Assembly: GCF_900129505.1 (NCBI RefSeq)
Contig: NZ_LT670818.1
Coordinates: forward strand, 3,753,001 to 3,817,000
Source: Bradyrhizobium erythrophlei
GTDB lineage: Bacteria; Pseudomonadota; Alphaproteobacteria; Rhizobiales; Xanthobacteraceae
Direction of reading: 5' to 3'
DNA length: 64,000 nt
Position 1 is the first letter of the stretch, and every line of letters begins with the position of its first letter. Below, in pieces: positions 1 through 64,000 of the stretch. The translations under genes were made by a program, and so were the position numbers. The notes under the pieces are model-generated. The model searched no databases, was not told where the DNA came from, and saw only the letters and a program-made list of their open reading frames with translations.

Positions 1-28
1 CTCCACTGGCGGAGACGAAAGCAACTAA
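1..28 (+). CDS. Possible 3' end of an upstream gene (last 8 codons)
   Basis: Frame 2 reads STGGDESN and then TAA at 26-28. A strong plus-strand hairpin terminator follows at 63-95, so some plus-strand gene must end here, and this frame gives a sensible stop. There is too little sequence to identify the product. Inference only. Confidence 0.2.
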
Positions 29-62
29 CCGACTTGCCGGAGTTGCCGGAGAACTGGATTTC

Positions 63-96
63 AAGGCCGCAGCGCCCGGCGCTGCGGCCTTTTTTA
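63..96 (+). terminator. Rho-independent terminator
   Basis: A perfect 13-bp GC-rich stem (arms 63-75 and 79-91, loop CCG) runs directly into a T tract. It should end transcription from a plus-strand gene lying left of the window. Confidence 0.85.
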
Positions 97-98
97 CG

Positions 99-412
99 GG
101 GCCAACTCAACCTTTGATTCGATTGACTTCATCATGCATCCCCCAGGCCCGGCCAATTCCGTGGCGGAAATGTCGCCCAAGCGACGCTGAAACGGGTCAA
201 AATTGTTGTCCGAATGCAACACCCGCTGACAACCTTCCCGAGAAAGCCCGTTCCGCCTAAAAAGTCGGCAGATGCTCGTCTTTTTTGCTTCACTGCGCGG
301 GTGGCGCGTTCCAAATTGCGGCCACGTTAAGGAATTTCGCTACAGTCGGTTGTCGCTTGCCCTTGGGGGGCGCCGGAATCGGACTGATCTTTAAAATGTG
401 ATGGGGATCGTC
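99..412. other. Intergenic region upstream of the porin gene
   Basis: About 310 bases without a convincing gene. A 60-codon minus-strand ORF here has no family resemblance and no ribosome binding site, so I discount it. The region should hold the promoter and 5' leader of the porin gene. I could not assign a -35/-10 pair with confidence. Confidence 0.5.
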
Positions 413-1426
413 ATGAAGAAATTGGTTTTGTTAGCAACGGCGCTGGCAATGGTATCGGGTTCCGCTCTTGCAGCAGATATGCCCGTTAAGGCGGTCAAGG
501 CTCCGCCGCCGGCGGCATTCGATCCATGGGATGTCGCTTTCGGCAGCGCGATCATGAACGATTACATCTTCCGCGGTGTCACTCAGTCCAACCACAACCC
601 CTCGGTCGCTGCCTATTTCGAGCCGCGCTATAACGTTACCAAGGATCTGCAGCTCTACATCGGCACCTCGTTCGAGAGCATATCCTTCCCGAACCGCGCC
701 GCGGCTGAGGTCGACATCTACGGCGGTATCCGTCCGACGTTCGGCGCGTTCGCGTTCGATATCGGCGTCTGGGGTTACCTGTACCCGGGCGGTAAGTGCT
801 TTTTTGGCGCGCCCTTCGATACCGCTGGAAATGCGCTCAGCGCCGACTGCGCAAACCCGCTTAACTTCCTGCCCAACGGCAACGTCGCCAAGAAGGACGC
901 GAGCTTCTTCGAAGTGTACGGCAAGGTTAACTACACCATCAACGACAACTGGCAGGTCGGAGTGAACGAGTATTATTCGCCGAACTTCCTCAACCTCGGC
1001 GCTTGGGGCAACTATGCGTCGATCACCGGCAAGTGGACCGCGCCGAGCACGACCTTCGGAACCAGCGGCGTTGGCATGTACGTCTCCGGCGAATTCGGCC
1101 GTCAGTGGCTCGGAACCTCGGATTCCTTCTACGGCGTCGTTCAACTTGCTGGCTTTCCCAACTTCACAAGAGGTATTCCTGAGCCCAGCTACAATACCTG
1201 GAACATCGGTGTCGGTTTCACCTACAAAGTGTTCACGCTTGATCTGCGCTACTCCGATACCAACCTGTCGAAGGGTAACTGCAACGCCTTCACCAGCGAT
1301 TACACTGCCGGTGGAACGAACAACGTGACCTCGATCAATCCGGGCGGTGCGGGCTCGAACTGGTGCGGTGCAGCGGGCATCGCCAAGCTCTCGGCTGACC
1401 TGACCGCGATGACCAACCTGAAGTAA
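413..1426 (+). CDS. TorF-like putative outer-membrane porin
   Basis: This is a 337-residue secreted beta-barrel protein. Residues 1-21 form a signal peptide ending in the cleavage site ALA-AD, followed by a short Pro/Ala linker. The rest alternates aromatic strands and Gly/Asn-rich turns (for example the motifs DYIFRGVTQS and VDIYGG), typical of the TorF/Gcw_chp family of putative porins. Two possible starts lie upstream (GTG 398, ATG 401). I chose ATG 413 because GGGG at 403-406 is well spaced from it and the MKK start gives a canonical signal peptide. It should sit in the outer membrane; its substrate is unknown. It is monocistronic, with a strong terminator right after it. Confidence 0.85.
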   Translation: MKKLVLLATALAMVSGSALAADMPVKAVKAPPPAAFDPWDVAFGSAIMNDYIFRGVTQSNHNPSVAAYFEPRYNVTKDLQLYIGTSFESISFPNRAAAEVDIYGGIRPTFGAFAFDIGVWGYLYPGGKCFFGAPFDTAGNALSADCANPLNFLPNGNVAKKDASFFEVYGKVNYTINDNWQVGVNEYYSPNFLNLGAWGNYASITGKWTAPSTTFGTSGVGMYVSGEFGRQWLGTSDSFYGVVQLAGFPNFTRGIPEPSYNTWNIGVGFTYKVFTLDLRYSDTNLSKGNCNAFTSDYTAGGTNNVTSINPGGAGSNWCGAAGIAKLSADLTAMTNLK

Positions 1427-1447
1427 GTTTATTCCTTCGAGGCGACC

Positions 1448-1477
1448 GGGGCGGCAGAGCGATCTGCCGCCCCTTTT
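1448..1477 (+). terminator. Rho-independent terminator of the porin gene
   Basis: A perfect 11-bp stem (1448-1458 with 1463-1473) around a GCGA tetraloop is followed by TTTT. It starts 21 bases after the porin stop codon. Confidence 0.9.
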
Positions 1478-1497
1478 CGTTGGCGGCGAGGTTTCGC

Positions 1498-2010
1498 ATG
1501 AGACGGGATTTGCGGCAGGTGGCGGCCGATGCGATCCGTCGCAACGATCGTCACAATGCGCTGGCGGGAGCGGTTGCCGGCGTCGGCGCGGCGATCGCGA
1601 TCGGCGTCATGGAGTGGTTCTCGCTCGAATCGCACTACCCGCTGGTGATCATCCCGTTTGCCACCTCGATCGTGCTGGTCATCGGATCGCCCCAAGTGGA
1701 GCCGGCGCAGCCGCGTGCGCTGATCGGCGGCCATGTGGTTTCAACGCTGGTTGGCCTTGCCGTGCTCCATTGCACCGGGCCGCAGGCCTGGGCGGCCGCC
1801 GCTGCCGTCGGGTTGGCCGTGCTTGCGATGTATGTCACCGGCACGTTTCATCCGCCGGCGGGAATCAATCCGCTGCTGGTGGTCTCCAACAACCTGCCAT
1901 GGTCGTTTCTTTTCGCACCGGTGCTGGCGGGCGCGTTGCTGCTGGCCGCCTTTGCTTATCTCTGGCACCGCTGGGTCCGCCGCCGGCCATGGCCGCAGCG
2001 CTGGCTATGA
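1498..2010 (+). CDS. HPP family integral membrane protein
   Basis: A 170-residue protein with four hydrophobic segments. It carries the family signature near residue 115, TGTFHPPAGINPLL, with the HPP triplet that names the family. HPP proteins are small inner-membrane proteins; plant chloroplast members transport nitrite, while bacterial members are largely uncharacterised. The start is ATG 1498, preceded by GGCGAGG at 1485-1491; an in-frame TTG at 1480 is less likely. It sits directly after the porin terminator and converges on the ABC transporter gene, with a 23-base gap. Confidence 0.8.
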   Translation: MRRDLRQVAADAIRRNDRHNALAGAVAGVGAAIAIGVMEWFSLESHYPLVIIPFATSIVLVIGSPQVEPAQPRALIGGHVVSTLVGLAVLHCTGPQAWAAAAAVGLAVLAMYVTGTFHPPAGINPLLVVSNNLPWSFLFAPVLAGALLLAAFAYLWHRWVRRRPWPQRWL

Positions 2011-2033
2011 GGCACCTGGCCGGGCGGGGTACG

Positions 2034-3779
2034 TCAGGGGACCTTGACGTCTTCCTTGCGGTTCTGCAGTTCGAACCGGTCGCCGTCGCGGTTCAGCACC
2101 ACATTGCGCTGGTGAAAGGCCTCCAGCGTCGAGCGATGGCCGATCGAGACGATGGTGGTGGCCGGCAATTTCTTCTCGATCAGTTTGTAAAGCGCCGCCT
2201 CCGAGGCCTCGTCGAGCGAGGCGGTCGCTTCATCGAGGAACAGATATTGCGGCTCGTGCAGAAAGGCGCGGGCAAGGCCGAGGCGCTGCTGTTCGCCCAG
2301 CGACAGCATGCGATTCCAATGCGCTTCCTCGTCCAGTCTTGCGGCGAGCTGAGGCAGGCCCACCGCGATCAGGACATCCCTGACCCGGTCCGAACTGAAC
2401 GCGCCGGCTTCCGCCGGATAGACGATCGCAGCCTTGAGCGAGCCGACCGGAAAATACGGCCGCTGCGGCAGCATCATGAGCGTGGCCTTTGAAGGAATCG
2501 AAATCGAGCCGCTGCCGAACGGCCAGACGCCCGCGATCGCGCGGAACAAGGTCGACTTGCCCGCGCCGGATGGACCGGTGACCAGGGTGCGCTCGTTGCC
2601 GCTGATGCTGAAGCTGTCGGCTGCGACCAGCGGCGTTCCGTTGGGCAGGCTGACGACGAGTTTCTCGAGGTCGATGGCTCCGTGGCCGTCCGGCTTGACG
2701 TGAATGATGTTCTTGTCGACGTTCAGCGCGGCGGCATTTTCTATCGATCTCTCGAATCCGCTCAGACGTTCCACCACGGACCGCCATTCGGCGATCGTCC
2801 GGTACGAGGTGATAATGAACGACAGCGAATCCTGCACGCTGCCGAACGCGGATGCCGTCTGCATCATGCCGCCGAGCTGAATCTTCTCGGCGAAATAGGC
2901 CGGCGCCACCAGGATGTAAGGGAAGATCACCGCGGCCTGCGAGTAACTCGACGTGAATGCCGTCACCTTCTTGGTACGCTGCATGATGCCGATCCAGTTC
3001 TCGACCACCAGCGCGAAGCGCGACAACAGCCGTGTCCGTTCGGCCGGCTCGCCGCGCAGCAGTGCGATCTGCTCGGCGTTTTCCCGCGCGCGAACCAGAT
3101 TGAAACGAAAGTCGGCCTCAAACCGCTGTTGCTGGAAGTTGAGCCCGACCAGCGGCCAGCCGATCAGATGGGTCAATAGCGTCCCGAGCAGCGCGTAGAT
3201 CAGTGCGCCCCACACCAGGTAGCCGGGAATCGCAATGTCATTGCCGAACAGATGCAGCGGCGCCTCGTTGGATAAGCCCCACAGGATGAAGACGAACGAG
3301 GCCAGCGTCACGACCGAACTCAAGAGCCCGATGCCGAGCCCCAGCGTCTGCTCGACGAAACGCTGGGTATCGTCCGCGATGCGCTGGTCCGGGTTGTCGG
3401 CGGCGTCGCCGAGAAGCTGCATGCGATAATGATTGGCATCGTGCAGCCAGCCGCCGAGATAGCGGCCCGTCATCCACCGCCGCCACCGGATCTGAAGCCA
3501 CTGATTGAGATAGAGCTGATAGACCTTCAATGCGACCCAGAACGTCGCCAGCACGCAGAAATAGCCGAGCTGGTACCAGAACACGGCCTGATTCCGCTCC
3601 TGCAGCGCATTGTAAAAAACATTGTTCCAGCGGTTGAACAGGACGGTGAGGAACACGCCCCCCAGCTCGAGGACAATGACCGCGGCCAACAGCCCGCGGC
3701 CGGCCCATTTATCTTCGGAGCGGAAATAAGGTGCGGCGATGCGCCATACCGCGGCGAGCGTCGAGCGAATGTTGTTCAC
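2034..3779 (-). CDS. BacA/SbmA-family ABC transporter with fused ATPase (BclA/YddA-like)
   Basis: A 581-residue half-transporter of the ABC_membrane_2/SbmA_BacA type. About 330 residues of membrane domain with roughly six hydrophobic segments precede a complete nucleotide-binding domain. I see Walker A GPSGAGKST, Q-loop LPQRPYF, signature LSLGEQQRLGLAR, Walker B LFLDEATASLD and the H-loop SIGHRS, so ATPase activity is expected. Family members act as homodimers in the inner membrane and import peptides, bleomycin or cobalamin. In Bradyrhizobium, BclA of this family takes up plant NCR peptides during symbiosis; whether this is BclA or a paralogue cannot be told. I preferred GTG 3779 (GGAG 10 bases upstream, start MNNIRST); TTG 3809 in frame is the alternative. 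Confidence 0.85.
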   Translation of the reverse strand: MNNIRSTLAAVWRIAAPYFRSEDKWAGRGLLAAVIVLELGGVFLTVLFNRWNNVFYNALQERNQAVFWYQLGYFCVLATFWVALKVYQLYLNQWLQIRWRRWMTGRYLGGWLHDANHYRMQLLGDAADNPDQRIADDTQRFVEQTLGLGIGLLSSVVTLASFVFILWGLSNEAPLHLFGNDIAIPGYLVWGALIYALLGTLLTHLIGWPLVGLNFQQQRFEADFRFNLVRARENAEQIALLRGEPAERTRLLSRFALVVENWIGIMQRTKKVTAFTSSYSQAAVIFPYILVAPAYFAEKIQLGGMMQTASAFGSVQDSLSFIITSYRTIAEWRSVVERLSGFERSIENAAALNVDKNIIHVKPDGHGAIDLEKLVVSLPNGTPLVAADSFSISGNERTLVTGPSGAGKSTLFRAIAGVWPFGSGSISIPSKATLMMLPQRPYFPVGSLKAAIVYPAEAGAFSSDRVRDVLIAVGLPQLAARLDEEAHWNRMLSLGEQQRLGLARAFLHEPQYLFLDEATASLDEASEAALYKLIEKKLPATTIVSIGHRSTLEAFHQRNVVLNRDGDRFELQNRKEDVKVP

Positions 3780-4086
3780 AGATTGCCGTCTCCAAGAGAT
3801 TGGCTTCAAAGGCCTGAAAGAATGGGAGAATTGGGAGAGCTTAGACTAAAGTCGTAGACCTCATGATCTGCGTTCGCTTGTCCCAGCCTCGTGATCAACC
3901 CTAGCATGGGTGCAACGGCGAGGGGCGGGGGACGTCCAGTTTTCGCGAGGTTGTGAGCGGATTTGGCATTTCCCAAATTCGCGGCCGATTTCGCGCATGG
4001 CAAAGACGCTCTCCTGCAACCACGCAGGCATGCCCGGCCGTCCACGCTGGTCGGGCCGCCGCATAATGGCGTGGGGAGGAAGTGCA
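3780..4086. promoter_or_regulatory. Divergent promoter region between ABC transporter and lactate permease
   Basis: About 307 bases separate two genes transcribed away from each other, so both promoters must lie here. I see no clear inverted-repeat operator. The only standout is a strong Shine-Dalgarno GGAGGA at 4075-4080 for the permease. Confidence 0.5.
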
Positions 4087-5751
<1,665 letters not shown>

Positions 5752-5777
5752 CGCGCCATTCCAGCCGACACGAAAAG

Positions 5778-5808
5778 CCCCCGCGGGCGATGGTCCGCGG
5801 GGGTTTTG
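5778..5808 (+). terminator. Rho-independent terminator of the lactate permease gene
   Basis: A perfect 9-bp stem (5778-5786 with 5795-5803) with an 8-base loop is followed by TTTT, 27 bases after the permease stop codon. The A run before the stem could make it work weakly on the other strand too. Confidence 0.85.
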
Positions 5809-5893
5809 CGTTTGGAAAATTTTTGTGGCGGTCAATCTGGTCAATGTCGCGCCTGCCCATTAGAACAGCGCGCCGAGACAGTTTGAGGGATGA

Positions 5894-6310
5894 ATGTTTT
5901 CAGTGACAGGTTTTGTGAGGCAGGCCGCAATCGCGCTGGCTTTCGCCACGGCTGCGTTTCATGTCGTCCCGGCTTGCGCCGACGAGGAGTTTCCGTTCGG
6001 GATGGTCATGACGCTGGAGGCCGCGCCTCAACCGGGATCGAAGCGGGTGCCGAACATGGAGATCGGCGACAATGGCGAGGCCGTGCTGGAACTGTGGTGC
6101 AAGGGCGCTAAGGGCCAGTTCTCGGTAGCGGGCAATACCGTGATCTTTGTCACCGGGCAGTTCGAGGATCGCGCCTGCCCGCCGGCCAAGGCACAGGCCG
6201 ACGACGAGTTGGTTGCCGCGTTGAGCGAGGCCGGCACCTGGAAACGGCAGGGCGATCTCGTCACCTTTATCGGAACGACGACACTGCGCTTCCGTCTCGA
6301 TACCAACTAG
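5894..6310 (+). CDS. Small secreted protein of unknown function
   Basis: This 138-residue protein begins with a signal peptide (hydrophobic residues 9-26, cleavage near ACADEE). The mature part has two cysteines (in LWCKG and RACPP) that could form a disulfide. Its short beta-strand-like ending, GTWKRQGDLVTFIGTTTLRF, resembles the ends of META/HslJ-like or lipocalin-like small periplasmic proteins; that likeness is only an impression. GAGGGA just before ATG 5894 supports the start. It is transcribed alone and converges on the next gene across a hairpin-rich repeat. Confidence 0.6.
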   Translation: MFSVTGFVRQAAIALAFATAAFHVVPACADEEFPFGMVMTLEAAPQPGSKRVPNMEIGDNGEAVLELWCKGAKGQFSVAGNTVIFVTGQFEDRACPPAKAQADDELVAALSEAGTWKRQGDLVTFIGTTTLRFRLDTN

Positions 6311-6407
6311 GGCGTTTTCAAGCGAATTGGACATCGGTTCGCGTTGAGAAAACGCGTCAAATCAAGAATCCAGAGCCCGGTTTCGATTCTATCGAAACGG
6401 GGCTCTG
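6311..6407. repeat. Dispersed Bradyrhizobium-type palindromic repeat, probable bidirectional terminator
   Basis: Two hairpins fill the gap between two convergent genes. The first pairs GCGTTTTC near 6313 with GAGAAAACGC near 6346-6355. The second is a 16-bp stem with one mismatch (6372-6387 with 6391-6406). From memory, very similar sequence (a GGCGTTTTC...GAAAACGC block followed by an AGAGCCC hairpin) is scattered through Bradyrhizobium genomes. Its position suggests it stops transcription from both sides. Confidence 0.6.
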
Positions 6408-6434
6408 AGCGGCCTGACGAGATAAGCCGCAGCT

Positions 6435-7628
6435 TTACTTCCAAGCAGACTTATCCGAATCCCAGCGCTGGCCCTTGAATTCCTTCGCCAGCGCATCCAC
6501 CGAGCCGTTGTCCTCGGTCTGGTCGCCTTCCTCGTCGCCGCTGGCTTCAGCGGCCAAATTGAGTTTGGCGCCCGCGGACTCGTCCGCCGTCGAAATCACC
6601 GGATTGCCGATCCACAGCATCAACTTGTCCGACCCGCCGGGCTTGTCGGGGGAGACCAGCGCCGTGACCTCGACCGTCTCGGTGAGGTCGAGCGCGGGAT
6701 AGGCCTGGCTCGGCCGCTTGAATGTGAGTTGCAGCGTGCCGGTGTTGGCGTTCCAGGCGGCCGCGGACGATTTCGCCGCCAGCGTCCTGGTGAGGACGCC
6801 GGCGATCCCGGCGGCAAGCTTGTCCTTGTTGATCTTGTCGCCGTCGCGCCAGTCGACGGCGGAAAAGCGGATGGTGCGTTCCATGTCGACCATGCCGCTG
6901 GCCCAGCCGGCGGCGACCACGCCGGGCTGCGACTTGAACTTGGCAATCAGCGCTGCGGCGCGATCCGGGTCCGCCGACAGGGTGATGGTCTGCTCGCCGG
7001 CGCGCAGCGCATCGCAGGTGACGGCGAGGCTGCTGAGAGCAACCTCGAGATCCTGCCCCTTCAGGCTTTTGAGAAAATCCAGCGCCGCCTCCAGCTTCAC
7101 CTTCACGCCGATCGATTCCGGCGACACTTCGCTGAAATCCTTTGGCGCCGATGTGATGACGTCGTCGACGGTCTGGTTATCCCTGAATTCCTTTTCACTG
7201 AGATCGGAATTGTCCGACGAGGCGACTTCGGTGACGGTTGGGCCGATGCTGATCTGGCCCTTGAATTCGAAGGTGTCGCCGGTCGGCTTGCGCGCCAGTT
7301 TGACCGTGACCGGCAATTTGCCGCCGAGGGTCTGCGTGGTTCCGGTCATGGCCTGACCGTTGACCGCGAGATCGGCGACGAAGCGGTCCTTGCGGTCCGA
7401 GCCCTTCTCGGCGGGATAGCAGACGTCGAGCACCGCCGAGGTGACCGTCTTGCCCTGCCGCGTCTCCTTGAGGATGACGTCGGCGTTGCCGTCCATCAAG
7501 CCGTCGATGGCCGTGAAATATCTGGTTTCGTTGGCGTTGGCAGGCTTGGTCGAAAGCTTCATCTGAGCAAAGGCAAGGTCCGACGACGCCGTCATCAGAC
7601 CGACCACACAAAACAGAAGCGCGCGCAT
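6435..7628 (-). CDS. Secreted protein of unknown function downstream of groEL
   Basis: A 397-residue protein with an N-terminal signal peptide (residues 1-21, cleavage after AFA). The mature chain is acidic and Ala/Lys-rich with no transmembrane helix, so it should be periplasmic. I recognise no catalytic motif or named domain. Two Cys residues lie in DVCYPAE and VTCDAL. The C-terminus ends in a short charged stretch. The start is ATG 7628 with GGGGAA seven bases upstream. It is separated from groEL by a terminator, so it is probably transcribed on its own from a promoter in the roughly 100-base gap. Confidence 0.65.
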   Translation of the reverse strand: MRALLFCVVGLMTASSDLAFAQMKLSTKPANANETRYFTAIDGLMDGNADVILKETRQGKTVTSAVLDVCYPAEKGSDRKDRFVADLAVNGQAMTGTTQTLGGKLPVTVKLARKPTGDTFEFKGQISIGPTVTEVASSDNSDLSEKEFRDNQTVDDVITSAPKDFSEVSPESIGVKVKLEAALDFLKSLKGQDLEVALSSLAVTCDALRAGEQTITLSADPDRAAALIAKFKSQPGVVAAGWASGMVDMERTIRFSAVDWRDGDKINKDKLAAGIAGVLTRTLAAKSSAAAWNANTGTLQLTFKRPSQAYPALDLTETVEVTALVSPDKPGGSDKLMLWIGNPVISTADESAGAKLNLAAEASGDEEGDQTEDNGSVDALAKEFKGQRWDSDKSAWK

Positions 7629-7679
7629 ACTAAGTTCCCCGACAGCCAGAATCGGCCGCTAACGTAGAGCTTTTTGGCC

Positions 7680-7710
7680 AAAAAAGAAGGCCGCCCGGAG
7701 GCGGCCTTCT
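7680..7710 (-). terminator. Rho-independent terminator of groESL
   Basis: A perfect 10-bp stem (7686-7695 with 7700-7709, loop CGGA) has a run of A on the plus strand at 7680-7685, which reads as a T tract on the minus strand. It lies 27 bases beyond the groEL stop codon. Confidence 0.9.
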
Positions 7711-7736
7711 TCGATCCGTGATGTTGCCGTAAGGCT

Positions 7737-9879
<2,143 letters not shown>

Positions 9880-9985
9880 CACGGTTCCTCTTGCAGGCTC
9901 GGTTTTCGGATCTGGTCGCGAAGCGAAACTGGATCGGAATACGGGCGTATTCGACCCCCCAGCGGGGCAAATCAGCCCGTTTCCC

Positions 9986-10012
9986 TTAGCAATCGCTCTC
10001 TCGGAGTGCTAA
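9986..10012 (-). promoter_or_regulatory. CIRCE operator (HrcA binding site) upstream of groES
   Basis: A 9-9-9 inverted repeat: TTAGCAATC (9986-9994), nine-base spacer, GAGTGCTAA (10004-10012). The consensus is TTAGCACTC-N9-GAGTGCTAA, so there is one mismatch, in one arm. It lies about 107 bases before the groES start codon. In alphaproteobacteria the HrcA repressor binds CIRCE and couples groESL to heat stress. Confidence 0.93.
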
Positions 10013-10211
10013 TTGTGCGGCCGGGAATATGGCTTGGCGCGGTTCCTGTCAAGCAAGCCGGGAGTTAATCCGTTGGTGAGGCCGATATAGGATGTTTGAG
10101 GAAGCCAAATCGGAGCGCCGGCGTATTTTACCGGACGTCATTGCTCCGACAGCAGTTTTACGCTTGGCTGCGGGACGGGCGCGGCCACGAATTTGTTCGG
10201 GGGAATATACT

Positions 10212-10730
10212 ATGGTCAGGTCACTTAGCGCGCGGTCGGTTGCCAACCTGGGAATCGCCTCGGCGCTAGCGTTATTCCTGGGCGCGTGCGGAAGCTTCAG
10301 CCTGCCGTCCTTATCGTCATCCTCTCCCGAACCGGCTCCGGAGCCGGGCGTGGGGCCCGAAATGCCGGCGTCCATCCGCGCGGACGAAATTGTCGGCCGC
10401 TGGGGTCTCGCCTCCTACCAGAATCCCGCGGACCGGGCGCGCACCGAGGCGGCGGCGAAGGGGCAGTGCAAACAACCCTATGTGATCGGAGCCGGCACGT
10501 CGGGCGGCGTCATCATGCACCTGGCCGACCAGGCGACGCCGCAGGAGCTGCGGCTCAAGGGCAGCCCGGGCGGCAAGAACTTTATCGGTCCGCCCGGACC
10601 GGCCGGCGGCGAGCAGGATCGCGAGATCGTCTCGTTCGATGGACGGGTCCTGATCACCCGGTTCACCGACAAGGATGCGGCGACCCGCTACGGCAACATG
10701 GTCTATGTCCGCTGCTCGCCGCGGGCGTGA
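10212..10730 (+). CDS. Putative lipoprotein of unknown function
   Basis: 172 residues. An N-terminal signal ends in the lipobox LFLGAC, so the mature protein should start at Cys and be lipid-anchored in the envelope. A Ser/Pro-rich linker (SLPSLSSSSPEPAPEPG) follows, then a compact domain starting at EIVGRWGLASYQNPADR. I recognise no catalytic motif. The start ATG 10212 has GGGGGAA upstream; the frame is open 40 codons further but without a good site. It is divergent from groES, separated by the CIRCE region. Confidence 0.75.
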   Translation: MVRSLSARSVANLGIASALALFLGACGSFSLPSLSSSSPEPAPEPGVGPEMPASIRADEIVGRWGLASYQNPADRARTEAAAKGQCKQPYVIGAGTSGGVIMHLADQATPQELRLKGSPGGKNFIGPPGPAGGEQDREIVSFDGRVLITRFTDKDAATRYGNMVYVRCSPRA

Positions 10731-10808
10731 GCTGCTGAATCCGTCGGTGCATTTAACCCGACAAAAAACGCCGGCATCGGGCGGCGCAATTCGTCACGGA
10801 CGACAAAC

Positions 10809-10845
10809 AGGAGCGGTGCACACGTACGCGCACCGCTCCTTTATA
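10809..10845. terminator. Probable bidirectional terminator hairpin
   Basis: A perfect 11-bp stem (10809-10819 with 10830-10840) is followed on the plus strand by TTTAT. It lies between the convergent lipoprotein and esterase genes. The T tail is better for plus-strand transcription. Confidence 0.7.
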
Positions 10846-10852
10846 AGTCTTC

Positions 10853-12493
10853 TCAGTTTGGAAGATTCTGTCGGTCCCCCACTACCAGGTTTTGAAGGAG
10901 GTTCTTTACCTCCTGCGCCCGGTCTTTGGCATAGTCGTCCGCGTCGTTCACGCAGGTGAAGCTTGCGGCTTGCGTGGGATTTCCCGCCTGGTACTTAACA
11001 ACCTTCGGGTATGGGCACAAAGGCCGAGTCATAGCCACGCCTTGAGACGGGTCGCCGTTTTTGTACGCAGTGGCGAGCAATGTATCCGGCTCAGCGCGCT
11101 GTTCGACCCATTTCTCCAGAGCCGCGACCGCATCAAAATTGTTGGGACCAGGGCCACCACCACAGTGGCTCATTCCAGGCACCATGAACAATCGGAAATA
11201 GTCTGCGGTTTTGTGAATGTTCCCCGAATCGTTCGATAAAACGACGTTATTATAGTACTCGATGGGAAGGCTTTGGGCATTCAATGCGTCTATCCAGCCC
11301 TGGGTCATGATGAGCTTGTGACCAAGCTCCCTCAGTCTACTCAGATTCGGACTGGTAGCGTCGATCTTCGGGCTCAGCACTTGATCGACCCGCTTAGCGT
11401 CGCTGTCGTAGTTGAACGTCGTCCAATCCCAATTCGGGTTGTTAAACACCGTATTGGCGAGGAGGGGCTGAGCGAAAAATGCTATGAGCGAGCCTTGGAT
11501 CAACGCCCACTGGCTCTCACTTCCCGGCGCAAAACCGGGATAAAGTTTCAGGCCGGTCCGCGGATTTGTGACCGGCGAATATAGATGCTTAACCGCGGCC
11601 AGCTGTGGCGCGGTAAGGCATGTGCCCGAGCTTTGACCCGCCGTGCAAAGAAGTGCCGACGGATCAAAATGACAATCTCGGGGATCGTTCAGGAAGGTAT
11701 CCGTAACAAGCGCCTTCGCCGACGTGCAGGCGTTGAGCACCGCGGTATTTAGGGCGTTTAAGGTACTCTGCGGAACCAGGGCCGCCGGGTTTTGCGCGGA
11801 CGGTAGGCCACCCCACAGGAAACTTTCCATGAGATGGGCATAATCCATCCCGGGAGAGCCGGCCCATAAGCCATCGAAATCCTCGGGATAGTATTCGGCT
11901 TCCTCCATGGCTTCCGCGCCACCGGTTGAACAGCCGGCGTAGTAGGAATATCGGATATCCTTCTTGTAAAACTGCTTGATAATGTCCTTTGCAGCGACCG
12001 TCATAAGATGGATGGAAGTATGCCCCCAATCATAAAGTGAGACCGGATTTTGCGCCCAGGGAAGCGGTGCGCCGATCGCTCCGATTGTACCCCCTTCGTG
12101 GCCGGTATCCGTAGTCGCCGCCGCAAAGCCGGCGTTCACGGGAGCGGCCAACGCTGCGTAACTTATGCTGCCGCCAAAGCCCCCGCTTCCTTGCGCCTCG
12201 TATTTGCCGTTCCAATCGGAAGCGGGCATCCATATTTCGATTTTGACTGCTTCGGTCGGCTGCGTACTTACGGTCGCGGCGACGCGACAAAACGCTGGCA
12301 TATTGCCGACGTTTGTACCGTCGGGGGCGACGTAGGCGCCCGCGAATATCGATTGCGCCGCCGTAATGGTCGTATTGGCCACGTGTGCGTTTATCAGGCT
12401 CTCGCATGTAGCCGCGAATGACGCCGTCGGTGCGAGTGCGACTGACGACATCATAGCTGCAGCAAGTGCGGGAAGTAGACGATTGGCTTTCAT
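10853..12493 (-). CDS. Secreted tannase/feruloyl esterase family hydrolase
   Basis: A 546-residue alpha/beta hydrolase of the tannase family, whose members cleave ester bonds of gallate, ferulate or related aromatic esters outside the cytoplasm. Residues 1-27 form a signal peptide (cleavage ASFA-ATC). The nucleophile lies in YYAGCSTGGAEAM (Cys-Ser), DALNAQSLPIEYY lies in the C-terminal half and GMSHCGGGPGPN holds the His; the CS...HC pairing is the family's characteristic disulfide-linked catalytic arrangement. Two ATGs occur in tandem; ATG 12493 is six bases after AGGAG. Upstream, at 12671-12718, lies a copy of the lysR-proximal operator-like sequence. Codon use is visibly less GC-biased than in groEL. 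The actual substrate is unknown. Confidence 0.85.
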   Translation of the reverse strand: MKANRLLPALAAAMMSSVALAPTASFAATCESLINAHVANTTITAAQSIFAGAYVAPDGTNVGNMPAFCRVAATVSTQPTEAVKIEIWMPASDWNGKYEAQGSGGFGGSISYAALAAPVNAGFAAATTDTGHEGGTIGAIGAPLPWAQNPVSLYDWGHTSIHLMTVAAKDIIKQFYKKDIRYSYYAGCSTGGAEAMEEAEYYPEDFDGLWAGSPGMDYAHLMESFLWGGLPSAQNPAALVPQSTLNALNTAVLNACTSAKALVTDTFLNDPRDCHFDPSALLCTAGQSSGTCLTAPQLAAVKHLYSPVTNPRTGLKLYPGFAPGSESQWALIQGSLIAFFAQPLLANTVFNNPNWDWTTFNYDSDAKRVDQVLSPKIDATSPNLSRLRELGHKLIMTQGWIDALNAQSLPIEYYNNVVLSNDSGNIHKTADYFRLFMVPGMSHCGGGPGPNNFDAVAALEKWVEQRAEPDTLLATAYKNGDPSQGVAMTRPLCPYPKVVKYQAGNPTQAASFTCVNDADDYAKDRAQEVKNLLQNLVVGDRQNLPN

Positions 12494-12803
12494 CATTTGC
12501 TCCTTGAAAACGACAACTCTCCCACGACGCTTCAGATGAAGCGTCATCTTTTCGTTCGAAGCCTTTGAGGAGTTTTATTGAGGCGCGTCGCCCCCACCCC
12601 CCTTTTATTTTTCAAGACACGCCTTCTGCGTGCGTGCTCGATTCACTTGATTAACGCTGCTCCACCATCGATTTTGCAATTGAAACTTTTAGATCGCAGC
12701 AATAATCTTTCGTTATGGTTTTGGGTTGAGATGTACTGGCGCCTGATTTGAGGCTGAGATCGGTCGTCAGCGAAGCTGATCGCAGCGATGGTTGGTTGCT
12801 ATT
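12494..12803. other. AT-rich regulatory gap upstream of the esterase gene
   Basis: About 310 bases, AT-rich compared with the neighbours, with no convincing gene. It holds the esterase promoter and the operator-like repeat described separately. A C/T-rich run lies near 12590-12612. Confidence 0.6.
12671..12718. promoter_or_regulatory. Operator-like 48-bp repeat, copy A (upstream of the esterase gene)
   Basis: It matches 39 of 48 positions of copy B at 15954-16001 without gaps. Conserved blocks are ATTTTGCAATTGAAA, AGCAATAA and GTTATGG. It lies about 180-225 bases before the esterase start, in the same orientation as copy B, which overlaps the lysR start. Likely binding site of the island's LysR regulator; inferred from the repetition only. 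Confidence 0.65.
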
Positions 12804-13160
12804 TCAACCGGCTTCAGTACGAAATCTGCGCGAAGCCGAAATCTCATGCGCGACTATATCCGGCAGATCCAGATCGAGCAGAGCTGAGCTCAAGCCTTTG
12901 CCGTGGGCATCAAGCGCGAGCGAGCGCGTCACGCCGCCGCCGAGCGCCAGGGTCAGTACAAAGTTGAGTGCCCCGATCGACGGCATTTCGTATCGCGTTA
13001 CTTCGCCACGAACGATCTCTGCAAAATGTGCACTGACACGCTCAGCCGTAACATGCTGACACAGGAATTCGTAATTCTCCGAATCGAAGGCAATCACGGA
13101 AATATTCGAGATGTTTCCCTTGTCCCCGGTCCGGGAGTGGGCAATCTGACGAAGCTTCAT
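12804..13160 (-). CDS. AtuA-related small protein (ferredoxin-like-fold partner of AtuA)
   Basis: 118 residues. The opening KLRQIAHSRTGDKGNISNISVIA and the segment LNFVLTLALGGGVTRSLALD are typical of the AtuA-like domain, which in some bacteria is fused to the C-terminus of an AtuA/DUF1446 protein. Here it is a separate gene 24 bases after atuA, the third gene of the citMHS-atuA run. The biochemical role of this domain is not established to my knowledge; AtuA proteins are genetically linked to citronellol/geraniol degradation. Confidence 0.8.
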   Translation of the reverse strand: MKLRQIAHSRTGDKGNISNISVIAFDSENYEFLCQHVTAERVSAHFAEIVRGEVTRYEMPSIGALNFVLTLALGGGVTRSLALDAHGKGLSSALLDLDLPDIVAHEISASRRFRTEAG

Positions 13161-13184
13161 CTGCCGTCTCCTAAAGGCGGTTGC

Positions 13185-14522
13185 TCAAGGATTGAACATT
13201 TGGAACGTCGGTATTGCGAATTCTTCTGGCACCAATACGGACGCGACGGCAATGATCTCTCGCGCCGACTTGAATGCACCGCCACCGCTTGCCGGACCGT
13301 TAGTGTAGAGTGTTTCCACCTCGTTGCCGATGCGCTCCGCTTCTCGAAGATTTTCGGTGCGGCCGGCAACGCGCAAACGAACTTCGTACGGCGCGCCGCC
13401 GCTTGACAGCATCGAGCCGTGCATTGAGTCTGCGCCTATTAGATCGAAACGGGACTCTGTCATTTGCACGCCGATCAGAGCGAGCCGCTCCCGGACGATT
13501 TCACGTGCAAGTTTGCCTCGTTCCAGCGCGCCTGGACCGGCATAGGAAATCTGGCCCTCACCGACATAACTGTCGATGTAACCAATGGAGGTTTTCAACT
13601 GACCTGTTTTTGGCTTCCCGCTGCCGCCCTGTACGCGCACTCGGTCCGGGCCGACCTGGGTCACGGTTACTCCTGAGAAATCACCGACCACATCGGGTTG
13701 AAGGTAGCGACTCGGATCATGCACCTCATAGAGAAGCTGCTCCTTGCAGGTCGCTTCAGTGACCGCGCCTCCCGATCCGGGTACCTTGGTCACGATGAGA
13801 TCGCCATTTTCACTGATTTCCCCGATTGGAAACCCAAGCCGCGCCAAGCCCGCGACATCCTTGAAGCCCGGATCGGAAAAGTAACCACCCGTGATCTGGC
13901 CCGCGCATTCCAGCAAATGGCCGACGAGGGCGCCTCTGCCCAAGCGTTCCCAATCGTCCATTGCCCAGCCGAATTCGTGAATCAGGGGTGCCATGAACAG
14001 CGCGGGGTCGCCGACGCGACCCGTAATTACCACATCGGCACCCGCAGCTAATGCCTGAACGATGGGCGCCGCTCCCAAATAGGCATTAGCCGATAACAAT
14101 CGATTGCCCAGATCCCTGACGCGTCCTTCAATTTCCAGAAATGGAAAATTGCCGCGCTCGCAGGCTTCCAGAACGTCGTCACCACCGACTGCAGCAACTC
14201 TCAGTCCCTTGATCCCGAGCTGCCTCCCGATCTCCGCAGTTCTGGCGGCTGCCGCCGCTGGATTCGCCGCGCCCATGTTCGTGATGATCCGGATACCCCG
14301 GGACTTGCAGATGGCGAGGATGGCCCGCATGCGCTGTTCGAGCATGGGATCGTAACCTGCCGTCGGATCCTTCAGCTTCTGTTGCTGTGCAAGCGCAATC
14401 GTGCGCTCGGCGAGGCATTCGAATCCGAGATACTGAATTTCGCCTTTCTCAGCGAGTTCGACCGCGGGCTCAATGCGGTCTCCAGAATAGCCTGCTCCGG
14501 AACCAATCCTGATCGTTTTCAA
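13185..14522 (-). CDS. AtuA family protein (DUF1446, acyclic terpene utilization family)
   Basis: 445 residues, the usual length of the DUF1446 domain. The N-terminal IRIGSGAGYSGDRIEPAVEL and the region IRIITNMGAANPAAAA are clear family signatures. Named after Pseudomonas atuA in acyclic terpene degradation, but many members sit in carboxylate or aromatic pathways and the reaction is unknown. The gene lies between the CitMHS transporter (19-base gap) and the AtuA-related partner (24-base gap), so the three are one operon. The context suggests it processes a carboxylic acid imported by CitMHS. Cytosolic: no signal peptide. Confidence 0.85.
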   Translation of the reverse strand: MKTIRIGSGAGYSGDRIEPAVELAEKGEIQYLGFECLAERTIALAQQQKLKDPTAGYDPMLEQRMRAILAICKSRGIRIITNMGAANPAAAAARTAEIGRQLGIKGLRVAAVGGDDVLEACERGNFPFLEIEGRVRDLGNRLLSANAYLGAAPIVQALAAGADVVITGRVGDPALFMAPLIHEFGWAMDDWERLGRGALVGHLLECAGQITGGYFSDPGFKDVAGLARLGFPIGEISENGDLIVTKVPGSGGAVTEATCKEQLLYEVHDPSRYLQPDVVGDFSGVTVTQVGPDRVRVQGGSGKPKTGQLKTSIGYIDSYVGEGQISYAGPGALERGKLAREIVRERLALIGVQMTESRFDLIGADSMHGSMLSSGGAPYEVRLRVAGRTENLREAERIGNEVETLYTNGPASGGGAFKSAREIIAVASVLVPEEFAIPTFQMFNP

Positions 14523-14541
14523 GGGAACTCCTCCAGAAGAC

Positions 14542-15846
14542 CTACAACGGAAAGACGCCGAGCAGCACGCACGCGATCGTCATGACGACCGATGCGCCGA
14601 ACAGGAACGGAAAGGTAAACTTCTGGTGGTCGCCGAGATCGATACCAGTCAAACCGACAATCAAGAAGGTCGCAGGCGTTAGCGGGCTGACGGGGAAGCC
14701 TGTGGTCATTTGGCCGAGCAGCGCAGCCTGGGCTATCTGCACGGGGGGCACGCCGAGCTGCTTGCCAACCTCGGCTACGACAGGAAGCACACCGAAATAA
14801 AACGAGTCCGGATCGAACAGCAGGCTCAGAGGCATTGAGATGAGTCCCAGTGCGACCGGCAGGTGATGCGCCATTTCTGCCGGCACAAACGTCACGGCCG
14901 TCTGCGCCATCGCCTTGAGCATTCCCGATCCCTGCATAATTCCGGTGAACACGCCTGCTGCCAGCAGGATACTGGCCATCATAAGCGCGGCCTTCGCATG
15001 TGCGTCGACCCGCTTTCGCTGCATATCGACGTTTGGATAGTTAATCATCAGCGCAATGCATGTTCCGACCATGAACATTAACGCCGGCGGAATTTTCTCA
15101 CCCATGGCAACCATGGTTCCCAACACGGCCACCGTGAGGACGATGTTAATCCAGAAATTTCGTGGGCGCCGAAGATCGGCCTCATCCGCCGTAAGTTGGC
15201 GTTGCGCAGGAATTGCGTCGCTCTTCGAGCCGGTAAGGCCGAGCCGCCTTTCCTCCCGGCGTCCCAAAAGGTAAGCCGCGGTGAAGATGAAGGCGAGACC
15301 GACAAGTTGGACCCCGATCAGGGGATTGAATATCTCCGAGATCGGAAGCTTCAGCGCCGCTGACGCGCGGATCATAGGTCCGGTCCAAGGCAGGAAGTTG
15401 ACGCCGGCTGCCATGGAGACGGCGCAGGCAAGAATGCGCTTGTCGATGCCAAGCCTGTCGTAAAGGGGCAGCGTTGCAGGAATTGTGATGAGGAAGGTCA
15501 CTGCTCCCGAGCCATCGAGGTGGATGAGAAGCGCCAGCAAGGTCGTGCCCATCACGATGCGAGTGGGCCGCGTTCCAACTGTCCGCAAAATGCGGTCGAT
15601 GACGGGATCCAGCATTCCGGCATCTGTGACGACACCGAAGAACAGGATCGCAAACACGAACATGCCGACGACCGGGGCAAGGCTTTTGAGCCCCTCGAGA
15701 ACAAACTTGCTGGTATCGTAGCCGAAGCCTCCGACCAGTGAGGCGATGATCGGAATAGTGATAAGCGCGATAAGCGGCGACATTCGCTTGGAAATGATGA
15801 CCGCCAACAAGACGACAACGGTCGTCAGGCCTAGAAGGGCCAGCAT
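14542..15846 (-). CDS. CitMHS family carboxylate transporter
   Basis: A 434-residue inner-membrane protein with about 11-12 hydrophobic helices. The region LIHLDGSGAVTFLITIPA and NFLPWTGPMIRASAAL match the CitMHS family, whose known members move citrate complexed with Mg or Ca in symport with protons. The C-terminal MTTGFPVSPLTPATFLIVGL is also typical. First gene of the minus-strand operon with atuA and its partner; divergent from lysR, with copy B of the operator-like repeat in between. In this context the substrate is probably a di- or tricarboxylate or a branched acid rather than citrate itself; that is inference. Confidence 0.88.
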   Translation of the reverse strand: MLALLGLTTVVVLLAVIISKRMSPLIALITIPIIASLVGGFGYDTSKFVLEGLKSLAPVVGMFVFAILFFGVVTDAGMLDPVIDRILRTVGTRPTRIVMGTTLLALLIHLDGSGAVTFLITIPATLPLYDRLGIDKRILACAVSMAAGVNFLPWTGPMIRASAALKLPISEIFNPLIGVQLVGLAFIFTAAYLLGRREERRLGLTGSKSDAIPAQRQLTADEADLRRPRNFWINIVLTVAVLGTMVAMGEKIPPALMFMVGTCIALMINYPNVDMQRKRVDAHAKAALMMASILLAAGVFTGIMQGSGMLKAMAQTAVTFVPAEMAHHLPVALGLISMPLSLLFDPDSFYFGVLPVVAEVGKQLGVPPVQIAQAALLGQMTTGFPVSPLTPATFLIVGLTGIDLGDHQKFTFPFLFGASVVMTIACVLLGVFPL

Positions 15847-15953
15847 GGGATTTCCTCTTCAGAAAATATCTCGTTGACCAGCTGGGCCGTCGTAAGAACC
15901 GATGCAAAAAGCTTCGCAATAGCTGGTTCCCACAATTAGCGGGCGGTCATCTC

Positions 15954-16001
15954 ATTTTGCAATTGAAATGTTCATATAGAAGCAATAACGTTTGGTTATG
16001 G
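15954..16001. promoter_or_regulatory. Operator-like 48-bp repeat, copy B (citMHS/lysR divergent region)
   Basis: This sequence overlaps the first codon of lysR (ATG 15998) and lies 108-155 bases upstream of citMHS, where LysR-type regulators normally bind. Within it, ATTGAA (15962-15967) and TTCATAT (15971-15977) make an imperfect dyad. Copy A at 12671-12718 is 39/48 identical. Confidence 0.65.
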
Positions 16002-16951
16002 ATATAAACCTGCGCCAGGTTCGTGCGTTCGTTTCGGTTGCGCATCTGAAGAGTTTTACGCGCACCGCGCGGCTGCTTCACATCTCGCAGCCAGCGCTAA
16101 CGGTCCAAATAAGAAAACTAGAGGAGGACCTTCAGATCAGACTGTTGGATCGCAATAGTCGAACGGTCGATCTCACACGGGTCGGCGTTGAACTTCTCCC
16201 GGTCTTTCAGCGCATACTCCACGAACTTGACTCGGTCGTCGTCGATACGCGCGCCCTCGCGACTACACAGCATGGCGTGGTGCGGATAGCCGCACTGCCT
16301 TCGTTCGCTGCCGGCATGCTTCCGACTGTCATTTCCCGGTTTCGACAGTCAAATCCCAGGATGACTTTCGTATTGAAAGACGTGGTCGCCAGCAGAGTTA
16401 ACGACAGCGTGCGGTCGGGCCAGGTAGACCTCGGTGTTACCGGCGGCAAGGTTGCCGATCCTGAACTGGAGATTCTCCATACCTGGCAGGATCACATGCA
16501 CGCCGTGTTTCCATCGGGACACCCGTTCGAGCGCAAGCGCCGGATTACGCTGGAGGATCTCGCGGAGGTTCCGTTGATCCTGATGGATTCGGAAACAAGT
16601 GTGCGTGCGATTGTTGATGCTGCCTTCGTCGCGGCCGGACGCCTTCCTATCCCAGCTTGTGAGGCGATCTACATGATGACTGCCGTGGGGATGGTCAAAG
16701 CCGGGCTCGGTGTCGGCATTCTGCCCGCGTCAGCAAAAGAGGTACAGGCCGAACCAAGCTTGGTGTCGCGCCTGATTGAGGACACGGCCCTCACACGACA
16801 GATAGCTATAATCAAGAAATTGAAGCGCACATTGCCGCCTGCCGCGCAATTGTTTCTTGATGAGGTACTCAAGGTCATTCGCGAACCGCTCGCCAAGGGC
16901 GACGTCAGTAAGGGCCGCGCTCGAAAGAAGCGGGCCTCTCTTCCCGGCTAG
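15998..16951 (+). CDS. LysR-family transcriptional regulator
   Basis: 317 residues. A winged-helix DNA-binding domain fills residues 1-60 (NLRQVRAFVSVAHLKSFTRTA, then SQPALTVQIRKLEEDL), followed by a substrate-binding domain of normal length. The C-terminus is unusually basic (GRARKKRASLPG). The start is ATG 15998, because MDINLRQV is the usual LysR opening; a TTG two codons earlier is open. It is divergent from citMHS-atuA, the classic arrangement in which LysR controls the neighbouring operon in response to a pathway metabolite. The repeat copies imply it also controls the esterase gene. Confidence 0.93.
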   Translation: MDINLRQVRAFVSVAHLKSFTRTARLLHISQPALTVQIRKLEEDLQIRLLDRNSRTVDLTRVGVELLPVFQRILHELDSVVVDTRALATTQHGVVRIAALPSFAAGMLPTVISRFRQSNPRMTFVLKDVVASRVNDSVRSGQVDLGVTGGKVADPELEILHTWQDHMHAVFPSGHPFERKRRITLEDLAEVPLILMDSETSVRAIVDAAFVAAGRLPIPACEAIYMMTAVGMVKAGLGVGILPASAKEVQAEPSLVSRLIEDTALTRQIAIIKKLKRTLPPAAQLFLDEVLKVIREPLAKGDVSKGRARKKRASLPG

Positions 16952-17103
16952 CCGAGGTCAAGATAACCGCCGATGGATTTGCGGATCGCCTTATAGGCAG
17001 CGATGTTTTTGAGAATCGAAGCCCTCGTCCGAGGCGTGATCAACGACGCGAGCTGCACGCGTTTTTTGCCGACGTTTTCCGTTTTATCCGGCGGTCAAAA
17101 GGA

Positions 17104-17883
17104 TCAGTCGAACAGAGCGTCGATGTCGTTCTGCGAGGCGTGACCCTCGTCGCCGTCCAGCTTCGGGCCGTTCAAGAGCTTCGCGTCGCCTTCCCGGTCG
17201 TCGACGATCGGCGGCGCGTGCGCCTTGATCGCATCCACGCCACCCCAGATGTCCATCATGACGGTGATGTGGTTCTCGATGAACTTCATCGTGGTCATCA
17301 CCTTGCTGATGCGCTGACCGGTGAGATCCTGAAAATTGCAGGCTTCGAAAATGGAGACGACGCGCTCCTGGATTTCCTCGCTGAGGATCTTCTGCTGGTC
17401 CGGTGAGGTCACCTTCGACAGCGCGCTCGACGCGTTATCGATCGCCTCGGCGGCTTCCAGGATTTGCTGGGTGGCTTCTTCGGTGCCGCCGACCACGGCG
17501 CCGAGTTCGCCATTGACCTTGGCCATCTCCTCGCCGTTGAAGCTCTTGCCGTGCAGCACCGCGATTTCCCGCTTGGTGCGGTTGATGGCGTCGTAGATCA
17601 GGTCGAGTTCAACCTTGAGCTTTTCGCACTGTTCGATCTGGGCGCGATAGGTTTCCAGCAAGGCGTAGGCCTCGGCGGCCTCGCGCGAAACCGAAGCATC
17701 GAGCGTCTCGACGGTCGCGCTACGGGCGCGGCCGGAGCTTCCCATTTGCGAGCGGATGGCGCGCAGCTCGTTCATGATCTCGCGATGCATGGGACCGACC
17801 TCGCCGTCAGCGCCGGCGGGCATCGGCATGTCGCCGCCGATGATTGCTTCTTCGATACGAAAGCGTCTGCGATGAATCGGCAT
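17104..17883 (-). CDS. cheZ: Protein phosphatase CheZ
   Basis: 259 residues, long for CheZ. CheZ dephosphorylates the chemotaxis response regulator CheY-P. The core helix carries ACNFQDLTGQRISKVM, which holds the catalytic Asp and Gln of the D-x-x-x-Q motif. The C-terminal SQNDIDALFD is the acidic CheY-binding helix. The middle region is predicted long helix, as expected for the four-helix-bundle dimer. Start ATG 17883 has AGGAA upstream; ATG 17904 is less likely. It stands alone, with no other che gene in the window. Confidence 0.9.
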   Translation of the reverse strand: MPIHRRRFRIEEAIIGGDMPMPAGADGEVGPMHREIMNELRAIRSQMGSSGRARSATVETLDASVSREAAEAYALLETYRAQIEQCEKLKVELDLIYDAINRTKREIAVLHGKSFNGEEMAKVNGELGAVVGGTEEATQQILEAAEAIDNASSALSKVTSPDQQKILSEEIQERVVSIFEACNFQDLTGQRISKVMTTMKFIENHITVMMDIWGGVDAIKAHAPPIVDDREGDAKLLNGPKLDGDEGHASQNDIDALFD

Positions 17884-18197
17884 GAGATTGTTCCTGACCT
17901 TCACTCCGTCCGTTTTAGGCAGATGCGATTTAACATCGGGTTCACGCCGGGAACTGTTGTCGAGTGCAAGGTTTGCCGCCGCACATCAACGATTAACCAT
18001 GGGCGGCCATCGTTCATCGAAAATAAACGCTACCGGTCAAAACCGCGTCCAGTTGGCGGGATGGTGAATCCAAAAGCCGATTCTGTTTACCAAACCGACG
18101 CGGTTTTGATTTTAGTTGGTGGCGTGCAGGGGCGCTTTCGAAAGCGAGCGCCCGGCAAGGACAATTTCAACAAGACGAAACAGTACAGAGTACGTCG
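17884..18197. other. Divergent intergenic region between cheZ and the L,D-transpeptidase gene
   Basis: About 314 bases without a supported gene. Promoters of both flanking genes must lie here. I see no strong inverted repeat or RNA structure. Confidence 0.5.
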
Positions 18198-19043
18198 ATG
18201 TTCAAAAGAATGTCTCTTGCGCTCCTTGCGAGCGCGTCTTGTCTCGGCGCCGGACTGCATCAGGCGCAGGCTATCGAAGCCGCGGCCGTCGGCGAGCCGA
18301 CCGTGATCTACGCCGATCAACCTGCGCCGCCGCCCGCGCCGGTGCGGGTGGTCTATGCCGAGCGCTTCAATATGGGCGGCGGCTTCATCGAGTTTCTGTT
18401 CGGCGACGGACCGAACCAGGGCGAGCGCTATCAGCAGCAACCCGACTATCAGCGACCGCTCTATCAACGGCCCGGCTATCCACAACCCGGCTATCAGCAA
18501 CCCGGCTATCAGCAGCAACCGTCGTACCAGCCGCAGGGCGCGCTGCTGCCGCAGCCGGAGCAGCAGGAAGAGGCCAGCGATCCCCGGCAGCGGCCGTTCG
18601 ACCCGAAATACGAGAAACAGCTCGTCGACTATCACGGCACGGAAAGGCCCGGCACCATCGTCGTCGATACGCCCAACAAGTTCTTGTTCCTGGTGCAGGG
18701 CGATGGCAAGGCGCTGCGCTACGGCATCGGCGTCGGCAAGCCCGGATTCACCTGGTCGGGCGTCAAGGCGATCTCCGCGAAGAAGGAATGGCCGGACTGG
18801 ACGCCGCCGCCGGAGATGCTGGTGCGCCGGCCGGATCTGCCGCGGCACATGGAAGGCGGCCCGCAGAATCCGCTCGGTGCCCGCGCGATGTATCTGGGAT
18901 CGTCGCTGTATCGCATCCACGGCTCCAACGAGCCCTGGACCATCGGCACCAACGTCTCGTCCGGCTGCATCCGGATGCGCAACGAGGACGTCATCGACCT
19001 CTACGGCCGCGTCAATGTCGGCGCCAGGGTCGTCGTGATCTGA
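18198..19043 (+). CDS. L,D-transpeptidase (YkuD domain), periplasmic
   Basis: 281 residues. A signal peptide (residues 1-25, cleavage HQAQA-IE) is followed by a Pro/Gln/Tyr-rich linker at about 75-115 with repeated PGYQQ units. The YkuD domain spans about 140-281 with the catalytic motif IHGSN...SSGCIRMRN, Cys being the nucleophile. Such enzymes make 3-3 cross-links in peptidoglycan or attach proteins to it in the periplasm. The linker probably spans the wall. It is monocistronic, flanked by an upstream gap of about 310 bases and a downstream palindrome. Confidence 0.93.
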   Translation: MFKRMSLALLASASCLGAGLHQAQAIEAAAVGEPTVIYADQPAPPPAPVRVVYAERFNMGGGFIEFLFGDGPNQGERYQQQPDYQRPLYQRPGYPQPGYQQPGYQQQPSYQPQGALLPQPEQQEEASDPRQRPFDPKYEKQLVDYHGTERPGTIVVDTPNKFLFLVQGDGKALRYGIGVGKPGFTWSGVKAISAKKEWPDWTPPPEMLVRRPDLPRHMEGGPQNPLGARAMYLGSSLYRIHGSNEPWTIGTNVSSGCIRMRNEDVIDLYGRVNVGARVVVI

Positions 19044-19063
19044 TCGCCTTGCGACTGAGAAAA

Positions 19064-19096
19064 CGAAACGGCCGCCCGATCGGGCGGCCGTTCTGA
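19064..19096. terminator. Palindromic terminator between convergent genes
   Basis: A perfect 26-base palindrome (19067-19092; 10-bp stem with CGATCG loop) lies between the transpeptidase stop and the DUF2076 stop. On the minus strand it is followed by TCGTTTTCTC, making it a better terminator for the DUF2076 gene; on the plus strand only CTGATT follows. Confidence 0.75.
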
Positions 19097-19118
19097 TTGG
19101 TACCGTCCGAAAAATCGC

Positions 19119-19991
19119 TCAGGCGTAATCGCTGTCGCCGTCGTTGCCGAAGTCGTCGGAATCCAGATCCATGTCGTCGCGGTCGTCGTCATCGTTCGAT
19201 GTCTGGTCATCGTTCGATGTCTGATCATCGTTCGAGGCCGTATCCAGCATTCCGGCGCGCGAATTGTCGTCGCCGCGATTTGCCGATGAACCGACGTCGC
19301 TAACTCCGGCGTCACGCGCCAAAGTGCTGCCGGATTGATCGCTCCAGGGGCTTGCGCCTGCAGCCTTGTCGCCAACGCCCGCATTGAGACCTGCGGCATC
19401 GCCGAAGCCGCGCTGGCCACCGCCCATCATCGAGCGGATGCTGCCAAGCAGCAGCGATCCGCCGATCGTTCCGGCCGCCGCGGCTGCTGCGGTGCCAAGG
19501 AACGAGCCGCCACCGCCGAGGGGGGGCGGCTGGGCCGCGCCATACGGCTGACCGTAGGAGGGAGGCTGACCATAGGAGGGTTGACCATACGGCGCCTGGT
19601 CATAACGTCCGGGCGACTGGGCCTGCTGCATCACTTGGCCACTGTTCCATACCGGACGGCTGGCGGGCGGCGGAACGTTCGGTACCGAACCGTGCGGCTG
19701 ATTCTGTCCGTGGTCCTGCCCGAAGACGGCATCGCGCATCGAATCGAGAAACCCGCCGGACTGCTGTTGTGACGGCGCGCCGCCGGCCTCCAGTTCCTGG
19801 ATACGGCTGCTGGCGCGCTTGAGCGCTTCGTCCTGGACCAGAACGGTCTGCACCAGCGCGTAAACCGCATTGGGCGCTTTCTGCAGGCCCTGCGCAATCG
19901 CGGAGGCCGCGTCCGGATCGCGCGGCGCACCCTCCAGCCTGGCGAGCCGGTCGAAAAGATCGTCGATCATCTGGCGTTCTTGCGGTGTCAT
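19119..19991 (-). CDS. DUF2076 domain-containing protein
   Basis: 290 residues. The N-terminus MTPQERQMIDDLFDRLARLE and the coiled segment NAVYALVQTVLVQDEALKRA are hallmarks of DUF2076. A Pro/Gln/Tyr/Gly-rich middle (residues about 100-160, repeated YGQPSYGQP) leads to an Ala/Gly-rich hydrophobic segment (FLGTAAAAAAGTIGGSLLLG) and an acidic C-terminus full of NDD repeats. Function unknown; family members are often annotated as periplasmic ligand-binding sensors, which I would not rely on. Start ATG 19991 has AAGGAGAG six bases upstream; the frame is open 62 codons further without support. Confidence 0.8.
   Translation of the reverse strand: MTPQERQMIDDLFDRLARLEGAPRDPDAASAIAQGLQKAPNAVYALVQTVLVQDEALKRASSRIQELEAGGAPSQQQSGGFLDSMRDAVFGQDHGQNQPHGSVPNVPPPASRPVWNSGQVMQQAQSPGRYDQAPYGQPSYGQPPSYGQPYGAAQPPPLGGGGSFLGTAAAAAAGTIGGSLLLGSIRSMMGGGQRGFGDAAGLNAGVGDKAAGASPWSDQSGSTLARDAGVSDVGSSANRGDDNSRAGMLDTASNDDQTSNDDQTSNDDDDRDDMDLDSDDFGNDGDSDYA
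19189..19236. repeat. 18-bp tandem repeat inside the DUF2076 gene
   Basis: Two near-identical 18-bp units (19189-19206, 19207-19224) and a 12-bp partial third encode the protein repeat TSNDDQ. Being a multiple of three, copy-number change would lengthen or shorten the acidic tail without a frameshift. Confidence 0.85.
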
Positions 19992-20112
19992 GGATTCTCT
20001 CCTTCGCTCCGAAAGCGCAGGCGCCTGATGTAGGGGGGCTTTATGTCGCCAGTAGTGTGGGGTCCGATTAAATTTATGTGTCCTGCAACGCGTCCCGGAG
20101 CGGGCCGGGCGA

Positions 20113-20955
20113 TCAGCCCAACGTAACTTTATTCGCCTCCAGGAGGCGCGGGAACTGCTCGCCGCCGAGGAAGGCATGCTCGTGCTCGCGATGGGTCGTC
20201 AGCGGGTCGAGGCTGATCAGGGTCTCATCGACAAAGCCGGGATGGCACATGATCAGGCCGCCGTCGGGCAGCCCGTCGAGAAACTGCGGCATCAGGGCGC
20301 CGAAATCGGGTCGTCTGGTGAAATCATAGGCGCCGGCGAAACCGGGATTGAAGGCGATCCCGGCCTGCGCGGCGCGGCGGCGGAACTGCGCGCTCAGCAG
20401 GTCCAGAACCAGCGCCTTGGGCGTGCCGAGCCGCCGGGCCAGCGGCTGGTTTCGCCCGCCCTGGCGCACCCAGGCCTCGGGCGCGGCCGTCTTCACCGCC
20501 GTCAGAAACGCGTCGCGCACCTGCGGGAATAGCTGCGCATGCTGGTGGCCGTCGACAAAGTCGGGCGCCCGGCCGAACCAATCGCGGAAGGCCTTTAGCT
20601 GCACCATCAGTTCGGCATGGATGATCTCGGGATCGAGCCGGCGCAGCAGGCCCGCGCGCAGCAGCTTCGGAAAGCCCGGGAACATGCCGCCGTCGAGCGG
20701 CCTGAAATGCATCGTCAGAGGGCGGAACGGCGCGGTCAGGGTGACGTGCAGGCCGATGGCGCAACGTGGACCGTTGGCGACGACGGCCTGAAGTGCTGCG
20801 ATTTCGTCGCGGCCGATCGCAGGTCCAACCACCATCACCGATGTCGCGTTGAGACGGCCGCGTCCGATCAGATCGCGAATCGCGCGGTTGACGCCGGGGC
20901 TGAGACCATAATCGTCCGCACACAGCCAGATGCGGCGCGGCGCGGCGTCGCTCAT
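20113..20955 (-). CDS. YdjC/ChbG/HpnK-family sugar N-deacetylase
   Basis: 280 residues of the YdjC fold. The metal and catalytic residues are visible: CADDYGLSP (Asp pair) at about residue 12, GLHVTLTAPF near 70 and DGHQHAQLFP near 130. The family removes acetyl groups from N-acetyl sugars (ChbG on chito-oligosaccharides, Francisella NaxD on undecaprenyl-phosphate-GalNAc, HpnK in hopanoid synthesis). Its start overlaps the stop of the glycosyltransferase gene as ATGA, so the two are translationally coupled and likely act on the same lipid-linked sugar. An upstream open extension of 80 codons is an artefact of that overlap. Confidence 0.85.
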   Translation of the reverse strand: MSDAAPRRIWLCADDYGLSPGVNRAIRDLIGRGRLNATSVMVVGPAIGRDEIAALQAVVANGPRCAIGLHVTLTAPFRPLTMHFRPLDGGMFPGFPKLLRAGLLRRLDPEIIHAELMVQLKAFRDWFGRAPDFVDGHQHAQLFPQVRDAFLTAVKTAAPEAWVRQGGRNQPLARRLGTPKALVLDLLSAQFRRRAAQAGIAFNPGFAGAYDFTRRPDFGALMPQFLDGLPDGGLIMCHPGFVDETLISLDPLTTHREHEHAFLGGEQFPRLLEANKVTLG

Positions 20956-22010
20956 TCGGCGGCCGTCCTTTCGCCGGCGCCCGTGCTTTCCTTGCTGCCT
21001 TCCTTGGCGTCGGCGCGCTTGTCCGAATGTTCGGCGACGAAATAGATCGGACGCGCCTTCAGCTCGGAAAGAATCTTCCCGATATATTCGCCGACGATGC
21101 CGATCATGATGAGCTGCACGCCGCCGATCGTCATCAGGCCGACTACCAGCGAGGGATAGCCCGGAACCGATCTTCCGGTGGTGAAGGTCTCCCACAGGAT
21201 CGAAAGCCCGAACAGGAACGCGATGGTCGCGAGCACCACCCCGAGCAGGCTGGCAAAACGCAGCGGCGCCACCGAGAACGAGGTCAGGCCTTCGATCGAC
21301 AGCCCGATCAGCCGGCCGGGGCTGAAGGTGGTGATGCCGTGCGCGCGTGCCGCGGGTTCGTAGTCGACGCGGATCTGTCGGAAGCCGATCCAGCTTGCCA
21401 GCCCCTTGAAGAAGCGGTTGCGCTCGGGCAATTGCCGCAGCGCGGCCACCGCGCGGGGCGACAGCAGGCGGAAGTCGCCGGCATCCTCGGGGATTTTTTG
21501 CCGCGCGCCCCAGTTGATCAGCGCGTAGAAGCCGTGCACGGCAAGCCGCCGCGGAAACGACTCATTGTCGCGATGCGCTTTGGCGGTATAGACTACGTCG
21601 TAGCCGCCATCGATCCAGTGGCTGACCAGTTGCTCGACCAGATCCGGCGGATGCTGACCGTCGCCGTCCATGAACAGGACCGCGCCGCGGCGGGCATGGT
21701 CCAGTCCCGCCATCAGGGCGGCTTCCTTGCCGAAATTGCGCGACAGCGACACTACCTGGACGTCGAGCGCATCGGCCTCGAGCGAGCGCGCGACCGCAAG
21801 CGTGGTGTCGGTGCTGCCGTCATCGACATAGACGACCTCGCAGGCAAGCCCGTAGCGCTGCCGCAGCGCCTTCGCCAGATCGGTCAAGCGTCCATGCAGC
21901 GGCGCAAGTCCGGCCGCCTCGTTAAAGACGGGCACGACGATCGACAGCCCCTGCGCCGCGGCGGTGGCCGCGGTGGTGGACAGGCTAGAAACATCCGTAC
22001 CCAGCATCAT
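20952..22010 (-). CDS. GT2 glycosyltransferase, DPM1/GtrB/ArnC-like (polyprenyl-phosphate sugar synthase)
   Basis: 352 residues. A GT-A catalytic domain (LSIVVPVFNEAAGL, YVDDGSTDTT, FMDGDGQHPPDLVEQL) precedes two transmembrane helices near residues 225-285, the layout of enzymes that load a sugar from a nucleotide onto undecaprenyl phosphate (ArnC, GtrB, FlmF2). A charged, Lys/Glu-rich tail ends the protein. It is coupled to the downstream deacetylase by a 4-base overlap, like Francisella FlmF2-NaxD or the ArnC-ArnD logic. So the pair may make an amino-sugar carrier for decorating lipid A or another envelope glycan; that is inference. Confidence 0.88.
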   Translation of the reverse strand: MMLGTDVSSLSTTAATAAAQGLSIVVPVFNEAAGLAPLHGRLTDLAKALRQRYGLACEVVYVDDGSTDTTLAVARSLEADALDVQVVSLSRNFGKEAALMAGLDHARRGAVLFMDGDGQHPPDLVEQLVSHWIDGGYDVVYTAKAHRDNESFPRRLAVHGFYALINWGARQKIPEDAGDFRLLSPRAVAALRQLPERNRFFKGLASWIGFRQIRVDYEPAARAHGITTFSPGRLIGLSIEGLTSFSVAPLRFASLLGVVLATIAFLFGLSILWETFTTGRSVPGYPSLVVGLMTIGGVQLIMIGIVGEYIGKILSELKARPIYFVAEHSDKRADAKEGSKESTGAGERTAAE

Positions 22011-22088
22011 CGATCAGGTTCCAATCCCCACTACATATGGCAATTGCTGCGCTTTGTCGCCACGGGGATAAGGCCGCGCGGCTGCGCC

Positions 22089-23066
22089 TCACTGCCGCAG
22101 GAATGCCTCAAGTCTGGCAAACAGCGGATTGTCGCGATCGAGCACATAGTCGAGCGACGCCACCGACACCGTGTCGGCGCCGTGCGCGCGAAGAAAACTG
22201 CCGAGCGCGTAAAGCTGCGCCGGTGGGCAGTGCAGCGTGACCATGCCGGAAGAGGTCGGGCCGCCGAAAGGCGACACCACGCCGAACCGGTTATGGGCTT
22301 CGGCCAGCAGCGCGGCGTCGCAGCCGGCAAAGCGGGTGCGGACCTCGCGATACTTGCTGGCGCGGGCGCGTGCGGCGATGTGGTCGAGGATGACGCGCGC
22401 GGTTTCTCTGGCCTCACTCGACCAGTCGGCGTCCCTGGATGCCACGAGGTTGGCCTGGCTGCGCAGGATGACGCCGTCGTCGAGCACCTTGAGACCGTTG
22501 GCGGCGAGCGTGGCGCCCGTTGACGTGATGTCGACGATCATCTCGGCCGTGCCGACCGCCGGCGCACCTTCGGTCGCGCCGGCGCTCTCGACGATGCGGT
22601 AGTCGACGACGCCGTGGGAGGCGAAGAAGGTCCGGGTCAAATTGATGTACTTGGTCGCCACCCGCATCCGCCGGTTATGCTGGGCGCGGAAGCCGGTGGT
22701 GACGTCGTCGAGATCGGCCATGGTGCGGACGTCGATCCAGGCCTGCGGCACCGCCACCACGACATTGGCGCCGCCGAAGCCGAGGCTGTCGATCAGCAGC
22801 ACGCGCTTGTCGGCATCGGTAATGCTTTCGCGCACCAGATCTTCGCCGGTGACGCCGAGATGCACCATGCCGCGCGCAAGCTGCCAGGCGATCTCGCTCG
22901 CCGAGAGATAGGCGATCTCGACATTGTCGAGGCCCGCGATGGTGCCGCGATAGTCGCGGGCGCCGCGCGGCTTTGCCAACGCAAGCCCGGCCCGGGTGAA
23001 GAACGCTTCCGCGTTTTCCTGCAGCCGGCCCTTGGAGGGAACGGCGAGAACGAATGGCGTTGTCAT
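22089..23066 (-). CDS. hisG: ATP phosphoribosyltransferase catalytic subunit
   Basis: 325 residues; catalyses the first step of histidine synthesis, joining ATP and PRPP. Motifs: [13 protein letters not shown] at the start, the PRPP loop region [15 protein letters not shown] and GVTGEDLV. It pairs with the HisZ regulatory subunit encoded immediately upstream (ATGA overlap). HisZ-dependent HisG enzymes are usually the short type (about 210-230 residues); this one carries about 100 extra C-terminal residues. Histidine feedback would act through HisZ. Confidence 0.95.
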
Positions 23067-24235
23067 GCGGAGCTCCCGCTTCCGCTCGCGCCGGGCTTGC
23101 GGCCGATTTTCGTCATCGCCTCGACCCAGACCGAGAAGCCGACCGCGGGGATCGGGGAAGGCGCGCCGAGCTGGGTCATCAGCCCGTCATAGCGCCCGCC
23201 CGCCACCAGCGGTTCGAGGCCGTTGCCCTTGGCATGCAATTCGAATTCGAAGCCGGTGTAATAATCGACGCCGCGCCCGAAAGCTGTGGAGAACCGCGTC
23301 GCCTTTGTGTCGATGCCGCGCCCGGCCATGAAGCCGATGCGGCTTTCGAACTGATCGATCGCAGCGTTGATGTCGAGTTTGGCGTCGCTGGCCAAAGCGC
23401 GCAGTTGCACGATGGCGTCGTTGGGGTCGCCGGCGATGGCGAGGAAACGCTTGATGATGCCGAGCGCGTCGCGCGGCAGGGCGCCGCCCTTCAGCGTCGA
23501 TTGCTCGAGGAAGCGGTCGGCGATTTCCGCCACCGTGCGTCCGCCGACATTGGTGGTGCCGGCGATCGACATCAGGTCGGTCACCAGCGCGAGCGCCGCC
23601 TTGCGGTCGGAACCGGCGAGCGCGGCGAGCACGCCCTCGTATTCGTTGCGGCCGGGTCCGGTCGCGAGCGTCAGCCGCCCGAGATCCTGCTCGAGAGAGA
23701 TCTTGCGGTTGAAATCCTTGATCAGCCGCCGCCGCCATACCGGATAGAGACCGAGCGCATCGATCAGCGCGTTGAACAGGGCGACATCGCCGGTGCGGAT
23801 TTCGACGTCGCTGACGCCGAACGCCAGGGTCGCCTGCAGCGCCAGCGCCAGCATCTCGGCATCTGCCGCGGCGCGATCCTGCCGTCCGAAGGATTCAATG
23901 CCGGCCTGCAGGAACTCGCTCGGCCGGCCGCCGCGATAGCGGAACACCGGTCCAAGATAGGAAAATCCCGCCGGCTGGCCGCAGCGGTCGGAGGCGAGGT
24001 AATCCCGCGCCACCGGGATGGTCAGGTCGGGGCGCAGGCACAGCTCCTCGCCGTTGGCGTCGGTGGTGAGGTAAAGGCTTTTGCGGATGTCCTCGCCCGA
24101 GAGGTCGAGAAACGGCTCGGCCGGCTGCAGGATCGCAGGCTCCGCCTGGACGTAGCCGGCCTGGGCGAACGACAATAGCAGCGCGTCCGCCCATGCGGCG
24201 GATCCGGTCGCACGAGGGGCGGCGGTCAGGGTCAT
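23063..24235 (-). CDS. hisZ: ATP phosphoribosyltransferase regulatory subunit HisZ
   Basis: 390 residues, paralogous to histidyl-tRNA synthetase but without the anticodon domain. Visible class II synthetase motifs: [16 protein letters not shown] (motif 2 region), [15 protein letters not shown] and the C-terminal VAGGRYDGL. HisZ lacks aminoacylation and instead is needed for HisG activity and histidine feedback. First gene of the hisZ-hisG pair. Start: ATG 24235 preferred; TTG 24247 lies four codons upstream in frame and neither has a strong ribosome site. A six-unit tandem repeat sits 86-149 bases upstream. Confidence 0.93.
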
Positions 24236-24320
24236 CTCGAAGTCCAAATCGTCCGAAAACGGTTACCAAAGCTTGAGCTGGCGCAGCCCCTTAGCACGGC
24301 TGCCGTCGGGTTTCGACAGG

Positions 24321-24384
24321 GATCGGCCAAGGATAGCCAAGGACCGCCAAGGATAGGCCAAGGATAGGCCAAGGATCGGTCAAG
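24321..24384. repeat. Tandem 10-11-bp repeat, six units, upstream of hisZ
   Basis: Units of the form GATnGGCCAAG begin at 24321, 24332, 24342, 24352, 24363 and 24374, with two units shortened to 10 bases. It fills the space between the rsmE stop and the hisZ promoter region. It looks like a slippage-prone minisatellite. Confidence 0.9.
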
Positions 24385-24405
24385 TGCCTTAACGATCCTC
24401 GCAAA

Positions 24406-25167
24406 CTATCCGCCTACATGGTTACCGGTCCAGTCGCCCACCACGGCCTGGACCAGCGCCAGCGCCGCCACGGCGGCGGTATCCGCGCGCAGGATCCGCG
24501 GCCCCAGCGACAGAATCAGGGTTCGTGGTTGTCGCGTCAGGACCGCCCGCTCTTCCTCGGCGAACCCGCCTTCGGGACCGATCAGGACATCGATTCCGGT
24601 TCCAGCGGCGAGCTGGGCTTGCAGCGCCCGGACCGGATTGGCGACATCGGCGGCCTCGTCGCAGAAAACCAGCAGGCGCTGGCCGTCGCGCCCGCTCAAA
24701 AAGCGATCGAGCGTCACCGGCTCGGCAACGGTGGCAATGCTCAGGATGCCGCACTGCTCGGCGGCCTCGATGACATTGGCGCGCATCCGCTCGCCATTGA
24801 CCCTGGATGCCTGGGTGAAGCGGGTCAAAACCGGCTGCAGCACCGCTGCCCCCATCTCGACGGCTTTCTGCACCATGTAGTCGAGCCGGGCGTGCTTGAG
24901 CGGCGCGAAGACGTAAGCAAGGTCGGGCAGGCGGTCCTGCGGCCTTGTAGATGCGACAACGCTGAGACTGTCGGGCCGTTTGCGGCCCGCGATCGAGGCC
25001 TGCCATTCGCCGTCGCGGCCGTTGAACACCAGGATGGTATCGCCGGCGGCCAGCCGCAGCACATTGCCGAGATAGTTGCTCTGGCTGTGCTCCAGCGCGA
25101 CCGTTTCGCCGGTCGCCAGCGCGGCATCGACGAACAGCCGGGGCTGACGAAAATCGTTTTGAGGCAT
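24406..25167 (-). CDS. rsmE: 16S rRNA (uracil1498-N3)-methyltransferase
   Basis: 253 residues. An N-terminal PUA-like domain (RQPRLFVDAAL...) precedes the SPOUT methyltransferase knot. The knot motifs are plain: VLIGPEGGFAEEE and LSLGPRILRADTAAVAALAL, which bind S-adenosylmethionine. It methylates U1498 in the ribosomal decoding centre. Same strand as hisZ-hisG but separated by 170 bases with a tandem repeat. Length and order are typical for the family. Confidence 0.95.
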   Translation of the reverse strand: MPQNDFRQPRLFVDAALATGETVALEHSQSNYLGNVLRLAAGDTILVFNGRDGEWQASIAGRKRPDSLSVVASTRPQDRLPDLAYVFAPLKHARLDYMVQKAVEMGAAVLQPVLTRFTQASRVNGERMRANVIEAAEQCGILSIATVAEPVTLDRFLSGRDGQRLLVFCDEAADVANPVRALQAQLAAGTGIDVLIGPEGGFAEEERAVLTRQPRTLILSLGPRILRADTAAVAALALVQAVVGDWTGNHVGG

Positions 25168-25374
25168 GCTCGATGGTCCAGTTCCTGCGGCCTTTTAGCC
25201 CAAAGGAGGACAATTAACCCAATAAATGGTGTCCAATCGCGGCCCAACGCCGTGCTCTCGCCAAATTCCACGGGTTGTTAAGAACCGGCAGGAATCGTAA
25301 ATAGCCTCATCGGAAATCGCTCTTCCATCGGGAAGACGCTTGGGGGATCTTTGGACCTTGCCGGAGAAACAGCC

Positions 25375-25821
25375 TTGATCATCCGCCGCCTGATTGTGCC
25401 GCTGACAGTGGGCGTCGTGAGCGTCTGCGCCGGTCAGGCCTGTGCCCAAGGCGAATTCGTTAGACCGCAGTTGCAGGCGGACCCGGCGGAGGGCTGCAGG
25501 AGTGGATTTGCGTCCTTGCGTGAGGAGGCGGAGAAACGCGGCACCCTGATCAAGGCCGCAAGCGATCGCCATGCGCCTCCCGATGAGGCTTGCAAGCTGA
25601 TCGGTAACTTTGGCCAAGCCGAAACCAAGATGATAAAATATATGGAATCATACGCTGCCAAGTGCGGGATCCCGGCGCAGATCTCGGACCAGCTCAAGGC
25701 CCGGCACCGGAACACCGAGACAATGCAGAAAAAGGTCTGCGCAATGGCGCAGCGAGTGCAGGGAAGGGGACCTGCAGGCCCGACGGGAGACTTTTGGACC
25801 TTGCCGGAGAAACAGATTTGA
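25375..25821 (+). CDS. Secreted protein of unknown function, duplicate copy 1 (shortened)
   Basis: 148 residues. A signal peptide (residues 1-25, QACAQ) precedes a conserved core starting at CRSGFASLREEAEKRG and containing ASDRHAPPDEACKLIGNFGQ and KMIKYMESYAAKCGIPAQ, with four Cys. It is a paralogue of the next gene. It lacks that gene's Pro/Ala-rich linker, and its C-terminus departs after RGPAGP, where it runs into the duplicated leader of copy 2 (ending DFWTLPEKQI). The start is TTG 25375 with GGAG eight bases upstream, the same initiation sequence as copy 2. Probably the derived copy of a tandem duplication; function unknown. Confidence 0.75.
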   Translation: MIIRRLIVPLTVGVVSVCAGQACAQGEFVRPQLQADPAEGCRSGFASLREEAEKRGTLIKAASDRHAPPDEACKLIGNFGQAETKMIKYMESYAAKCGIPAQISDQLKARHRNTETMQKKVCAMAQRVQGRGPAGPTGDFWTLPEKQI

Positions 25822-26489
25822 TCATCCGCCGCCTGATTGTGCCGCTCGCCGCGGCCATCGTGATCGCCCATGCCGGTCAGGCCTTGGCGCAAAGCGCGTT
25901 TCCGGCGCCGCTGCCCAGCGGAGGCGTCATCAAGAACGATCCGGCATTTCCGCCGGTTAACGGCGCAGCCCCGTCCACCTCGGTCGGCGCTCCCCCTTCC
26001 AGTTCGTTTCCGGTGACCGGCGCAGCCCCAGTCGCCGGCTCGGCGTTCGAGCGCGGGCCGGCGCCTCCGTCGCAGGCGGGTCCCAGCGACGAGTGCATGA
26101 AGGGATTCCTGCCGCTGCGCGAAGAGGCGGAGAAGCGCGGCAAATTGATCAAGGTCGCCAGCGACCGTCATGCGCCGCCGGATGAAGCCTGCAAGCTGAT
26201 CGGAAATTTCGGCCAGGCCGAGATCAAGATGATCAAATATGTCGAGACCCACGCGGCGAAATGCGGAATCCCGCCGCAGATTTCGGATCAGTTGAAGGCC
26301 GGCCACAAGAATACCGAGAAGATGCAGAAGCAGGTCTGCGCGGTGGCGCAGCAGGCTCAGCAAAGAGGCCCGGCCGGCCCGAGCCTGAGCGACGTGCTGG
26401 GTTCGTCGGCCGCTATGCCGGAGGCCACGGCCACGAAAAAGGGCGGCAGCACGTTCGATACCCTGAACGGCAACGTCCTCACCCGATGA
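25818..26489 (+). CDS. Secreted protein of unknown function, copy 2 (full length)
   Basis: 223 residues. A signal peptide (residues 1-25, QALAQ) is followed by a low-complexity linker (about 26-88, repeats such as FPPVNGAAPS and FPVTGAAPV), then the same cysteine-containing core as copy 1 and a unique tail ending GGSTFDTLNGNVLTR. Start TTG 25818 overlaps the copy 1 stop as TTGA, with GGAG eight bases before. The conserved Cys residues in the core suggest an oxidised periplasmic fold. I recall a single full-length homologue in other Bradyrhizobium genomes, so this copy looks ancestral. No known function. Confidence 0.78.
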   Translation: MIIRRLIVPLAAAIVIAHAGQALAQSAFPAPLPSGGVIKNDPAFPPVNGAAPSTSVGAPPSSSFPVTGAAPVAGSAFERGPAPPSQAGPSDECMKGFLPLREEAEKRGKLIKVASDRHAPPDEACKLIGNFGQAEIKMIKYVETHAAKCGIPPQISDQLKAGHKNTEKMQKQVCAVAQQAQQRGPAGPSLSDVLGSSAAMPEATATKKGGSTFDTLNGNVLTR

Positions 26490-26499
26490 CCGGCATCGC

Positions 26500-27438
26500 A
26501 TGAGCGACGCGGCCGGCCGCGTTGCTGACTCCACCGGCAATTGGGTCGACAGCCATGCGCCGCGATGGTCGCGGCCGTACTTGCGTCTCTCGCGTCTCGA
26601 CCGGCCGATTGGCTCGTGGCTGTTGCTGATCCCGTGCTGGTGGTCGGCGGCGCTCGCCGCCGGCGTCGCCCACGACATCGGCCGGTTGCCCCTCGTCGTC
26701 GCGCTGTTCTTCGTCGGCGCCTTTGTCATGCGCGGCGCCGGCTGCACCTGGAACGACATCACCGATCGCGATCTCGACGCCAGGGTGGAACGGACGCGGT
26801 CGCGCCCGATTCCGGCGGGGCAGGTGAGCGTGACGCAGGCGCTTGTCTTTCTGGTCGTTCAGGCGCTGGTCGGATTGGCGGTGCTTTTGCAATTCAACCG
26901 CTTCGCCATCCTGACCGGCATCGCCTCGCTCTCCATCGTCGCGGTCTATCCGTTCATGAAGCGCATTACCTGGTGGCCGCAGATCGTGCTCGGCCTCGCA
27001 TTCTCCTGGGGCGCGCTGATGGGATTTGCGGTGACGCTGGGCCGCATCGATGCGACGGCGGCAGCACTTTACGCCGGCTCGATCTGCTGGGTGATCGGTT
27101 ACGACACCATCTATGCGCATCAGGACGCCGAGGACGACGCGCTGATCGGGGTCAAATCGACCGCGCTTCTGTTCGGCGCGCGCACGCAAGCCGCGCTGAT
27201 CGTGTTCTACTCTCTTGCGGTGGTCCTGATCGGGGCGGCGCTCGCGCTGGCCCGCGCAGGCCTGCCCGCCTGGCTCGGGCTTGCCGCGTTCGCCATCCAT
27301 CTCGGTTGGCAAATCTCGCGCCTTGAGATCGGCGATCCCGCTCTGTGCCTGCGCATCTTCAGATCCAACCGCGATGCGGGGCTGCTGCTGTTTGCAGGTC
27401 TGCTCGCGGACGCGGTGTTGCGGGCGGCGTTCGTCTAG
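26500..27438 (+). CDS. ubiA: 4-hydroxybenzoate polyprenyltransferase
   Basis: A 312-residue inner-membrane prenyltransferase of ubiquinone synthesis that attaches the polyprenyl tail to 4-hydroxybenzoate. The first Asp-rich motif is NDITDRDLDARV near residue 85 and the second is YDTIYAHQDAEDD near 203; both bind Mg-diphosphate. About eight to nine hydrophobic helices are evident. It starts 10 bases after copy 2 of the duplicated secreted protein, so it may be co-transcribed. The next gene converges on it 12 bases away. Confidence 0.95.
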   Translation: MSDAAGRVADSTGNWVDSHAPRWSRPYLRLSRLDRPIGSWLLLIPCWWSAALAAGVAHDIGRLPLVVALFFVGAFVMRGAGCTWNDITDRDLDARVERTRSRPIPAGQVSVTQALVFLVVQALVGLAVLLQFNRFAILTGIASLSIVAVYPFMKRITWWPQIVLGLAFSWGALMGFAVTLGRIDATAAALYAGSICWVIGYDTIYAHQDAEDDALIGVKSTALLFGARTQAALIVFYSLAVVLIGAALALARAGLPAWLGLAAFAIHLGWQISRLEIGDPALCLRIFRSNRDAGLLLFAGLLADAVLRAAFV

Positions 27439-27450
27439 TTTCAGGCAGCG

Positions 27451-27975
27451 TCAATCCCGCGCGATGATCTCGCGTTCGTTTCGGTGCAGGTTGGCCAGGT
27501 TGAGCAAATCGCCCGCACGCCGCCGCACCAAAAATTTCGGCCGCCGCGCGCGGATGGCGTTGTGACGACGTCGCCGTGCCGCCGGTTCGCGCAGTTTGTC
27601 CTCCGGCAATAGCGGGAGCGCGAAGATGTCGCTCCACATCTGCCAGGCGACGGCGATCTCTTCCCTGTCGGAGGAGACGCATAGCGGGATCGTCAATGAC
27701 GGATCGCGATGAACCAGCACCAGCAGCTGGGCCTCGTCGAGGCCGCGCAGGGCCACGCCGAGAAAGTCGGATACGCGAAGGTTGATCGCCATCTGCATGC
27801 CGTGCAGGGCACGGCGCAGCACGATGCGTTCGCGATCAAGTTCGATGTGCCGCACGCCGCCGTCGGCACGGATATCGTGCGCTTCGAAGCGGACGGGCAG
27901 GGAAAGAGGGTCGAGCCGCAACGCGCGACTCGACCCGGCGGGGTTGATCCCGCTTGTTGCTGTTTGACGCCTCAC
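27451..27975 (-). CDS. DUF6101-like protein of unknown function
   Basis: 174 residues from GTG 27975, reading VRRQTATSGINPAGSSR, which I recall as the usual opening of this alphaproteobacterial family. An AGGGG-type site lies upstream; ATG 28026 is an alternative longer start. The core GGVRHIELDRERIVLRR and FLGVALRGLD looks like a compact beta-rich domain. The C-terminus is very basic (RRRRHNAIRARRPKFLVRRR), suggesting nucleic-acid or membrane contact. No signal peptide. Function unknown; the family name comes from memory. Confidence 0.6.
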   Translation of the reverse strand: MRRQTATSGINPAGSSRALRLDPLSLPVRFEAHDIRADGGVRHIELDRERIVLRRALHGMQMAINLRVSDFLGVALRGLDEAQLLVLVHRDPSLTIPLCVSSDREEIAVAWQMWSDIFALPLLPEDKLREPAARRRRHNAIRARRPKFLVRRRAGDLLNLANLHRNEREIIARD

Positions 27976-28095
27976 GGCCCTTATCTCCCCGCCGGGATTA
28001 TGTTCCCGGTCGACGTGCGAGAGCATGCCAGAGCGGCTTACGAAATCGCTTAAAAAGGCTGGTTAATCAGGCGTCACTTGCACTGCATCCGCCCG

Positions 28096-28140
28096 CATGA
28101 TTGACAAGAGCTTGGCCGACATGATTGACGAGACCTTGCG
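28096..28140. repeat. Direct repeat of CATGATTGAC units
   Basis: Two 21-base units (28096-28116 and 28120-28140) match at 17 of 21 positions with a 24-base period. They lie in the intergenic region before the pmbA start. Function unknown; possibly a duplicated regulator site. Confidence 0.7.
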
Positions 28141-28272
28141 GCATAATCGAAAATCTTTGGCTTTCGACGCGGGAAAATGCTTGAAATCCCTGTGAATCGG
28201 GCACATCTGGTGTGTTCCGCGATTGGCGTCCGGGCTTGCGCCAATCCTTTCTCCATCGCCGGGATTTTGTTC

Positions 28273-29673
28273 GTGAACTCTTCACCATCTGTCGTTTCGC
28301 CGCTTTCATCCGACGCCACCAATTCCGGCCTGTTCGATCAATCCGTCCTGAGCTCGCTGGCGGAGCGGCTGGTCGAGGCGGCCAAGCGCGCGGGCGCGGA
28401 CGCCGCCGACGCGGTCGCGGTGCGCGGCGTTTCGCACGGGGTCGAGGTGCGCGACGGGCGCGTCGAGGAATCCGAGCGCTCGGAAGGCGACGATATCGGA
28501 TTGCGCGTGCTGGTGGGACAGCGCCAGGCGGTGGTTTCGACCAACGACGTCAGCGGCGACGGCATCGCCAGGCTGGCCGAACGCGCGGTCGCGATGGCGC
28601 GCGTCGCGCCCGACGACAAATATGTCGGTCTCGCCGATCCGGCATTGCTGGCGCGCGATTTTCCGGATCTCGATCTGCTCGATCCCAAGACCCCCTCGAC
28701 GGCGGAACTCGAACGCCGCGCCTGCGAAGCGGAAGCGGCCGGGCTCGCGGTCAAGGGCGTTACCAAATCCGGCGGCGCCTCGGCCTCGACCGGAATTGGC
28801 GGCATGGTGCTGGTGACCTCCACCGGCTTCCACGGTTCTTATTTGCGTTCGAGCCAGGGCATCTCGATGACGGCGATATCGGGCGAGGGCACCGGCATGG
28901 AGCGCGATTACGACTACACGTCGGCGCCGCATGCCGCCGATCTCGCCTCGCCCGAGAGCGTCGGCCGCAAGGCGGGCGAGCGCACGGTCGCGCGCGCCAA
29001 TCCGCGCAAGGTCGAGACCTGCAAGGTCCCGGTGGTGTTCGACCCCCGGATTTCCGGCTCGCTGGTCGGCCATCTCGTCGGCGCGGTGAACGGCGCCTCG
29101 ATCGCGCGCAAGACCAGTTTCCTGAAAGACCGTCTCGGCCAGCAGCTGTTTGCGAAGAACATCCGCATCATCGACGATCCCTTGCGCGTTCGCGGCTTGC
29201 GCTCGCAGACGTTCGACGCCGAGGGTGTCAAGGTGAAGAAGCTCGCCATTGTCGATGAGGGCGTGCTGACGACGTGGCTGTTGGACTGCGCCACCGCGCG
29301 CGAACTCGGCCTCGTCACCACCGGCCACGCCCATCGCGGCGTATCGTCGTCGCCCTCGCCCGGACCGTACAATCTCCACCTCGAGGCCGGCGAGCCGACG
29401 CCGGCCGAACTGATCTCGGACATCAAGCAGGGATTCTACGTCACCGACCTGATCGGCTCCGGCGTCAACGGCGTGACCGGCGACTACAGCCGCGGCGCGT
29501 CCGGCTTCTGGATCGAGAACGGCGAGATCACCTATCCGGTGAGCGAGGTGACGATCGCGGGCCATCTGTTCGAGATATTCAAATCGATGGCGCCGGCCAA
29601 CGATCTGGAATTCCGCTACGGCGTCAATGCGCCGACCGTGCGCATCGAGGGATTGACGCTTGGCGGACGTTAG
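28273..29673 (+). CDS. pmbA: TldD/PmbA family protein (TldE/PmbA type)
   Basis: 466 residues. Motifs such as GVEVRDGRVEESERSEG near the start and RGLRSQTFDAEGVKV, FYVTDLIGSGVNGVTGDYSRGASGFWIENGE near the end are typical of PmbA/TldE. PmbA forms a cytosolic heterodimer with the zinc peptidase TldD, which cleaves unfolded peptides and matures some modified peptides; the TldE side lacks the metal ligands. I chose GTG 28273 from homology of the N-terminus. An ATG at 28177 is in frame, so the start is uncertain. It overlaps the next gene by 14 bases. Confidence 0.88.
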   Translation: MNSSPSVVSPLSSDATNSGLFDQSVLSSLAERLVEAAKRAGADAADAVAVRGVSHGVEVRDGRVEESERSEGDDIGLRVLVGQRQAVVSTNDVSGDGIARLAERAVAMARVAPDDKYVGLADPALLARDFPDLDLLDPKTPSTAELERRACEAEAAGLAVKGVTKSGGASASTGIGGMVLVTSTGFHGSYLRSSQGISMTAISGEGTGMERDYDYTSAPHAADLASPESVGRKAGERTVARANPRKVETCKVPVVFDPRISGSLVGHLVGAVNGASIARKTSFLKDRLGQQLFAKNIRIIDDPLRVRGLRSQTFDAEGVKVKKLAIVDEGVLTTWLLDCATARELGLVTTGHAHRGVSSSPSPGPYNLHLEAGEPTPAELISDIKQGFYVTDLIGSGVNGVTGDYSRGASGFWIENGEITYPVSEVTIAGHLFEIFKSMAPANDLEFRYGVNAPTVRIEGLTLGGR

Positions 29674-30478
29674 CACCGGCATCAGGCGCGACGATCTGAT
29701 GAATCGCGACGCCGCCCTGCTGAGGGAAACCGTGCAGGAGGCCGGCGCGCTGGCGCTGTCGCTGTTTCGCACCGAACTGAAGAACTGGACCAAGGGCGCG
29801 TCGTCGCCGGTGTCGGAAGCCGATATCGCGGTCAACGACCTGCTGGAGCAGCGGTTGCGCTCCGCCACGCCGGGTTATGGCTGGCTGTCGGAAGAAAGCG
29901 CCCACGACGACAAGCGGCTTGGGAAACGGCTGGTTTGGATCGTCGATCCGATCGACGGCACCCGCGGCTATCTCGCCGGCCGCGAAGACTGGTGCGTGAG
30001 CGTGGCGCTGGTCGAGGATGCGTCGCCGGTGCTTGCCGCCGTATTCGCGCCGGCCAGCGGGGAATTCTTCTTTGCCGCGCGCGGACGAGGGGCTACGCGC
30101 AACAATGTCCCGGTTTATGCCACATCGGGCACCGAACTGGATTTTTCGCGGCTGGCCGGGCCGAAGCCGCTGGTCGAGCGACTCAACCGGTCGCCGGGCG
30201 AAATTACCCTGCACCCGCGAATCGGTTCGCTGGCGCTTCGGCTGTGCCGGGTCGCGCAAGGCAGCCTGGATGCCGCTTTTGCCGGCGGTCAAAGCCGCGA
30301 TTGGGACCTTGCCGCGGCCAATTTGATCGTGCAGGAAGCGAATGGTAACATGACCGCGCTCTCGGGGGATCCGATCCTCTACAATCGCCGGGAAGTGGCG
30401 CATGGGGTGCTGGTGGCAGCGGGACGGGATCGTCATGGACGCATCGTCGAGCATTTTCGAAGCCATCCGTTGCCCTGA
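29660..30478 (+). CDS. Inositol-monophosphatase-superfamily phosphatase (CysQ-like 3'(2'),5'-bisphosphate nucleotidase)
   Basis: 272 residues. Metal-binding motifs: WIVDPIDGTRGYL near residue 92 and RDWDLAAANLIVQEANG near 213, plus the upstream Glu in WLSEESAHDD. CysQ removes the 3'-phosphate from PAP/PAPS, which recycles the sulfate-activation by-product; related members act on inositol phosphates. The start is TTG 29660, with GAGGGA upstream, overlapping the pmbA stop; ATG 29699 is the alternative. The following gene is 90 bases away on the same strand. Confidence 0.85.
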   Translation: MADVSTGIRRDDLMNRDAALLRETVQEAGALALSLFRTELKNWTKGASSPVSEADIAVNDLLEQRLRSATPGYGWLSEESAHDDKRLGKRLVWIVDPIDGTRGYLAGREDWCVSVALVEDASPVLAAVFAPASGEFFFAARGRGATRNNVPVYATSGTELDFSRLAGPKPLVERLNRSPGEITLHPRIGSLALRLCRVAQGSLDAAFAGGQSRDWDLAAANLIVQEANGNMTALSGDPILYNRREVAHGVLVAAGRDRHGRIVEHFRSHPLP

Positions 30479-30568
30479 ACGCGTACCCTGAGCGTCTTTG
30501 GAACCCTGAGCGGCTTTGGACTTGCGTCGGAAACCTGCCTGCCGGGCACCACATTGGGAAAAGGAATC

Positions 30569-30814
30569 ATGCCAGATAGTGCCCAGCAATTGCTGCATCT
30601 CGTCATCGGAGGCGAACTGACCGACCTCACGGGCACGACCTTCAGGGATCTCGATAAAGTCGAGGTCGTCGGCGTCTACCCCAATTACGCCACCGCTTAC
30701 ACGGCCTGGAAGGCCAAGGCGCAGCAGACCGTCGACAACGCCCACATGCGCTATTTCATCGTCCACCTCCATCGGCTGCTCGACCCGGGTCACGACACGA
30801 AGCCTGCCAGTTGA
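30569..30814 (+). CDS. DUF4170 domain-containing protein
   Basis: 81 residues, the normal size of this alphaproteobacterial family (HLVIGGELTDLTGTTFRDLD, VEVVGVYPNYATAYTAWKAK). Start ATG 30569 follows AAGGAA; five upstream codons are open but unlikely to be used. Its stop overlaps the start of the acyltransferase gene as TTGA. Function unknown; its constant position before waaA-lpxK suggests an envelope-related role. Confidence 0.85.
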   Translation: MPDSAQQLLHLVIGGELTDLTGTTFRDLDKVEVVGVYPNYATAYTAWKAKAQQTVDNAHMRYFIVHLHRLLDPGHDTKPAS

Positions 30815-31647
30815 AAAAGCTGCTTCGCAATGCGCTGCGCAGCAGCTGGGTCCAGCGCGCTGTGGGATTTCTCGCGGCCGAGTATCTGCGGCTGGTCTGG
30901 CTGACCAACAGATTCAGTTTCGATCCGGCCAACGTCTATGACATCGTCGAGCCGCAGATGCCGGCGATCTTTGCGTTCTGGCACGGCCAGCATTTCCTGA
31001 CGCCGTTCATCAAGACCAAGGAGAGCCATCTCGCCAAGGTGCTGATCTCGCGGCACCGCGACGGCGAGTTCAACGCCATCGCCGCCGAACGGCTCGGCAT
31101 CGGCACCATCCGTGGCTCCGGCGATCATGGCGGCGCGTTTCACCGCAAGGGCGGGGTCGGCGCGTTCAGGGAGATGGTGCAGGCGCTCGCGGAGGGCTAT
31201 AACGTCGCCTCGACCGCGGATGTGCCGAAGCGCGCACGCGTCGCGGGGATGGGCATCATCATGCTGGCGCGGGAATCCGGACGGCCGATCATGCCCTTCG
31301 CCATGGCGACCAGCCGATTCGTCCGGTTGCGCAATTGGGACAGCACCACCATCAATTTGCCATTCGGGCGAGGCGCATTGGTGGGAATCGCACCGGTTCA
31401 CGTGCCGCCGGACGCCGACGCCGAGACCATGGAAAGATTGCGCCTGCAGCTGGAGGCCTATTTGAACGAGGCGACCCGTCTCGCCTACGAGAAGCTTGGG
31501 CGGGCGGAGGCAGGTCCCTCGAAGGCAAGCCCTGCGAAGGCAAGTCCTGCGAAGGCAAGTCCTTCGAACGCAAGCCTGCCGACGAACAGCCTTCCGGAGA
31601 AAAGCCTCTCGGAGAAAAGCCTTCCGGAGAACAAGAGCCTTGGCTAA
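30811..31647 (+). CDS. DUF374 lysophospholipid-acyltransferase-like protein
   Basis: 278 residues. After a hydrophobic N-terminal segment, the acyltransferase-like motif appears as FAFWHGQHF, with later VLISRHRDGE and ADVPKRARVAGMGIIMLA. DUF374 proteins sit beside waaA and lpxK in many alphaproteobacteria and are thought to acylate lipid A-related lipids at the inner membrane; this is not proven here. Start TTG 30811 overlaps the DUF4170 stop. The last 40 or so residues are degenerate pentapeptide repeats (AKASP, PEKSL), encoded by 15-bp DNA repeats. The gene overlaps waaA by 8 bases. Confidence 0.82.
   Translation: MKKLLRNALRSSWVQRAVGFLAAEYLRLVWLTNRFSFDPANVYDIVEPQMPAIFAFWHGQHFLTPFIKTKESHLAKVLISRHRDGEFNAIAAERLGIGTIRGSGDHGGAFHRKGGVGAFREMVQALAEGYNVASTADVPKRARVAGMGIIMLARESGRPIMPFAMATSRFVRLRNWDSTTINLPFGRGALVGIAPVHVPPDADAETMERLRLQLEAYLNEATRLAYEKLGRAEAGPSKASPAKASPAKASPSNASLPTNSLPEKSLSEKSLPENKSLG
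31518..31640. repeat. 15-bp tandem repeats in the 3' end of the DUF374 gene
   Basis: About eight degenerate 15-base units encode pentapeptides, from SKASP and AKASP to PEKSL and SEKSL. The third and second units are nearly identical at DNA level. The array ends exactly at the waaA start, so its length sets the sequence just upstream of waaA. Confidence 0.85.
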
Positions 31648-32944
31648 CTCCCTGCCGATGACGCTGCGCGTCTATCAGAAGCTGTCGTCCGCGGTGGTGC
31701 CGCTGGCGCCGGCGCTGATCAAGCGGCGGCTGAAACAGGGCAAGGAGGATCCGGAGCGGATCGGCGAGCGCCGCGGCATGAGCCGGGACGTCAGGCCGCA
31801 TGGGCCTTTGGTGTGGATCCACGGCGCCAGCGTCGGCGAGGTGCTGGCCGCGGCGGCTTTGATCGAAAAGCTGCGCGCACTCAACATCCGCATCCTCCTG
31901 ACGTCGGGTACCGTGACCTCGGCCGCGATCGTCGCCAAGCGGTTTCCCGCCGACATCATCCATCAGTACGTGCCTTACGATTCGCCGCGCTACGTGGCGC
32001 GCTTTCTCGATCACTGGCGGCCTTCTCTGGCGCTGTTCATCGAATCCGATCTGTGGCCCAATCTGATCCTGTCGAGCGCGGCGCGGCGGCTGCCGATGGT
32101 GCTGATCAACGGCAGGATGTCGCATCGCTCGTTCCCGCGCTGGCGCAGGGTTGCCGACACGATCTCCGCGCTGCTCGGCCGGTTCGACGTCTGCCTCGCG
32201 CAGTCGCGGGTGGATGCCGAGCGCTTCACCGCGCTGGGCAGCCGCAACGTCGTGACCACGGGCAATCTGAAGCTCGATGTGCCGGCGCCGCCGGCCGATG
32301 CCGCCAGGCTGGAGCGGTTGACGGCGCTGACCCGCGGCCGCCCGATCATCGTAGCGGCATCGACCCATCCCGGCGAGGAGGACATCCTGCTCGAAGCGCA
32401 CCGGGCGCTGGCGGGATTCTTCCCGCAGCTCTTGACCGTGATCGTGCCGCGGCATCCCGGTCGCGGCGAAGCGATCGCCCGCACCGTCGCGGCTTCCGGC
32501 CTGCAGGTGGCGTTGCGCTCGCGCGAGGGACTGCCGACGGCGGCTTGCGAGATTTATGTCGCGGACACCATGGGCGAACTGGGATTGTTCTATCGGCTGG
32601 CGCCAATCGTGTTCATGGGCGGATCGCTGGTCGAACATGGCGGGCAGAATCCGATCGAGGCGATCAAGCTCGGCGCCTCGATCGTGCACGGCCCTCACGT
32701 CTTCAATTTCACCGATGTCTACGAGGCGCTCGACAGCGCGGGCGGCGCGCGGCGGGCCGAGACGCTGGAAGCGCTGGTGAAACAGCTCGGCCAGTTGCTG
32801 GGCGACCCTGTGGCGCGCGAATCCTCGCTGGCCGCCTCGGAGCGCGTCGTCGAACAACTCGGCGGCGCGCTCGACCGTACGCTGGCCGCGCTCGAGCCGT
32901 ATCTGTTGCAGCTGCGGATCGAAATGGGAGCGGCGAATGCGTGA
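31640..32944 (+). CDS. waaA: 3-deoxy-D-manno-octulosonic acid (Kdo) transferase
   Basis: 434 residues of the GT30 family; transfers Kdo from CMP-Kdo to lipid IVA in the inner membrane. N-terminal motif ERIGERRG includes the catalytic Glu region, with GPLVWIHGASVGEVLAA, IESDLWPNLI and the C-terminal FMGGSLVEHGGQNPIEAI. Start TTG 31640 gives the opening ANSLPMTLRVYQKL, and GGAG lies ten bases upstream; ATG 31658 has no site. It overlaps both neighbours by 8 bases, so translation of the three genes is tightly coupled. Confidence 0.95.
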   Translation: MANSLPMTLRVYQKLSSAVVPLAPALIKRRLKQGKEDPERIGERRGMSRDVRPHGPLVWIHGASVGEVLAAAALIEKLRALNIRILLTSGTVTSAAIVAKRFPADIIHQYVPYDSPRYVARFLDHWRPSLALFIESDLWPNLILSSAARRLPMVLINGRMSHRSFPRWRRVADTISALLGRFDVCLAQSRVDAERFTALGSRNVVTTGNLKLDVPAPPADAARLERLTALTRGRPIIVAASTHPGEEDILLEAHRALAGFFPQLLTVIVPRHPGRGEAIARTVAASGLQVALRSREGLPTAACEIYVADTMGELGLFYRLAPIVFMGGSLVEHGGQNPIEAIKLGASIVHGPHVFNFTDVYEALDSAGGARRAETLEALVKQLGQLLGDPVARESSLAASERVVEQLGGALDRTLAALEPYLLQLRIEMGAANA

Positions 32945-33953
32945 GCCGGCCTTCTGGCACCGGCCGCCGTCGCTGTTATCCTCGTTACTGATGCCGCTCG
33001 GCGCGCTCTATGGCCTGGTCACCGCACAGCGCATGCAAAGCGAGGGACTTGAGGCCGGCATTCCCGTGATCTGCGTCGGCAATTATCACGTCGGCGGCGC
33101 CGGCAAGACGCCTGCGGTGCTGGCGCTGACCAAGCTGCTGCGCGATCTCGGCGAGACGCCGGTCGTGCTCAGCCGCGGTTACGGCGGACGGTTGCGCGGC
33201 CCGGTCAGGGTCGATCCGGCGCGGCACCGCGCCGATGATGTCGGCGACGAACCGCTGATGCTGGCCCGCACGGTGCCGGTCATGGTCGCGCGCGATCGCA
33301 CCGATGGCGTCGCGCTGGCGAAGTCGCAAGGCGCGACCGTGATCCTGATGGACGATGGTTTCCAGAATGCGTCGATTGCCAAGGACGCCTCCCTGATCGT
33401 GATCGACGGCGAGCGCGGTCTCGGCAACGGCCGCGTCTTCCCGGCGGGCCCGCTGCGCGCGCCGCTCTCGCCCCAGCTTGCCCGCACCGACGCACTGATC
33501 GTCATCGGCGATGGATCCGCGGCCGCGCCCGTCGCCGCCGCCGTCGCCGCGGCAGGCAAGCCGGTGCTGTCGGCGCAGCTTCGTCCCGACGCGGCGTCGG
33601 TCACCTCGCTGCGCGGCAAGCGCGTGCTGGCCTTTGCCGGGATCGGCGACCCCAACCGGTTCTTCAGGACGCTGCGGGCCTGCGGGCTGGAGGTGGTGCG
33701 GCAACGCGCCTTTGACGATCATCATCCGTTTTCGGAAAGCGAGATCGCCGAATTGATCGCGCAGGCGAGAGGCGATGCGCTGACGTTGGTGACGACGGAA
33801 AAGGATCTGGTCCGGCTGCGCGACGTCGCAGGGGCGCAAGCTATCGTGGCGTTCCCGGTGACGCTCGAGTTCGCCGACCCCGTGCAGCTACGGAAGTTTA
33901 TCGCCGGCCGGCTGTTTCAGGCCCGCGAAAAGAATTTTCGCACGAACAGCTGA
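32937..33953 (+). CDS. lpxK: Tetraacyldisaccharide 4'-kinase
   Basis: A 338-residue membrane-associated kinase that phosphorylates the 4' position of the lipid A precursor. The N-terminal hydrophobic helix (LLMPLGALYGLVTA) is followed by the P-loop VGGAGKTP near residue 53, with the conserved LSRGYGGRLRG and DDGFQN. Start ATG 32937 has GGGAG six bases upstream and overlaps waaA by 8 bases. Last gene of the lipid A operon, followed by hairpin repeats. Confidence 0.96.
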   Translation: MREPAFWHRPPSLLSSLLMPLGALYGLVTAQRMQSEGLEAGIPVICVGNYHVGGAGKTPAVLALTKLLRDLGETPVVLSRGYGGRLRGPVRVDPARHRADDVGDEPLMLARTVPVMVARDRTDGVALAKSQGATVILMDDGFQNASIAKDASLIVIDGERGLGNGRVFPAGPLRAPLSPQLARTDALIVIGDGSAAAPVAAAVAAAGKPVLSAQLRPDAASVTSLRGKRVLAFAGIGDPNRFFRTLRACGLEVVRQRAFDDHHPFSESEIAELIAQARGDALTLVTTEKDLVRLRDVAGAQAIVAFPVTLEFADPVQLRKFIAGRLFQAREKNFRTNS

Positions 33954-33960
33954 CACGTAA

Positions 33961-34053
33961 GGTGGGCAAAGGCGCATTTGCGCCGTGCCCACCATTGGCC
34001 AGATCAAGATAGACCGGACGTCATTTGGTGGGCACGCTGACGCTTTGCTCACC
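33961..34053. repeat. Two GTGGGCA-type hairpin repeats after lpxK
   Basis: Hairpin one, 33961-33993, has outer arms GGTGGGCA/TGCCCACC and inner arms GGCGC/GCGCC. Hairpin two, 34027-34053, has imperfect arms GGTGGGCACGC/GCTTTGCTCACC. Similar GGTGGGCA palindromes are, from memory, scattered through Bradyrhizobium intergenic regions. They separate convergent lpxK and the DUF2093 gene and may help end transcription. Confidence 0.7.
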
Positions 34054-34072
34054 CTACGATCCGCGCCTGACG

Positions 34073-34294
34073 TTACGCCTTCAGCGCCCTCGGAAAATGC
34101 CGCTGCAGCACCGCGCTCGGGATGGCATAGGCCTCCTGCAGGTCGACGCTCCAGTATTTCAACTCGTCGAGCGGGATCCGCGCATCGGTCACGGCGCAGC
34201 GCACATAGGTCCCGGGCGAGATCACGCGGAAATCGCCATCCAGATATTGCACCTGCGCTTCGCCATTGCCCGAGGGGCCGAATTTATTGAGCAC
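34073..34294 (-). CDS. DUF2093 domain-containing protein
   Basis: 73 residues, the standard size. The segment AQVQYLDGDFRVISPGTYVRCAVT and IPLDELKYWSVDLQEAY is the DUF2093 signature seen across Rhizobiales. No signal peptide or membrane segment, so cytosolic. Its role is unknown. It converges on lpxK across the GTGGGCA hairpins. Confidence 0.88.
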   Translation of the reverse strand: MLNKFGPSGNGEAQVQYLDGDFRVISPGTYVRCAVTDARIPLDELKYWSVDLQEAYAIPSAVLQRHFPRALKA

Positions 34295-34488
34295 GGTTGA
34301 AGTCTCCGACCAGTTCCCGGCCGCCGGGGCCGGGCTGAATATTTTTTCGCAAACTGCGATTTATCATAAATAGGTCATGTTGTCCGCCGGTTAAACCCAC
34401 CGATTTGTGATGAAATTTCGCTTCCTGCGCATGCTAGCCTTGCGGCGGTGGGGCGCTTTCATTAAGCATCATCGCGACCGGCAACGAA

Positions 34489-35325
34489 ATGCGCCTTCTG
34501 TCAGCGATCATATTCCCGGCGCTTTTTGCCGTGGCTTTTGCCGCGGATGCGGCGCCATTGGCTGCCCCGCACCAGGTCGATATCCCCTCCGGCCACAGCA
34601 TATTGCACGCGCAGCTCTACAAGCCCGAGGGCCAGGGCCCTTTTCCGGTGGTGATCGCGCTGCATGGCTGCGGCGGATTGGCCGGCCGGTCGGAGCCGGT
34701 GCAGCCCCGCTATCGTGATTGGGCCGAGCAATTGATCCGGGACGGTCACGCGGTGCTGCTGCCGGACAGCTACGGCTCGCGCGAACTCGGCCCGCAATGC
34801 CGCGCCAATGAACACAAGGTTCACGCCCGCCGCGAGCGGGTCGAGGATATCATGGCATCCCGGCAATGGCTGGTGGAGCAGCCCTGGGCGGCGCACGACC
34901 GCATCAGCCTGCTTGGATGGGCGAACGGCGCCAGCGCATTGTTGTGGGCGGTGCGTCCGCAACTGTCATCACACAGCGTCGAACCCGATTTCCGCTCGGC
35001 GATCGCCTTCTATCCGGACTGCCGCATTTCGGCGGGCCTGGGATGGAGCGCACGGGTTCCGACGCTGCTCCTGATCGGCGCCAAGGACGACGTCAGTTCG
35101 CCGCCGGCCTGCCGCCAGATGATCGACGGAGCGCACGGACGCAGCGCGCTGGCGCGGATCGTGGTCTATCCCGGCGCCTATCACGATTTCGACCGGGCGA
35201 ATCTTCCGCCGCACGCCATTGCCGGCAGCGCTGACGCGACGGTGCCGGAGCACGGCTATCTCGGCACCGATCCCGAGGCCCGCGCCGATTCGCAAAAGCG
35301 CGTCGCCGAATGGCTGGCGCGGTGA
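34489..35325 (+). CDS. Secreted dienelactone-hydrolase-like protein with Ala at the nucleophile position
   Basis: 278 residues with a signal peptide (residues 1-22, cleavage ADAAPL). The alpha/beta hydrolase fold is clear: oxyanion region IALHGCGGL, Asp in LIGAKDDVSSP and His in VYPGAYHDFD. The nucleophile elbow, however, reads LLGWANGAS: residue 145 is Ala (codon GCG at 34921-34923) where the family has Ser or Cys (as in GWSNGG). So it may be catalytically dead or use another residue. Start ATG 34489 follows a weak site; monocistronic. Confidence 0.82.
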   Translation: MRLLSAIIFPALFAVAFAADAAPLAAPHQVDIPSGHSILHAQLYKPEGQGPFPVVIALHGCGGLAGRSEPVQPRYRDWAEQLIRDGHAVLLPDSYGSRELGPQCRANEHKVHARRERVEDIMASRQWLVEQPWAAHDRISLLGWANGASALLWAVRPQLSSHSVEPDFRSAIAFYPDCRISAGLGWSARVPTLLLIGAKDDVSSPPACRQMIDGAHGRSALARIVVYPGAYHDFDRANLPPHAIAGSADATVPEHGYLGTDPEARADSQKRVAEWLAR

Positions 35326-35332
35326 GTAGTCT

Positions 35333-36943
35333 CTAAAACAAGCTGCCCTGATCGACCGGTTTTGCAGTGCGCTTGGGCGCGGCGGGCTTCGGCTCGTCCG
35401 AGGCCGGCTTCGCCGGACCCTTTGCCGCCGGGCGGTCCGCATCCGCGGTGGCCGCGACGCGTCCGTCGGAAAATTCCAGATCGAGCCGCGCCCCCGGTCC
35501 GACGCCGGCGGCGGCGCGCACGGCGCGGCCCTGCTCGTCGCGCACCAGGGCAAAGCCGCGCGCCAGCACGCTGCGATAGGACAGGGCTCCCAAAAGCTGC
35601 CCGCTATGGGCGACTCGCGCCTGCAGGCGCTGGGTTGCGGTTGCGAGCGCGCGCCGCGCCCGCTCGGCCAGGCGAGCCACGCGCTCGCGGTCGCGCGCGA
35701 TGGCATTGCGCTGCGCCTGGGCGTTGGCGAGTTTTGAGGCCTTCAGCCGGATCTCCAATCCAGAGAAGCGGTCGCGGCGGTTGCGCAGCAGCGTCCGCGC
35801 CGAATGCGTCATGCGCTCGCCGGAGACGGTCAGCCGATGCCGCGCTTGCGTCAGCTGCCCGCGCAACACCCGCACGGTGAGCCGGGCGCTGACGCCGGCG
35901 AAATGGCGAAAATGCAGATGCGTATTGGCTTTCAGCGCACGCGGCAGCGAGGCGCTGGCACCATCCAGCCGCTGCCGCGGGATCGCCAGCAGTTCGCCCG
36001 CGGCGGGCAAGGCGCGGGCGGCCGCGCGCAGCTCGCTGCGGCGGCCTTCCTGGGCGCGCTGCCAGCACAGCATCGCGCGCCGCGCCATCGCGGTGACTTC
36101 GACGAACAGTTCGCTGCGCACGGGGACCGCCATTTCGGCGGCGGCTGTCGGCGTCGGCGCGCGCTTGTCGGCGGCGAAATCGATCAGCGTGATGTCGGTC
36201 TCGTGGCCAACCGCCGAGATCAGCGGAATCATGCTTTCCGCCGCCGCGCGGACCACGATCTCCTCGTTGAACGACCACAGATCTTCCAGCGAGCCGCCGC
36301 CGCGCGCGACGATCAGAAGATCGGGGCGCGGAATCCTGCCGCCTGCCGGCAGCGCATTGAAACCGCGGATGGCGGCGGCGACCTGTTCGGCCGAGCCTTC
36401 GCCCTGCACCTTGACCGGCCACACCAGCACGCGGCGCGGAAAGCGGTCTTCCAGCCGGTGCAGGATGTCGCGGATCACCGCACCTGTCGGCGAGGTGACG
36501 ACGCCGATCACCTCCGGCAGCCACGGCAGCAGCTGCTTGCGCGCCTCGTCGAACAACCCTTCGGCGGCGAGCTTCTTCTTGCGCTCTTCCATCAGCGCCA
36601 TCAGCGCGCCAACGCCGGCGGGCTCGATCGCCTCGATCACGATCTGGTATTTCGAGGAGCCGGGATAGGTGGTGAGCTTGCCGGTGGCGATGACCTCGAG
36701 GCCCTCCTGCGGCTTGAAGCGCATCCGGCTATGGACGCCCTTCCAGATCACCGCCTCGATCTTGGCGCTCTCGTCCTTCAGCGCGAAATAGCAATGGCCG
36801 GACGAATGCGGCCCGCGGAAGCCCGAGATTTCGCCGCGCACCCGGACATGCCCATAGGCATCCTCCACCGTCCGCTTCAGCGCGGAGGAGAGTTCGGACA
36901 CCGTGAATTCCGGTGCGTTGATCAGGGCTTCGAGGGCGGCCAT
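35333..36943 (-). CDS. xseA: Exodeoxyribonuclease VII large subunit
   Basis: 536 residues from ATG 36943. The N-terminal OB-fold ([28 protein letters not shown]) is followed by the catalytic core with [19 protein letters not shown] and [18 protein letters not shown]. The C-terminal half is a long coiled region, then a Lys/Pro/Ala-rich tail ending KPVDQGSLF. With XseB it degrades single-stranded DNA from both ends. XseB is not in this window. A 20-codon upstream extension is open but lacks support. Confidence 0.95.
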
Positions 36944-37031
36944 CTCGGACAATCGATTCGCGGTTTTGGGACAGGGCCACAAGGTAGGGATTTTGGCCGG
37001 CACCGCAAATCGGCGCTTGCAGGCGTGTTTA

Positions 37032-37046
37032 CTCTGTATTACAGAG
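37032..37046. promoter_or_regulatory. Short perfect inverted repeat, possible TetR-type operator
   Basis: CTCTGT-ATT-ACAGAG, 42 bases before the start of the lipase-like hydrolase gene. Short palindromes of this size with such a core are typical TetR-family operators. No tetR gene is in the window; a small winged-helix regulator lies two genes downstream. Confidence 0.45.
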
Positions 37047-37087
37047 AACTCTGGAATTTTGGAGATTTCGCAAGGGAGGATTGCGTC

Positions 37088-38083
37088 ATGATCACCAGGA
37101 TGTTGTCAGTCGGCTTCAAGGCCGTTGTCTGGGGCCTTGCCGTGGTCGGTCTTGCTGGGTTGGCGTTGGCAGCGCTGATTGCCACGCCGCTGCGGCAGCC
37201 GCCGGAGCTGGTCTCGATCTCGGAGACGGCGCGGGCCGTCGATCGCAGTGGGATGCCGGGACTGGGCCGGTTTCACGCCCGCGACGGCATCGAACTGGCG
37301 TATCGACATTACCCGGCCCGCGCGCCGGCGACCGGGCAGGCCGCCGTCCTGGTGCACGGCTCATCGGGGTCGAGCGTCGCGGTCCACGCGCTGGCGAAGG
37401 GACTCGCCGAGGCCGGCGTCGAAACCTACGCGCCCGATATTCGCGGCCATGGCGCATCCGGCACCCGCGGCGATATCGTCTATATCGGGCAGCTCGAGGA
37501 CGATCTTGCGGATTTCGTCGCCGAGATTCGCAAGACTAATCCCACAGCACCACTGACCCTGCTGGGTCATTCGGCCGGTGGCGGTTTCGCGCTGCGGGTC
37601 GCAGGCTCCCCGATCCAGAACCTGTTTGTGCGCACGGTGATGCTCGCGCCCTATCTCGGCTACGACGCGCCATCCAGCCGCCGGGACTCGGGCGGCTGGG
37701 CCAACCCCGACATTCCACGTTTCCTCGCTCTTTCGGTGCTGCACCGCATCGGCATCCTCTGCTGCGAGTCATTGCCGACCATCGCTTTCGCCGTCCCTGC
37801 GAATACCAGCGCGATCCTGGCACCGACCTATTCCTATCGCCTGATGCGCAATTTCGGAGCCTCGCGCGATTATCGCGAGGATCTCGCCCGCGCCGGCAAG
37901 CCGGTCGCTGTAATCGCCGGCGCCGTCGACGAGTTGATGGTGCCCGACAGGTACAAGGATGCCGTCGGCGAACGTGCCCAGGTCAGACTGATTGACGGAG
38001 TCAATCACATGGGAATCGTCAGCGATCCCGCGGCGAGTTCCGCTATCGCCGAGGACGTAACAAAAACAGGGAACGGGTCATGA
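37088..38083 (+). CDS. Membrane-anchored alpha/beta hydrolase (serine lipase/lysophospholipase-like)
   Basis: 331 residues. One N-terminal hydrophobic helix (residues 10-32) could anchor the enzyme, facing the periplasm. The fold motifs are complete: oxyanion [10 protein letters not shown], nucleophile [12 protein letters not shown], acid in [10 protein letters not shown] and His in DGVNHMGIV. Likely acts on a lipid or ester, substrate unknown. Start ATG 37088 is fixed by GGAGGA seven bases upstream; the very long open frame upstream is antisense to xseA. The stop overlaps the next gene as ATGA. Confidence 0.85.
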
Positions 38084-38637
38084 CGAGCATGGATTCAAGG
38101 GAAGCCTCCTCGGCGCTGTCGGACATCAACGATATCGCGCGCCGCGTTCGGCAATCGACGATCTACAATATTGCCAGCCTGATGTTGATCATGTGGGGCG
38201 CGCTGGTGTTCGCCGGCCACATCGTCGCTCATTTCTTTCCGCGGAGCGCGCTTCTCATCTGGCTTGCGGTGACCGTGCTTGGCAGCGCGGGTTGGTTCGC
38301 CATCAGTGCGTCGACGCGGGCGCGTACCGGCGTGCGGAGTTTCGATGCCCGTTTCTTCGCGGCGTTCCTGTTGTTCCTCGGTTTTGGCTATCTCTGGACG
38401 CTGGGCCTGGGGCATTTCACGCCACGCCAACTGGATACGTTCTGGCCGCTGTATTTCATGCTGGTTTACACGATCGCCGGATTGTGGATCGGGCCTGCCT
38501 TCGTCGCGATCGGGCTCGGCATCACCGCGCTGACCTTGGTCGGCTATTTTTTCGTCGGCGACTGGTTCCATTTGTGGATGGCCTTCGTCAATGGCGGCGG
38601 TTTGATGCTGGGCGGCCTCTGGATGCGGCGGAGCTGA
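38080..38637 (+). CDS. Integral membrane protein of unknown function
   Basis: 185 residues with about five hydrophobic helices after a short polar N-terminus (SALSDINDIARRVRQSTIYN). No known domain recognised. Translationally coupled to the preceding hydrolase by a 4-base overlap and followed 4 bases later by a small winged-helix regulator, so it belongs to a three-gene operon. It could be a partner or sensor in a lipid-related function; unproven. Confidence 0.75.
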   Translation: MTSMDSREASSALSDINDIARRVRQSTIYNIASLMLIMWGALVFAGHIVAHFFPRSALLIWLAVTVLGSAGWFAISASTRARTGVRSFDARFFAAFLLFLGFGYLWTLGLGHFTPRQLDTFWPLYFMLVYTIAGLWIGPAFVAIGLGITALTLVGYFFVGDWFHLWMAFVNGGGLMLGGLWMRRS

Positions 38638-38641
38638 CGCC

Positions 38642-38950
38642 ATGGCTGAACTCGACGACATCATCCACCAGCCGCTGCGGCTGAAGATCATGGCGGCGCT
38701 GAACGCCCTGCCGGCGGCAGCGCCGGGGCTGGAATTCTCCCGGCTGAAGAAGCTGACGGGCGCCACCGACGGCAATCTCGGCGCCCATATCGAAACGCTT
38801 TCGAAGGCAGGTTACGTCGCGGTCGAAAAGGCCTTTGTCGGCAAGAAGCCGCAGACCACGGTCACCGCCACCGCGGCCGGCCGCGGCGCCTTCGCCCGCC
38901 ATGTCGCGACGCTGCAGGAGATCATCGCGGCCTCGGCCCGGCAGGCTTGA
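38642..38950 (+). CDS. Small winged-helix transcriptional regulator
   Basis: 102 residues. The opening DDIIHQPLRLKIMAALNAL and LEFSRLKKLTGATDGNLGAHIETLSKAGYV form a one-domain winged helix of the ArsR/MarR-related 'transcriptional regulator' family (HTH_34-like). The wing is VEKAFVGKKPQTTVTAT. No ligand-binding domain is present. It starts 4 bases after the membrane protein gene and likely regulates its own operon. The palindrome at 37032-37046 is a candidate target, but MarR-like proteins usually use longer dyads. Confidence 0.85.
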   Translation: MAELDDIIHQPLRLKIMAALNALPAAAPGLEFSRLKKLTGATDGNLGAHIETLSKAGYVAVEKAFVGKKPQTTVTATAAGRGAFARHVATLQEIIAASARQA

Positions 38951-38955
38951 CTAGG

Positions 38956-39070
38956 CCGTCATTCCGGGGCGATGCGAAGCATCGAACCCGGAATCCCGAT
39001 CTAAAGGAGATGCGCCAGACAATCTCGGGATTCCGGATCGGCGCGTTTCACGCGCCGTCCGGAATGACGG
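38956..39070. repeat. 115-bp repeat element with 12-bp terminal inverted repeats
   Basis: CCGTCATTCCGG (38956-38967) and its exact reverse complement CCGGAATGACGG (39059-39070) bound the element. Inside are hairpins GCGATGC-GAA-GCATCG and GGCGCG-TTTCA-CGCGCC, and copies of CGGGATTCCGG. It carries no gene. It looks like a REP/MITE-like element placed between the regulator and purD. Confidence 0.8.
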
Positions 39071-39152
39071 TGTGCTCGATTAACTTCCCCCCTTGCAGGA
39101 GGAGGCGGACTCGTGCGACCGACAGCCGACAAAACCTGGTCTGGCTGATCGC

Positions 39153-40430
39153 ATGCACATCCTCCTGCTCGGTTCCGGCGGCCGCGAACACGCTCTGGCG
39201 TGGAAGATCGCGGCTTCCCCGCTGGTAACAAAACTCTGGTGCGCGCCGGGCAATGCCGGCATCGCGCGGGAAGCCGAATGCGTGGCGCTGGATATCGCCG
39301 ACCACGCCGCGGTGATCGGGTTCTGCAAACAAAACGCGGTGGCGCTGGTCGTTGTCGGTCCGGAAACTCCGCTCGCCGCCGGGATCGTCGACGACCTCGC
39401 CAACGCCGGTATCAAGGCGTTCGGGCCGAGCAAGGAGGCCTCGCAGCTCGAGGGCTCCAAGGGATTTACAAAAGCGCTCTGCACCGAATTCGCTATTCCG
39501 ACCGGCGCATATGGGCGCTTCGACAACGCCGCCGACGCATTGGCCTACGTCCGCAAGCAGGGCGCGCCGATCGTGGTCAAGGCCGATGGCCTTGCGGCGG
39601 GCAAGGGCGTGGTGGTCGCCATGACCCCAGCGGAAGCGGAATCCGCCATCGCCATGATGTTCGACGGCGCGTTCGGTGCCGCCGGCGCCGAAGTGGTGAT
39701 CGAGGAATTTCTCAGCGGCCGCGAGGTCAGTTTCTTCGCGCTGTCCGACGGCGACACCGCGATCGCGCTCGCCTCCGCCCAGGACCACAAGCGCGTGTTC
39801 GATCACGATGAGGGACCGAACACCGGCGGCATGGGCGCCTATTCGCCGACGCCGTTCGTGACGGATGAAATCCACAGCCAGATCATGAATCGCATCATTC
39901 TTCCCACCGTCGCCGGCATGAAGGCGCGCGGCACGCCGTTCTGCGGCGTGCTCTATGCCGGCGTGATGCTGACGGCCGAGGGCCCAAAACTGTTCGAATA
40001 CAATGTCCGCTTCGGCGATCCGGAATGCCAGGTGCTGATGCTGCGGATGATGTCGGACCTCGTGCCGGCGATGCTGGCCTGCTGCGACGGCCAGCTGAAG
40101 CATTTCGACCTGCGCTGGTTTCCGGAAGCAGCACTCACGGTGGTGATGGCGGCGAAAGGCTATCCCGGCGATTACGCCAAAGGCACTCGCATCAAGGGAC
40201 TCGACGACGCCGCAAACGTCGAGGGCGCCGAGATCTTTCACGCCGGCACGGTCGCGATGGACGGGCAAATTCTCGCCAATGGCGGCCGCGTCCTGAACGT
40301 CTGCGCGACCGGCAAGACGGTCGCGGAAGCGCAGCAGCGCGCCTATGCGGCGGTCGACCGCATCCGCTGGCCGGAAGGCTTCTGCCGCCGCGACATCGGC
40401 TGGCAGGCGGTGGAGCGGGAGAAGCAATAG
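39153..40430 (+). CDS. purD: Phosphoribosylamine-glycine ligase
   Basis: A 425-residue ATP-grasp enzyme, second step of purine synthesis. Motifs: [15 protein letters not shown] at the N-terminus, [14 protein letters not shown] for ATP binding, [16 protein letters not shown] and [15 protein letters not shown] for metal and substrate. Length is standard. Start ATG 39153; a 20-codon upstream extension runs into the repeat and lacks support. Monocistronic here. Confidence 0.96.
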
Positions 40431-40853
40431 AGGCGGCCGAACCCGGCGGGATAGGCTGGAATTGCTGGCTTGGCCGGTTGGTCCTGATTGGCACGACGTC
40501 CACGATGCCCGCTAACCGGACGTCGAGGGACATGCCAAAGTTCGGCGCGAATGATCCGACCGGACTCCGCGCCGCTTTGGTTTGGGGCAAAAATCAAGAC
40601 GTATAAACGCCGCGCCGCGCGGGCCATCCAGCAGCGCATCGTGCTCTTTTGTGACAAGATGATCGGATATTCGCGGTCCCATCCATCGAATCGAAGCCGG
40701 GAGTACGATTAACTCTCTCCGCTCATGCCGCGACGCACGCCCTCAAGCATCGCCTCAACCCACCCCATGCCTTGACACGTGATCCGAGGCGGCTGAACCC
40801 TGATGATCGGCCCACAGTGTGGCCATCGATTACCCAGGGCCCTCGCTCCGCTG
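40431..40853. other. Gene-poor gap after purD
   Basis: About 423 bases with only short unsupported ORFs on either strand. No terminator with a clear T tract and no repeat family recognised. This begins the less organised 40.4-44 kb stretch. Confidence 0.5.
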
Positions 40854-41969
40854 TTATTTCGTAATCATCCGGCTTGTGGGGGGTGGAGGCGCTGCTGCGG
40901 GTGAGATGGCAAATGTCAGCCATGTGTTCCAGCCGGTGGGCCGATCCGAGCCGCCAAATTCTGCGTAGCCCTTGAGATTGATGTAACCTTGAAGGGTCTC
41001 GCTAAGGGGGAACACGTAGCCAAACTGCGGCCCGATGCCGAACACCTGCGATTGGAAGCACCCGACGTGATCGCCCGAGCCGCTGTCGCAGCCGATGTCT
41101 TTGTAGGCGTAGCCAACCAGACCCACCTGAACCTGCTTGGTCAGGAATTGCGATGCGCCCCAATCGAAGTGCAGGTCGACGCCATTCTGATACTGTGTTG
41201 CAGTATTTTTGAAGTTATAGGTAAACCCAAGCACACCTGAGAACTCGTGGCCGGTCGCCGGATTGAAATAAGTGTAGCCACCGCCTGCGTCGATCGCACC
41301 GTGCCCGATACCTAAATTCGACAAGCGGTCGGATTGATAGGCTCCAACAGGTATGTCGCCGGTGATGTAGGTCATGTAGTTGTTAACGCCGGCATTCCAA
41401 CGCAAAGCGAATTGTGGGACCAGATCGCCAAAGCCCCACGTCGTATCGCTGATACTGTCAGATCGCATGAACGGGATGCTACCGCCGCCCGGTCCCGTTA
41501 GGCTCCCCGCCAATTGGCCCGCCAGAGTGGTGCTTACGACACCGTAGGCACTCACAAGGGATGCGGAAGCCTGGCCGCCGAGCACCGGCGTTGCGAATAC
41601 ATAGGTCGGGATCACAAAGCCAAGATCGCCGGTGGCGTTGAGCCTCAAATTCAGATTTGCGTTTACTGTAGCGTTGGCCGGAACCCTGCCGAGCGTGAAT
41701 TCACGCGCACGCGCGACGTCGGCGCCGGCCGAGACCGAGGTATGATAATAGATATTAGCCAGCGACCAACCCGGTTGCTGAGGAGCGGCTGCGAGGCTTC
41801 CAAAGAAACCGGGCACCCAGAAACTCACGCCGCCTTCATCGGCCAACGCACACTGGGAAAAAAACATAATCGCGGGTGCCAAGACGATTGCAGCAAGGCC
41901 AAGTCTGCGTCGATGTGCCGAGATAGGCCGCCGGCATTTCGCCGCAGTCAGCGCGATTCTCGCTGTCAT
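40854..41969 (-). CDS. SphA/MetA-pathway-like outer-membrane protein
   Basis: 371 residues. A basic start and hydrophobic segment (residues about 20-43, ending CALADEG) form a long signal peptide. The mature chain is beta-barrel-like: alternating aromatic strands, DLVPQFALRWNAGVNNYMTYITGDIPVGAY and GYTYFNPATGHEFSGVLGFTYNF. This is the pattern of the 'MetA-pathway of phenol degradation' / SphA family, associated with uptake of hydrophobic aromatics. A Pro-rich tail ends the protein. Not next to any aromatic catabolic enzyme here. Start ATG 41969. Confidence 0.8.
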   Translation of the reverse strand: MTARIALTAAKCRRPISAHRRRLGLAAIVLAPAIMFFSQCALADEGGVSFWVPGFFGSLAAAPQQPGWSLANIYYHTSVSAGADVARAREFTLGRVPANATVNANLNLRLNATGDLGFVIPTYVFATPVLGGQASASLVSAYGVVSTTLAGQLAGSLTGPGGGSIPFMRSDSISDTTWGFGDLVPQFALRWNAGVNNYMTYITGDIPVGAYQSDRLSNLGIGHGAIDAGGGYTYFNPATGHEFSGVLGFTYNFKNTATQYQNGVDLHFDWGASQFLTKQVQVGLVGYAYKDIGCDSGSGDHVGCFQSQVFGIGPQFGYVFPLSETLQGYINLKGYAEFGGSDRPTGWNTWLTFAISPAAAPPPPTSRMITK

Positions 41970-42123
41970 ATTGTGCCCCGCAAGTGTGTCGGCTACGAAT
42001 ACAACTCGCCGACATCGTAACCCTGGAGCAGGCGGGACTCACCAAGTAAATTCAGCAAGGGTTCAACTGCCAAAAAAAAGATGAACACTGCGGCCAAAGG
42101 GCAACAGTTACTACGGCTGGAGT

Positions 42124-42666
42124 GTGGGGGTTGCTGGCACGTTTGAGGATGCGATTGATGCGAATGCCAGAGGCGACTACGCAAAGGCTCTGCGTCTTAT
42201 TCGTCCGCTGGCTAACGATGGCGACGCGGCAGCTCAGTTCAATCTCGGGTTAATGTATATCACTGGCCACGGCGTGCAGCAGGATGATGCTGCCGCAGCA
42301 TTTTGGTTTCGGAAGGCTGCAGACCAAGGCGACGCCGTCGCCGAGTTTCTACTCGGCAACCAATACGCAAACGGCAAAGGCGTACCGCAGGACTACAGTG
42401 AGGCGATGATCTGGTTTCAGAGGGCTGCTGAGCAAGGCCATCCCCTCGCCAAGCTCTGTCTCGGGGTCATGTAGGCCGAAGGCAGAGGCGTGCCGCAGGA
42501 CTATGTTCGTGCCTACATGTGGTTCAGTCTATCGGCGGCACAGGGTGAGCAAAGAGCGGTCAAGACTCTAGAAATGGCCGAACGGAGGATGACCCCAGCT
42601 CAGATAAACGAAGCGCAGAAGCTCGCACGCGACTGGAAGCCAGCTACGCAACCAACTCCTCATTAA
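42124..42666 (+). pseudogene. SEL1-repeat protein gene broken by an in-frame TAG, probably also 5' truncated
   Basis: Reads as at least three SEL1 repeats (YAKALRLIRPLANDGDAAAQ, LGLMYITGHGVQQDDAAAA, LGNQYANGKGVPQDYSEAM). At 42472-42474 the codon TAG replaces the Tyr expected in LGVMYAEG. After it the same frame continues perfectly with AEGRGVPQDYVRAYMWFSL to a natural end, TAA at 42664. One TAT-to-TAG change explains it. The 5' end has no start with a signal peptide: the frame is closed by TGA at 42082 and the first usable codon is GTG 42124. SEL1 repeats normally mediate protein contacts, often in the periplasm. Confidence 0.82.
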
Positions 42667-42821
42667 AGCTCTGCGGCCTGTCCCCCAACTTGCAACCGGA
42701 CGACGCCGCGCGGTCAGTTCCCCTGGGAACGCTATGGCACCGTCGGCCACATCGGCAGCTAACAAAGATTTTATTGGTGATGGTGCGGTTGTCTCTTATC
42801 TAAACAACGAAGGAGATAACC

Positions 42822-43055
42822 ATGAAACTTACGGCAATGGCACTAGCCTGTGCGTTCGCGCTCTCCAGCACCTCCGCATTTGCCCACACAGTTCGTCACG
42901 AATCGAACGTCAGGACCCCTCCCATGTATAGGGATGCTGCGCCGAAAGATGGCAATCCAAACGGCAATTTCAGCGGGTACGGGAAACGCGATGTGTGGGG
43001 CCACTGGGGCGCCTACTATGGGCCCATGATCCCCACAGGCGCCGGCGGTCGGTGA
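42822..43055 (+). CDS. Small secreted protein of unknown function
   Basis: 77 residues with a clean signal peptide (residues 1-21, STSAFA-HT) and a mature part rich in Gly, Asn, Tyr and His (NPNGNFSGYGKRDVWGHWGAYYG). AAGGAG six bases before ATG 42822 argues that it is translated. No family recognised. It lies alone in the gene-poor stretch after the SEL1 pseudogene. Confidence 0.65.
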   Translation: MKLTAMALACAFALSSTSAFAHTVRHESNVRTPPMYRDAAPKDGNPNGNFSGYGKRDVWGHWGAYYGPMIPTGAGGR

Positions 43056-43384
43056 ATGCGCTAATGCGAGCGAGACCGTACGACGTCGAACGCACCTATG
43101 CCCCCAAGACGGCACGACCGCGAAGAAACGCTCCTCGCCGCCACCGACGAGGTGATCGAATGAGTGCGTTCACTTCCGCTCCTGGGCACCTTTCAGACCC
43201 CGCGCGATCTCTGACTTGAGTCCGAGATACGCTGATACGGGACATGGCCTATCCGCAGCTCAGCTAACCGATAAAGAATTTCAGGCCGCTGGCATGTCGC
43301 CTCCAAATCGCCGCGGGGCAGAAAAAGGACCCGACGGGCAAATCACTTGGGCAATTTACCGCCCCCTCTGTCCAGCCCAAATCG

Positions 43385-43860
43385 AAAAAATATTCTGATT
43401 TTCAGAAGCCGCAAATCAGTCCATATATCCGCCGTCTCGCGCCCACAGGAGGGGCGCTTCGCGGTCGTCACGGACGTTGGTGCGGGATGCGGTGGACGTG
43501 GAAGTGCCCGTGACGAACGGCACTGACGCGGACGGCGAAGTCGTGTGGTCCTGACGCCTCGACGCTGGCGTTCAAGTTCTTGAGAAGCAAGCTTCTCAGG
43601 GATGACGGTGACAAAAAAGCCGATCACCGGGGAGAGCTCGAAGTAAGCCGTAAACCACTGCGCAGGGAAGGCCGGACTGCTTCCGCTGAACCTGTATGCT
43701 CGTGTGCACTCTCTTTTGTGCTTTTTGCACGCGAGACCGCGGGTGCAGCGCGCACCCGGTCTTCCCTGCGCCCTGACGACCGGGGGCGGAACGTTTCCTC
43801 TCAAAACTCGCGCGAAACGCGCGGCGAGATCGCGAAGTTGTGTTTGCAGTTGTTTCTCTC
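43385..43860. repeat. Long Bradyrhizobium-type dispersed intergenic repeat
   Basis: From about the segment GCGCCCACAGGAGGGGCGCT near 43439 on, the sequence resembles from memory a repeat of several hundred bases present many times in Bradyrhizobium genomes, which includes CTGAACCTGTATGCTCGTG and GACCGCGGGTGCAGCGCGCA. It encodes no credible protein on either strand. Boundaries are approximate. Confidence 0.5.
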
Positions 43861-43864
43861 CGTC

Positions 43865-43965
43865 GTCATCACCTGCGAATGCGGGTGATCCAGTATTCCA
43901 GAGACGTCAATGATCGAGCCGAGAAGCCGCGGCGTACTGGATACCCCGCCTTCGCGGGGTATGAC
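43865..43965 (+). repeat. 101-bp palindromic repeat family, copy 1
   Basis: Bounded by GTCAT and ATGAC, with end hairpins (GTCATCACCTGCG...GCGGGTGATC and TACCCCGCC-TTCG-CGGGGTATGAC) around a core CCAGTATTCCAGAGACGTCA...GGCGTACTGGAT. Copy 2 is at 49812-49912 (same length) and copy 3, inverted and longer, at 46303-46438. Confidence 0.9.
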
Positions 43966-43987
43966 GGCTCTGGTTGGCGGGCGACGC

Positions 43988-45220
43988 CTAAATCAAATCC
44001 CCGCCCGCCGCCGAGGCCGTGGTGCCGTGCTCGCGGAACGCCTTGATGACGTTGCGGCCGACCTTCCAGCGGTGCACCTCGTCCGGGCCGTCGACCAGCC
44101 GCTGCGAACGCACCTGGGTGTACCATTTGGCCAGCACGGTATCCTGGCTGAAGCCGAGCGCGCCGTGCAGCTGGATCGCGGTGTCGATGACGTGATGCAC
44201 CATGTGCGCCAGGTACACCTTGGCGATCGAGTTCTCCTGGGTGAGGTCGAGCCCCTTTTCCGCCTTGTAGGCGATGTGCAGCAGCATCAGCCGGCCGATA
44301 TAGAGCTGGCTGGCGCATTCGGCGAGCATGAACTGCACCGCCTGGCGGTCGGCGAGCAGCACGCCGAAGGTCGAGCGTTTTGTCACGTGCGCGACTGCCA
44401 TGTCGAGCGCGCGCTGGGCTTTCGCGATGTTGTGCATGCCGTGGCGCAGCCGTCCATAGGCGAGGCGGTGCTGGCCCATGTTGAAGCCGTTGCCCTCGCC
44501 GCCGAGCAGATTGTCGGCCGGCACCTCGAGATCCCTGATTTCGATTTCGGAGTGGCCGCCGTGAATGGCGTCCGCGTGTGGGCCCTCGATCGCCATGTTC
44601 TTGATGTTGCGCTTGATCCTGTAGCCGGGGTTCGGCAATTCGACGATGAAGGTCGAATACTGCTTGTGGCGCGGCGCGGTGGGATCGGTCTTGGCCATCA
44701 CCAGCGCGATGTCGGCGACGCTCGCCGAAGACGAGAACCACTTCTCGCCGTTGAGGATGTAATTCTCGTTGCCGTCCTTCACGGCGGACGTCTGCATCCC
44801 GGTAGCGTCGGCGCCGGCGGCCTTTTCCGTCATCGAAAAGCAGATGCGCTTCTCGCCGTTCAGCAGCGGTTTGAGGAATTTTTCCTTCTGATAGTCGGTT
44901 CCGTGGGCGAGGATGGTCAGCATCGAGGCGTCGTCGGGCCCCTGCGTGTTCATCGACAGCGCGCCCAGCATGCTTTCGCCGAGCTCCATCTGCACCAGCG
45001 CGTTGGCGAGCGGGCCGAGGCCCATGCCGCCATATTCCTTCGGCACGAACGGGCACCACAGCCCCTGCGCGCGGGCCCTTGTGCGCAACCTGCCGAGCAC
45101 CTCGTCGAGCGGTTTGGTATCCAGCTCCTTCTCGGCGGGGATGCATTCCTCCTGCACCCATTTGCGCACCTTTGCGCGGATCGCCTTGGCCTCGGAAGGA
45201 ATCTCGAAATCGATCGACAT
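43988..45220 (-). CDS. Acyl-CoA dehydrogenase family protein
   Basis: A 410-residue cytosolic flavoprotein of the ACAD fold, oxidising an acyl-CoA at the alpha-beta bond with electrons to ETF. Motifs: CFSMTEKAAGADATGMQT (FAD-binding strand), WFSSSASVADIALVMAKTD, RLAYGRLRHGMHNIAKAQ and QLHGALGFSQDTVLAKWY. The last is typical of the branch near ACAD10/11, so the substrate chain is uncertain. Divergent from the fluoroacetate dehalogenase gene across 149 bases. Confidence 0.92.
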   Translation of the reverse strand: MSIDFEIPSEAKAIRAKVRKWVQEECIPAEKELDTKPLDEVLGRLRTRARAQGLWCPFVPKEYGGMGLGPLANALVQMELGESMLGALSMNTQGPDDASMLTILAHGTDYQKEKFLKPLLNGEKRICFSMTEKAAGADATGMQTSAVKDGNENYILNGEKWFSSSASVADIALVMAKTDPTAPRHKQYSTFIVELPNPGYRIKRNIKNMAIEGPHADAIHGGHSEIEIRDLEVPADNLLGGEGNGFNMGQHRLAYGRLRHGMHNIAKAQRALDMAVAHVTKRSTFGVLLADRQAVQFMLAECASQLYIGRLMLLHIAYKAEKGLDLTQENSIAKVYLAHMVHHVIDTAIQLHGALGFSQDTVLAKWYTQVRSQRLVDGPDEVHRWKVGRNVIKAFREHGTTASAAGGDLI

Positions 45221-45369
45221 GGCGCTTCCCCGTTCTGCTTTGCTGTTGGTCGGACTTGCCGGATGGCATATATCCGGGACGTGCCAGCGGCAACGACAAA
45301 CAAAGTTTGAAGCAAGAGCTCATCGTCGAAACGGCGATGCCGTGATGGCCGCGAAGGAGTGCCAGAGAG

Positions 45370-46272
45370 ATGCCCGATCTCGCCGACCTCTACCCCGGTT
45401 ACGCGTCCGAATGGATCAACACCAATTCCGGGCGCATCTTCGCCCGCGTCGGCGGCAACGGGCCGCCGCTGTTGCTGCTGCACGGCTTTTCCGAAACCCA
45501 TGTGATGTGGCACCGCGTGGCGCCGCAGCTGGCCGACCAATTCACGTTGATCATCGCCGACCTGCCGGGCTATGGCTGGTCGGACATGCCGGAGAGCGAC
45601 AAGGATCACATTCCCTACACCAAGCGCGCGATGGCGCAGACCATGATCGAGGCGATGGAGCAGCTCGGCCATGTGCATTTTGCACTTGCCGGGCACGATC
45701 GCGGCGGCCGCGTCGCGTATCGTCTGGCACTGGATCATCCCGGCCGGCTGTCGCGGCTGGCGGTGCTCGATATCCTGCCGACCTATGATTACTGGGAGCG
45801 CATGAACCGGCTCTATGCGCTGAAGATCTACCATTGGACCTTTCTGGCGCAGCCCGCTCCATTGCCGGAAACCCTGATCGGCGGCAATCCGGATTTCTTC
45901 TTGCGCCAGAAGATGGCGAGCCAGACCAAATCGAAAACCCTCGATGCGATCGACAAGCGCGCGCTGGAGCATTATCTCACCGCGTTCCGCGACCCCTCGC
46001 GCGTGCATGCGATGTGCGAGGACTATCGCGCCGGCGCCTATGCCGATTTCGAGATCGACAGGAAAGATCATGACGCCGGCAACAAGATCACGATCCCGAT
46101 GCTGGCGTTGTGGGGCGACGCCGGCATCGCCAGATCAGCGGCGACGCCGCTCGACACCTGGAAGAATTGGGCAACTGATGTCATGGGTGCGCCGATCGAT
46201 TCCGGGCACTTTCTCACGGAGGAAAATCCGGACGCGACCGCCAAGGCACTGAAGGCGTTTTTTGAGGCGTGA
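45370..46272 (+). CDS. Fluoroacetate dehalogenase
   Basis: A 300-residue alpha/beta hydrolase predicted to split the C-F bond of fluoroacetate, giving glycolate and fluoride. All known catalytic positions fit by number: Asp110, Arg111 and Arg114 in GHDRGGR, the fluoride pocket His155, Trp156 (YHWTF) and Tyr219 (DYRAGAY), and His280 in DSGHF. The chain matches what I remember of R. palustris RPA1163 almost throughout; one loop differs (HGFSETH here, HGFPQTH there). Start ATG 45370 is preceded by GGAG. Divergent from an acyl-CoA dehydrogenase gene; no fluoride exporter is adjacent. A haloacetate dehalogenase role is the fallback. Confidence 0.88.
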
Positions 46273-46302
46273 GGGGGTGCAAGTGGAGCCCCACACCCAC
46301 TC

Positions 46303-46438
46303 GTCATACCCGCCATCGGGTCTCGCCTTCGGCGAGCCCGACGACAGGCTCCGCCGGGTATTCAGTACACCGCGGCCTATCGACCAATCCACTGGCGTCT
46401 CTGGAATACTGTCATCATCCGCTTACGCGGATGATGAC
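46303..46438 (-). repeat. Palindromic repeat family, copy 3 (inverted, 136 bp)
   Basis: Read on the minus strand it shows the same order as copies 1 and 2: hairpin GTCATCATCCGCG..., core CAGTATTCCAGAGACGCCAG...GGTGTACTGAATACCCGG, hairpin ending in ATGACGAG. It is longer because one hairpin is extended (GTCTCGCC-TTC-GGCGAGCC). Confidence 0.85.
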
Positions 46439-46451
46439 AGCAGTGGTTGTT

Positions 46452-46910
46452 CTACCGTCGCACCCTGAAAAACTCCTTCAGCAGCGTCGCCGCCTCGGTC
46501 TCGCCCACGGCCGAATAGACTTCCGGCACGTGATGGCAGGTGGGCGAGGCGAAGAAACGCACGCCGGACTCGACCGCGCCGCCCTTGGGGTCGGGTGCGC
46601 CGTAATAGAGCCGCCTGATCCGGGCAAACGAGATCGCGCCCGCGCACATCGTGCAGGGCTCCAGCGTGACATAGAGGTCGCAATCGACCAGCCGCTCGGT
46701 CCCGATGGCCTCGGCGGCCTGCCGGATCGCCAGGATTTCGGCATGCGCGGTCGGATCGCGGTCGGTCAAAGTGCGGTTGCCGGCCGTGGCGATGACCTCG
46801 TAACCCCTGACAATGACGCATCCGATCGGAACTTCGCCGGCTTTTGCGGCGTTTTTCGCCGTTTTCAGGGCCAAATCCATGAAAGAAGGGGCGGTCATCC
46901 CTCGTATCAT
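46452..46910 (-). CDS. tadA: tRNA adenosine(34) deaminase / nucleoside deaminase
   Basis: A 152-residue zinc deaminase. The Zn motifs are HAEILAIRQAAE (His, Glu) and LEPCTMCAGAISFARI (two Cys). TadA converts A34 to inosine in tRNA-Arg. The start is unsettled: ATG 46910, ATG 46898 (just after GAGGG) and ATG 46880 are all in frame; I give the longest. Divergent from the pseudouridine synthase gene. Confidence 0.92.
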   Translation of the reverse strand: MIRGMTAPSFMDLALKTAKNAAKAGEVPIGCVIVRGYEVIATAGNRTLTDRDPTAHAEILAIRQAAEAIGTERLVDCDLYVTLEPCTMCAGAISFARIRRLYYGAPDPKGGAVESGVRFFASPTCHHVPEVYSAVGETEAATLLKEFFRVRR

Positions 46911-47063
46911 CGGAAGAAACCTGCTACTGGAGGGCCATTCAGCAAAAGTGGATACCGATTTTGCGTGAGATTGCGCCTTGAGCCAAGAGCGCGCGCGATG
47001 TCGCTATGACAGCCCATCCACATCCGCCTGATCGCCATTTCATCTTTAAACGAGAGACTATTC

Positions 47064-49229
47064 ATGCCCCGCGATAACGACAAAAACAACGATTCCCGCG
47101 GCCGGCGTGACCGGCCGGGCGGCGGCAAGGGCCGTTCCGGCGCCGCGCGGGGTCCCGAGAAGAAGTTCGCCAAGCGCGCCGGCAAGGATTTCAAGGGCAA
47201 GGGTGAGGGCGAGAAGCGCCCCTATGCCGCCAGATCCGAGGGCGCCCGGTCGTACGACAAGAAGCCCTATGCGGGCGCCGGCAAGCCTTACGCCGGCAAG
47301 CGCGACGACCGCTCCCGCGAGGACCGTGGCGGCGAAAAGCGGTCCTACACGCCGCGCGGCGACCGCCCGGACTTCAAGCGCGATGACCGCGCGCCGCGTG
47401 GCCGGGATCGCAATGGCGCCCCTGGAGATCGCGGCGATGCGCGACCCGCCGCGCGTTTCCAGGACCGGAAATTCGGCGACAAGAAGCCGTACACGCCACG
47501 GGAAGGCGGCGGCGAGAAGCGGCCCTACACCCCGCGCGGCGAGGGTTTTCGCAAGGACGGCGATCGCCCGCGGGGAGACCGCCCGTATAGTCCGCGACCG
47601 CCGCGGGATGGCGATCGGCCGGCGAGAAAATTCGGCGGCGACAAGAAGTTTTCGCGCGGCGCGCCCGACCGTGGTCCGCGCAAGGATTTCGGCAGCCGCC
47701 CGGATCGGGGGCCTCGCAAGGATTTTGGCGGCCGCAACCGGGATCGCAACAGCGACCTGGGGGATCGCGGCGATTCAAAGCCCTGGCAGAAGCGCGATGC
47801 TGCTTCACCGGACCATGTCGGACGCAACTCGCGTCCCCCCCGCGACGGCGCCCGAACTTTCGAAAAGCGCAGTTACGACAAGCCGCGCTTCGACAAACCG
47901 CGTGAGGATCGCGGCGGCGACGAGCGTCCGCGGTTTTCGCGGCCGCGCGAGGATCGCCCGCAAGGCGATCGTCCGTTCCGCGAGCGGCCGAAATTCGATC
48001 GCCCCCGCGAGGACCGTCCGAAATTCGAGCGTCCACGCCGGGATCGCGACGACGACCGCGGGGAGGGACGCTCCTCCTGGCAGGAACATCCGCGCAGCGA
48101 TGCCGACCGGCCGCGCCGCGACAATGAGGACGACAGCAAGGTTTTTGCAAAGCGCCCGGCCTTCGGCGGCCGCGGCGCCTATCGCGAGCGCGCGCCCGAG
48201 GAGCGGCGCACCGCGCGGCCGCCGCGGGTCAAGAAATCCGGCGAGCGCATCGCCAAGGTGGTGTCGCGGGCGGGTCTGGCCTCGCGCCGCGACGCCGAGG
48301 AATGGATCGTGCAGGGTCGCGTCAGCGTCAACGGCCGCGTCATCAATTCGCCGGCGCTCGATGTCACCGAGAGCGATGTCATCGCCGTCGACGGCAAGCC
48401 GTTGCCGCCGCGCGAGCGCACCCGGCTGTTCCTGTATCACAAGCCGCGCGGACTGATGACCACCCATGCCGACCCCGAAGGCCGGCCGACGGTGTTCGAC
48501 AACCTGCCGGAAAATCTGCCGCGGCTGATCTCGATCGGCCGGCTCGATTTCAACACCGAGGGACTGCTGCTCCTGACCAATGATGGCGGGCTCGCCCGCG
48601 CGCTCGAACTGCCGGACACCGGCTGGCTGCGGCGTTATCGCGTGCGCGCCCATGGCGAGGTGACGCAGGCGCAGCTCGACGAGCTGAAGAAGGGCGTCGA
48701 AGTCGACGGCGTCAAATATGGTCCGATCGATGCTGTGCTGGAGCGCGATCAGGGCGCCAATGTCTGGCTGGTGTTTGCGATCCGCGAAGGCAAGAACCGC
48801 GAGGTCCGCAACGTGATGGCGCATCTTGGCCTCGAGGTGAACCGGCTGATCCGGGTGTCCTACGGTCCGTTCCAGCTCGCCGAACTCGAGGAGGGTCAGG
48901 TCGAGGAGGTCAAGACGCGGGTGCTGCGCGAGCAGCTCGGCGAAAAGATCGCAGCCCTCGCGGGTGCGGACTTCAACCGGCCGATGCCGGGCGACGTCGC
49001 GGCGGAGGCAGCGACCGATGAGGCTGCACCCCGCGGCAAGAAACCGTTCAAGCCGGCCGGCAAGAGCGGGCTGATCGCCGATCGCAAGGGCCGCCGCGTG
49101 CTGGTGCAGCGCACCGGCAGCGAGGAGGCGCGCGCGCGCAACGAGCTTGATGCTAGCGGCTACGGCCCGCCGCGCCGCCCGCAGCGCGGCTATCACGGCA
49201 AGCGCGACCTCAAGCCGCGGGACGAGTAA
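47064..49229 (+). CDS. RsuA/RluB-family pseudouridine synthase with a ~390-residue disordered N-terminal arm
   Basis: 721 residues, more than twice the usual 240-300. Residues 1 to about 388 are almost wholly Arg, Asp, Gly, Lys and Pro in degenerate repeats (RPREDR, RGDRPYSPR, DRGPRKDFG), certainly disordered and nucleic-acid-like. Then an S4 RNA-binding domain (ERIAKVVSRAGLASRRDAEE) and the catalytic domain with GRLDFNTEGLLLLTNDG, whose Asp is catalytic. A basic tail of about 80 residues ends it. It should modify 23S or 16S rRNA. Start ATG 47064; it is followed 6 bases later by rsmD, so the two are one operon for rRNA modification. Confidence 0.9.
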   Translation: MPRDNDKNNDSRGRRDRPGGGKGRSGAARGPEKKFAKRAGKDFKGKGEGEKRPYAARSEGARSYDKKPYAGAGKPYAGKRDDRSREDRGGEKRSYTPRGDRPDFKRDDRAPRGRDRNGAPGDRGDARPAARFQDRKFGDKKPYTPREGGGEKRPYTPRGEGFRKDGDRPRGDRPYSPRPPRDGDRPARKFGGDKKFSRGAPDRGPRKDFGSRPDRGPRKDFGGRNRDRNSDLGDRGDSKPWQKRDAASPDHVGRNSRPPRDGARTFEKRSYDKPRFDKPREDRGGDERPRFSRPREDRPQGDRPFRERPKFDRPREDRPKFERPRRDRDDDRGEGRSSWQEHPRSDADRPRRDNEDDSKVFAKRPAFGGRGAYRERAPEERRTARPPRVKKSGERIAKVVSRAGLASRRDAEEWIVQGRVSVNGRVINSPALDVTESDVIAVDGKPLPPRERTRLFLYHKPRGLMTTHADPEGRPTVFDNLPENLPRLISIGRLDFNTEGLLLLTNDGGLARALELPDTGWLRRYRVRAHGEVTQAQLDELKKGVEVDGVKYGPIDAVLERDQGANVWLVFAIREGKNREVRNVMAHLGLEVNRLIRVSYGPFQLAELEEGQVEEVKTRVLREQLGEKIAALAGADFNRPMPGDVAAEAATDEAAPRGKKPFKPAGKSGLIADRKGRRVLVQRTGSEEARARNELDASGYGPPRRPQRGYHGKRDLKPRDE

Positions 49230-49235
49230 GGACCA

Positions 49236-49808
49236 ATGCGCGTCGTCGGTGGACGCCTGAAGGGTCGCAATCTCGCGTCGCCATCGTCGCGCGACATTCG
49301 CCCGACGGCGGACCGCTTGCGCGAGTCGCTGTTCAATATCCTCGTTCATGCCTATGACGATCCGATCGAAGGCGCGCGCGTGCTCGATTTGTTCGCCGGC
49401 ACCGGCGCGCTCGGCATCGAGGCGGTCTCGCGCGGTGCGGCGTTCGCGCTGTTCGTCGACAACGGCGCCGAGGCGAGGGCGCTGTTGCGCAACAATGTCG
49501 AGGCTCTCGGCCTCGGCGGGGTGACAAAAGTGTATCGTCGCGACGCCACCGACCTCGGTCCGGCGCACCCGATGGAGCCGTTCTCGCTGGTGTTTCTCGA
49601 TCCGCCCTACCGCATGAAGCTCGCCGAAAAGGCGCTCGTCTCGTTGCGCGATGGCGGCTGGCTGACGCCGGGCGCGCTCCTGGTGGTGGAAGAGGCCAAG
49701 GCCGCGGCGTTCGCCGCGCCGGATGGTTTCGAGGAACTGGAACGGCGGGTGTACGACGATACGGAGTTCGTGTTGTTGCGAGGGGGCGAGGCGGGTGCCC
49801 GATCATAG
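49236..49808 (+). CDS. rsmD: 16S rRNA (guanine966-N2)-methyltransferase
   Basis: 190 residues. AdoMet-binding VLDLFAGTGALGIEAVSRGA and the catalytic motif IV LVFLDPPYRMKLAEKAL are plain. N-terminal MRVVGGRLKGRNL and RPTADRLRESLFNIL are typical RsmD. It follows the pseudouridine synthase gene after 6 bases and is followed by repeat copy 2. Confidence 0.95.
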   Translation: MRVVGGRLKGRNLASPSSRDIRPTADRLRESLFNILVHAYDDPIEGARVLDLFAGTGALGIEAVSRGAAFALFVDNGAEARALLRNNVEALGLGGVTKVYRRDATDLGPAHPMEPFSLVFLDPPYRMKLAEKALVSLRDGGWLTPGALLVVEEAKAAAFAAPDGFEELERRVYDDTEFVLLRGGEAGARS

Positions 49809-49811
49809 CTC

Positions 49812-49912
49812 GTCATGCCCCGCGAAGGCCGGGCATCCAGTATTCCACAGACGTCAGTGATAAACTTCGAGCGGCGCGGCGTACTGGATCGTCCGCCTTC
49901 GCGGACGATGAC
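49812..49912 (+). repeat. 101-bp palindromic repeat family, copy 2
   Basis: Same length and architecture as copy 1, starting 4 bases after the rsmD stop and ending 17 bases before the mutL stop. End hairpins GTCATGCCC...GGGCAT and CGTCCGCC-TTC-GCGGACGATGAC flank the core CCAGTATTCCACAGACGTCA...GGCGTACTGGAT. Confidence 0.9.
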
Positions 49913-49928
49913 GGCGGAGAAACGCCCC

Positions 49929-51740
49929 CTACCTTCGCCCGAACAGCTTCTCGATATCGCTCAGCTTCAATTCGACATAGGTCGGGCGGCCGTGGTTGCA
50001 CTGGCCGGAATTCGGCGTGTCTTCCATCTCGCGCAGAAGCGCGTTCATCTCTTCCGGCTTGAGGCGTCTGCCGGCACGGACCGAGCCGTGGCAGGCCATG
50101 GTGGCCGCGACATGCATCAGCCGCCGCTCCAGCGGAAGTGCTTCGTCCCATTCTTCCATATGCTCGGCAAGATCCCGCAGCAGCGCGCCGGCGTTGGTCT
50201 TGCCAAGCAGCGACGGGGTCTCGCGCACCGCGACCGCGCCTGGACCGAAGGATTCGATCGCAAGCCCGAACGACGCCAGTTCCTCGGCACGGGCGAGCAG
50301 CCGCTCGATGGTGGCTTCATCGAGTTCGACGATCTCGGGTATCAGCAGGATCTGCCGCTGCACGCCGTTCCTCGCAAGCGAGGCCTTCAGCCTCTCGTAG
50401 ACGATGCGCTCGTGCGCGGCGTGCTGGTCCACCACGATCAGTCCGTCGCGGGTCTGCGACACGATATAGGTCTCGTGGATCTGCGTCCGCGCCGCGCCGA
50501 GGGGACGGTCGATCAAATCCGCCGATGGCTGCGCCTCGAACCGCACGTCGGCGGTGGGCGTGCCGACATCAAATGCGGCCTGTCCGGGTTCGGCGAAGGC
50601 GGTCGCCGCCGAACCTTCGAAGCCAGGTCTTGGGCCGACCGGATAGGCCGGCGAGCGCCGCCAGTCCCAATTGCCGGGCCGCGGCGCAAAGGACGGGCGG
50701 AAGGAGGCGAGCGCGGCGCCGTCGCTGTTGGCGGCGGTGCGCTTGCCCTCGCGGGCCAGGCCCTCCTTCAGCGCGTGCACGATCAGCGCGCGCACCAGTC
50801 CGGCGTTGCGGAACCGCACCTCGGTCTTGGCCGGATGCACATTGGCATCGACCTCGGCGGAATCGAGCGTCACGAACAGCGCCACCACCGGATGGCGGTC
50901 GCGCGGCAGATAGTCGGAATAGGCCGCGCGCACCGCGCCGATGATGAGCTTGTCGCGCACGGGGCGGCCGTTGACGAACAGATATTGGCCGAGCGCGTTG
51001 GCGCGCGTCAGCGAGGGCACGGCGGCAAAGCCCTCGACCACGACGCCGTCGCGCTCGGCGCGCACTTCGATGGCGCAACCGCGAAAATCCGCCCCCAGGA
51101 TATCGCCGAGCCGGGTCAGCCGGCCGCTGGCGCCGGGCAACGCGGCGGCCCAGGCGACCGGCGCGCGCTCCTCGCCGGCGAGCGTAAAGGCGATGTCGGG
51201 CCGCGCCATCGCGAGGCGACGCACCACCTCGCGGATCGCTTCCGCTTCGGTGCGGTCGGTCTTGAGAAACTTCAAGCGCGCCGGCGTCGCGTAGAAGAGA
51301 TCGCTGACCTCGACGCGGGTGCCCTGGCCAAGCGCCGCCGGCATGATCGCGGATTTGATCCCGCCCTCGACCGACTGCGACCAGGCATGCGGCTCGCCGG
51401 CATGGCGCGTGGTGATGCCGAGCTTGGCCACCGCGCCGATCGAGGGCAGCGCCTCGCCGCGGAACCCGAGCGTGCGGATATGCAGCAGATCCTCATCGTC
51501 GAGCTTGGAGGTGGCGTGGCGATCGACGGCGAGCGCGAGATCGCTATGGCTCATGCCGCTGCCGTCGTCGGTGATGCCGATCCGCCGCCGTCCGCCACCA
51601 TCGGTGAAGACATCGATCCGGCTGGCGCCGGCATCGATGGCATTCTCCACCAGTTCCTTGACCACGCTCGCCGGTCGCTCGACCACTTCGCCGGCGGCGA
51701 TGCGGTTGACGACCTGTTCGGGAAGCTGGCGGACGGGCAT
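49929..51740 (-). CDS. mutL: DNA mismatch repair endonuclease MutL
   Basis: 603 residues. The GHKL ATPase motifs are ELVENAIDAGAS, DDGSGMSHSD and RTLGFRGEALPSI. After a variable linker the C-terminal endonuclease domain carries VVDQHAAHERIVYE (the metal-binding DQHA-x2-E-x4-E motif) and ends with CNHGRPTYVELKL. So it is the nicking type, as expected in bacteria without MutH. It is convergent with rsmD across repeat copy 2. Confidence 0.96.
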   Translation of the reverse strand: MPVRQLPEQVVNRIAAGEVVERPASVVKELVENAIDAGASRIDVFTDGGGRRRIGITDDGSGMSHSDLALAVDRHATSKLDDEDLLHIRTLGFRGEALPSIGAVAKLGITTRHAGEPHAWSQSVEGGIKSAIMPAALGQGTRVEVSDLFYATPARLKFLKTDRTEAEAIREVVRRLAMARPDIAFTLAGEERAPVAWAAALPGASGRLTRLGDILGADFRGCAIEVRAERDGVVVEGFAAVPSLTRANALGQYLFVNGRPVRDKLIIGAVRAAYSDYLPRDRHPVVALFVTLDSAEVDANVHPAKTEVRFRNAGLVRALIVHALKEGLAREGKRTAANSDGAALASFRPSFAPRPGNWDWRRSPAYPVGPRPGFEGSAATAFAEPGQAAFDVGTPTADVRFEAQPSADLIDRPLGAARTQIHETYIVSQTRDGLIVVDQHAAHERIVYERLKASLARNGVQRQILLIPEIVELDEATIERLLARAEELASFGLAIESFGPGAVAVRETPSLLGKTNAGALLRDLAEHMEEWDEALPLERRLMHVAATMACHGSVRAGRRLKPEEMNALLREMEDTPNSGQCNHGRPTYVELKLSDIEKLFGRR

Positions 51741-52032
51741 TCGGATTCCAGGCGACTCGGGGAAGCGGAAGCCTCAATCTAGGGACTTTTGCAGTGCGGC
51801 GGGAGGGCGAAGGCGACTAATACCCAAGCGCTTTCGCCGGCTCTCCCGGCTGTTCACGGTCAGTCGGGCGCCCGTGGACCAGTCCAGGAAAGGCTCGTTC
51901 ACGCAAAAAGGATGGGACGGCGGTCGCGCGCCCGATCCGCCTTCAAATGCACCTGAATGGCGGGAACATTGTGACCGGTGTCGACTGGGTATATCGTTTA
52001 GAAAAGTCAAAAAAGCGTCGGGAGGGATGTCC

Positions 52033-52350
52033 ATGTGCCAGCTGTTCGCTCACCAGCCTCAACGGGACTATGAATCGCAGACCAGATCGCTTCGCATCGA
52101 TGGTCATTCCACATCGATCCGGCTGGAGATGGCGTTCTGGGATACGCTGGAAGAGATCGCCAGCAAGCAGGACATGAGTCTCGCGAAATTCCTTTCACGC
52201 CTGCACAGCGAGGTTCTCGATCATTGCGGCGAAGTGCATAATTTCGCTTCGCTGCTGCGTTGTTCCTGCCTGATCTATCGGTCGAGAGCCGTGGCGGCTG
52301 CGCCCGATCTTTTGGACGGCCCGGCGCCGCGGCTGGTCGCGGCCGAATAG
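52033..52350 (+). CDS. Ribbon-helix-helix domain protein
   Basis: 105 residues. The region RSLRIDGHSTSIRLEMAFWDTLEEIASKQDMSLAKFLSRLHSEV is a ribbon-helix-helix (RHH_4) DNA-binding module; dimers would insert the beta ribbon in the major groove. GGAGGG six bases before ATG 52033 supports the start over ATG 52027. The gene stands alone, so its target is not evident; autoregulation is likely. Confidence 0.8.
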   Translation: MCQLFAHQPQRDYESQTRSLRIDGHSTSIRLEMAFWDTLEEIASKQDMSLAKFLSRLHSEVLDHCGEVHNFASLLRCSCLIYRSRAVAAAPDLLDGPAPRLVAAE

Positions 52351-52443
52351 TCGCATCAAACGTCGACGGCTTCGCTCACCGGAATCGTCGCGGCCTTCCC
52401 GGATGCGCCATTGCGTATCCGGGGTAGCCGCTCGGGCGCCCGG

Positions 52444-54012
52444 CTAGATTTCCTTTCGCTGCATGGCGCCGGCGATGTGATCCGCCTGCCGGGTAGCAAG
52501 CGCCACGATGGTCAGCGTCGGATTGCAGGCCGCGCCGCTGGTGAACTGGCTGCCATCCGAAACGAACAGATTCTTGATGTCGTGGGTCTGCCCGAATTTA
52601 TTCACCACACCATCCCTGGCCTTTGCGCTCATGCGGTTGGTGCCCAGATTGTGGGTGCTGGGATACGGCGTGGTCGGATAGGTAACCGTCGCACCGACCG
52701 CCTCGTAGACCGCGGCACCCTGCTTGTAGGCGTGGTTGCGCATCGCGACGTCGTTGGGGTGATCGTCGTAGTGGACGCTGGCGACCGGCAGGCCAAACTT
52801 ATCCTTGGCTTTCGGGTCGAGCGTGACGCGGTTGGTTTCCTGCGGCATGTCCTCGCCGACCAGCCACATCCCGGCCATCCGTGGATAGCCCTCCATTGCT
52901 GACGTGAACGGGCGGCCCCAGGCGCCCGGATTGAGGAACGCCGCCATGAAGGGCAATCCAAGCGACAATGTTTCCATCTCATAGCCGCCCATGAAGCCTC
53001 GCGACGGATTGTGCCGCGCTTCATCGCGGATGATGCCCGCCATCGTGGTGCCGCGGTACATGTGAACCGACCTGTCGAACACCGCGTAGACGCTGCCGGT
53101 CATGTGACGCATGTAGTTGCGGCCGACTTGTCCCGAAGTGTTGGCGAGGCCATCGGGGAACATACTGGACGCACTGTTGAGCAGAAGCCTTGGGCTCTCG
53201 ATCGAATTGCCGGCGACGGCGACAACACGGGCCTTCTGGCGATGCAGGTTTCCGGACACGTCGGCATAGAGCACGGCGACGACCTTGCCCGAGGCATCGT
53301 GCTCGATCTGCAGCGCCATGCTGCTGGGGCGGACTTCAAGGTTACCGGTCGCTTCGCCCTTCGGGATTTCCGCATAGAGCGTCGACCATTTCGCGCCGGA
53401 CTTGCAGCCCTGGAAACAGAAGCCGATTTGCTGGCATGAGCCACGGCCGTCGCGTGGCTCACTGTTGATCGCCATCCGTCCGGTGTGGACTTCCTTGTAA
53501 CCGAGCTTCTTGGCGCCGGCTTCCATCACCTTGAAATTGTTGTTGCCCGGCAATCCCGGAATGTTGTTGGTGCGGGTCACGCCCATCTTGTCTTCGGCCT
53601 TGGCGTACCAGGGCTCCATTTCGGCAAGCGTGATCGGCCAATCCAGCAGATTGGCGCCGGGCACGTTGCCGTACGTGCTCTTGACCCGGAATTCATGTTC
53701 GTCGAACCGCAGCGACGCGCCGGCCCAATGGACTGTCGAGCCGCCGACCGATTTGACGATCCACGCCGGCAGATTGGCGAAATCCTTGGCGACGCGCCAA
53801 CTGCCCGATGTCGTTCGCATGTCGGTCCACGCCAGCTGTGTGAAGCTCTCCCACTCGTTGTTGATGAAGTCCTGCAGCTCGATGCGCGGGCCGGCCTCGA
53901 GGATCACGACCTTGACGCCCTTCTGCGCCAATTCGTTGCCGAGTGTTCCACCGCCGGCGCCGGAGCCGACGATCACGACTACGCCATCGTCATTTAGATC
54001 GAATTGTGCCAT
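52444..54012 (-). CDS. GMC-family FAD oxidoreductase, large subunit of a gluconate/fructose-dehydrogenase-like complex
   Basis: 522 residues. The FAD dinucleotide fold VVIVGSGAGGGTLGNELAQKG is at the start; the C-terminal GMC active-site region is STHNLGTNRMS, with GSQFTSGAACNPTLTIVALA. It lacks a signal peptide, yet the adjacent upstream gene encodes the Tat-exported small subunit, so the pair is probably folded in the cytosol and carried to the periplasm together. ATG 54012 has GGGAGGA upstream. Electrons likely pass to the cytochrome c encoded at 55034. Substrate (sugar, alcohol or acid) unknown. Confidence 0.9.
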   Translation of the reverse strand: MAQFDLNDDGVVVIVGSGAGGGTLGNELAQKGVKVVILEAGPRIELQDFINNEWESFTQLAWTDMRTTSGSWRVAKDFANLPAWIVKSVGGSTVHWAGASLRFDEHEFRVKSTYGNVPGANLLDWPITLAEMEPWYAKAEDKMGVTRTNNIPGLPGNNNFKVMEAGAKKLGYKEVHTGRMAINSEPRDGRGSCQQIGFCFQGCKSGAKWSTLYAEIPKGEATGNLEVRPSSMALQIEHDASGKVVAVLYADVSGNLHRQKARVVAVAGNSIESPRLLLNSASSMFPDGLANTSGQVGRNYMRHMTGSVYAVFDRSVHMYRGTTMAGIIRDEARHNPSRGFMGGYEMETLSLGLPFMAAFLNPGAWGRPFTSAMEGYPRMAGMWLVGEDMPQETNRVTLDPKAKDKFGLPVASVHYDDHPNDVAMRNHAYKQGAAVYEAVGATVTYPTTPYPSTHNLGTNRMSAKARDGVVNKFGQTHDIKNLFVSDGSQFTSGAACNPTLTIVALATRQADHIAGAMQRKEI

Positions 54013-54051
54013 GTGCTGTCCTCCCAACTGATGTTCTGTCCGACGTCTTGC

Positions 54052-54600
54052 TCAGACCTTCGGCAGCCAGTCGATGTCGTTGAAACCGCGCTTGATGTAA
54101 CCGCCATGTTCGGCGGACGAGCCCTCGTAGCCGAATTTCGGCCACAGCTCTTCCTGGTTGTAGAGAGAGACGACGAGGTCGGAGCGGACCTTCTTGAAGA
54201 AGTCGGTCTGCTCGATGCCCTGCAGCAGGACGACGCGGTCGGCCTCCCAGGGTACTTGCGCGTAGGCAACCTTGTGCCGGTCCTGCGCGTCCTGATCGAG
54301 ACGCCGAACACCATCTTCAAGCAGCGCCTTGGTCGCGGGGTCCTTCGCGGCCTTGGCATCCCACGGCTTGATCGCCGTGATGTAGTAACTGTCGACCAGC
54401 ATGTCGTGCGGATAGATATCGCGCGCCACCTTCACCAGCGTCTTCAATGTCGCGGGTGTCAGCGTGGTTGCATCAGCAGCCCACGCATCCTCGATGCCAA
54501 GCCCGGTGCTTGCGGCAACGGCGACGACAGGAACGGTGCTCGCCGCACCCTGCAGAAAGACCCGGCGGCTGTATTTGCCTCGACGATCGACTTCTCTCAT
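54052..54600 (-). CDS. Gluconate 2-dehydrogenase subunit 3 family protein, Tat-exported
   Basis: 182 residues. The twin-arginine signal KYSRRVFLQGAASTVPVVAV opens the protein, ending near ALGIEDAWAAD. The mature part (LKTLVKVARDIYPHDMLVDSYY, DFFKKVRSDLVVSLYNQEELWPKFGYEGSS) is the small-subunit domain of FAD-dependent gluconate/sorbitol dehydrogenases. Start ATG 54600 follows GGAGGA. It would chaperone and export the GMC subunit whose gene follows after 39 bases. Confidence 0.9.
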   Translation of the reverse strand: MREVDRRGKYSRRVFLQGAASTVPVVAVAASTGLGIEDAWAADATTLTPATLKTLVKVARDIYPHDMLVDSYYITAIKPWDAKAAKDPATKALLEDGVRRLDQDAQDRHKVAYAQVPWEADRVVLLQGIEQTDFFKKVRSDLVVSLYNQEELWPKFGYEGSSAEHGGYIKRGFNDIDWLPKV

Positions 54601-54637
54601 GGGTATCCTCCATTGAACGTTTTTGTTGATTGCGTAT

Positions 54638-55033
54638 TTAGCCGAAGCGACCACCTTTCTGGATCACCTCGATCTTGTAGCCATCGGGGTCGGAGACGAA
54701 GAAGAAGCGCGCCAGCGTGGCGCCGTCATGCTTGAAATCGCGCAGCGGCCCCGGCGACAGTTTCTCGCGCTCGAAGCGGGCGTGTTCGGCATCGAGATCG
54801 TCGATCACGACAGCGAGGTGGCCATATCCGTCGCCCACATCGTAGGGCTTCTTGCGATCGAAATTCACCGTCAGTTCGACCTCGAATCGCGACGACGGAT
54901 GACGCAGGTAGATCAGCGCAAAGTCCGCGAATTTGAGATGGTCGGCCACCTCTAACCCGAACGCGCGCGCGTAGAAGTCGAGCGATCTGGCTTCGTCGAG
55001 TACGCGGATCATCGAGTGGACCGGCTTTGCCAT
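54638..55033 (-). CDS. VOC-family glyoxalase I-like protein
   Basis: 131 residues. The metal set His-Glu-His-Glu seems complete: PVHSMIRVLD, RFEVELTVN, YGHLAVVID, YKIEVIQKG. This is the glyoxalase I layout for glutathione hemithioacetals, though other VOC enzymes share it. Abutted by the cytochrome gene and followed after 37 bases by the Tat subunit, so it is inside the dehydrogenase operon; it may detoxify an aldehyde product or be a passenger. Confidence 0.85.
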   Translation of the reverse strand: MAKPVHSMIRVLDEARSLDFYARAFGLEVADHLKFADFALIYLRHPSSRFEVELTVNFDRKKPYDVGDGYGHLAVVIDDLDAEHARFEREKLSPGPLRDFKHDGATLARFFFVSDPDGYKIEVIQKGGRFG

Positions 55034-55435
55034 TCAGTGCAGCTCCTCAAGATAACTCACGATCGCCGTGCGAATTTCGGATCTGGATTGCTTGTAGGGC
55101 ATCACCGCGCCAGGAATCATCGCCTGCGGATCTGTCAGCCAAGCGTCGAGCCTTTGCTCGTCCCATTCGAATTTTGCCGTCGCAAAACCCGCCGAATAGC
55201 GAAATCCCTCGGCCGTTCCGGCCCCGCGTCCGACGATATTGAACAGGGTTGGTCCCTGCCGCGGCGGATCCGAGGCGTTGGTAGTGTGGCATGTGGCACA
55301 TTGCTGCTTGAAGAGCGCGGCGCCGTCGGCCGGCTTTGCCGCCGGCAAGGACATTTGTGCCGATGCGACGCCGACAGTCGCTGTCGCGCTGCAAAATCCC
55401 AGTCCCATGGCGAGTATGACGCGTGGTGTCTTCAT
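55034..55435 (-). CDS. Small periplasmic c-type cytochrome
   Basis: 133 residues. Signal peptide of about 26 residues (VASAQ), one heme motif CATCH near residue 46, and the distal Met ligand in PGAVMPYK. Short, class I. First gene of the operon; likely electron acceptor of the GMC dehydrogenase. Stop codon abuts the VOC gene start. Confidence 0.92.
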   Translation of the reverse strand: MKTPRVILAMGLGFCSATATVGVASAQMSLPAAKPADGAALFKQQCATCHTTNASDPPRQGPTLFNIVGRGAGTAEGFRYSAGFATAKFEWDEQRLDAWLTDPQAMIPGAVMPYKQSRSEIRTAIVSYLEELH

Positions 55436-55560
55436 GGATATTACCGTTGGCGCGAACCGAGCTTAAGTCGTCGCTGACCCGCGGTGGTAGTAGCCGGCTG
55501 TTTTATGGTGCAACGAAATGGCCGCGGTGTCGCGAATGCTGCGCCGCGCAGAAGCCGCCT

Positions 55561-55980
55561 CTAGTCGTCCAGCCGCGCCGAGCCGCGCTTGGACTTGACG
55601 TCGCTGCGGCGCTTCTTGCCTTCCAGCCGGCGCTGTTTCGATCCCAGGGTCGGCCGGGTCGGCCGCCGCGGGGTGGGCCGCACCGACGCCTCGCGCAGGA
55701 GCTCGAGCAGCCGGTCGATCGCATCGGCGCGGTTGCGCTCCTGGGTGCGGAAGCGCTGGGCGTGGATCACGATCACGCCGTCCTTGGTCATGCGCTGGCC
55801 GGCGAGCCTGTTGAGCCGGGCCGCGACATCGGCTGCCAGCGCGATCCGGCGCGTATCGAACCGCAACTGGGCCGCCGTGGAGAGCTTGTTGACGTTCTGC
55901 CCGCCCGGCCCGGAGGCACGGACGAAGGAGACCTCGATGTCGTTCTCGTCGATGGAAAGGTCGCGGGAAATCCGCAGCAT
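55561..55980 (-). CDS. arfB: Peptidyl-tRNA hydrolase ArfB (alternative ribosome-rescue factor)
   Basis: 139 residues, typical ArfB length. The catalytic GGQ is in FVRASGPGGQNVNKLSTA, shared with release factors. The C-terminus is very basic (RRPTRPTLGSKQRRLEGKKRRSDVKSK region), which inserts into the empty mRNA channel of stalled ribosomes. Start ATG 55980 gives MLRISRDLSIDENDIE; the upstream open frame of 110 codons lacks support. Confidence 0.93.
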   Translation of the reverse strand: MLRISRDLSIDENDIEVSFVRASGPGGQNVNKLSTAAQLRFDTRRIALAADVAARLNRLAGQRMTKDGVIVIHAQRFRTQERNRADAIDRLLELLREASVRPTPRRPTRPTLGSKQRRLEGKKRRSDVKSKRGSARLDD

Positions 55981-56230
55981 GGCGTCACCGGAGGGCCGCT
56001 TATCCCCCGATGGGATTCGGCTGAACGCAGGATAGCGGTTTTGTGCGGTGTGCGCTCGACGGATGGAAGGGGAGGGGCCCGTTCCTCGGACGTGGCGCAG
56101 CGCCCTTGGCCGTGGTGCGCCGCTGATCCGGGGTCCATCCGCGAATGAAGAGCGTGGGTCCCGGCTCTGCGGCGCACCGCCGCGAGGCGCTGCGCCGCGT
56201 CCAGGACATCGGACAGGAATAGTGGCTACG

Positions 56231-57619
56231 CTAGTCTTTCGCCGTCGGCGGCGGGGTCGCAGCCGCGGCCGCGGCGGGCTGGGCTGCGGCCTGCGGCGCG
56301 CGGCCGACAATCACGGTCAGCAGACCCTGGCCCCACAGTCGCTGCGCGGCCTTCTTGGCGTCGTCGAGGGTCACGGCGTCGACGATGGCGTTGCGCTTTT
56401 CGATGTAGTCGATCGGAAGCTTGTCGAGCTGGTATTGCAGCAGCGCGGAGGCGAGCTTCGAGGATGTATCGAGCGCCAGCATCTGGGAACCCTTCAGATA
56501 GGACTTGGCCTCGTCGAGCTCGGTCTGGGTCGGGCCATCCTCCGCGATCTTTCGGATTTCCTTTTCGATGGCGTCGACGGTTTCGCCGGCGCGATCGGCG
56601 CGGGTGCCGGTATTGCCGACGAACAGAGCGGAATGGTCCATCCACAACAGCGATTCATAGACCGAATAGGCGAGCCCGCGCTTCTCGCGGACCTCGTGAT
56701 AGAGCCGCGACGACAGCCCGCCGCCGCCGAGAATGTGGTTGACGACATAGGCGGCCATGAAATTCGGATCGTGGCGCATGACGCCGGGGCCGCCGAAGGT
56801 CACGACCGTCTGCGGCACGTCGAGCGGGATGAACGCGCGCTCCGGCGGCTTGACGGCTTCAATGTCGGGGACCGGCGTCAGGCTGGCCTTGGCCGGCAAT
56901 CCGCCGAAGGTCTTGTCGAGCAATGCGCCCAGCGTGCCCGGGTCGACGTCGCCAACCACGGCGATCTTCAGCGTATCCCTGGCCAGCACGCGATGGACAT
57001 AGTCCTTCAGATCGGCGATCTCGATCTTCGGCACGCTTTCCAGGTTACCGTTGGCCTGCCTTCCATAGGGGTGGTCGCCATAGGCCATTTCCAGGAACTT
57101 GCGCCCCGCCAGCGCGGAAGGATTGGTGGTATCGCGCCTGAGGTTCGAGATTACCTGCGAGCGGATCCGTTCGACGTCGGCGCTGTCGAAATGCGGCGAT
57201 GTCAGCGACATCCGCAACAGGTCGAACGCCTCGTCCTTGTTGTCCTTGAGCATGCGCAGGCTGCCGCGGAAGGAATCCCGCGTCGAAGCGAAGCTCAGTT
57301 CGATGGCGCGGCGGTCGAGCCGTTCGTGGAAGGTGTTGGAATCCAGATCCCCCGAACCCTCATCGAGCGTGTCGGCGACCATGTTGCCGACGCCGGGCTT
57401 GCCGGCCGGGTCCTGGGCGGCGCCGCCGCCGAAGGCATATTCCATCGCGATCAGCGGCACGGTCGCGTCCTGCACGAACCAGGCCTCGATGCCGCCTGGC
57501 GAAATCAGATGCTGGATCTTTGCCGCCGCGTGGGAAGGCGCCGACGAAAGCGACGCCGTCGCGAGGCCGGTTAAGACCATCAGGGCAAAGCGTCGTGCGA
57601 AAATTCCGATGTTGCTCAC
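56231..57619 (-). CDS. M16 family peptidase, inactive (motif-less) partner
   Basis: 462 residues with a signal peptide (residues 1-33, SHAAAK). It has the M16 fold, with the C-terminal motif GLSSRLYHEVREKRGLAYSVY, but the zinc motif HxxEH is replaced by NMVADTLDEGSGD, so it cannot bind zinc there. It would pair with the active subunit encoded just upstream, as in mitochondrial processing peptidase. GTG 57619 has GAGGAG upstream and overlaps the partner's stop as GTGA. Ends in a Pro/Ala/Thr tail. Confidence 0.88.
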   Translation of the reverse strand: MSNIGIFARRFALMVLTGLATASLSSAPSHAAAKIQHLISPGGIEAWFVQDATVPLIAMEYAFGGGAAQDPAGKPGVGNMVADTLDEGSGDLDSNTFHERLDRRAIELSFASTRDSFRGSLRMLKDNKDEAFDLLRMSLTSPHFDSADVERIRSQVISNLRRDTTNPSALAGRKFLEMAYGDHPYGRQANGNLESVPKIEIADLKDYVHRVLARDTLKIAVVGDVDPGTLGALLDKTFGGLPAKASLTPVPDIEAVKPPERAFIPLDVPQTVVTFGGPGVMRHDPNFMAAYVVNHILGGGGLSSRLYHEVREKRGLAYSVYESLLWMDHSALFVGNTGTRADRAGETVDAIEKEIRKIAEDGPTQTELDEAKSYLKGSQMLALDTSSKLASALLQYQLDKLPIDYIEKRNAIVDAVTLDDAKKAAQRLWGQGLLTVIVGRAPQAAAQPAAAAAATPPPTAKD

Positions 57620-59043
57620 GAACGCTTCTCCTCGCGCTTGGCCGTGGTGTCCTTGATCAGATAGCCGGTCACGGAACGCTTCTTGTCGAGCCATTTCTGC
57701 GCGGCGGCTTGGACCTGTTCGGCGGTGACGGCGCGAATGCGGTCGGGCCAGCTGCGAATGTCCTCGATGCTCAGGCCCGTGGTCAGCGCGCCGCCATACC
57801 AGCGCGCCAGCGTCGCCTGGTTGTCCTGGGCGTAGATCGCCTCCGCGATCAGCTGGGTCTTGACGCGCTCGAGGTCCTCCGACCGTACCGGGTTCTGGCA
57901 GACCTCCGCGATCACGCGGTCGATCACCTGTTCGATCTGCGAGAACTCCACGCCCGGCTTCGGCGAGGCCGAGATCGAGAACTGGGTAGCATCGAGCGAG
58001 GTACCCTGATAGCCGGCGCCGGCACTGACCGCGAGCGGCTTGTCGACCACCAGCGCGCGGTAGAGATAGGAGTTGTTGCCGCTGCCCATCAACTGCGCCA
58101 GCACGTCGAGCGCCGGGCTTTCGCCGGCGGCGGCCGTGGTGGCGGAGGGCACCAGATAATAGCGCTTCAGGCTCGGCTGTTCGACCCTGGCATCGGCGAG
58201 CGTGACGGTGCGCGGCGCGACCGGCTCGGGCTCCTGCGGCCGTAGGCGCCGCGCCGGGATCGCAGGCTGCGGCGTAACCTGGCCGAAGGTCTGTTCCGCC
58301 ATCGGGCGGATATCCTTGGCGTCGACGTCGCCGGCGATCACCAGGATCGCGTTGTTGGGGGCGTAGAAGCGCCGGTAGAACGCCAGCGCGTCTTCGCGGT
58401 CGAGCTTCTCGATTTCCTGGTGCCAGCCGATCACGGGGCGGCCATAGGGGTGATTGAGATAGAGCGCCGCCATGATCTGCTCGGTCAGCCGCGCTTCCGG
58501 ATTGTTGGCAACGCGCATGTTGTATTCCTCGAGCACGACGTCGCGCTCGGGCAGCACGTTCTCGTCCTTCAGGATGAGGCCGGTCATGCGATCGGCCTCG
58601 AACTCCATCATCTTGCTCAACTGCTCGCGCGGCACGCGCTGGAAATAGCCGGTGTAGTCGACCGAGGTGAAGGCGTTCTCGTTGCCGCCGATCCGCAGCA
58701 CGGTCTGGGAAAATTCGCCGGCCGGATGCTTGGCGGTGCCCTTGAACATCAGATGTTCTAGAAAATGCGCTAGGCCCGATTTGCCCGGCGTCTCGTCGGC
58801 GGAGCCGACCTTGTACCAGACCATCTGGGTGACCACCGGCGTGCGGTGATCGGGGATCACCACGACCTGCAGGCCGTTGCCGAGGGTGAAGCTTGCCGGG
58901 GGATCCGACGTCACCGTGGTCTGGGCGAGCGCGCGCTGCGAGGCGAGCGAGGGAACAATAACCAGCGCCAATGCGGCGGCGATCGGGAGTGCGATACGAA
59001 GTCGTGAAGTCATGGCGTGTGAAGTCATGGCGTGTGAAGTCAT
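57616..59043 (-). CDS. M16 family zinc peptidase, active partner
   Basis: 475 residues from the longest start. The inverted zinc motif is HFLEHLMFKGT near residue 93, with the later Glu in NMRVANNPEARLTEQ. The N-terminus has a signal peptide (LPIAAALALVIVPSL, cleavage ALAQ). Three in-frame ATGs (59043, 59028, 59013) lie in three perfect 15-bp repeats; the last one gives the most usual signal peptide. Probably degrades peptides in the periplasm with its inactive neighbour. Confidence 0.9.
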   Translation of the reverse strand: MTSHAMTSHAMTSRLRIALPIAAALALVIVPSLASQRALAQTTVTSDPPASFTLGNGLQVVVIPDHRTPVVTQMVWYKVGSADETPGKSGLAHFLEHLMFKGTAKHPAGEFSQTVLRIGGNENAFTSVDYTGYFQRVPREQLSKMMEFEADRMTGLILKDENVLPERDVVLEEYNMRVANNPEARLTEQIMAALYLNHPYGRPVIGWHQEIEKLDREDALAFYRRFYAPNNAILVIAGDVDAKDIRPMAEQTFGQVTPQPAIPARRLRPQEPEPVAPRTVTLADARVEQPSLKRYYLVPSATTAAAGESPALDVLAQLMGSGNNSYLYRALVVDKPLAVSAGAGYQGTSLDATQFSISASPKPGVEFSQIEQVIDRVIAEVCQNPVRSEDLERVKTQLIAEAIYAQDNQATLARWYGGALTTGLSIEDIRSWPDRIRAVTAEQVQAAAQKWLDKKRSVTGYLIKDTTAKREEKRS

Positions 59044-59048
59044 GGCGT
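59004..59048. repeat. Three perfect 15-bp repeats at the M16 start codon
   Basis: GTGAAGTCATGGCGT occurs three times head to tail (59004, 59019, 59034). On the minus strand each copy carries one ATG, so the number of copies sets the number of MTSHA pentapeptides at the N-terminus. Confidence 0.95.
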
Positions 59049-59256
59049 GTCTTGACCGCCGTCAGCCCGGCTATCGGCCGATCGCGGTCGCTCCTTCTTG
59101 GCTTGAGCAATTTCGGGGCTGCAAAGCTCTGCCGCCGGTTCTGGATTCGAGACGTCGTCTCCGGTCATTCCGGCGAGCCCGGGGCAGGGGCCGACGTCAG
59201 CAGAAGCCGGCCGCAGCGACATGGCGCCAGACGTTCTCTGGGGCCCGCGCCACCGA

Positions 59257-59982
59257 TCAATTGCCGACCTCTTTGCCCGTCATCACGTCGATATGCGTAT
59301 CCAGCGATTTCCGGTCGTCCGGCCCGGTACCGTAAGCGAAATTCGGCGACGGCGTCTGGTAGCCGGCAGGTGGTTGGGTCAGGGTTTGGCGTTCCGGTTC
59401 GCCGGTGAACGGGACCGCCTCGGGCTTGTTGCCCTTGAATATGCCAAACAGGCCGCCGTTATAGCCGAGCTGGGCCGGGCTCAGCGCCGGGTTGGTGGAA
59501 ACGCCCGGCTGGATCGGCTCGCTACTGGTGTGGGCCGGGGCGGCCGTCCTGCCGACATTGAGTTCGGCCGGGGTCAACGGACGCGCGGCTTCTTCGGGGG
59601 ACTTGGCTCGTTCTTTCTTGCGCGCCGCGATCGCGGCCTTGCGCCGCGCCTCGTCGGGATCCTTCGGCCAGTTCGGATCCTTGATTTCGCCCCTGACGCT
59701 CTCCGGCGGTGGCAGATCGAGCTTGGGCGGCACCACCAGCGGGGACCGCTCGCGGTAGTCGATGCCCTTGTGCTCCATATTGGTGCCGCCGATGCCGGTC
59801 ATGATGTTTTCGATGATCTTCTCTTCGAAGGTCTTGTCGTCCTCGTCGTCTTCCTGGGCGCGGGCGGCTCCCGCCGTCATCACCAGACCGACGCCGAGGG
59901 CGACCACGGCAAGCCGCAGGGCGCGCCTCGTCGTCTTCGACGAGTTCTGCACCATCCAACCGTTGGCTTCGGTGTCGCGCAT
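59257..59982 (-). CDS. Secreted Pro-rich protein of unknown function
   Basis: 241 residues from ATG 59982 (GGGAA six bases upstream). A signal peptide (residues about 20-43, AARAQ) precedes an acidic segment (EDDEDDKTFEEKIIENIMTG), a basic helix (EARRKAAIAARKKERAK) and a Pro/Thr/Gly-rich C-terminal half. Mostly low complexity, so likely extended in the periplasm. Unrecognised. It lies between lspA and the M16 pair on the same strand, 98 bases after lspA. Confidence 0.7.
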   Translation of the reverse strand: MRDTEANGWMVQNSSKTTRRALRLAVVALGVGLVMTAGAARAQEDDEDDKTFEEKIIENIMTGIGGTNMEHKGIDYRERSPLVVPPKLDLPPPESVRGEIKDPNWPKDPDEARRKAAIAARKKERAKSPEEAARPLTPAELNVGRTAAPAHTSSEPIQPGVSTNPALSPAQLGYNGGLFGIFKGNKPEAVPFTGEPERQTLTQPPAGYQTPSPNFAYGTGPDDRKSLDTHIDVMTGKEVGN

Positions 59983-60080
59983 CGCTATTCCCGTCCAAAG
60001 CTTCCGTGTGAGCCGCACGCCGATCAAGGCGCAAGCTTCGCACCTTCCGGGCACCATTCAGGGCTGCGTATCAGCCGGGA

Positions 60081-60578
60081 TCAGGGCGCTTTTGCGGCGG
60101 GTACCCCCAGGAAAGAGTCATACAGCAGGCCCGCCACCCCGGCAACAATCGCCACGTCTGCGAGGTTAAACACGTACCAATTGAAGGGTTTTCCTCCGAT
60201 CTCGACGTGGAACAGGGCGAAATCGACCACCGCGCCGTAGGCGAGGCGGTCGATGCCATTGCCGATGGCGCCGCCGATGATCAGGCCGAGCGCAAACGTC
60301 GCGAGCCGGCTCTGGGACCGGGCCATCCAGATCGCCAGCACGATCACTGCCACGACCTTGACCGCGAGCAGGATCAACTGGCCGGCCGCGCCCTCGTCCT
60401 GGAACCAGCCGTAGCTGATGCCGGTATTCCAGGCCAGCACCAGATCGAAGAACGGCGTCACCTTGACCGCGCCGTGACGGACGATATCGAACACGCGCAA
60501 CAGCCACAGCTTCGACGCCTGATCGAGCGCGATCACGGCGAGCGCGGCGATGATTCCGGGGCGGAGGCGGGAGGTCAA
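60081..60578 (-). CDS. lspA: Lipoprotein signal peptidase (signal peptidase II)
   Basis: 165 residues with four membrane helices. The catalytic Asp pair lies in [15 protein letters not shown] and [11 protein letters not shown]. It cleaves signal peptides of prolipoproteins at the inner membrane. TTG 60578 overlaps the ileS stop as TTGA; GGGAGGGG lies just upstream. The pairing ileS-lspA is widely conserved. Confidence 0.95.
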
Positions 60579-63574
60579 ACCGCCCCTCCCAGCTTCTTCC
60601 ACTCCCGCAGCGCCTGGGCGTCGCGCGGCGAGACGTCGGGATATTCGGGGTCGCTGCCGACGGTGGGGAGGATTTTCCACGACCGCGCGCATTTGGTGCC
60701 GACGGCTTTTTCGACCACCACGGCGACGCCGGGCACGTCGTGGAGCCGGAACGCCGTTTCAGGCGCCGCGTCATTGCTCACCATCGCGTTCGAGGTGATG
60801 CAGACCTCGGCCAGGTCGATATCGAACAGCGTCCCGAAGATCTTCATGTCGGAGACGTAGACCAGCGGCGAGGCTTCCAGCGACGAGCCGATCCGCTTGG
60901 CCGCGCGCTCGACTTCCAGCGCGCCGGTGACGACGCGGCGGACATCGCGGATGGTCTCCCACTTCTTTGCCAGCGCATCGTCGCGCAGGCCTTCAAGCCC
61001 GTCCGGAAACAGCGTCAGGTGCACCGACGGCTCGGTGCCGGGCCGGAACAGCTGCCAGGCTTCCTCGGCCGTGAAGCTCAACACCGGCGCGAACCAGCGC
61101 AGGATCGCGTCGCAGATCATGTCGATCGCGGTCAGGGCTGCCTTGCGCGCCAGCGACGACGGCGGGTCGCAATACAGCGTGTCTTTCCGGATGTCGAAAT
61201 AGAACGCCGACAGTTCGGTGTTCATGAAGGCTGCCTGACTCGCGACCACGGTCTTGTAGTCGAACTCGGCATAGGCCCTGGTCACGATCGCGGCCTGCTC
61301 GGCGAGCTGATGCAGCATCAGCCGCTCGAGTTCCGGCATGTCCGCGGGCGCGACCGCGTCACCGGGATGGAAGTGATGCAGCGTGCCGAGCATCCAGCGG
61401 ATCGAGTTGCGCAGCTTGCGGTAGGTCTCGACGGTGTTTTTCAGGATTTCCGGGCCGATGCGCTGGTCGTCGGCATAGTCGGTGGCGCAGACCCAGAGCC
61501 GCAGGATGTCGGCGCCGGAGTCCTTCATCACCTTTTGCGGCTCGACAGTGTTGCCGATCGACTTCGACATCTTGCGGCCGTTCTCGTCCAGCGTGAAGCC
61601 GTGGGTGAGCACGACGTCGAACGGCGCGCGGCCGCGGGTGCCGCAGCTTTCCAGCAGCGACGACTGGAACCAGCCGCGATGCTGGTCGCTTCCCTCCAGA
61701 TACATCACCGTGTCCGCGCCGCCATCGACCTTGCGCCTGATGCCGGCAAGGCCGGGGAAGTGCACGGGATCTTCCAGCACGAACGCGTGCGTCGATCCGG
61801 AATCGAACCAGACGTCGCAGATATCGTCGACCTTCTTCCATTCCTCGTTGGCGAGCGAGCCCAGGAAGCGTCCGCGGGCGCCCTCCATGTACCAGGCGTC
61901 GGCGCCTTCCACTTCGAAAGCATCCGCAATGCGCTTGTTCACGGCTTCGTCCTGCAGGATTTCGGCGGAGCCGTCGCCCTTTTCGCGCACGAACACCGCG
62001 ATCGGCACGCCCCAGGCGCGCTGGCGCGAGATCACCCAGTCGGGCTTGCTGTTGATCATGCCGTTGATGCGGTTTTCGCCGGACTGTGGCACCCATTGCG
62101 TCACTGAGATTGCGTGCAGCGCGCGGGCGCGCAGCGTATCGCCGGACTTGGCCTCGCCGCCATCGGCAATATCCTTGTCCATCGCGATGAACCATTGCGG
62201 CGTGTTGCGGAAGATCACCGGCTTCTTCGAGCGCCAGGAATGCGGATACTGGTGCTTGAGCCGGCCGCGCGCCAAGAGCATGCCGGCGTCGACCAGCGCC
62301 TTGATCACGGCCTCGTTGGCATCGCCCTTCTCGCCCTTGTCGTTGATGACGCGCTTTCCGGTGAAGCCCGGGGCCTGATTGGTGAAGGCGCCGTTCTCGT
62401 CGACGGTGTAGGGGATCGTGGTCGAGATGCCGCGCGCTTCCAGTTCGCGCGCATTCGCCATCCAGACGTCGAAATCCTCGCGGCCGTGTCCCGGCGCAGT
62501 ATGCACGAAGCCGGTGCCGGTATCGGCGGTGACGTGTTCGCCCGGAAGCAGCGGGACGGTGAATTGATAGCCGCCGGCGAGACCTTTCAACGGGTGCGCG
62601 CATTCCACCGCATTGATCGTCTCGGCCGGGATATCGCGGATCCTCTCATAGCCCGCAACACGCGCCTGCTTGAACACAGCTTCCGCCAGCGCATCCGCCA
62701 GGATCAGGAGATCGCCGTTCTTGGCCCAATTGTCGGCGGGCGCGTCGGTGACCCTGTAGAGGCCATAGGCGATTTTCGGCGAGAAGCTGATGGCGCGGTT
62801 GCCGGGCAGCGTCCATGGCGTGGTGGTCCAGATCACCACGCATGCGCCGGCCAGCGCGCCATGCACCGGCGACGTCACCGGAAACTTCACCCACACCGTA
62901 TCGCTGGTGTAGTCCTCGTATTCGACCTCGGCTTCCGCCAGCGCGGTTTTTTCAACGACGCTCCACATCACCGGCTTGGAGCCGCGATACAGCGTGCCGT
63001 TGGCGGCGAATTTCATCAGCTCGCGCGCGATCTGGGCCTCGGCGAAGTAATCCATCGTGGCGTAGGGATGGTCCCAGTCGCCGATGATGCCGAGCCGCTT
63101 GAATTCCTCGCGCTGCACGTTGAGCCAGTGCGTCGCATAGGCGCGGCACTCTTTCCGGAACGCCACCATCGCGGCGGAGTCGCGGAAATCCGGCTTCTGC
63201 TTGCCCTTGGAGCGGTAGTTCTCTTCCTCGATCTTCCATTCGATCGGCAGGCCGTGGCAGTCCCAGCCGGGCACGTAGTTGGAATCGAAGCCGAGCATCT
63301 GCTGGCTCTTGGTCACGACGTCCTTGAGGATCTTGTTCAGCGCGTGCCCGATATGGATGTTGCCGTTGGCGTAGGGCGGCCCGTCATGCAGCACGAATTT
63401 CGCCCGGCCGCGGGCTTGCTCGCGCAACTTGTTATAGAGCCCGATCTCGTTCCACCTCTTGAGGATTTCCGGCTCGCGCTGCGGCAGGCCGGCGCGCATC
63501 GGGAATTCCGTCTGCGGCAGGAACAGGGTTTTGGAATAGTCGTTCGCTTCGGCTTTTTGCGGCTTTTCGGACAT
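60575..63574 (-). CDS. ileS: Isoleucine-tRNA ligase
   Basis: 999 residues. Class I motifs: [10 protein letters not shown] (HIGH) near 62 and [10 protein letters not shown] (KMSKS) near 630. The CP1 editing domain holds the [14 protein letters not shown] motif. No Cys4 zinc finger is visible at the C-terminus, unlike E. coli IleRS. Start ATG 63574 gives [20 protein letters not shown]; the extension upstream is unsupported. Coupled to lspA. Confidence 0.97.
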
Positions 63575-63773
63575 GAGGGCTCTGGTCTGGCTTGGAGGGC
63601 GCGTAATCGCGGGTGAACGAGGCAAATCCCGGTCTTGCGCCGAGCCGAAGCTCAGGCGGAAGCCGGGCCGCTAATGCCGATGGTGCGCCGCGCAAACATG
63701 GGGCTTTCCATAGCAGCCGGCCGCGGAAATCGCAAAGCCTGCCGGCCTTGAAGCCCCTGGCCGCTAACGCCGG

Positions 63774-64000
63774 TCATTTCGGCCGGGGTCGGGCCGGGTT
63801 TCCGGTGACCGTATCGCCGGAGGCGACGTCTCGCGTCACGACGCTGCCTGCCCCGATCACCGCGCCATCGCCGACCGTGATCCCCGGGAGGAGGATGGCT
63901 CCCCCGCCGATCCAGACATCGCGGCCGATACGGACCGGGCGGCCGAATTCGAGCCCGGCGCGGCGTGTCTCGGCGTCGCGCGGGTGATCGGCCGCATAAA
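63774..64000 (-). CDS. Hexapeptide-repeat O-acetyltransferase, 3' end only (cut by window edge)
   Basis: The last 75 codons read [20 protein letters not shown] then [20 protein letters not shown] and [15 protein letters not shown], ending [10 protein letters not shown] and TGA. This is the left-handed beta-helix C-terminus of a maltose/galactoside acetyltransferase (Maa/LacA) family enzyme. The catalytic His and the start lie beyond the right edge. Confidence 0.88.

Follow-up and report, generated by a model that had tools for sequence, protein, structure and literature searches.

A 48-bp block that occurs twice in the window, a 64,000-nucleotide stretch of Bradyrhizobium erythrophlei DNA, is probably the bipartite operator of a LysR-type regulator combined with two back-to-back promoters, and its second copy would bring a tannase-family esterase under the same regulator. 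Copies A and B align without a gap and in the same orientation, with 39 of 48 positions identical, while an independence model predicts between ~2e-5 (window composition) and 6e-4 (the copies' own composition) such pairs in the window, so that the repeat claimed by an earlier sequence-only reading is far above chance. Copy B contains the lysR ATG at 15998 and lies 108–155 bp upstream of the citMHS ATG (15846), where that reading had placed it. Counted from the tannase ATG at 12496, copy A is 175–222 bp upstream; the 178–225 bp given previously is correct for the second ATG, at 12493.

10853–12496, minus strand: tannase/feruloyl-esterase family protein (PF07519, E 4.7e-98)
12671–12718: copy A, the orphan block, operator-like, before the tannase-family gene (39/48 to B, matrix score 42.9)
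12804–13160, minus strand: AtuA ferredoxin-like protein, here shortened to atuC (PF23544, E 9.2e-37)
13185–14522, minus strand: AtuA family protein (PF07287, E 7.2e-153)
14542–15846, minus strand: CitMHS, citrate:proton symporter family transporter (TIGR00784, PF03600)
15954–16001: copy B, block between citMHS and lysR, over the lysR start (matrix score 43.1)
15998–16951, plus strand: LysR-type transcriptional regulator (PF00126, PF03466)

CitMHS scores 406.9 bits against TIGR00784 (cut-off 259.7), and the esterase is probably exported, judging the signal peptide by eye. The regulator exceeds the cut-offs for both the N-terminal HTH_1 domain (PF00126, 68.6 bits) and the C-terminal substrate-binding domain (PF03466, 158 bits), while none of the 25 NCBIfam matches listed, of 54, reaches its cut-off. 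The closest solved chains by sequence are BenM/CatM of Acinetobacter (best E 3.9e-29, residues 4–269), which regulate benzoate/muconate breakdown; the protein shares their full-length LysR architecture but, with 105.5 and 100.1 bits, stays far under the 600 and 580 that NCBIfam sets for them.

The block is conserved and linked to lysR

A genome-wide count of matches had been proposed as a check, and a 23-base pattern of the right half of the block, with up to three mismatches allowed, was confined to copies A and B in the 9.18-Mb genome (reversed control, 0). A broader pattern fitted to relatives, at the same tolerance, found A (0 mismatches), B (1) and two more places with 3 each, which are at chance level since its reversed control gave 3 matches. 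The scoring matrix behind the values listed above was built from 14 lysR-linked blocks, all outside the window; on both strands of the 64 kb its runner-up was 3.5, for B read backwards, followed by 0.4.

In each of the 14 other genomes where a lysR orthologue was found, the block overlaps the beginning of that gene, so the free variation among orthologous islands that the sequence-only reading had named as counter-evidence was not seen. Of 13 plasmid loci inspected, nine also had the block, betaproteobacterial ones among them. A search of 265 genomes of the genus, using a pattern without the ATGG end, returned 11 places in nine genomes (reversed control, 0), comprising nine lysR-linked blocks, copy A and one block before a 3-hydroxybutyrate-oligomer hydrolase gene. 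All nine genomes belong to the 12 lysR holders first identified in the genus, and the 253 genus genomes lacking a lysR orthologue at the threshold used gave no match. A relaxed pattern, designed after inspecting the blocks in the 15 known lysR holders, found 17 places in those same genomes, 15 of them lysR-linked and two the same orphans (control, 0), so orphan blocks are rare. A class-level search (E <= 1e-70) returned one of 385 genomes, that of the window, and no other. Separately, a search of genome contigs that took the LysR protein alone as query gave one distant locus.

Copy B and the blocks of all 14 other genomes are flanked by the regulator gene on one side and a divergent target on the other, whereas copy A has no divergent regulator. 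Both orphans retain TATGG, though the genus pattern made no such demand, and of 24 conserved positions 22 are kept in A, 22 in B and 24 in the other orphan. That orphan lies 217–264 bp upstream of its hydrolase gene, in an orientation and at a distance like those of copy A. Both hydrolase families occur inside the lysR-divergent operon of relatives: the tannases in genomes G101 and G172, and the 3-hydroxybutyrate-oligomer hydrolase, a family found in four of the 15 lysR-holding genomes, within the operon in the three without the orphan. The latter family is also found on two Microvirga plasmids, and PF10605 had no match in the genome of the window. A block before a tannase gene was seen in no other genome examined. 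3-Oxoacid CoA-transferase A and B adjoin the operon in Azospirillum thermophilum only. Given the conservation of the block in 14 of 14 genomes and the position of both rare orphans upstream of operon-type hydrolase genes, the control of both transcription units by LysR, which the sequence-only reading had suggested, is well supported by sequence evidence.

Architecture of the block and a proposed switch

On the operon strand the block looks like a LysR operator, with a T-N11-A box and a second repeat followed by promoter-like hexamers, a form that agrees with LysR sites described in PMC5002191 and PMC5431877.

12650–12679, minus strand: predicted esterase promoter, -35 TTGCAA (12674–12679), 18-bp spacer, -10 GTTAAT (12650–12655)
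12679–12694: IR2 of copy A, degenerate ATTGAA-N4-TTCAAT, presumed activation site (5/8 symmetric pairs)
12702–12716, minus strand: IR1 of copy A, ATA-N9-TAT with T-N11-A, presumed recognition site
15935–15962, minus strand: predicted citMHS operon promoter, -35 TTGCAA (15957–15962), 16-bp spacer, -10 GCTAAT (15935–15940)
15962–15977: IR2 of copy B, degenerate ATTGAA-N4-TTCAAT (4/8 symmetric pairs)
15963–15991, plus strand: predicted lysR promoter, TTGAAA-N17-TAACGT, read from the sequence
15985–15999, minus strand: IR1 of copy B, ATAAC-N5-GTTAT with T-N11-A

The ATA-N9-TAT of IR1 is present in all 17 blocks compared, and by eye the betaproteobacterial and Azospirillum blocks retain T-N11-A. 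IR2 differs between A and B, departs from the consensus in both, and in relatives has 3 to 7 of 8 symmetric pairs. Between A and B, conserved positions differ less than the rest, a mere trend (p 0.068). The aligned position of the predicted esterase promoter is common to relatives. Among 60 offsets on the operon strand, the TATAAT-like match is best 14 nt past the block (2.73, runner-up 2.04), and 21 of 26 blocks have TTG where the -35 would be; at the -10 place five of the 26 have two or fewer of six matches. A simple scan with a stricter consensus returned no promoter at either copy, the predicted esterase, citMHS and lysR promoters included. For LysR-type operators we took as criterion a recognition site 60–80 nt upstream of the start and a second site at the -35; here the predicted IR1 falls at about -63 and the second repeat at about -41 from the fitted operon start, distances partly set by choice since the -10 was fitted only among offsets 11–17. 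The predicted lysR promoter ends six bases before the lysR ATG, and the transcript is possibly leaderless.

From this arrangement we infer how binding, auto-repression and activation would proceed. The two back-to-back promoters would have a CAATTG in common. At copy B the regulator would bind IR1 and thereby hold lysR in check, since this repeat overlaps both the -10 of lysR and its start codon. Once induced, perhaps by 3-hydroxybutyrate or another hydroxy-carboxylic acid, the regulator would also engage IR2, beside the operon -35, and citMHS-atuA-atuC would be switched on. Copy A, in the same orientation, would, if used in the cell, place the esterase behind a separate promoter that answers to the same regulator, so that the cell would induce import of the acid along with its release from the ester. 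One regulator may thus control both nutrient release and import.

Origin of copy A and alternative explanations

The sequence-only reading had offered an alternative, that copy A, with its start-like ATGG, is a scar left by duplication of the lysR 5′ end. A scar is not needed to account for the ATGG, since two Azospirillum plasmids keep the right end of the block (TTATGA, CTATAA) with the annotated lysR start 14 bp further on, and since local alignments against lysR sequences found no convincing lysR coding remnant after copy A or the other orphan. The other part of the proposal stands, in that duplication may still be the origin of copy A: A and B each share at most 35 of 48 positions with any other block compared, versus 39 with each other, and at position 18 the two copies carry T, the base there being A in at least 12 of 14 relatives. 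Seventeen local alignments were scored against 200 shuffles each, 16 against lysR sequences and one of the upstream flanks, and two reached 10 or fewer of 200. One paired the stretch after A with the lysR of the window, 14–15 bases out of register (10/200), the other the sequence following the G101 orphan with the reverse strand of the L013 lysR (7/200), and both were taken as chance. By eye, the G101 orphan at first resembles several lysR starts, running on as ATGGATATC before it diverges; a partial scar could also account for this.

It is unlikely, on balance, that copy A is only an inert scar, left when duplication or recombination of the lysR 5′ region was followed by loss of the coding part, with the block still to decay and the esterase transcribed by read-through from the citMHS operon. 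The likeness of A to B and the shared odd base at position 18 fit such a history, as does the absence of a terminator on the operon strand in 12400–12900, between atuC and the esterase, which could be served by read-through (the fold of 12719–12812 has z -1.45); the in-operon tannases of G101 and G172 also manage without a second block, none having been found in their 16–17 kb loci. Conserved positions, however, are lost equally in A and B (2/24 each), and the flanks of the two copies have no similarity. The sole other orphan in 265 genomes likewise precedes a hydrolase gene, with like orientation and distance and 24 of 24 positions kept, and the Azospirillum blocks retain the right end at a distance from the start codon. 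A scar may explain the origin of copy A, less so its preservation.

It is very improbable that copy A is instead a copied rightward lysR promoter making a short or antisense RNA against the atuC 3′ end, with no operator for the esterase: its plus strand does retain TTGAAA-N17-TAATCT and ATGG, but the frame from that ATG ends after four codons, the simple scan found no such promoter at A, both orphans are oriented towards a hydrolase gene, and the predicted leftward hexamers exist at A too. We give as little weight to binding by another regulator, the link to this LysR being incidental: LysR–block binding is inferred and the genome has 61 LysR-like matches (E <= 0.001, this lysR included), but lysR is held by every block-bearing genome of the genus search, none of the genus genomes without an orthologue had a match, all 15 holders have the block next to lysR and it is shaped like LysR-family sites.

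Known systems and implications

Comparable switches have been described. PMC5002191 describes GcvA, MetR, IlvY and other classical LysR regulators divergent from their targets, with several inverted repeats between, of which one covers the promoter of the regulator itself and another adjoins the -35 of the target, and gives CTATA-n9-TATAG as an extended LysR core and TGAA-N5-TTCA as a MetR site. The present locus is alike in its divergent genes and in the predicted positions of both repeats, but here the predicted recognition half overlaps the regulator start codon and the whole block recurs before a separate esterase gene. HpdR/hpdH of Pseudomonas putida is likewise a LysR-type switch with a conserved block, of 40 nt, in the divergent region, and is induced by 3-hydroxypropionate and both 3-hydroxybutyrate enantiomers; as described in that source, its elements are without T-N11-A, unlike the block here, and its target is a dehydrogenase gene rather than transporter, AtuA and esterase genes (PMC5431877). 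In the open-licence literature searched, nothing was found joining AtuA to CitMHS, LysR or 3-hydroxybutyrate, tannase to a LysR-type regulator and 3-hydroxybutyrate, or 3-hydroxybutyrate oligomer hydrolase to LysR and a transporter. DUF1446 appears with a transporter and LysR in PMC4682846, as a protein of unknown function there.

The type of switch is already known, and the duplicated block is a clear new example of it; the part of interest is a possible hydroxyacid-ester regulon. A more tentative proposal, which we hold to be somewhat less likely than its converse, is that the block is a portable operator-promoter cassette recruiting the tannase, the 3-hydroxybutyrate-oligomer hydrolase and an Azospirillum chemoreceptor to one LysR/AtuA/carboxylate-uptake regulon. 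That such a cassette would reach over the regulator's own start codon is put forward with the same reserve. If the cassette reading is true, the AtuA and AtuA_ferredoxin proteins would act in hydroxyacid, perhaps 3-hydroxybutyrate-type, catabolism. To our knowledge this pair has no clear role, and it would gain a concrete substrate guess, while an uncharacterised LysR regulator gains a predicted regulon in which one operator serves ester hydrolases, AtuA-family proteins and a carboxylate transporter. The arrangement also suggests a route by which a hydrolase gene may leave the operon and remain in the regulon, by having its own copy of the operator.

A 48-bp block shared by the esterase and lysR regions

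Two operator-like blocks, copy A (12671-12718, before the tannase-family esterase gene) and copy B (15954-16001, over the lysR start), were identical at 39 of 48 positions, ungapped and in the same orientation, exactly as the sequence-only reading had counted. The chance expectation for such a pair in the window was about 2e-5 to 6e-4 under an independence model. The genes around them, including the citMHS-atuA-atuC operon divergent from lysR, are:

10853-12496, - strand, tannase family gene
12804-13160, - strand, AtuA_ferredoxin gene (atuC)
13185-14522, - strand, AtuA gene
14542-15846, - strand, CitMHS gene
15998-16951, + strand, LysR gene

A 23-base pattern from the right half common to both copies (up to 3 mismatches) found A and B alone in the 9.18-Mb genome, while a broader pattern added two places with 3 mismatches each, its reversed control giving 3 matches. 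Near the atuC 3′ end, GATCGCAGCGATGG (12779-12796) exactly repeats the block core ATCGCAGCGAT, which may be chance. The esterase leader holds a terminator-like hairpin (+ strand, 12526-12545), and hairpins of this kind are about as numerous as chance would give. The cluster is flanked in the window (region 7737-17904) by a lipoprotein-like gene (10092-10730) and by a CheZ-like gene, with groEL close by. These two flanking genes are adjacent in G240 (locus L026), where the orthologous cluster stands on the opposite side of groEL; one neighbourhood seems to have acquired the cluster in two ways.

Conservation and geometry of the putative operator

LysR orthologues were found in 12 of 265 genus genomes, our own included (E <= 1e-60; the other 11 at 51-58% identity). 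At E <= 1e-70, a sample of 397 genomes from the order added three holders, and a sample of 385 from the class added none, our own apart. The block (consensus ATTAGACAATTGAAATGATTCAATCGCAGCGATAGAATATCTCTATGG) was in the same place, its end over the lysR start, in all 14 other holders. A matrix built from those 14 blocks (two identical), with the window left out, scored A at 42.9, B at 43.1 and the rest of the window at most 3.5; in other loci, 54,546 bases in total, the single high score, 42.9, was copy A itself (in L055), followed by 4.9.

On the operon strand, the presumed recognition site IR1 has ATA-N9-TAT in 17/17 genus and order blocks, and the presumed activation site IR2 comes next (best form ATTGAA-N4-TTCAAT), with just 3 to 7 of its 8 pairs symmetric, depending on the block (5 in A and 4 in B). 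The extended core for LysR regulators is given as CTATA-n9-TATAG (PMC5002191), and one LysR site is placed 60-80 nt upstream and another at the -35 (PMC5431877). Across 26 blocks, including A, B and a block away from lysR (an orphan) in G101, the mean TATAAT match was highest 14 nt past the block (2.73; next 2.04; 60 offsets), with TTG at the -35 place in 21. If the best -10 within offsets 11-17 is taken, a choice that partly sets the outcome, the predicted position is -62 to -67 for IR1 and -39.5 to -44.5 for IR2. At most 2/6 matches were present at the -10 place in five blocks (L029, L030, L032, L035, L053); in L029, L030, L032 and L034, TATAGT straddles the block end instead. These last four loci form a second class of lysR/atuA clusters, with a branched-chain-type ABC transporter (by Pfam, L030 only); an amidase gene follows in L030. 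On the lysR strand of copy B, TTGAAA-N17-TAACGT ends six bases short of the ATG, and lysR may therefore be leaderless. A stricter promoter scan found no promoter at copy A or copy B.

Copy A and the orphan blocks

The possibility had been raised that copy A is the scar of a duplicated lysR 5′ end. Because a T at position 18 is common to copies A and B where relatives have an adenine, the two probably derive from one another. A scar may fit the origin of copy A; it fits its preservation less well. Twenty-four positions are conserved in 12 or more of the 14 relatives; A and B each retain 22 of them and the G101 orphan all 24. A and B agree at 22/24 of these and at 17/24 others, which is a trend only (one-sided p = 0.068). 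Local alignments gave no convincing lysR remnant after either orphan (two borderline). The block most like the G101 orphan is that of G172 (39/48); the lysR block of G101 itself shares 35/48.

In the 265 genus genomes a pattern omitting the terminal ATGG, with 3 mismatches allowed at most, gave 11 places in 9 genomes (reversed control 0): nine lysR-linked and two orphans, copy A and G101:C126:4564, both carrying TATGG at the usual place though the pattern did not demand it. It missed the lysR holders G150, G196 and G212. A relaxed pattern, designed after its blocks were already known, matched 17 places in the 15 lysR holders: one lysR-linked block for each holder, and again the two orphans.

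The G101 orphan stands before a 3-hydroxybutyrate-oligomer hydrolase gene (PF10605), 217-264 bp upstream of where that gene likely starts. This family occurs in 4/15 lysR-holding genomes, after atuC in the operon in G172, G093 and G024, and on a different contig with its own block in G101; the window genome had no PF10605 match. The gene is annotated as two overlapping pieces in Microvirga sp. VF16 (L121, 3134-5186) and as a single gene in Microvirga ossetica. Tannases lie within the operon in G172, G101 and Microvirga sp. VF16. The window tannase had matches in 41/265 genomes (E <= 1e-90), and apart from its own genome the best of these were the tannases of G172 and G101 (39-40% identity), whose scanned loci hold no second block.

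Plasmid relatives and the predicted regulon

A LysR match (E <= 1e-40) was present in 97 plasmid records, of which 13 were examined; nine of these had the block in the usual position (Microvirga 2, Azospirillum argentinense 1, Paraburkholderia 3, Caballeronia 2, Mycetohabitans 1). In A. thermophilum and Azospirillum sp. B510 it is shifted upstream by 14 bp, and the annotated start no longer coincides with its right end (TTATGA or CTATAA). No ungapped match was present at the lysR-start place in Novosphingobium sp. PP1Y or Roseomonas mucosa; in PP1Y, where the neighbouring genes carry no annotation, a matrix match of 27.4 (L130, 8920-8967, - strand) lies beyond where the LysR match, 41% identical, ends, with none before lysR.

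A second block-like site in A. thermophilum precedes a chemoreceptor gene adjoining lysR and scores 22.4, against a maximum of 5.7 in 1000 shuffles of that gap; B510 has a similar stretch, by eye only. These sites (L128, 8954-9001; L129, about 8955-9000) precede chemoreceptor genes that come after lysR, and such genes are possible regulon members.

In A. thermophilum, genes for 3-oxoacid CoA-transferase A and B come after the operon. This points to a regulon for taking up and using a hydroxy-carboxylic acid freed from esters, perhaps one resembling 3-hydroxybutyrate. The proposal that the LysR regulator controls both units is supported by these sequence comparisons: a single regulator probably acts on the uptake operon through B and on the esterase through A. 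The arrangement is a further example of a kind of regulatory system already known, with an interesting regulon.
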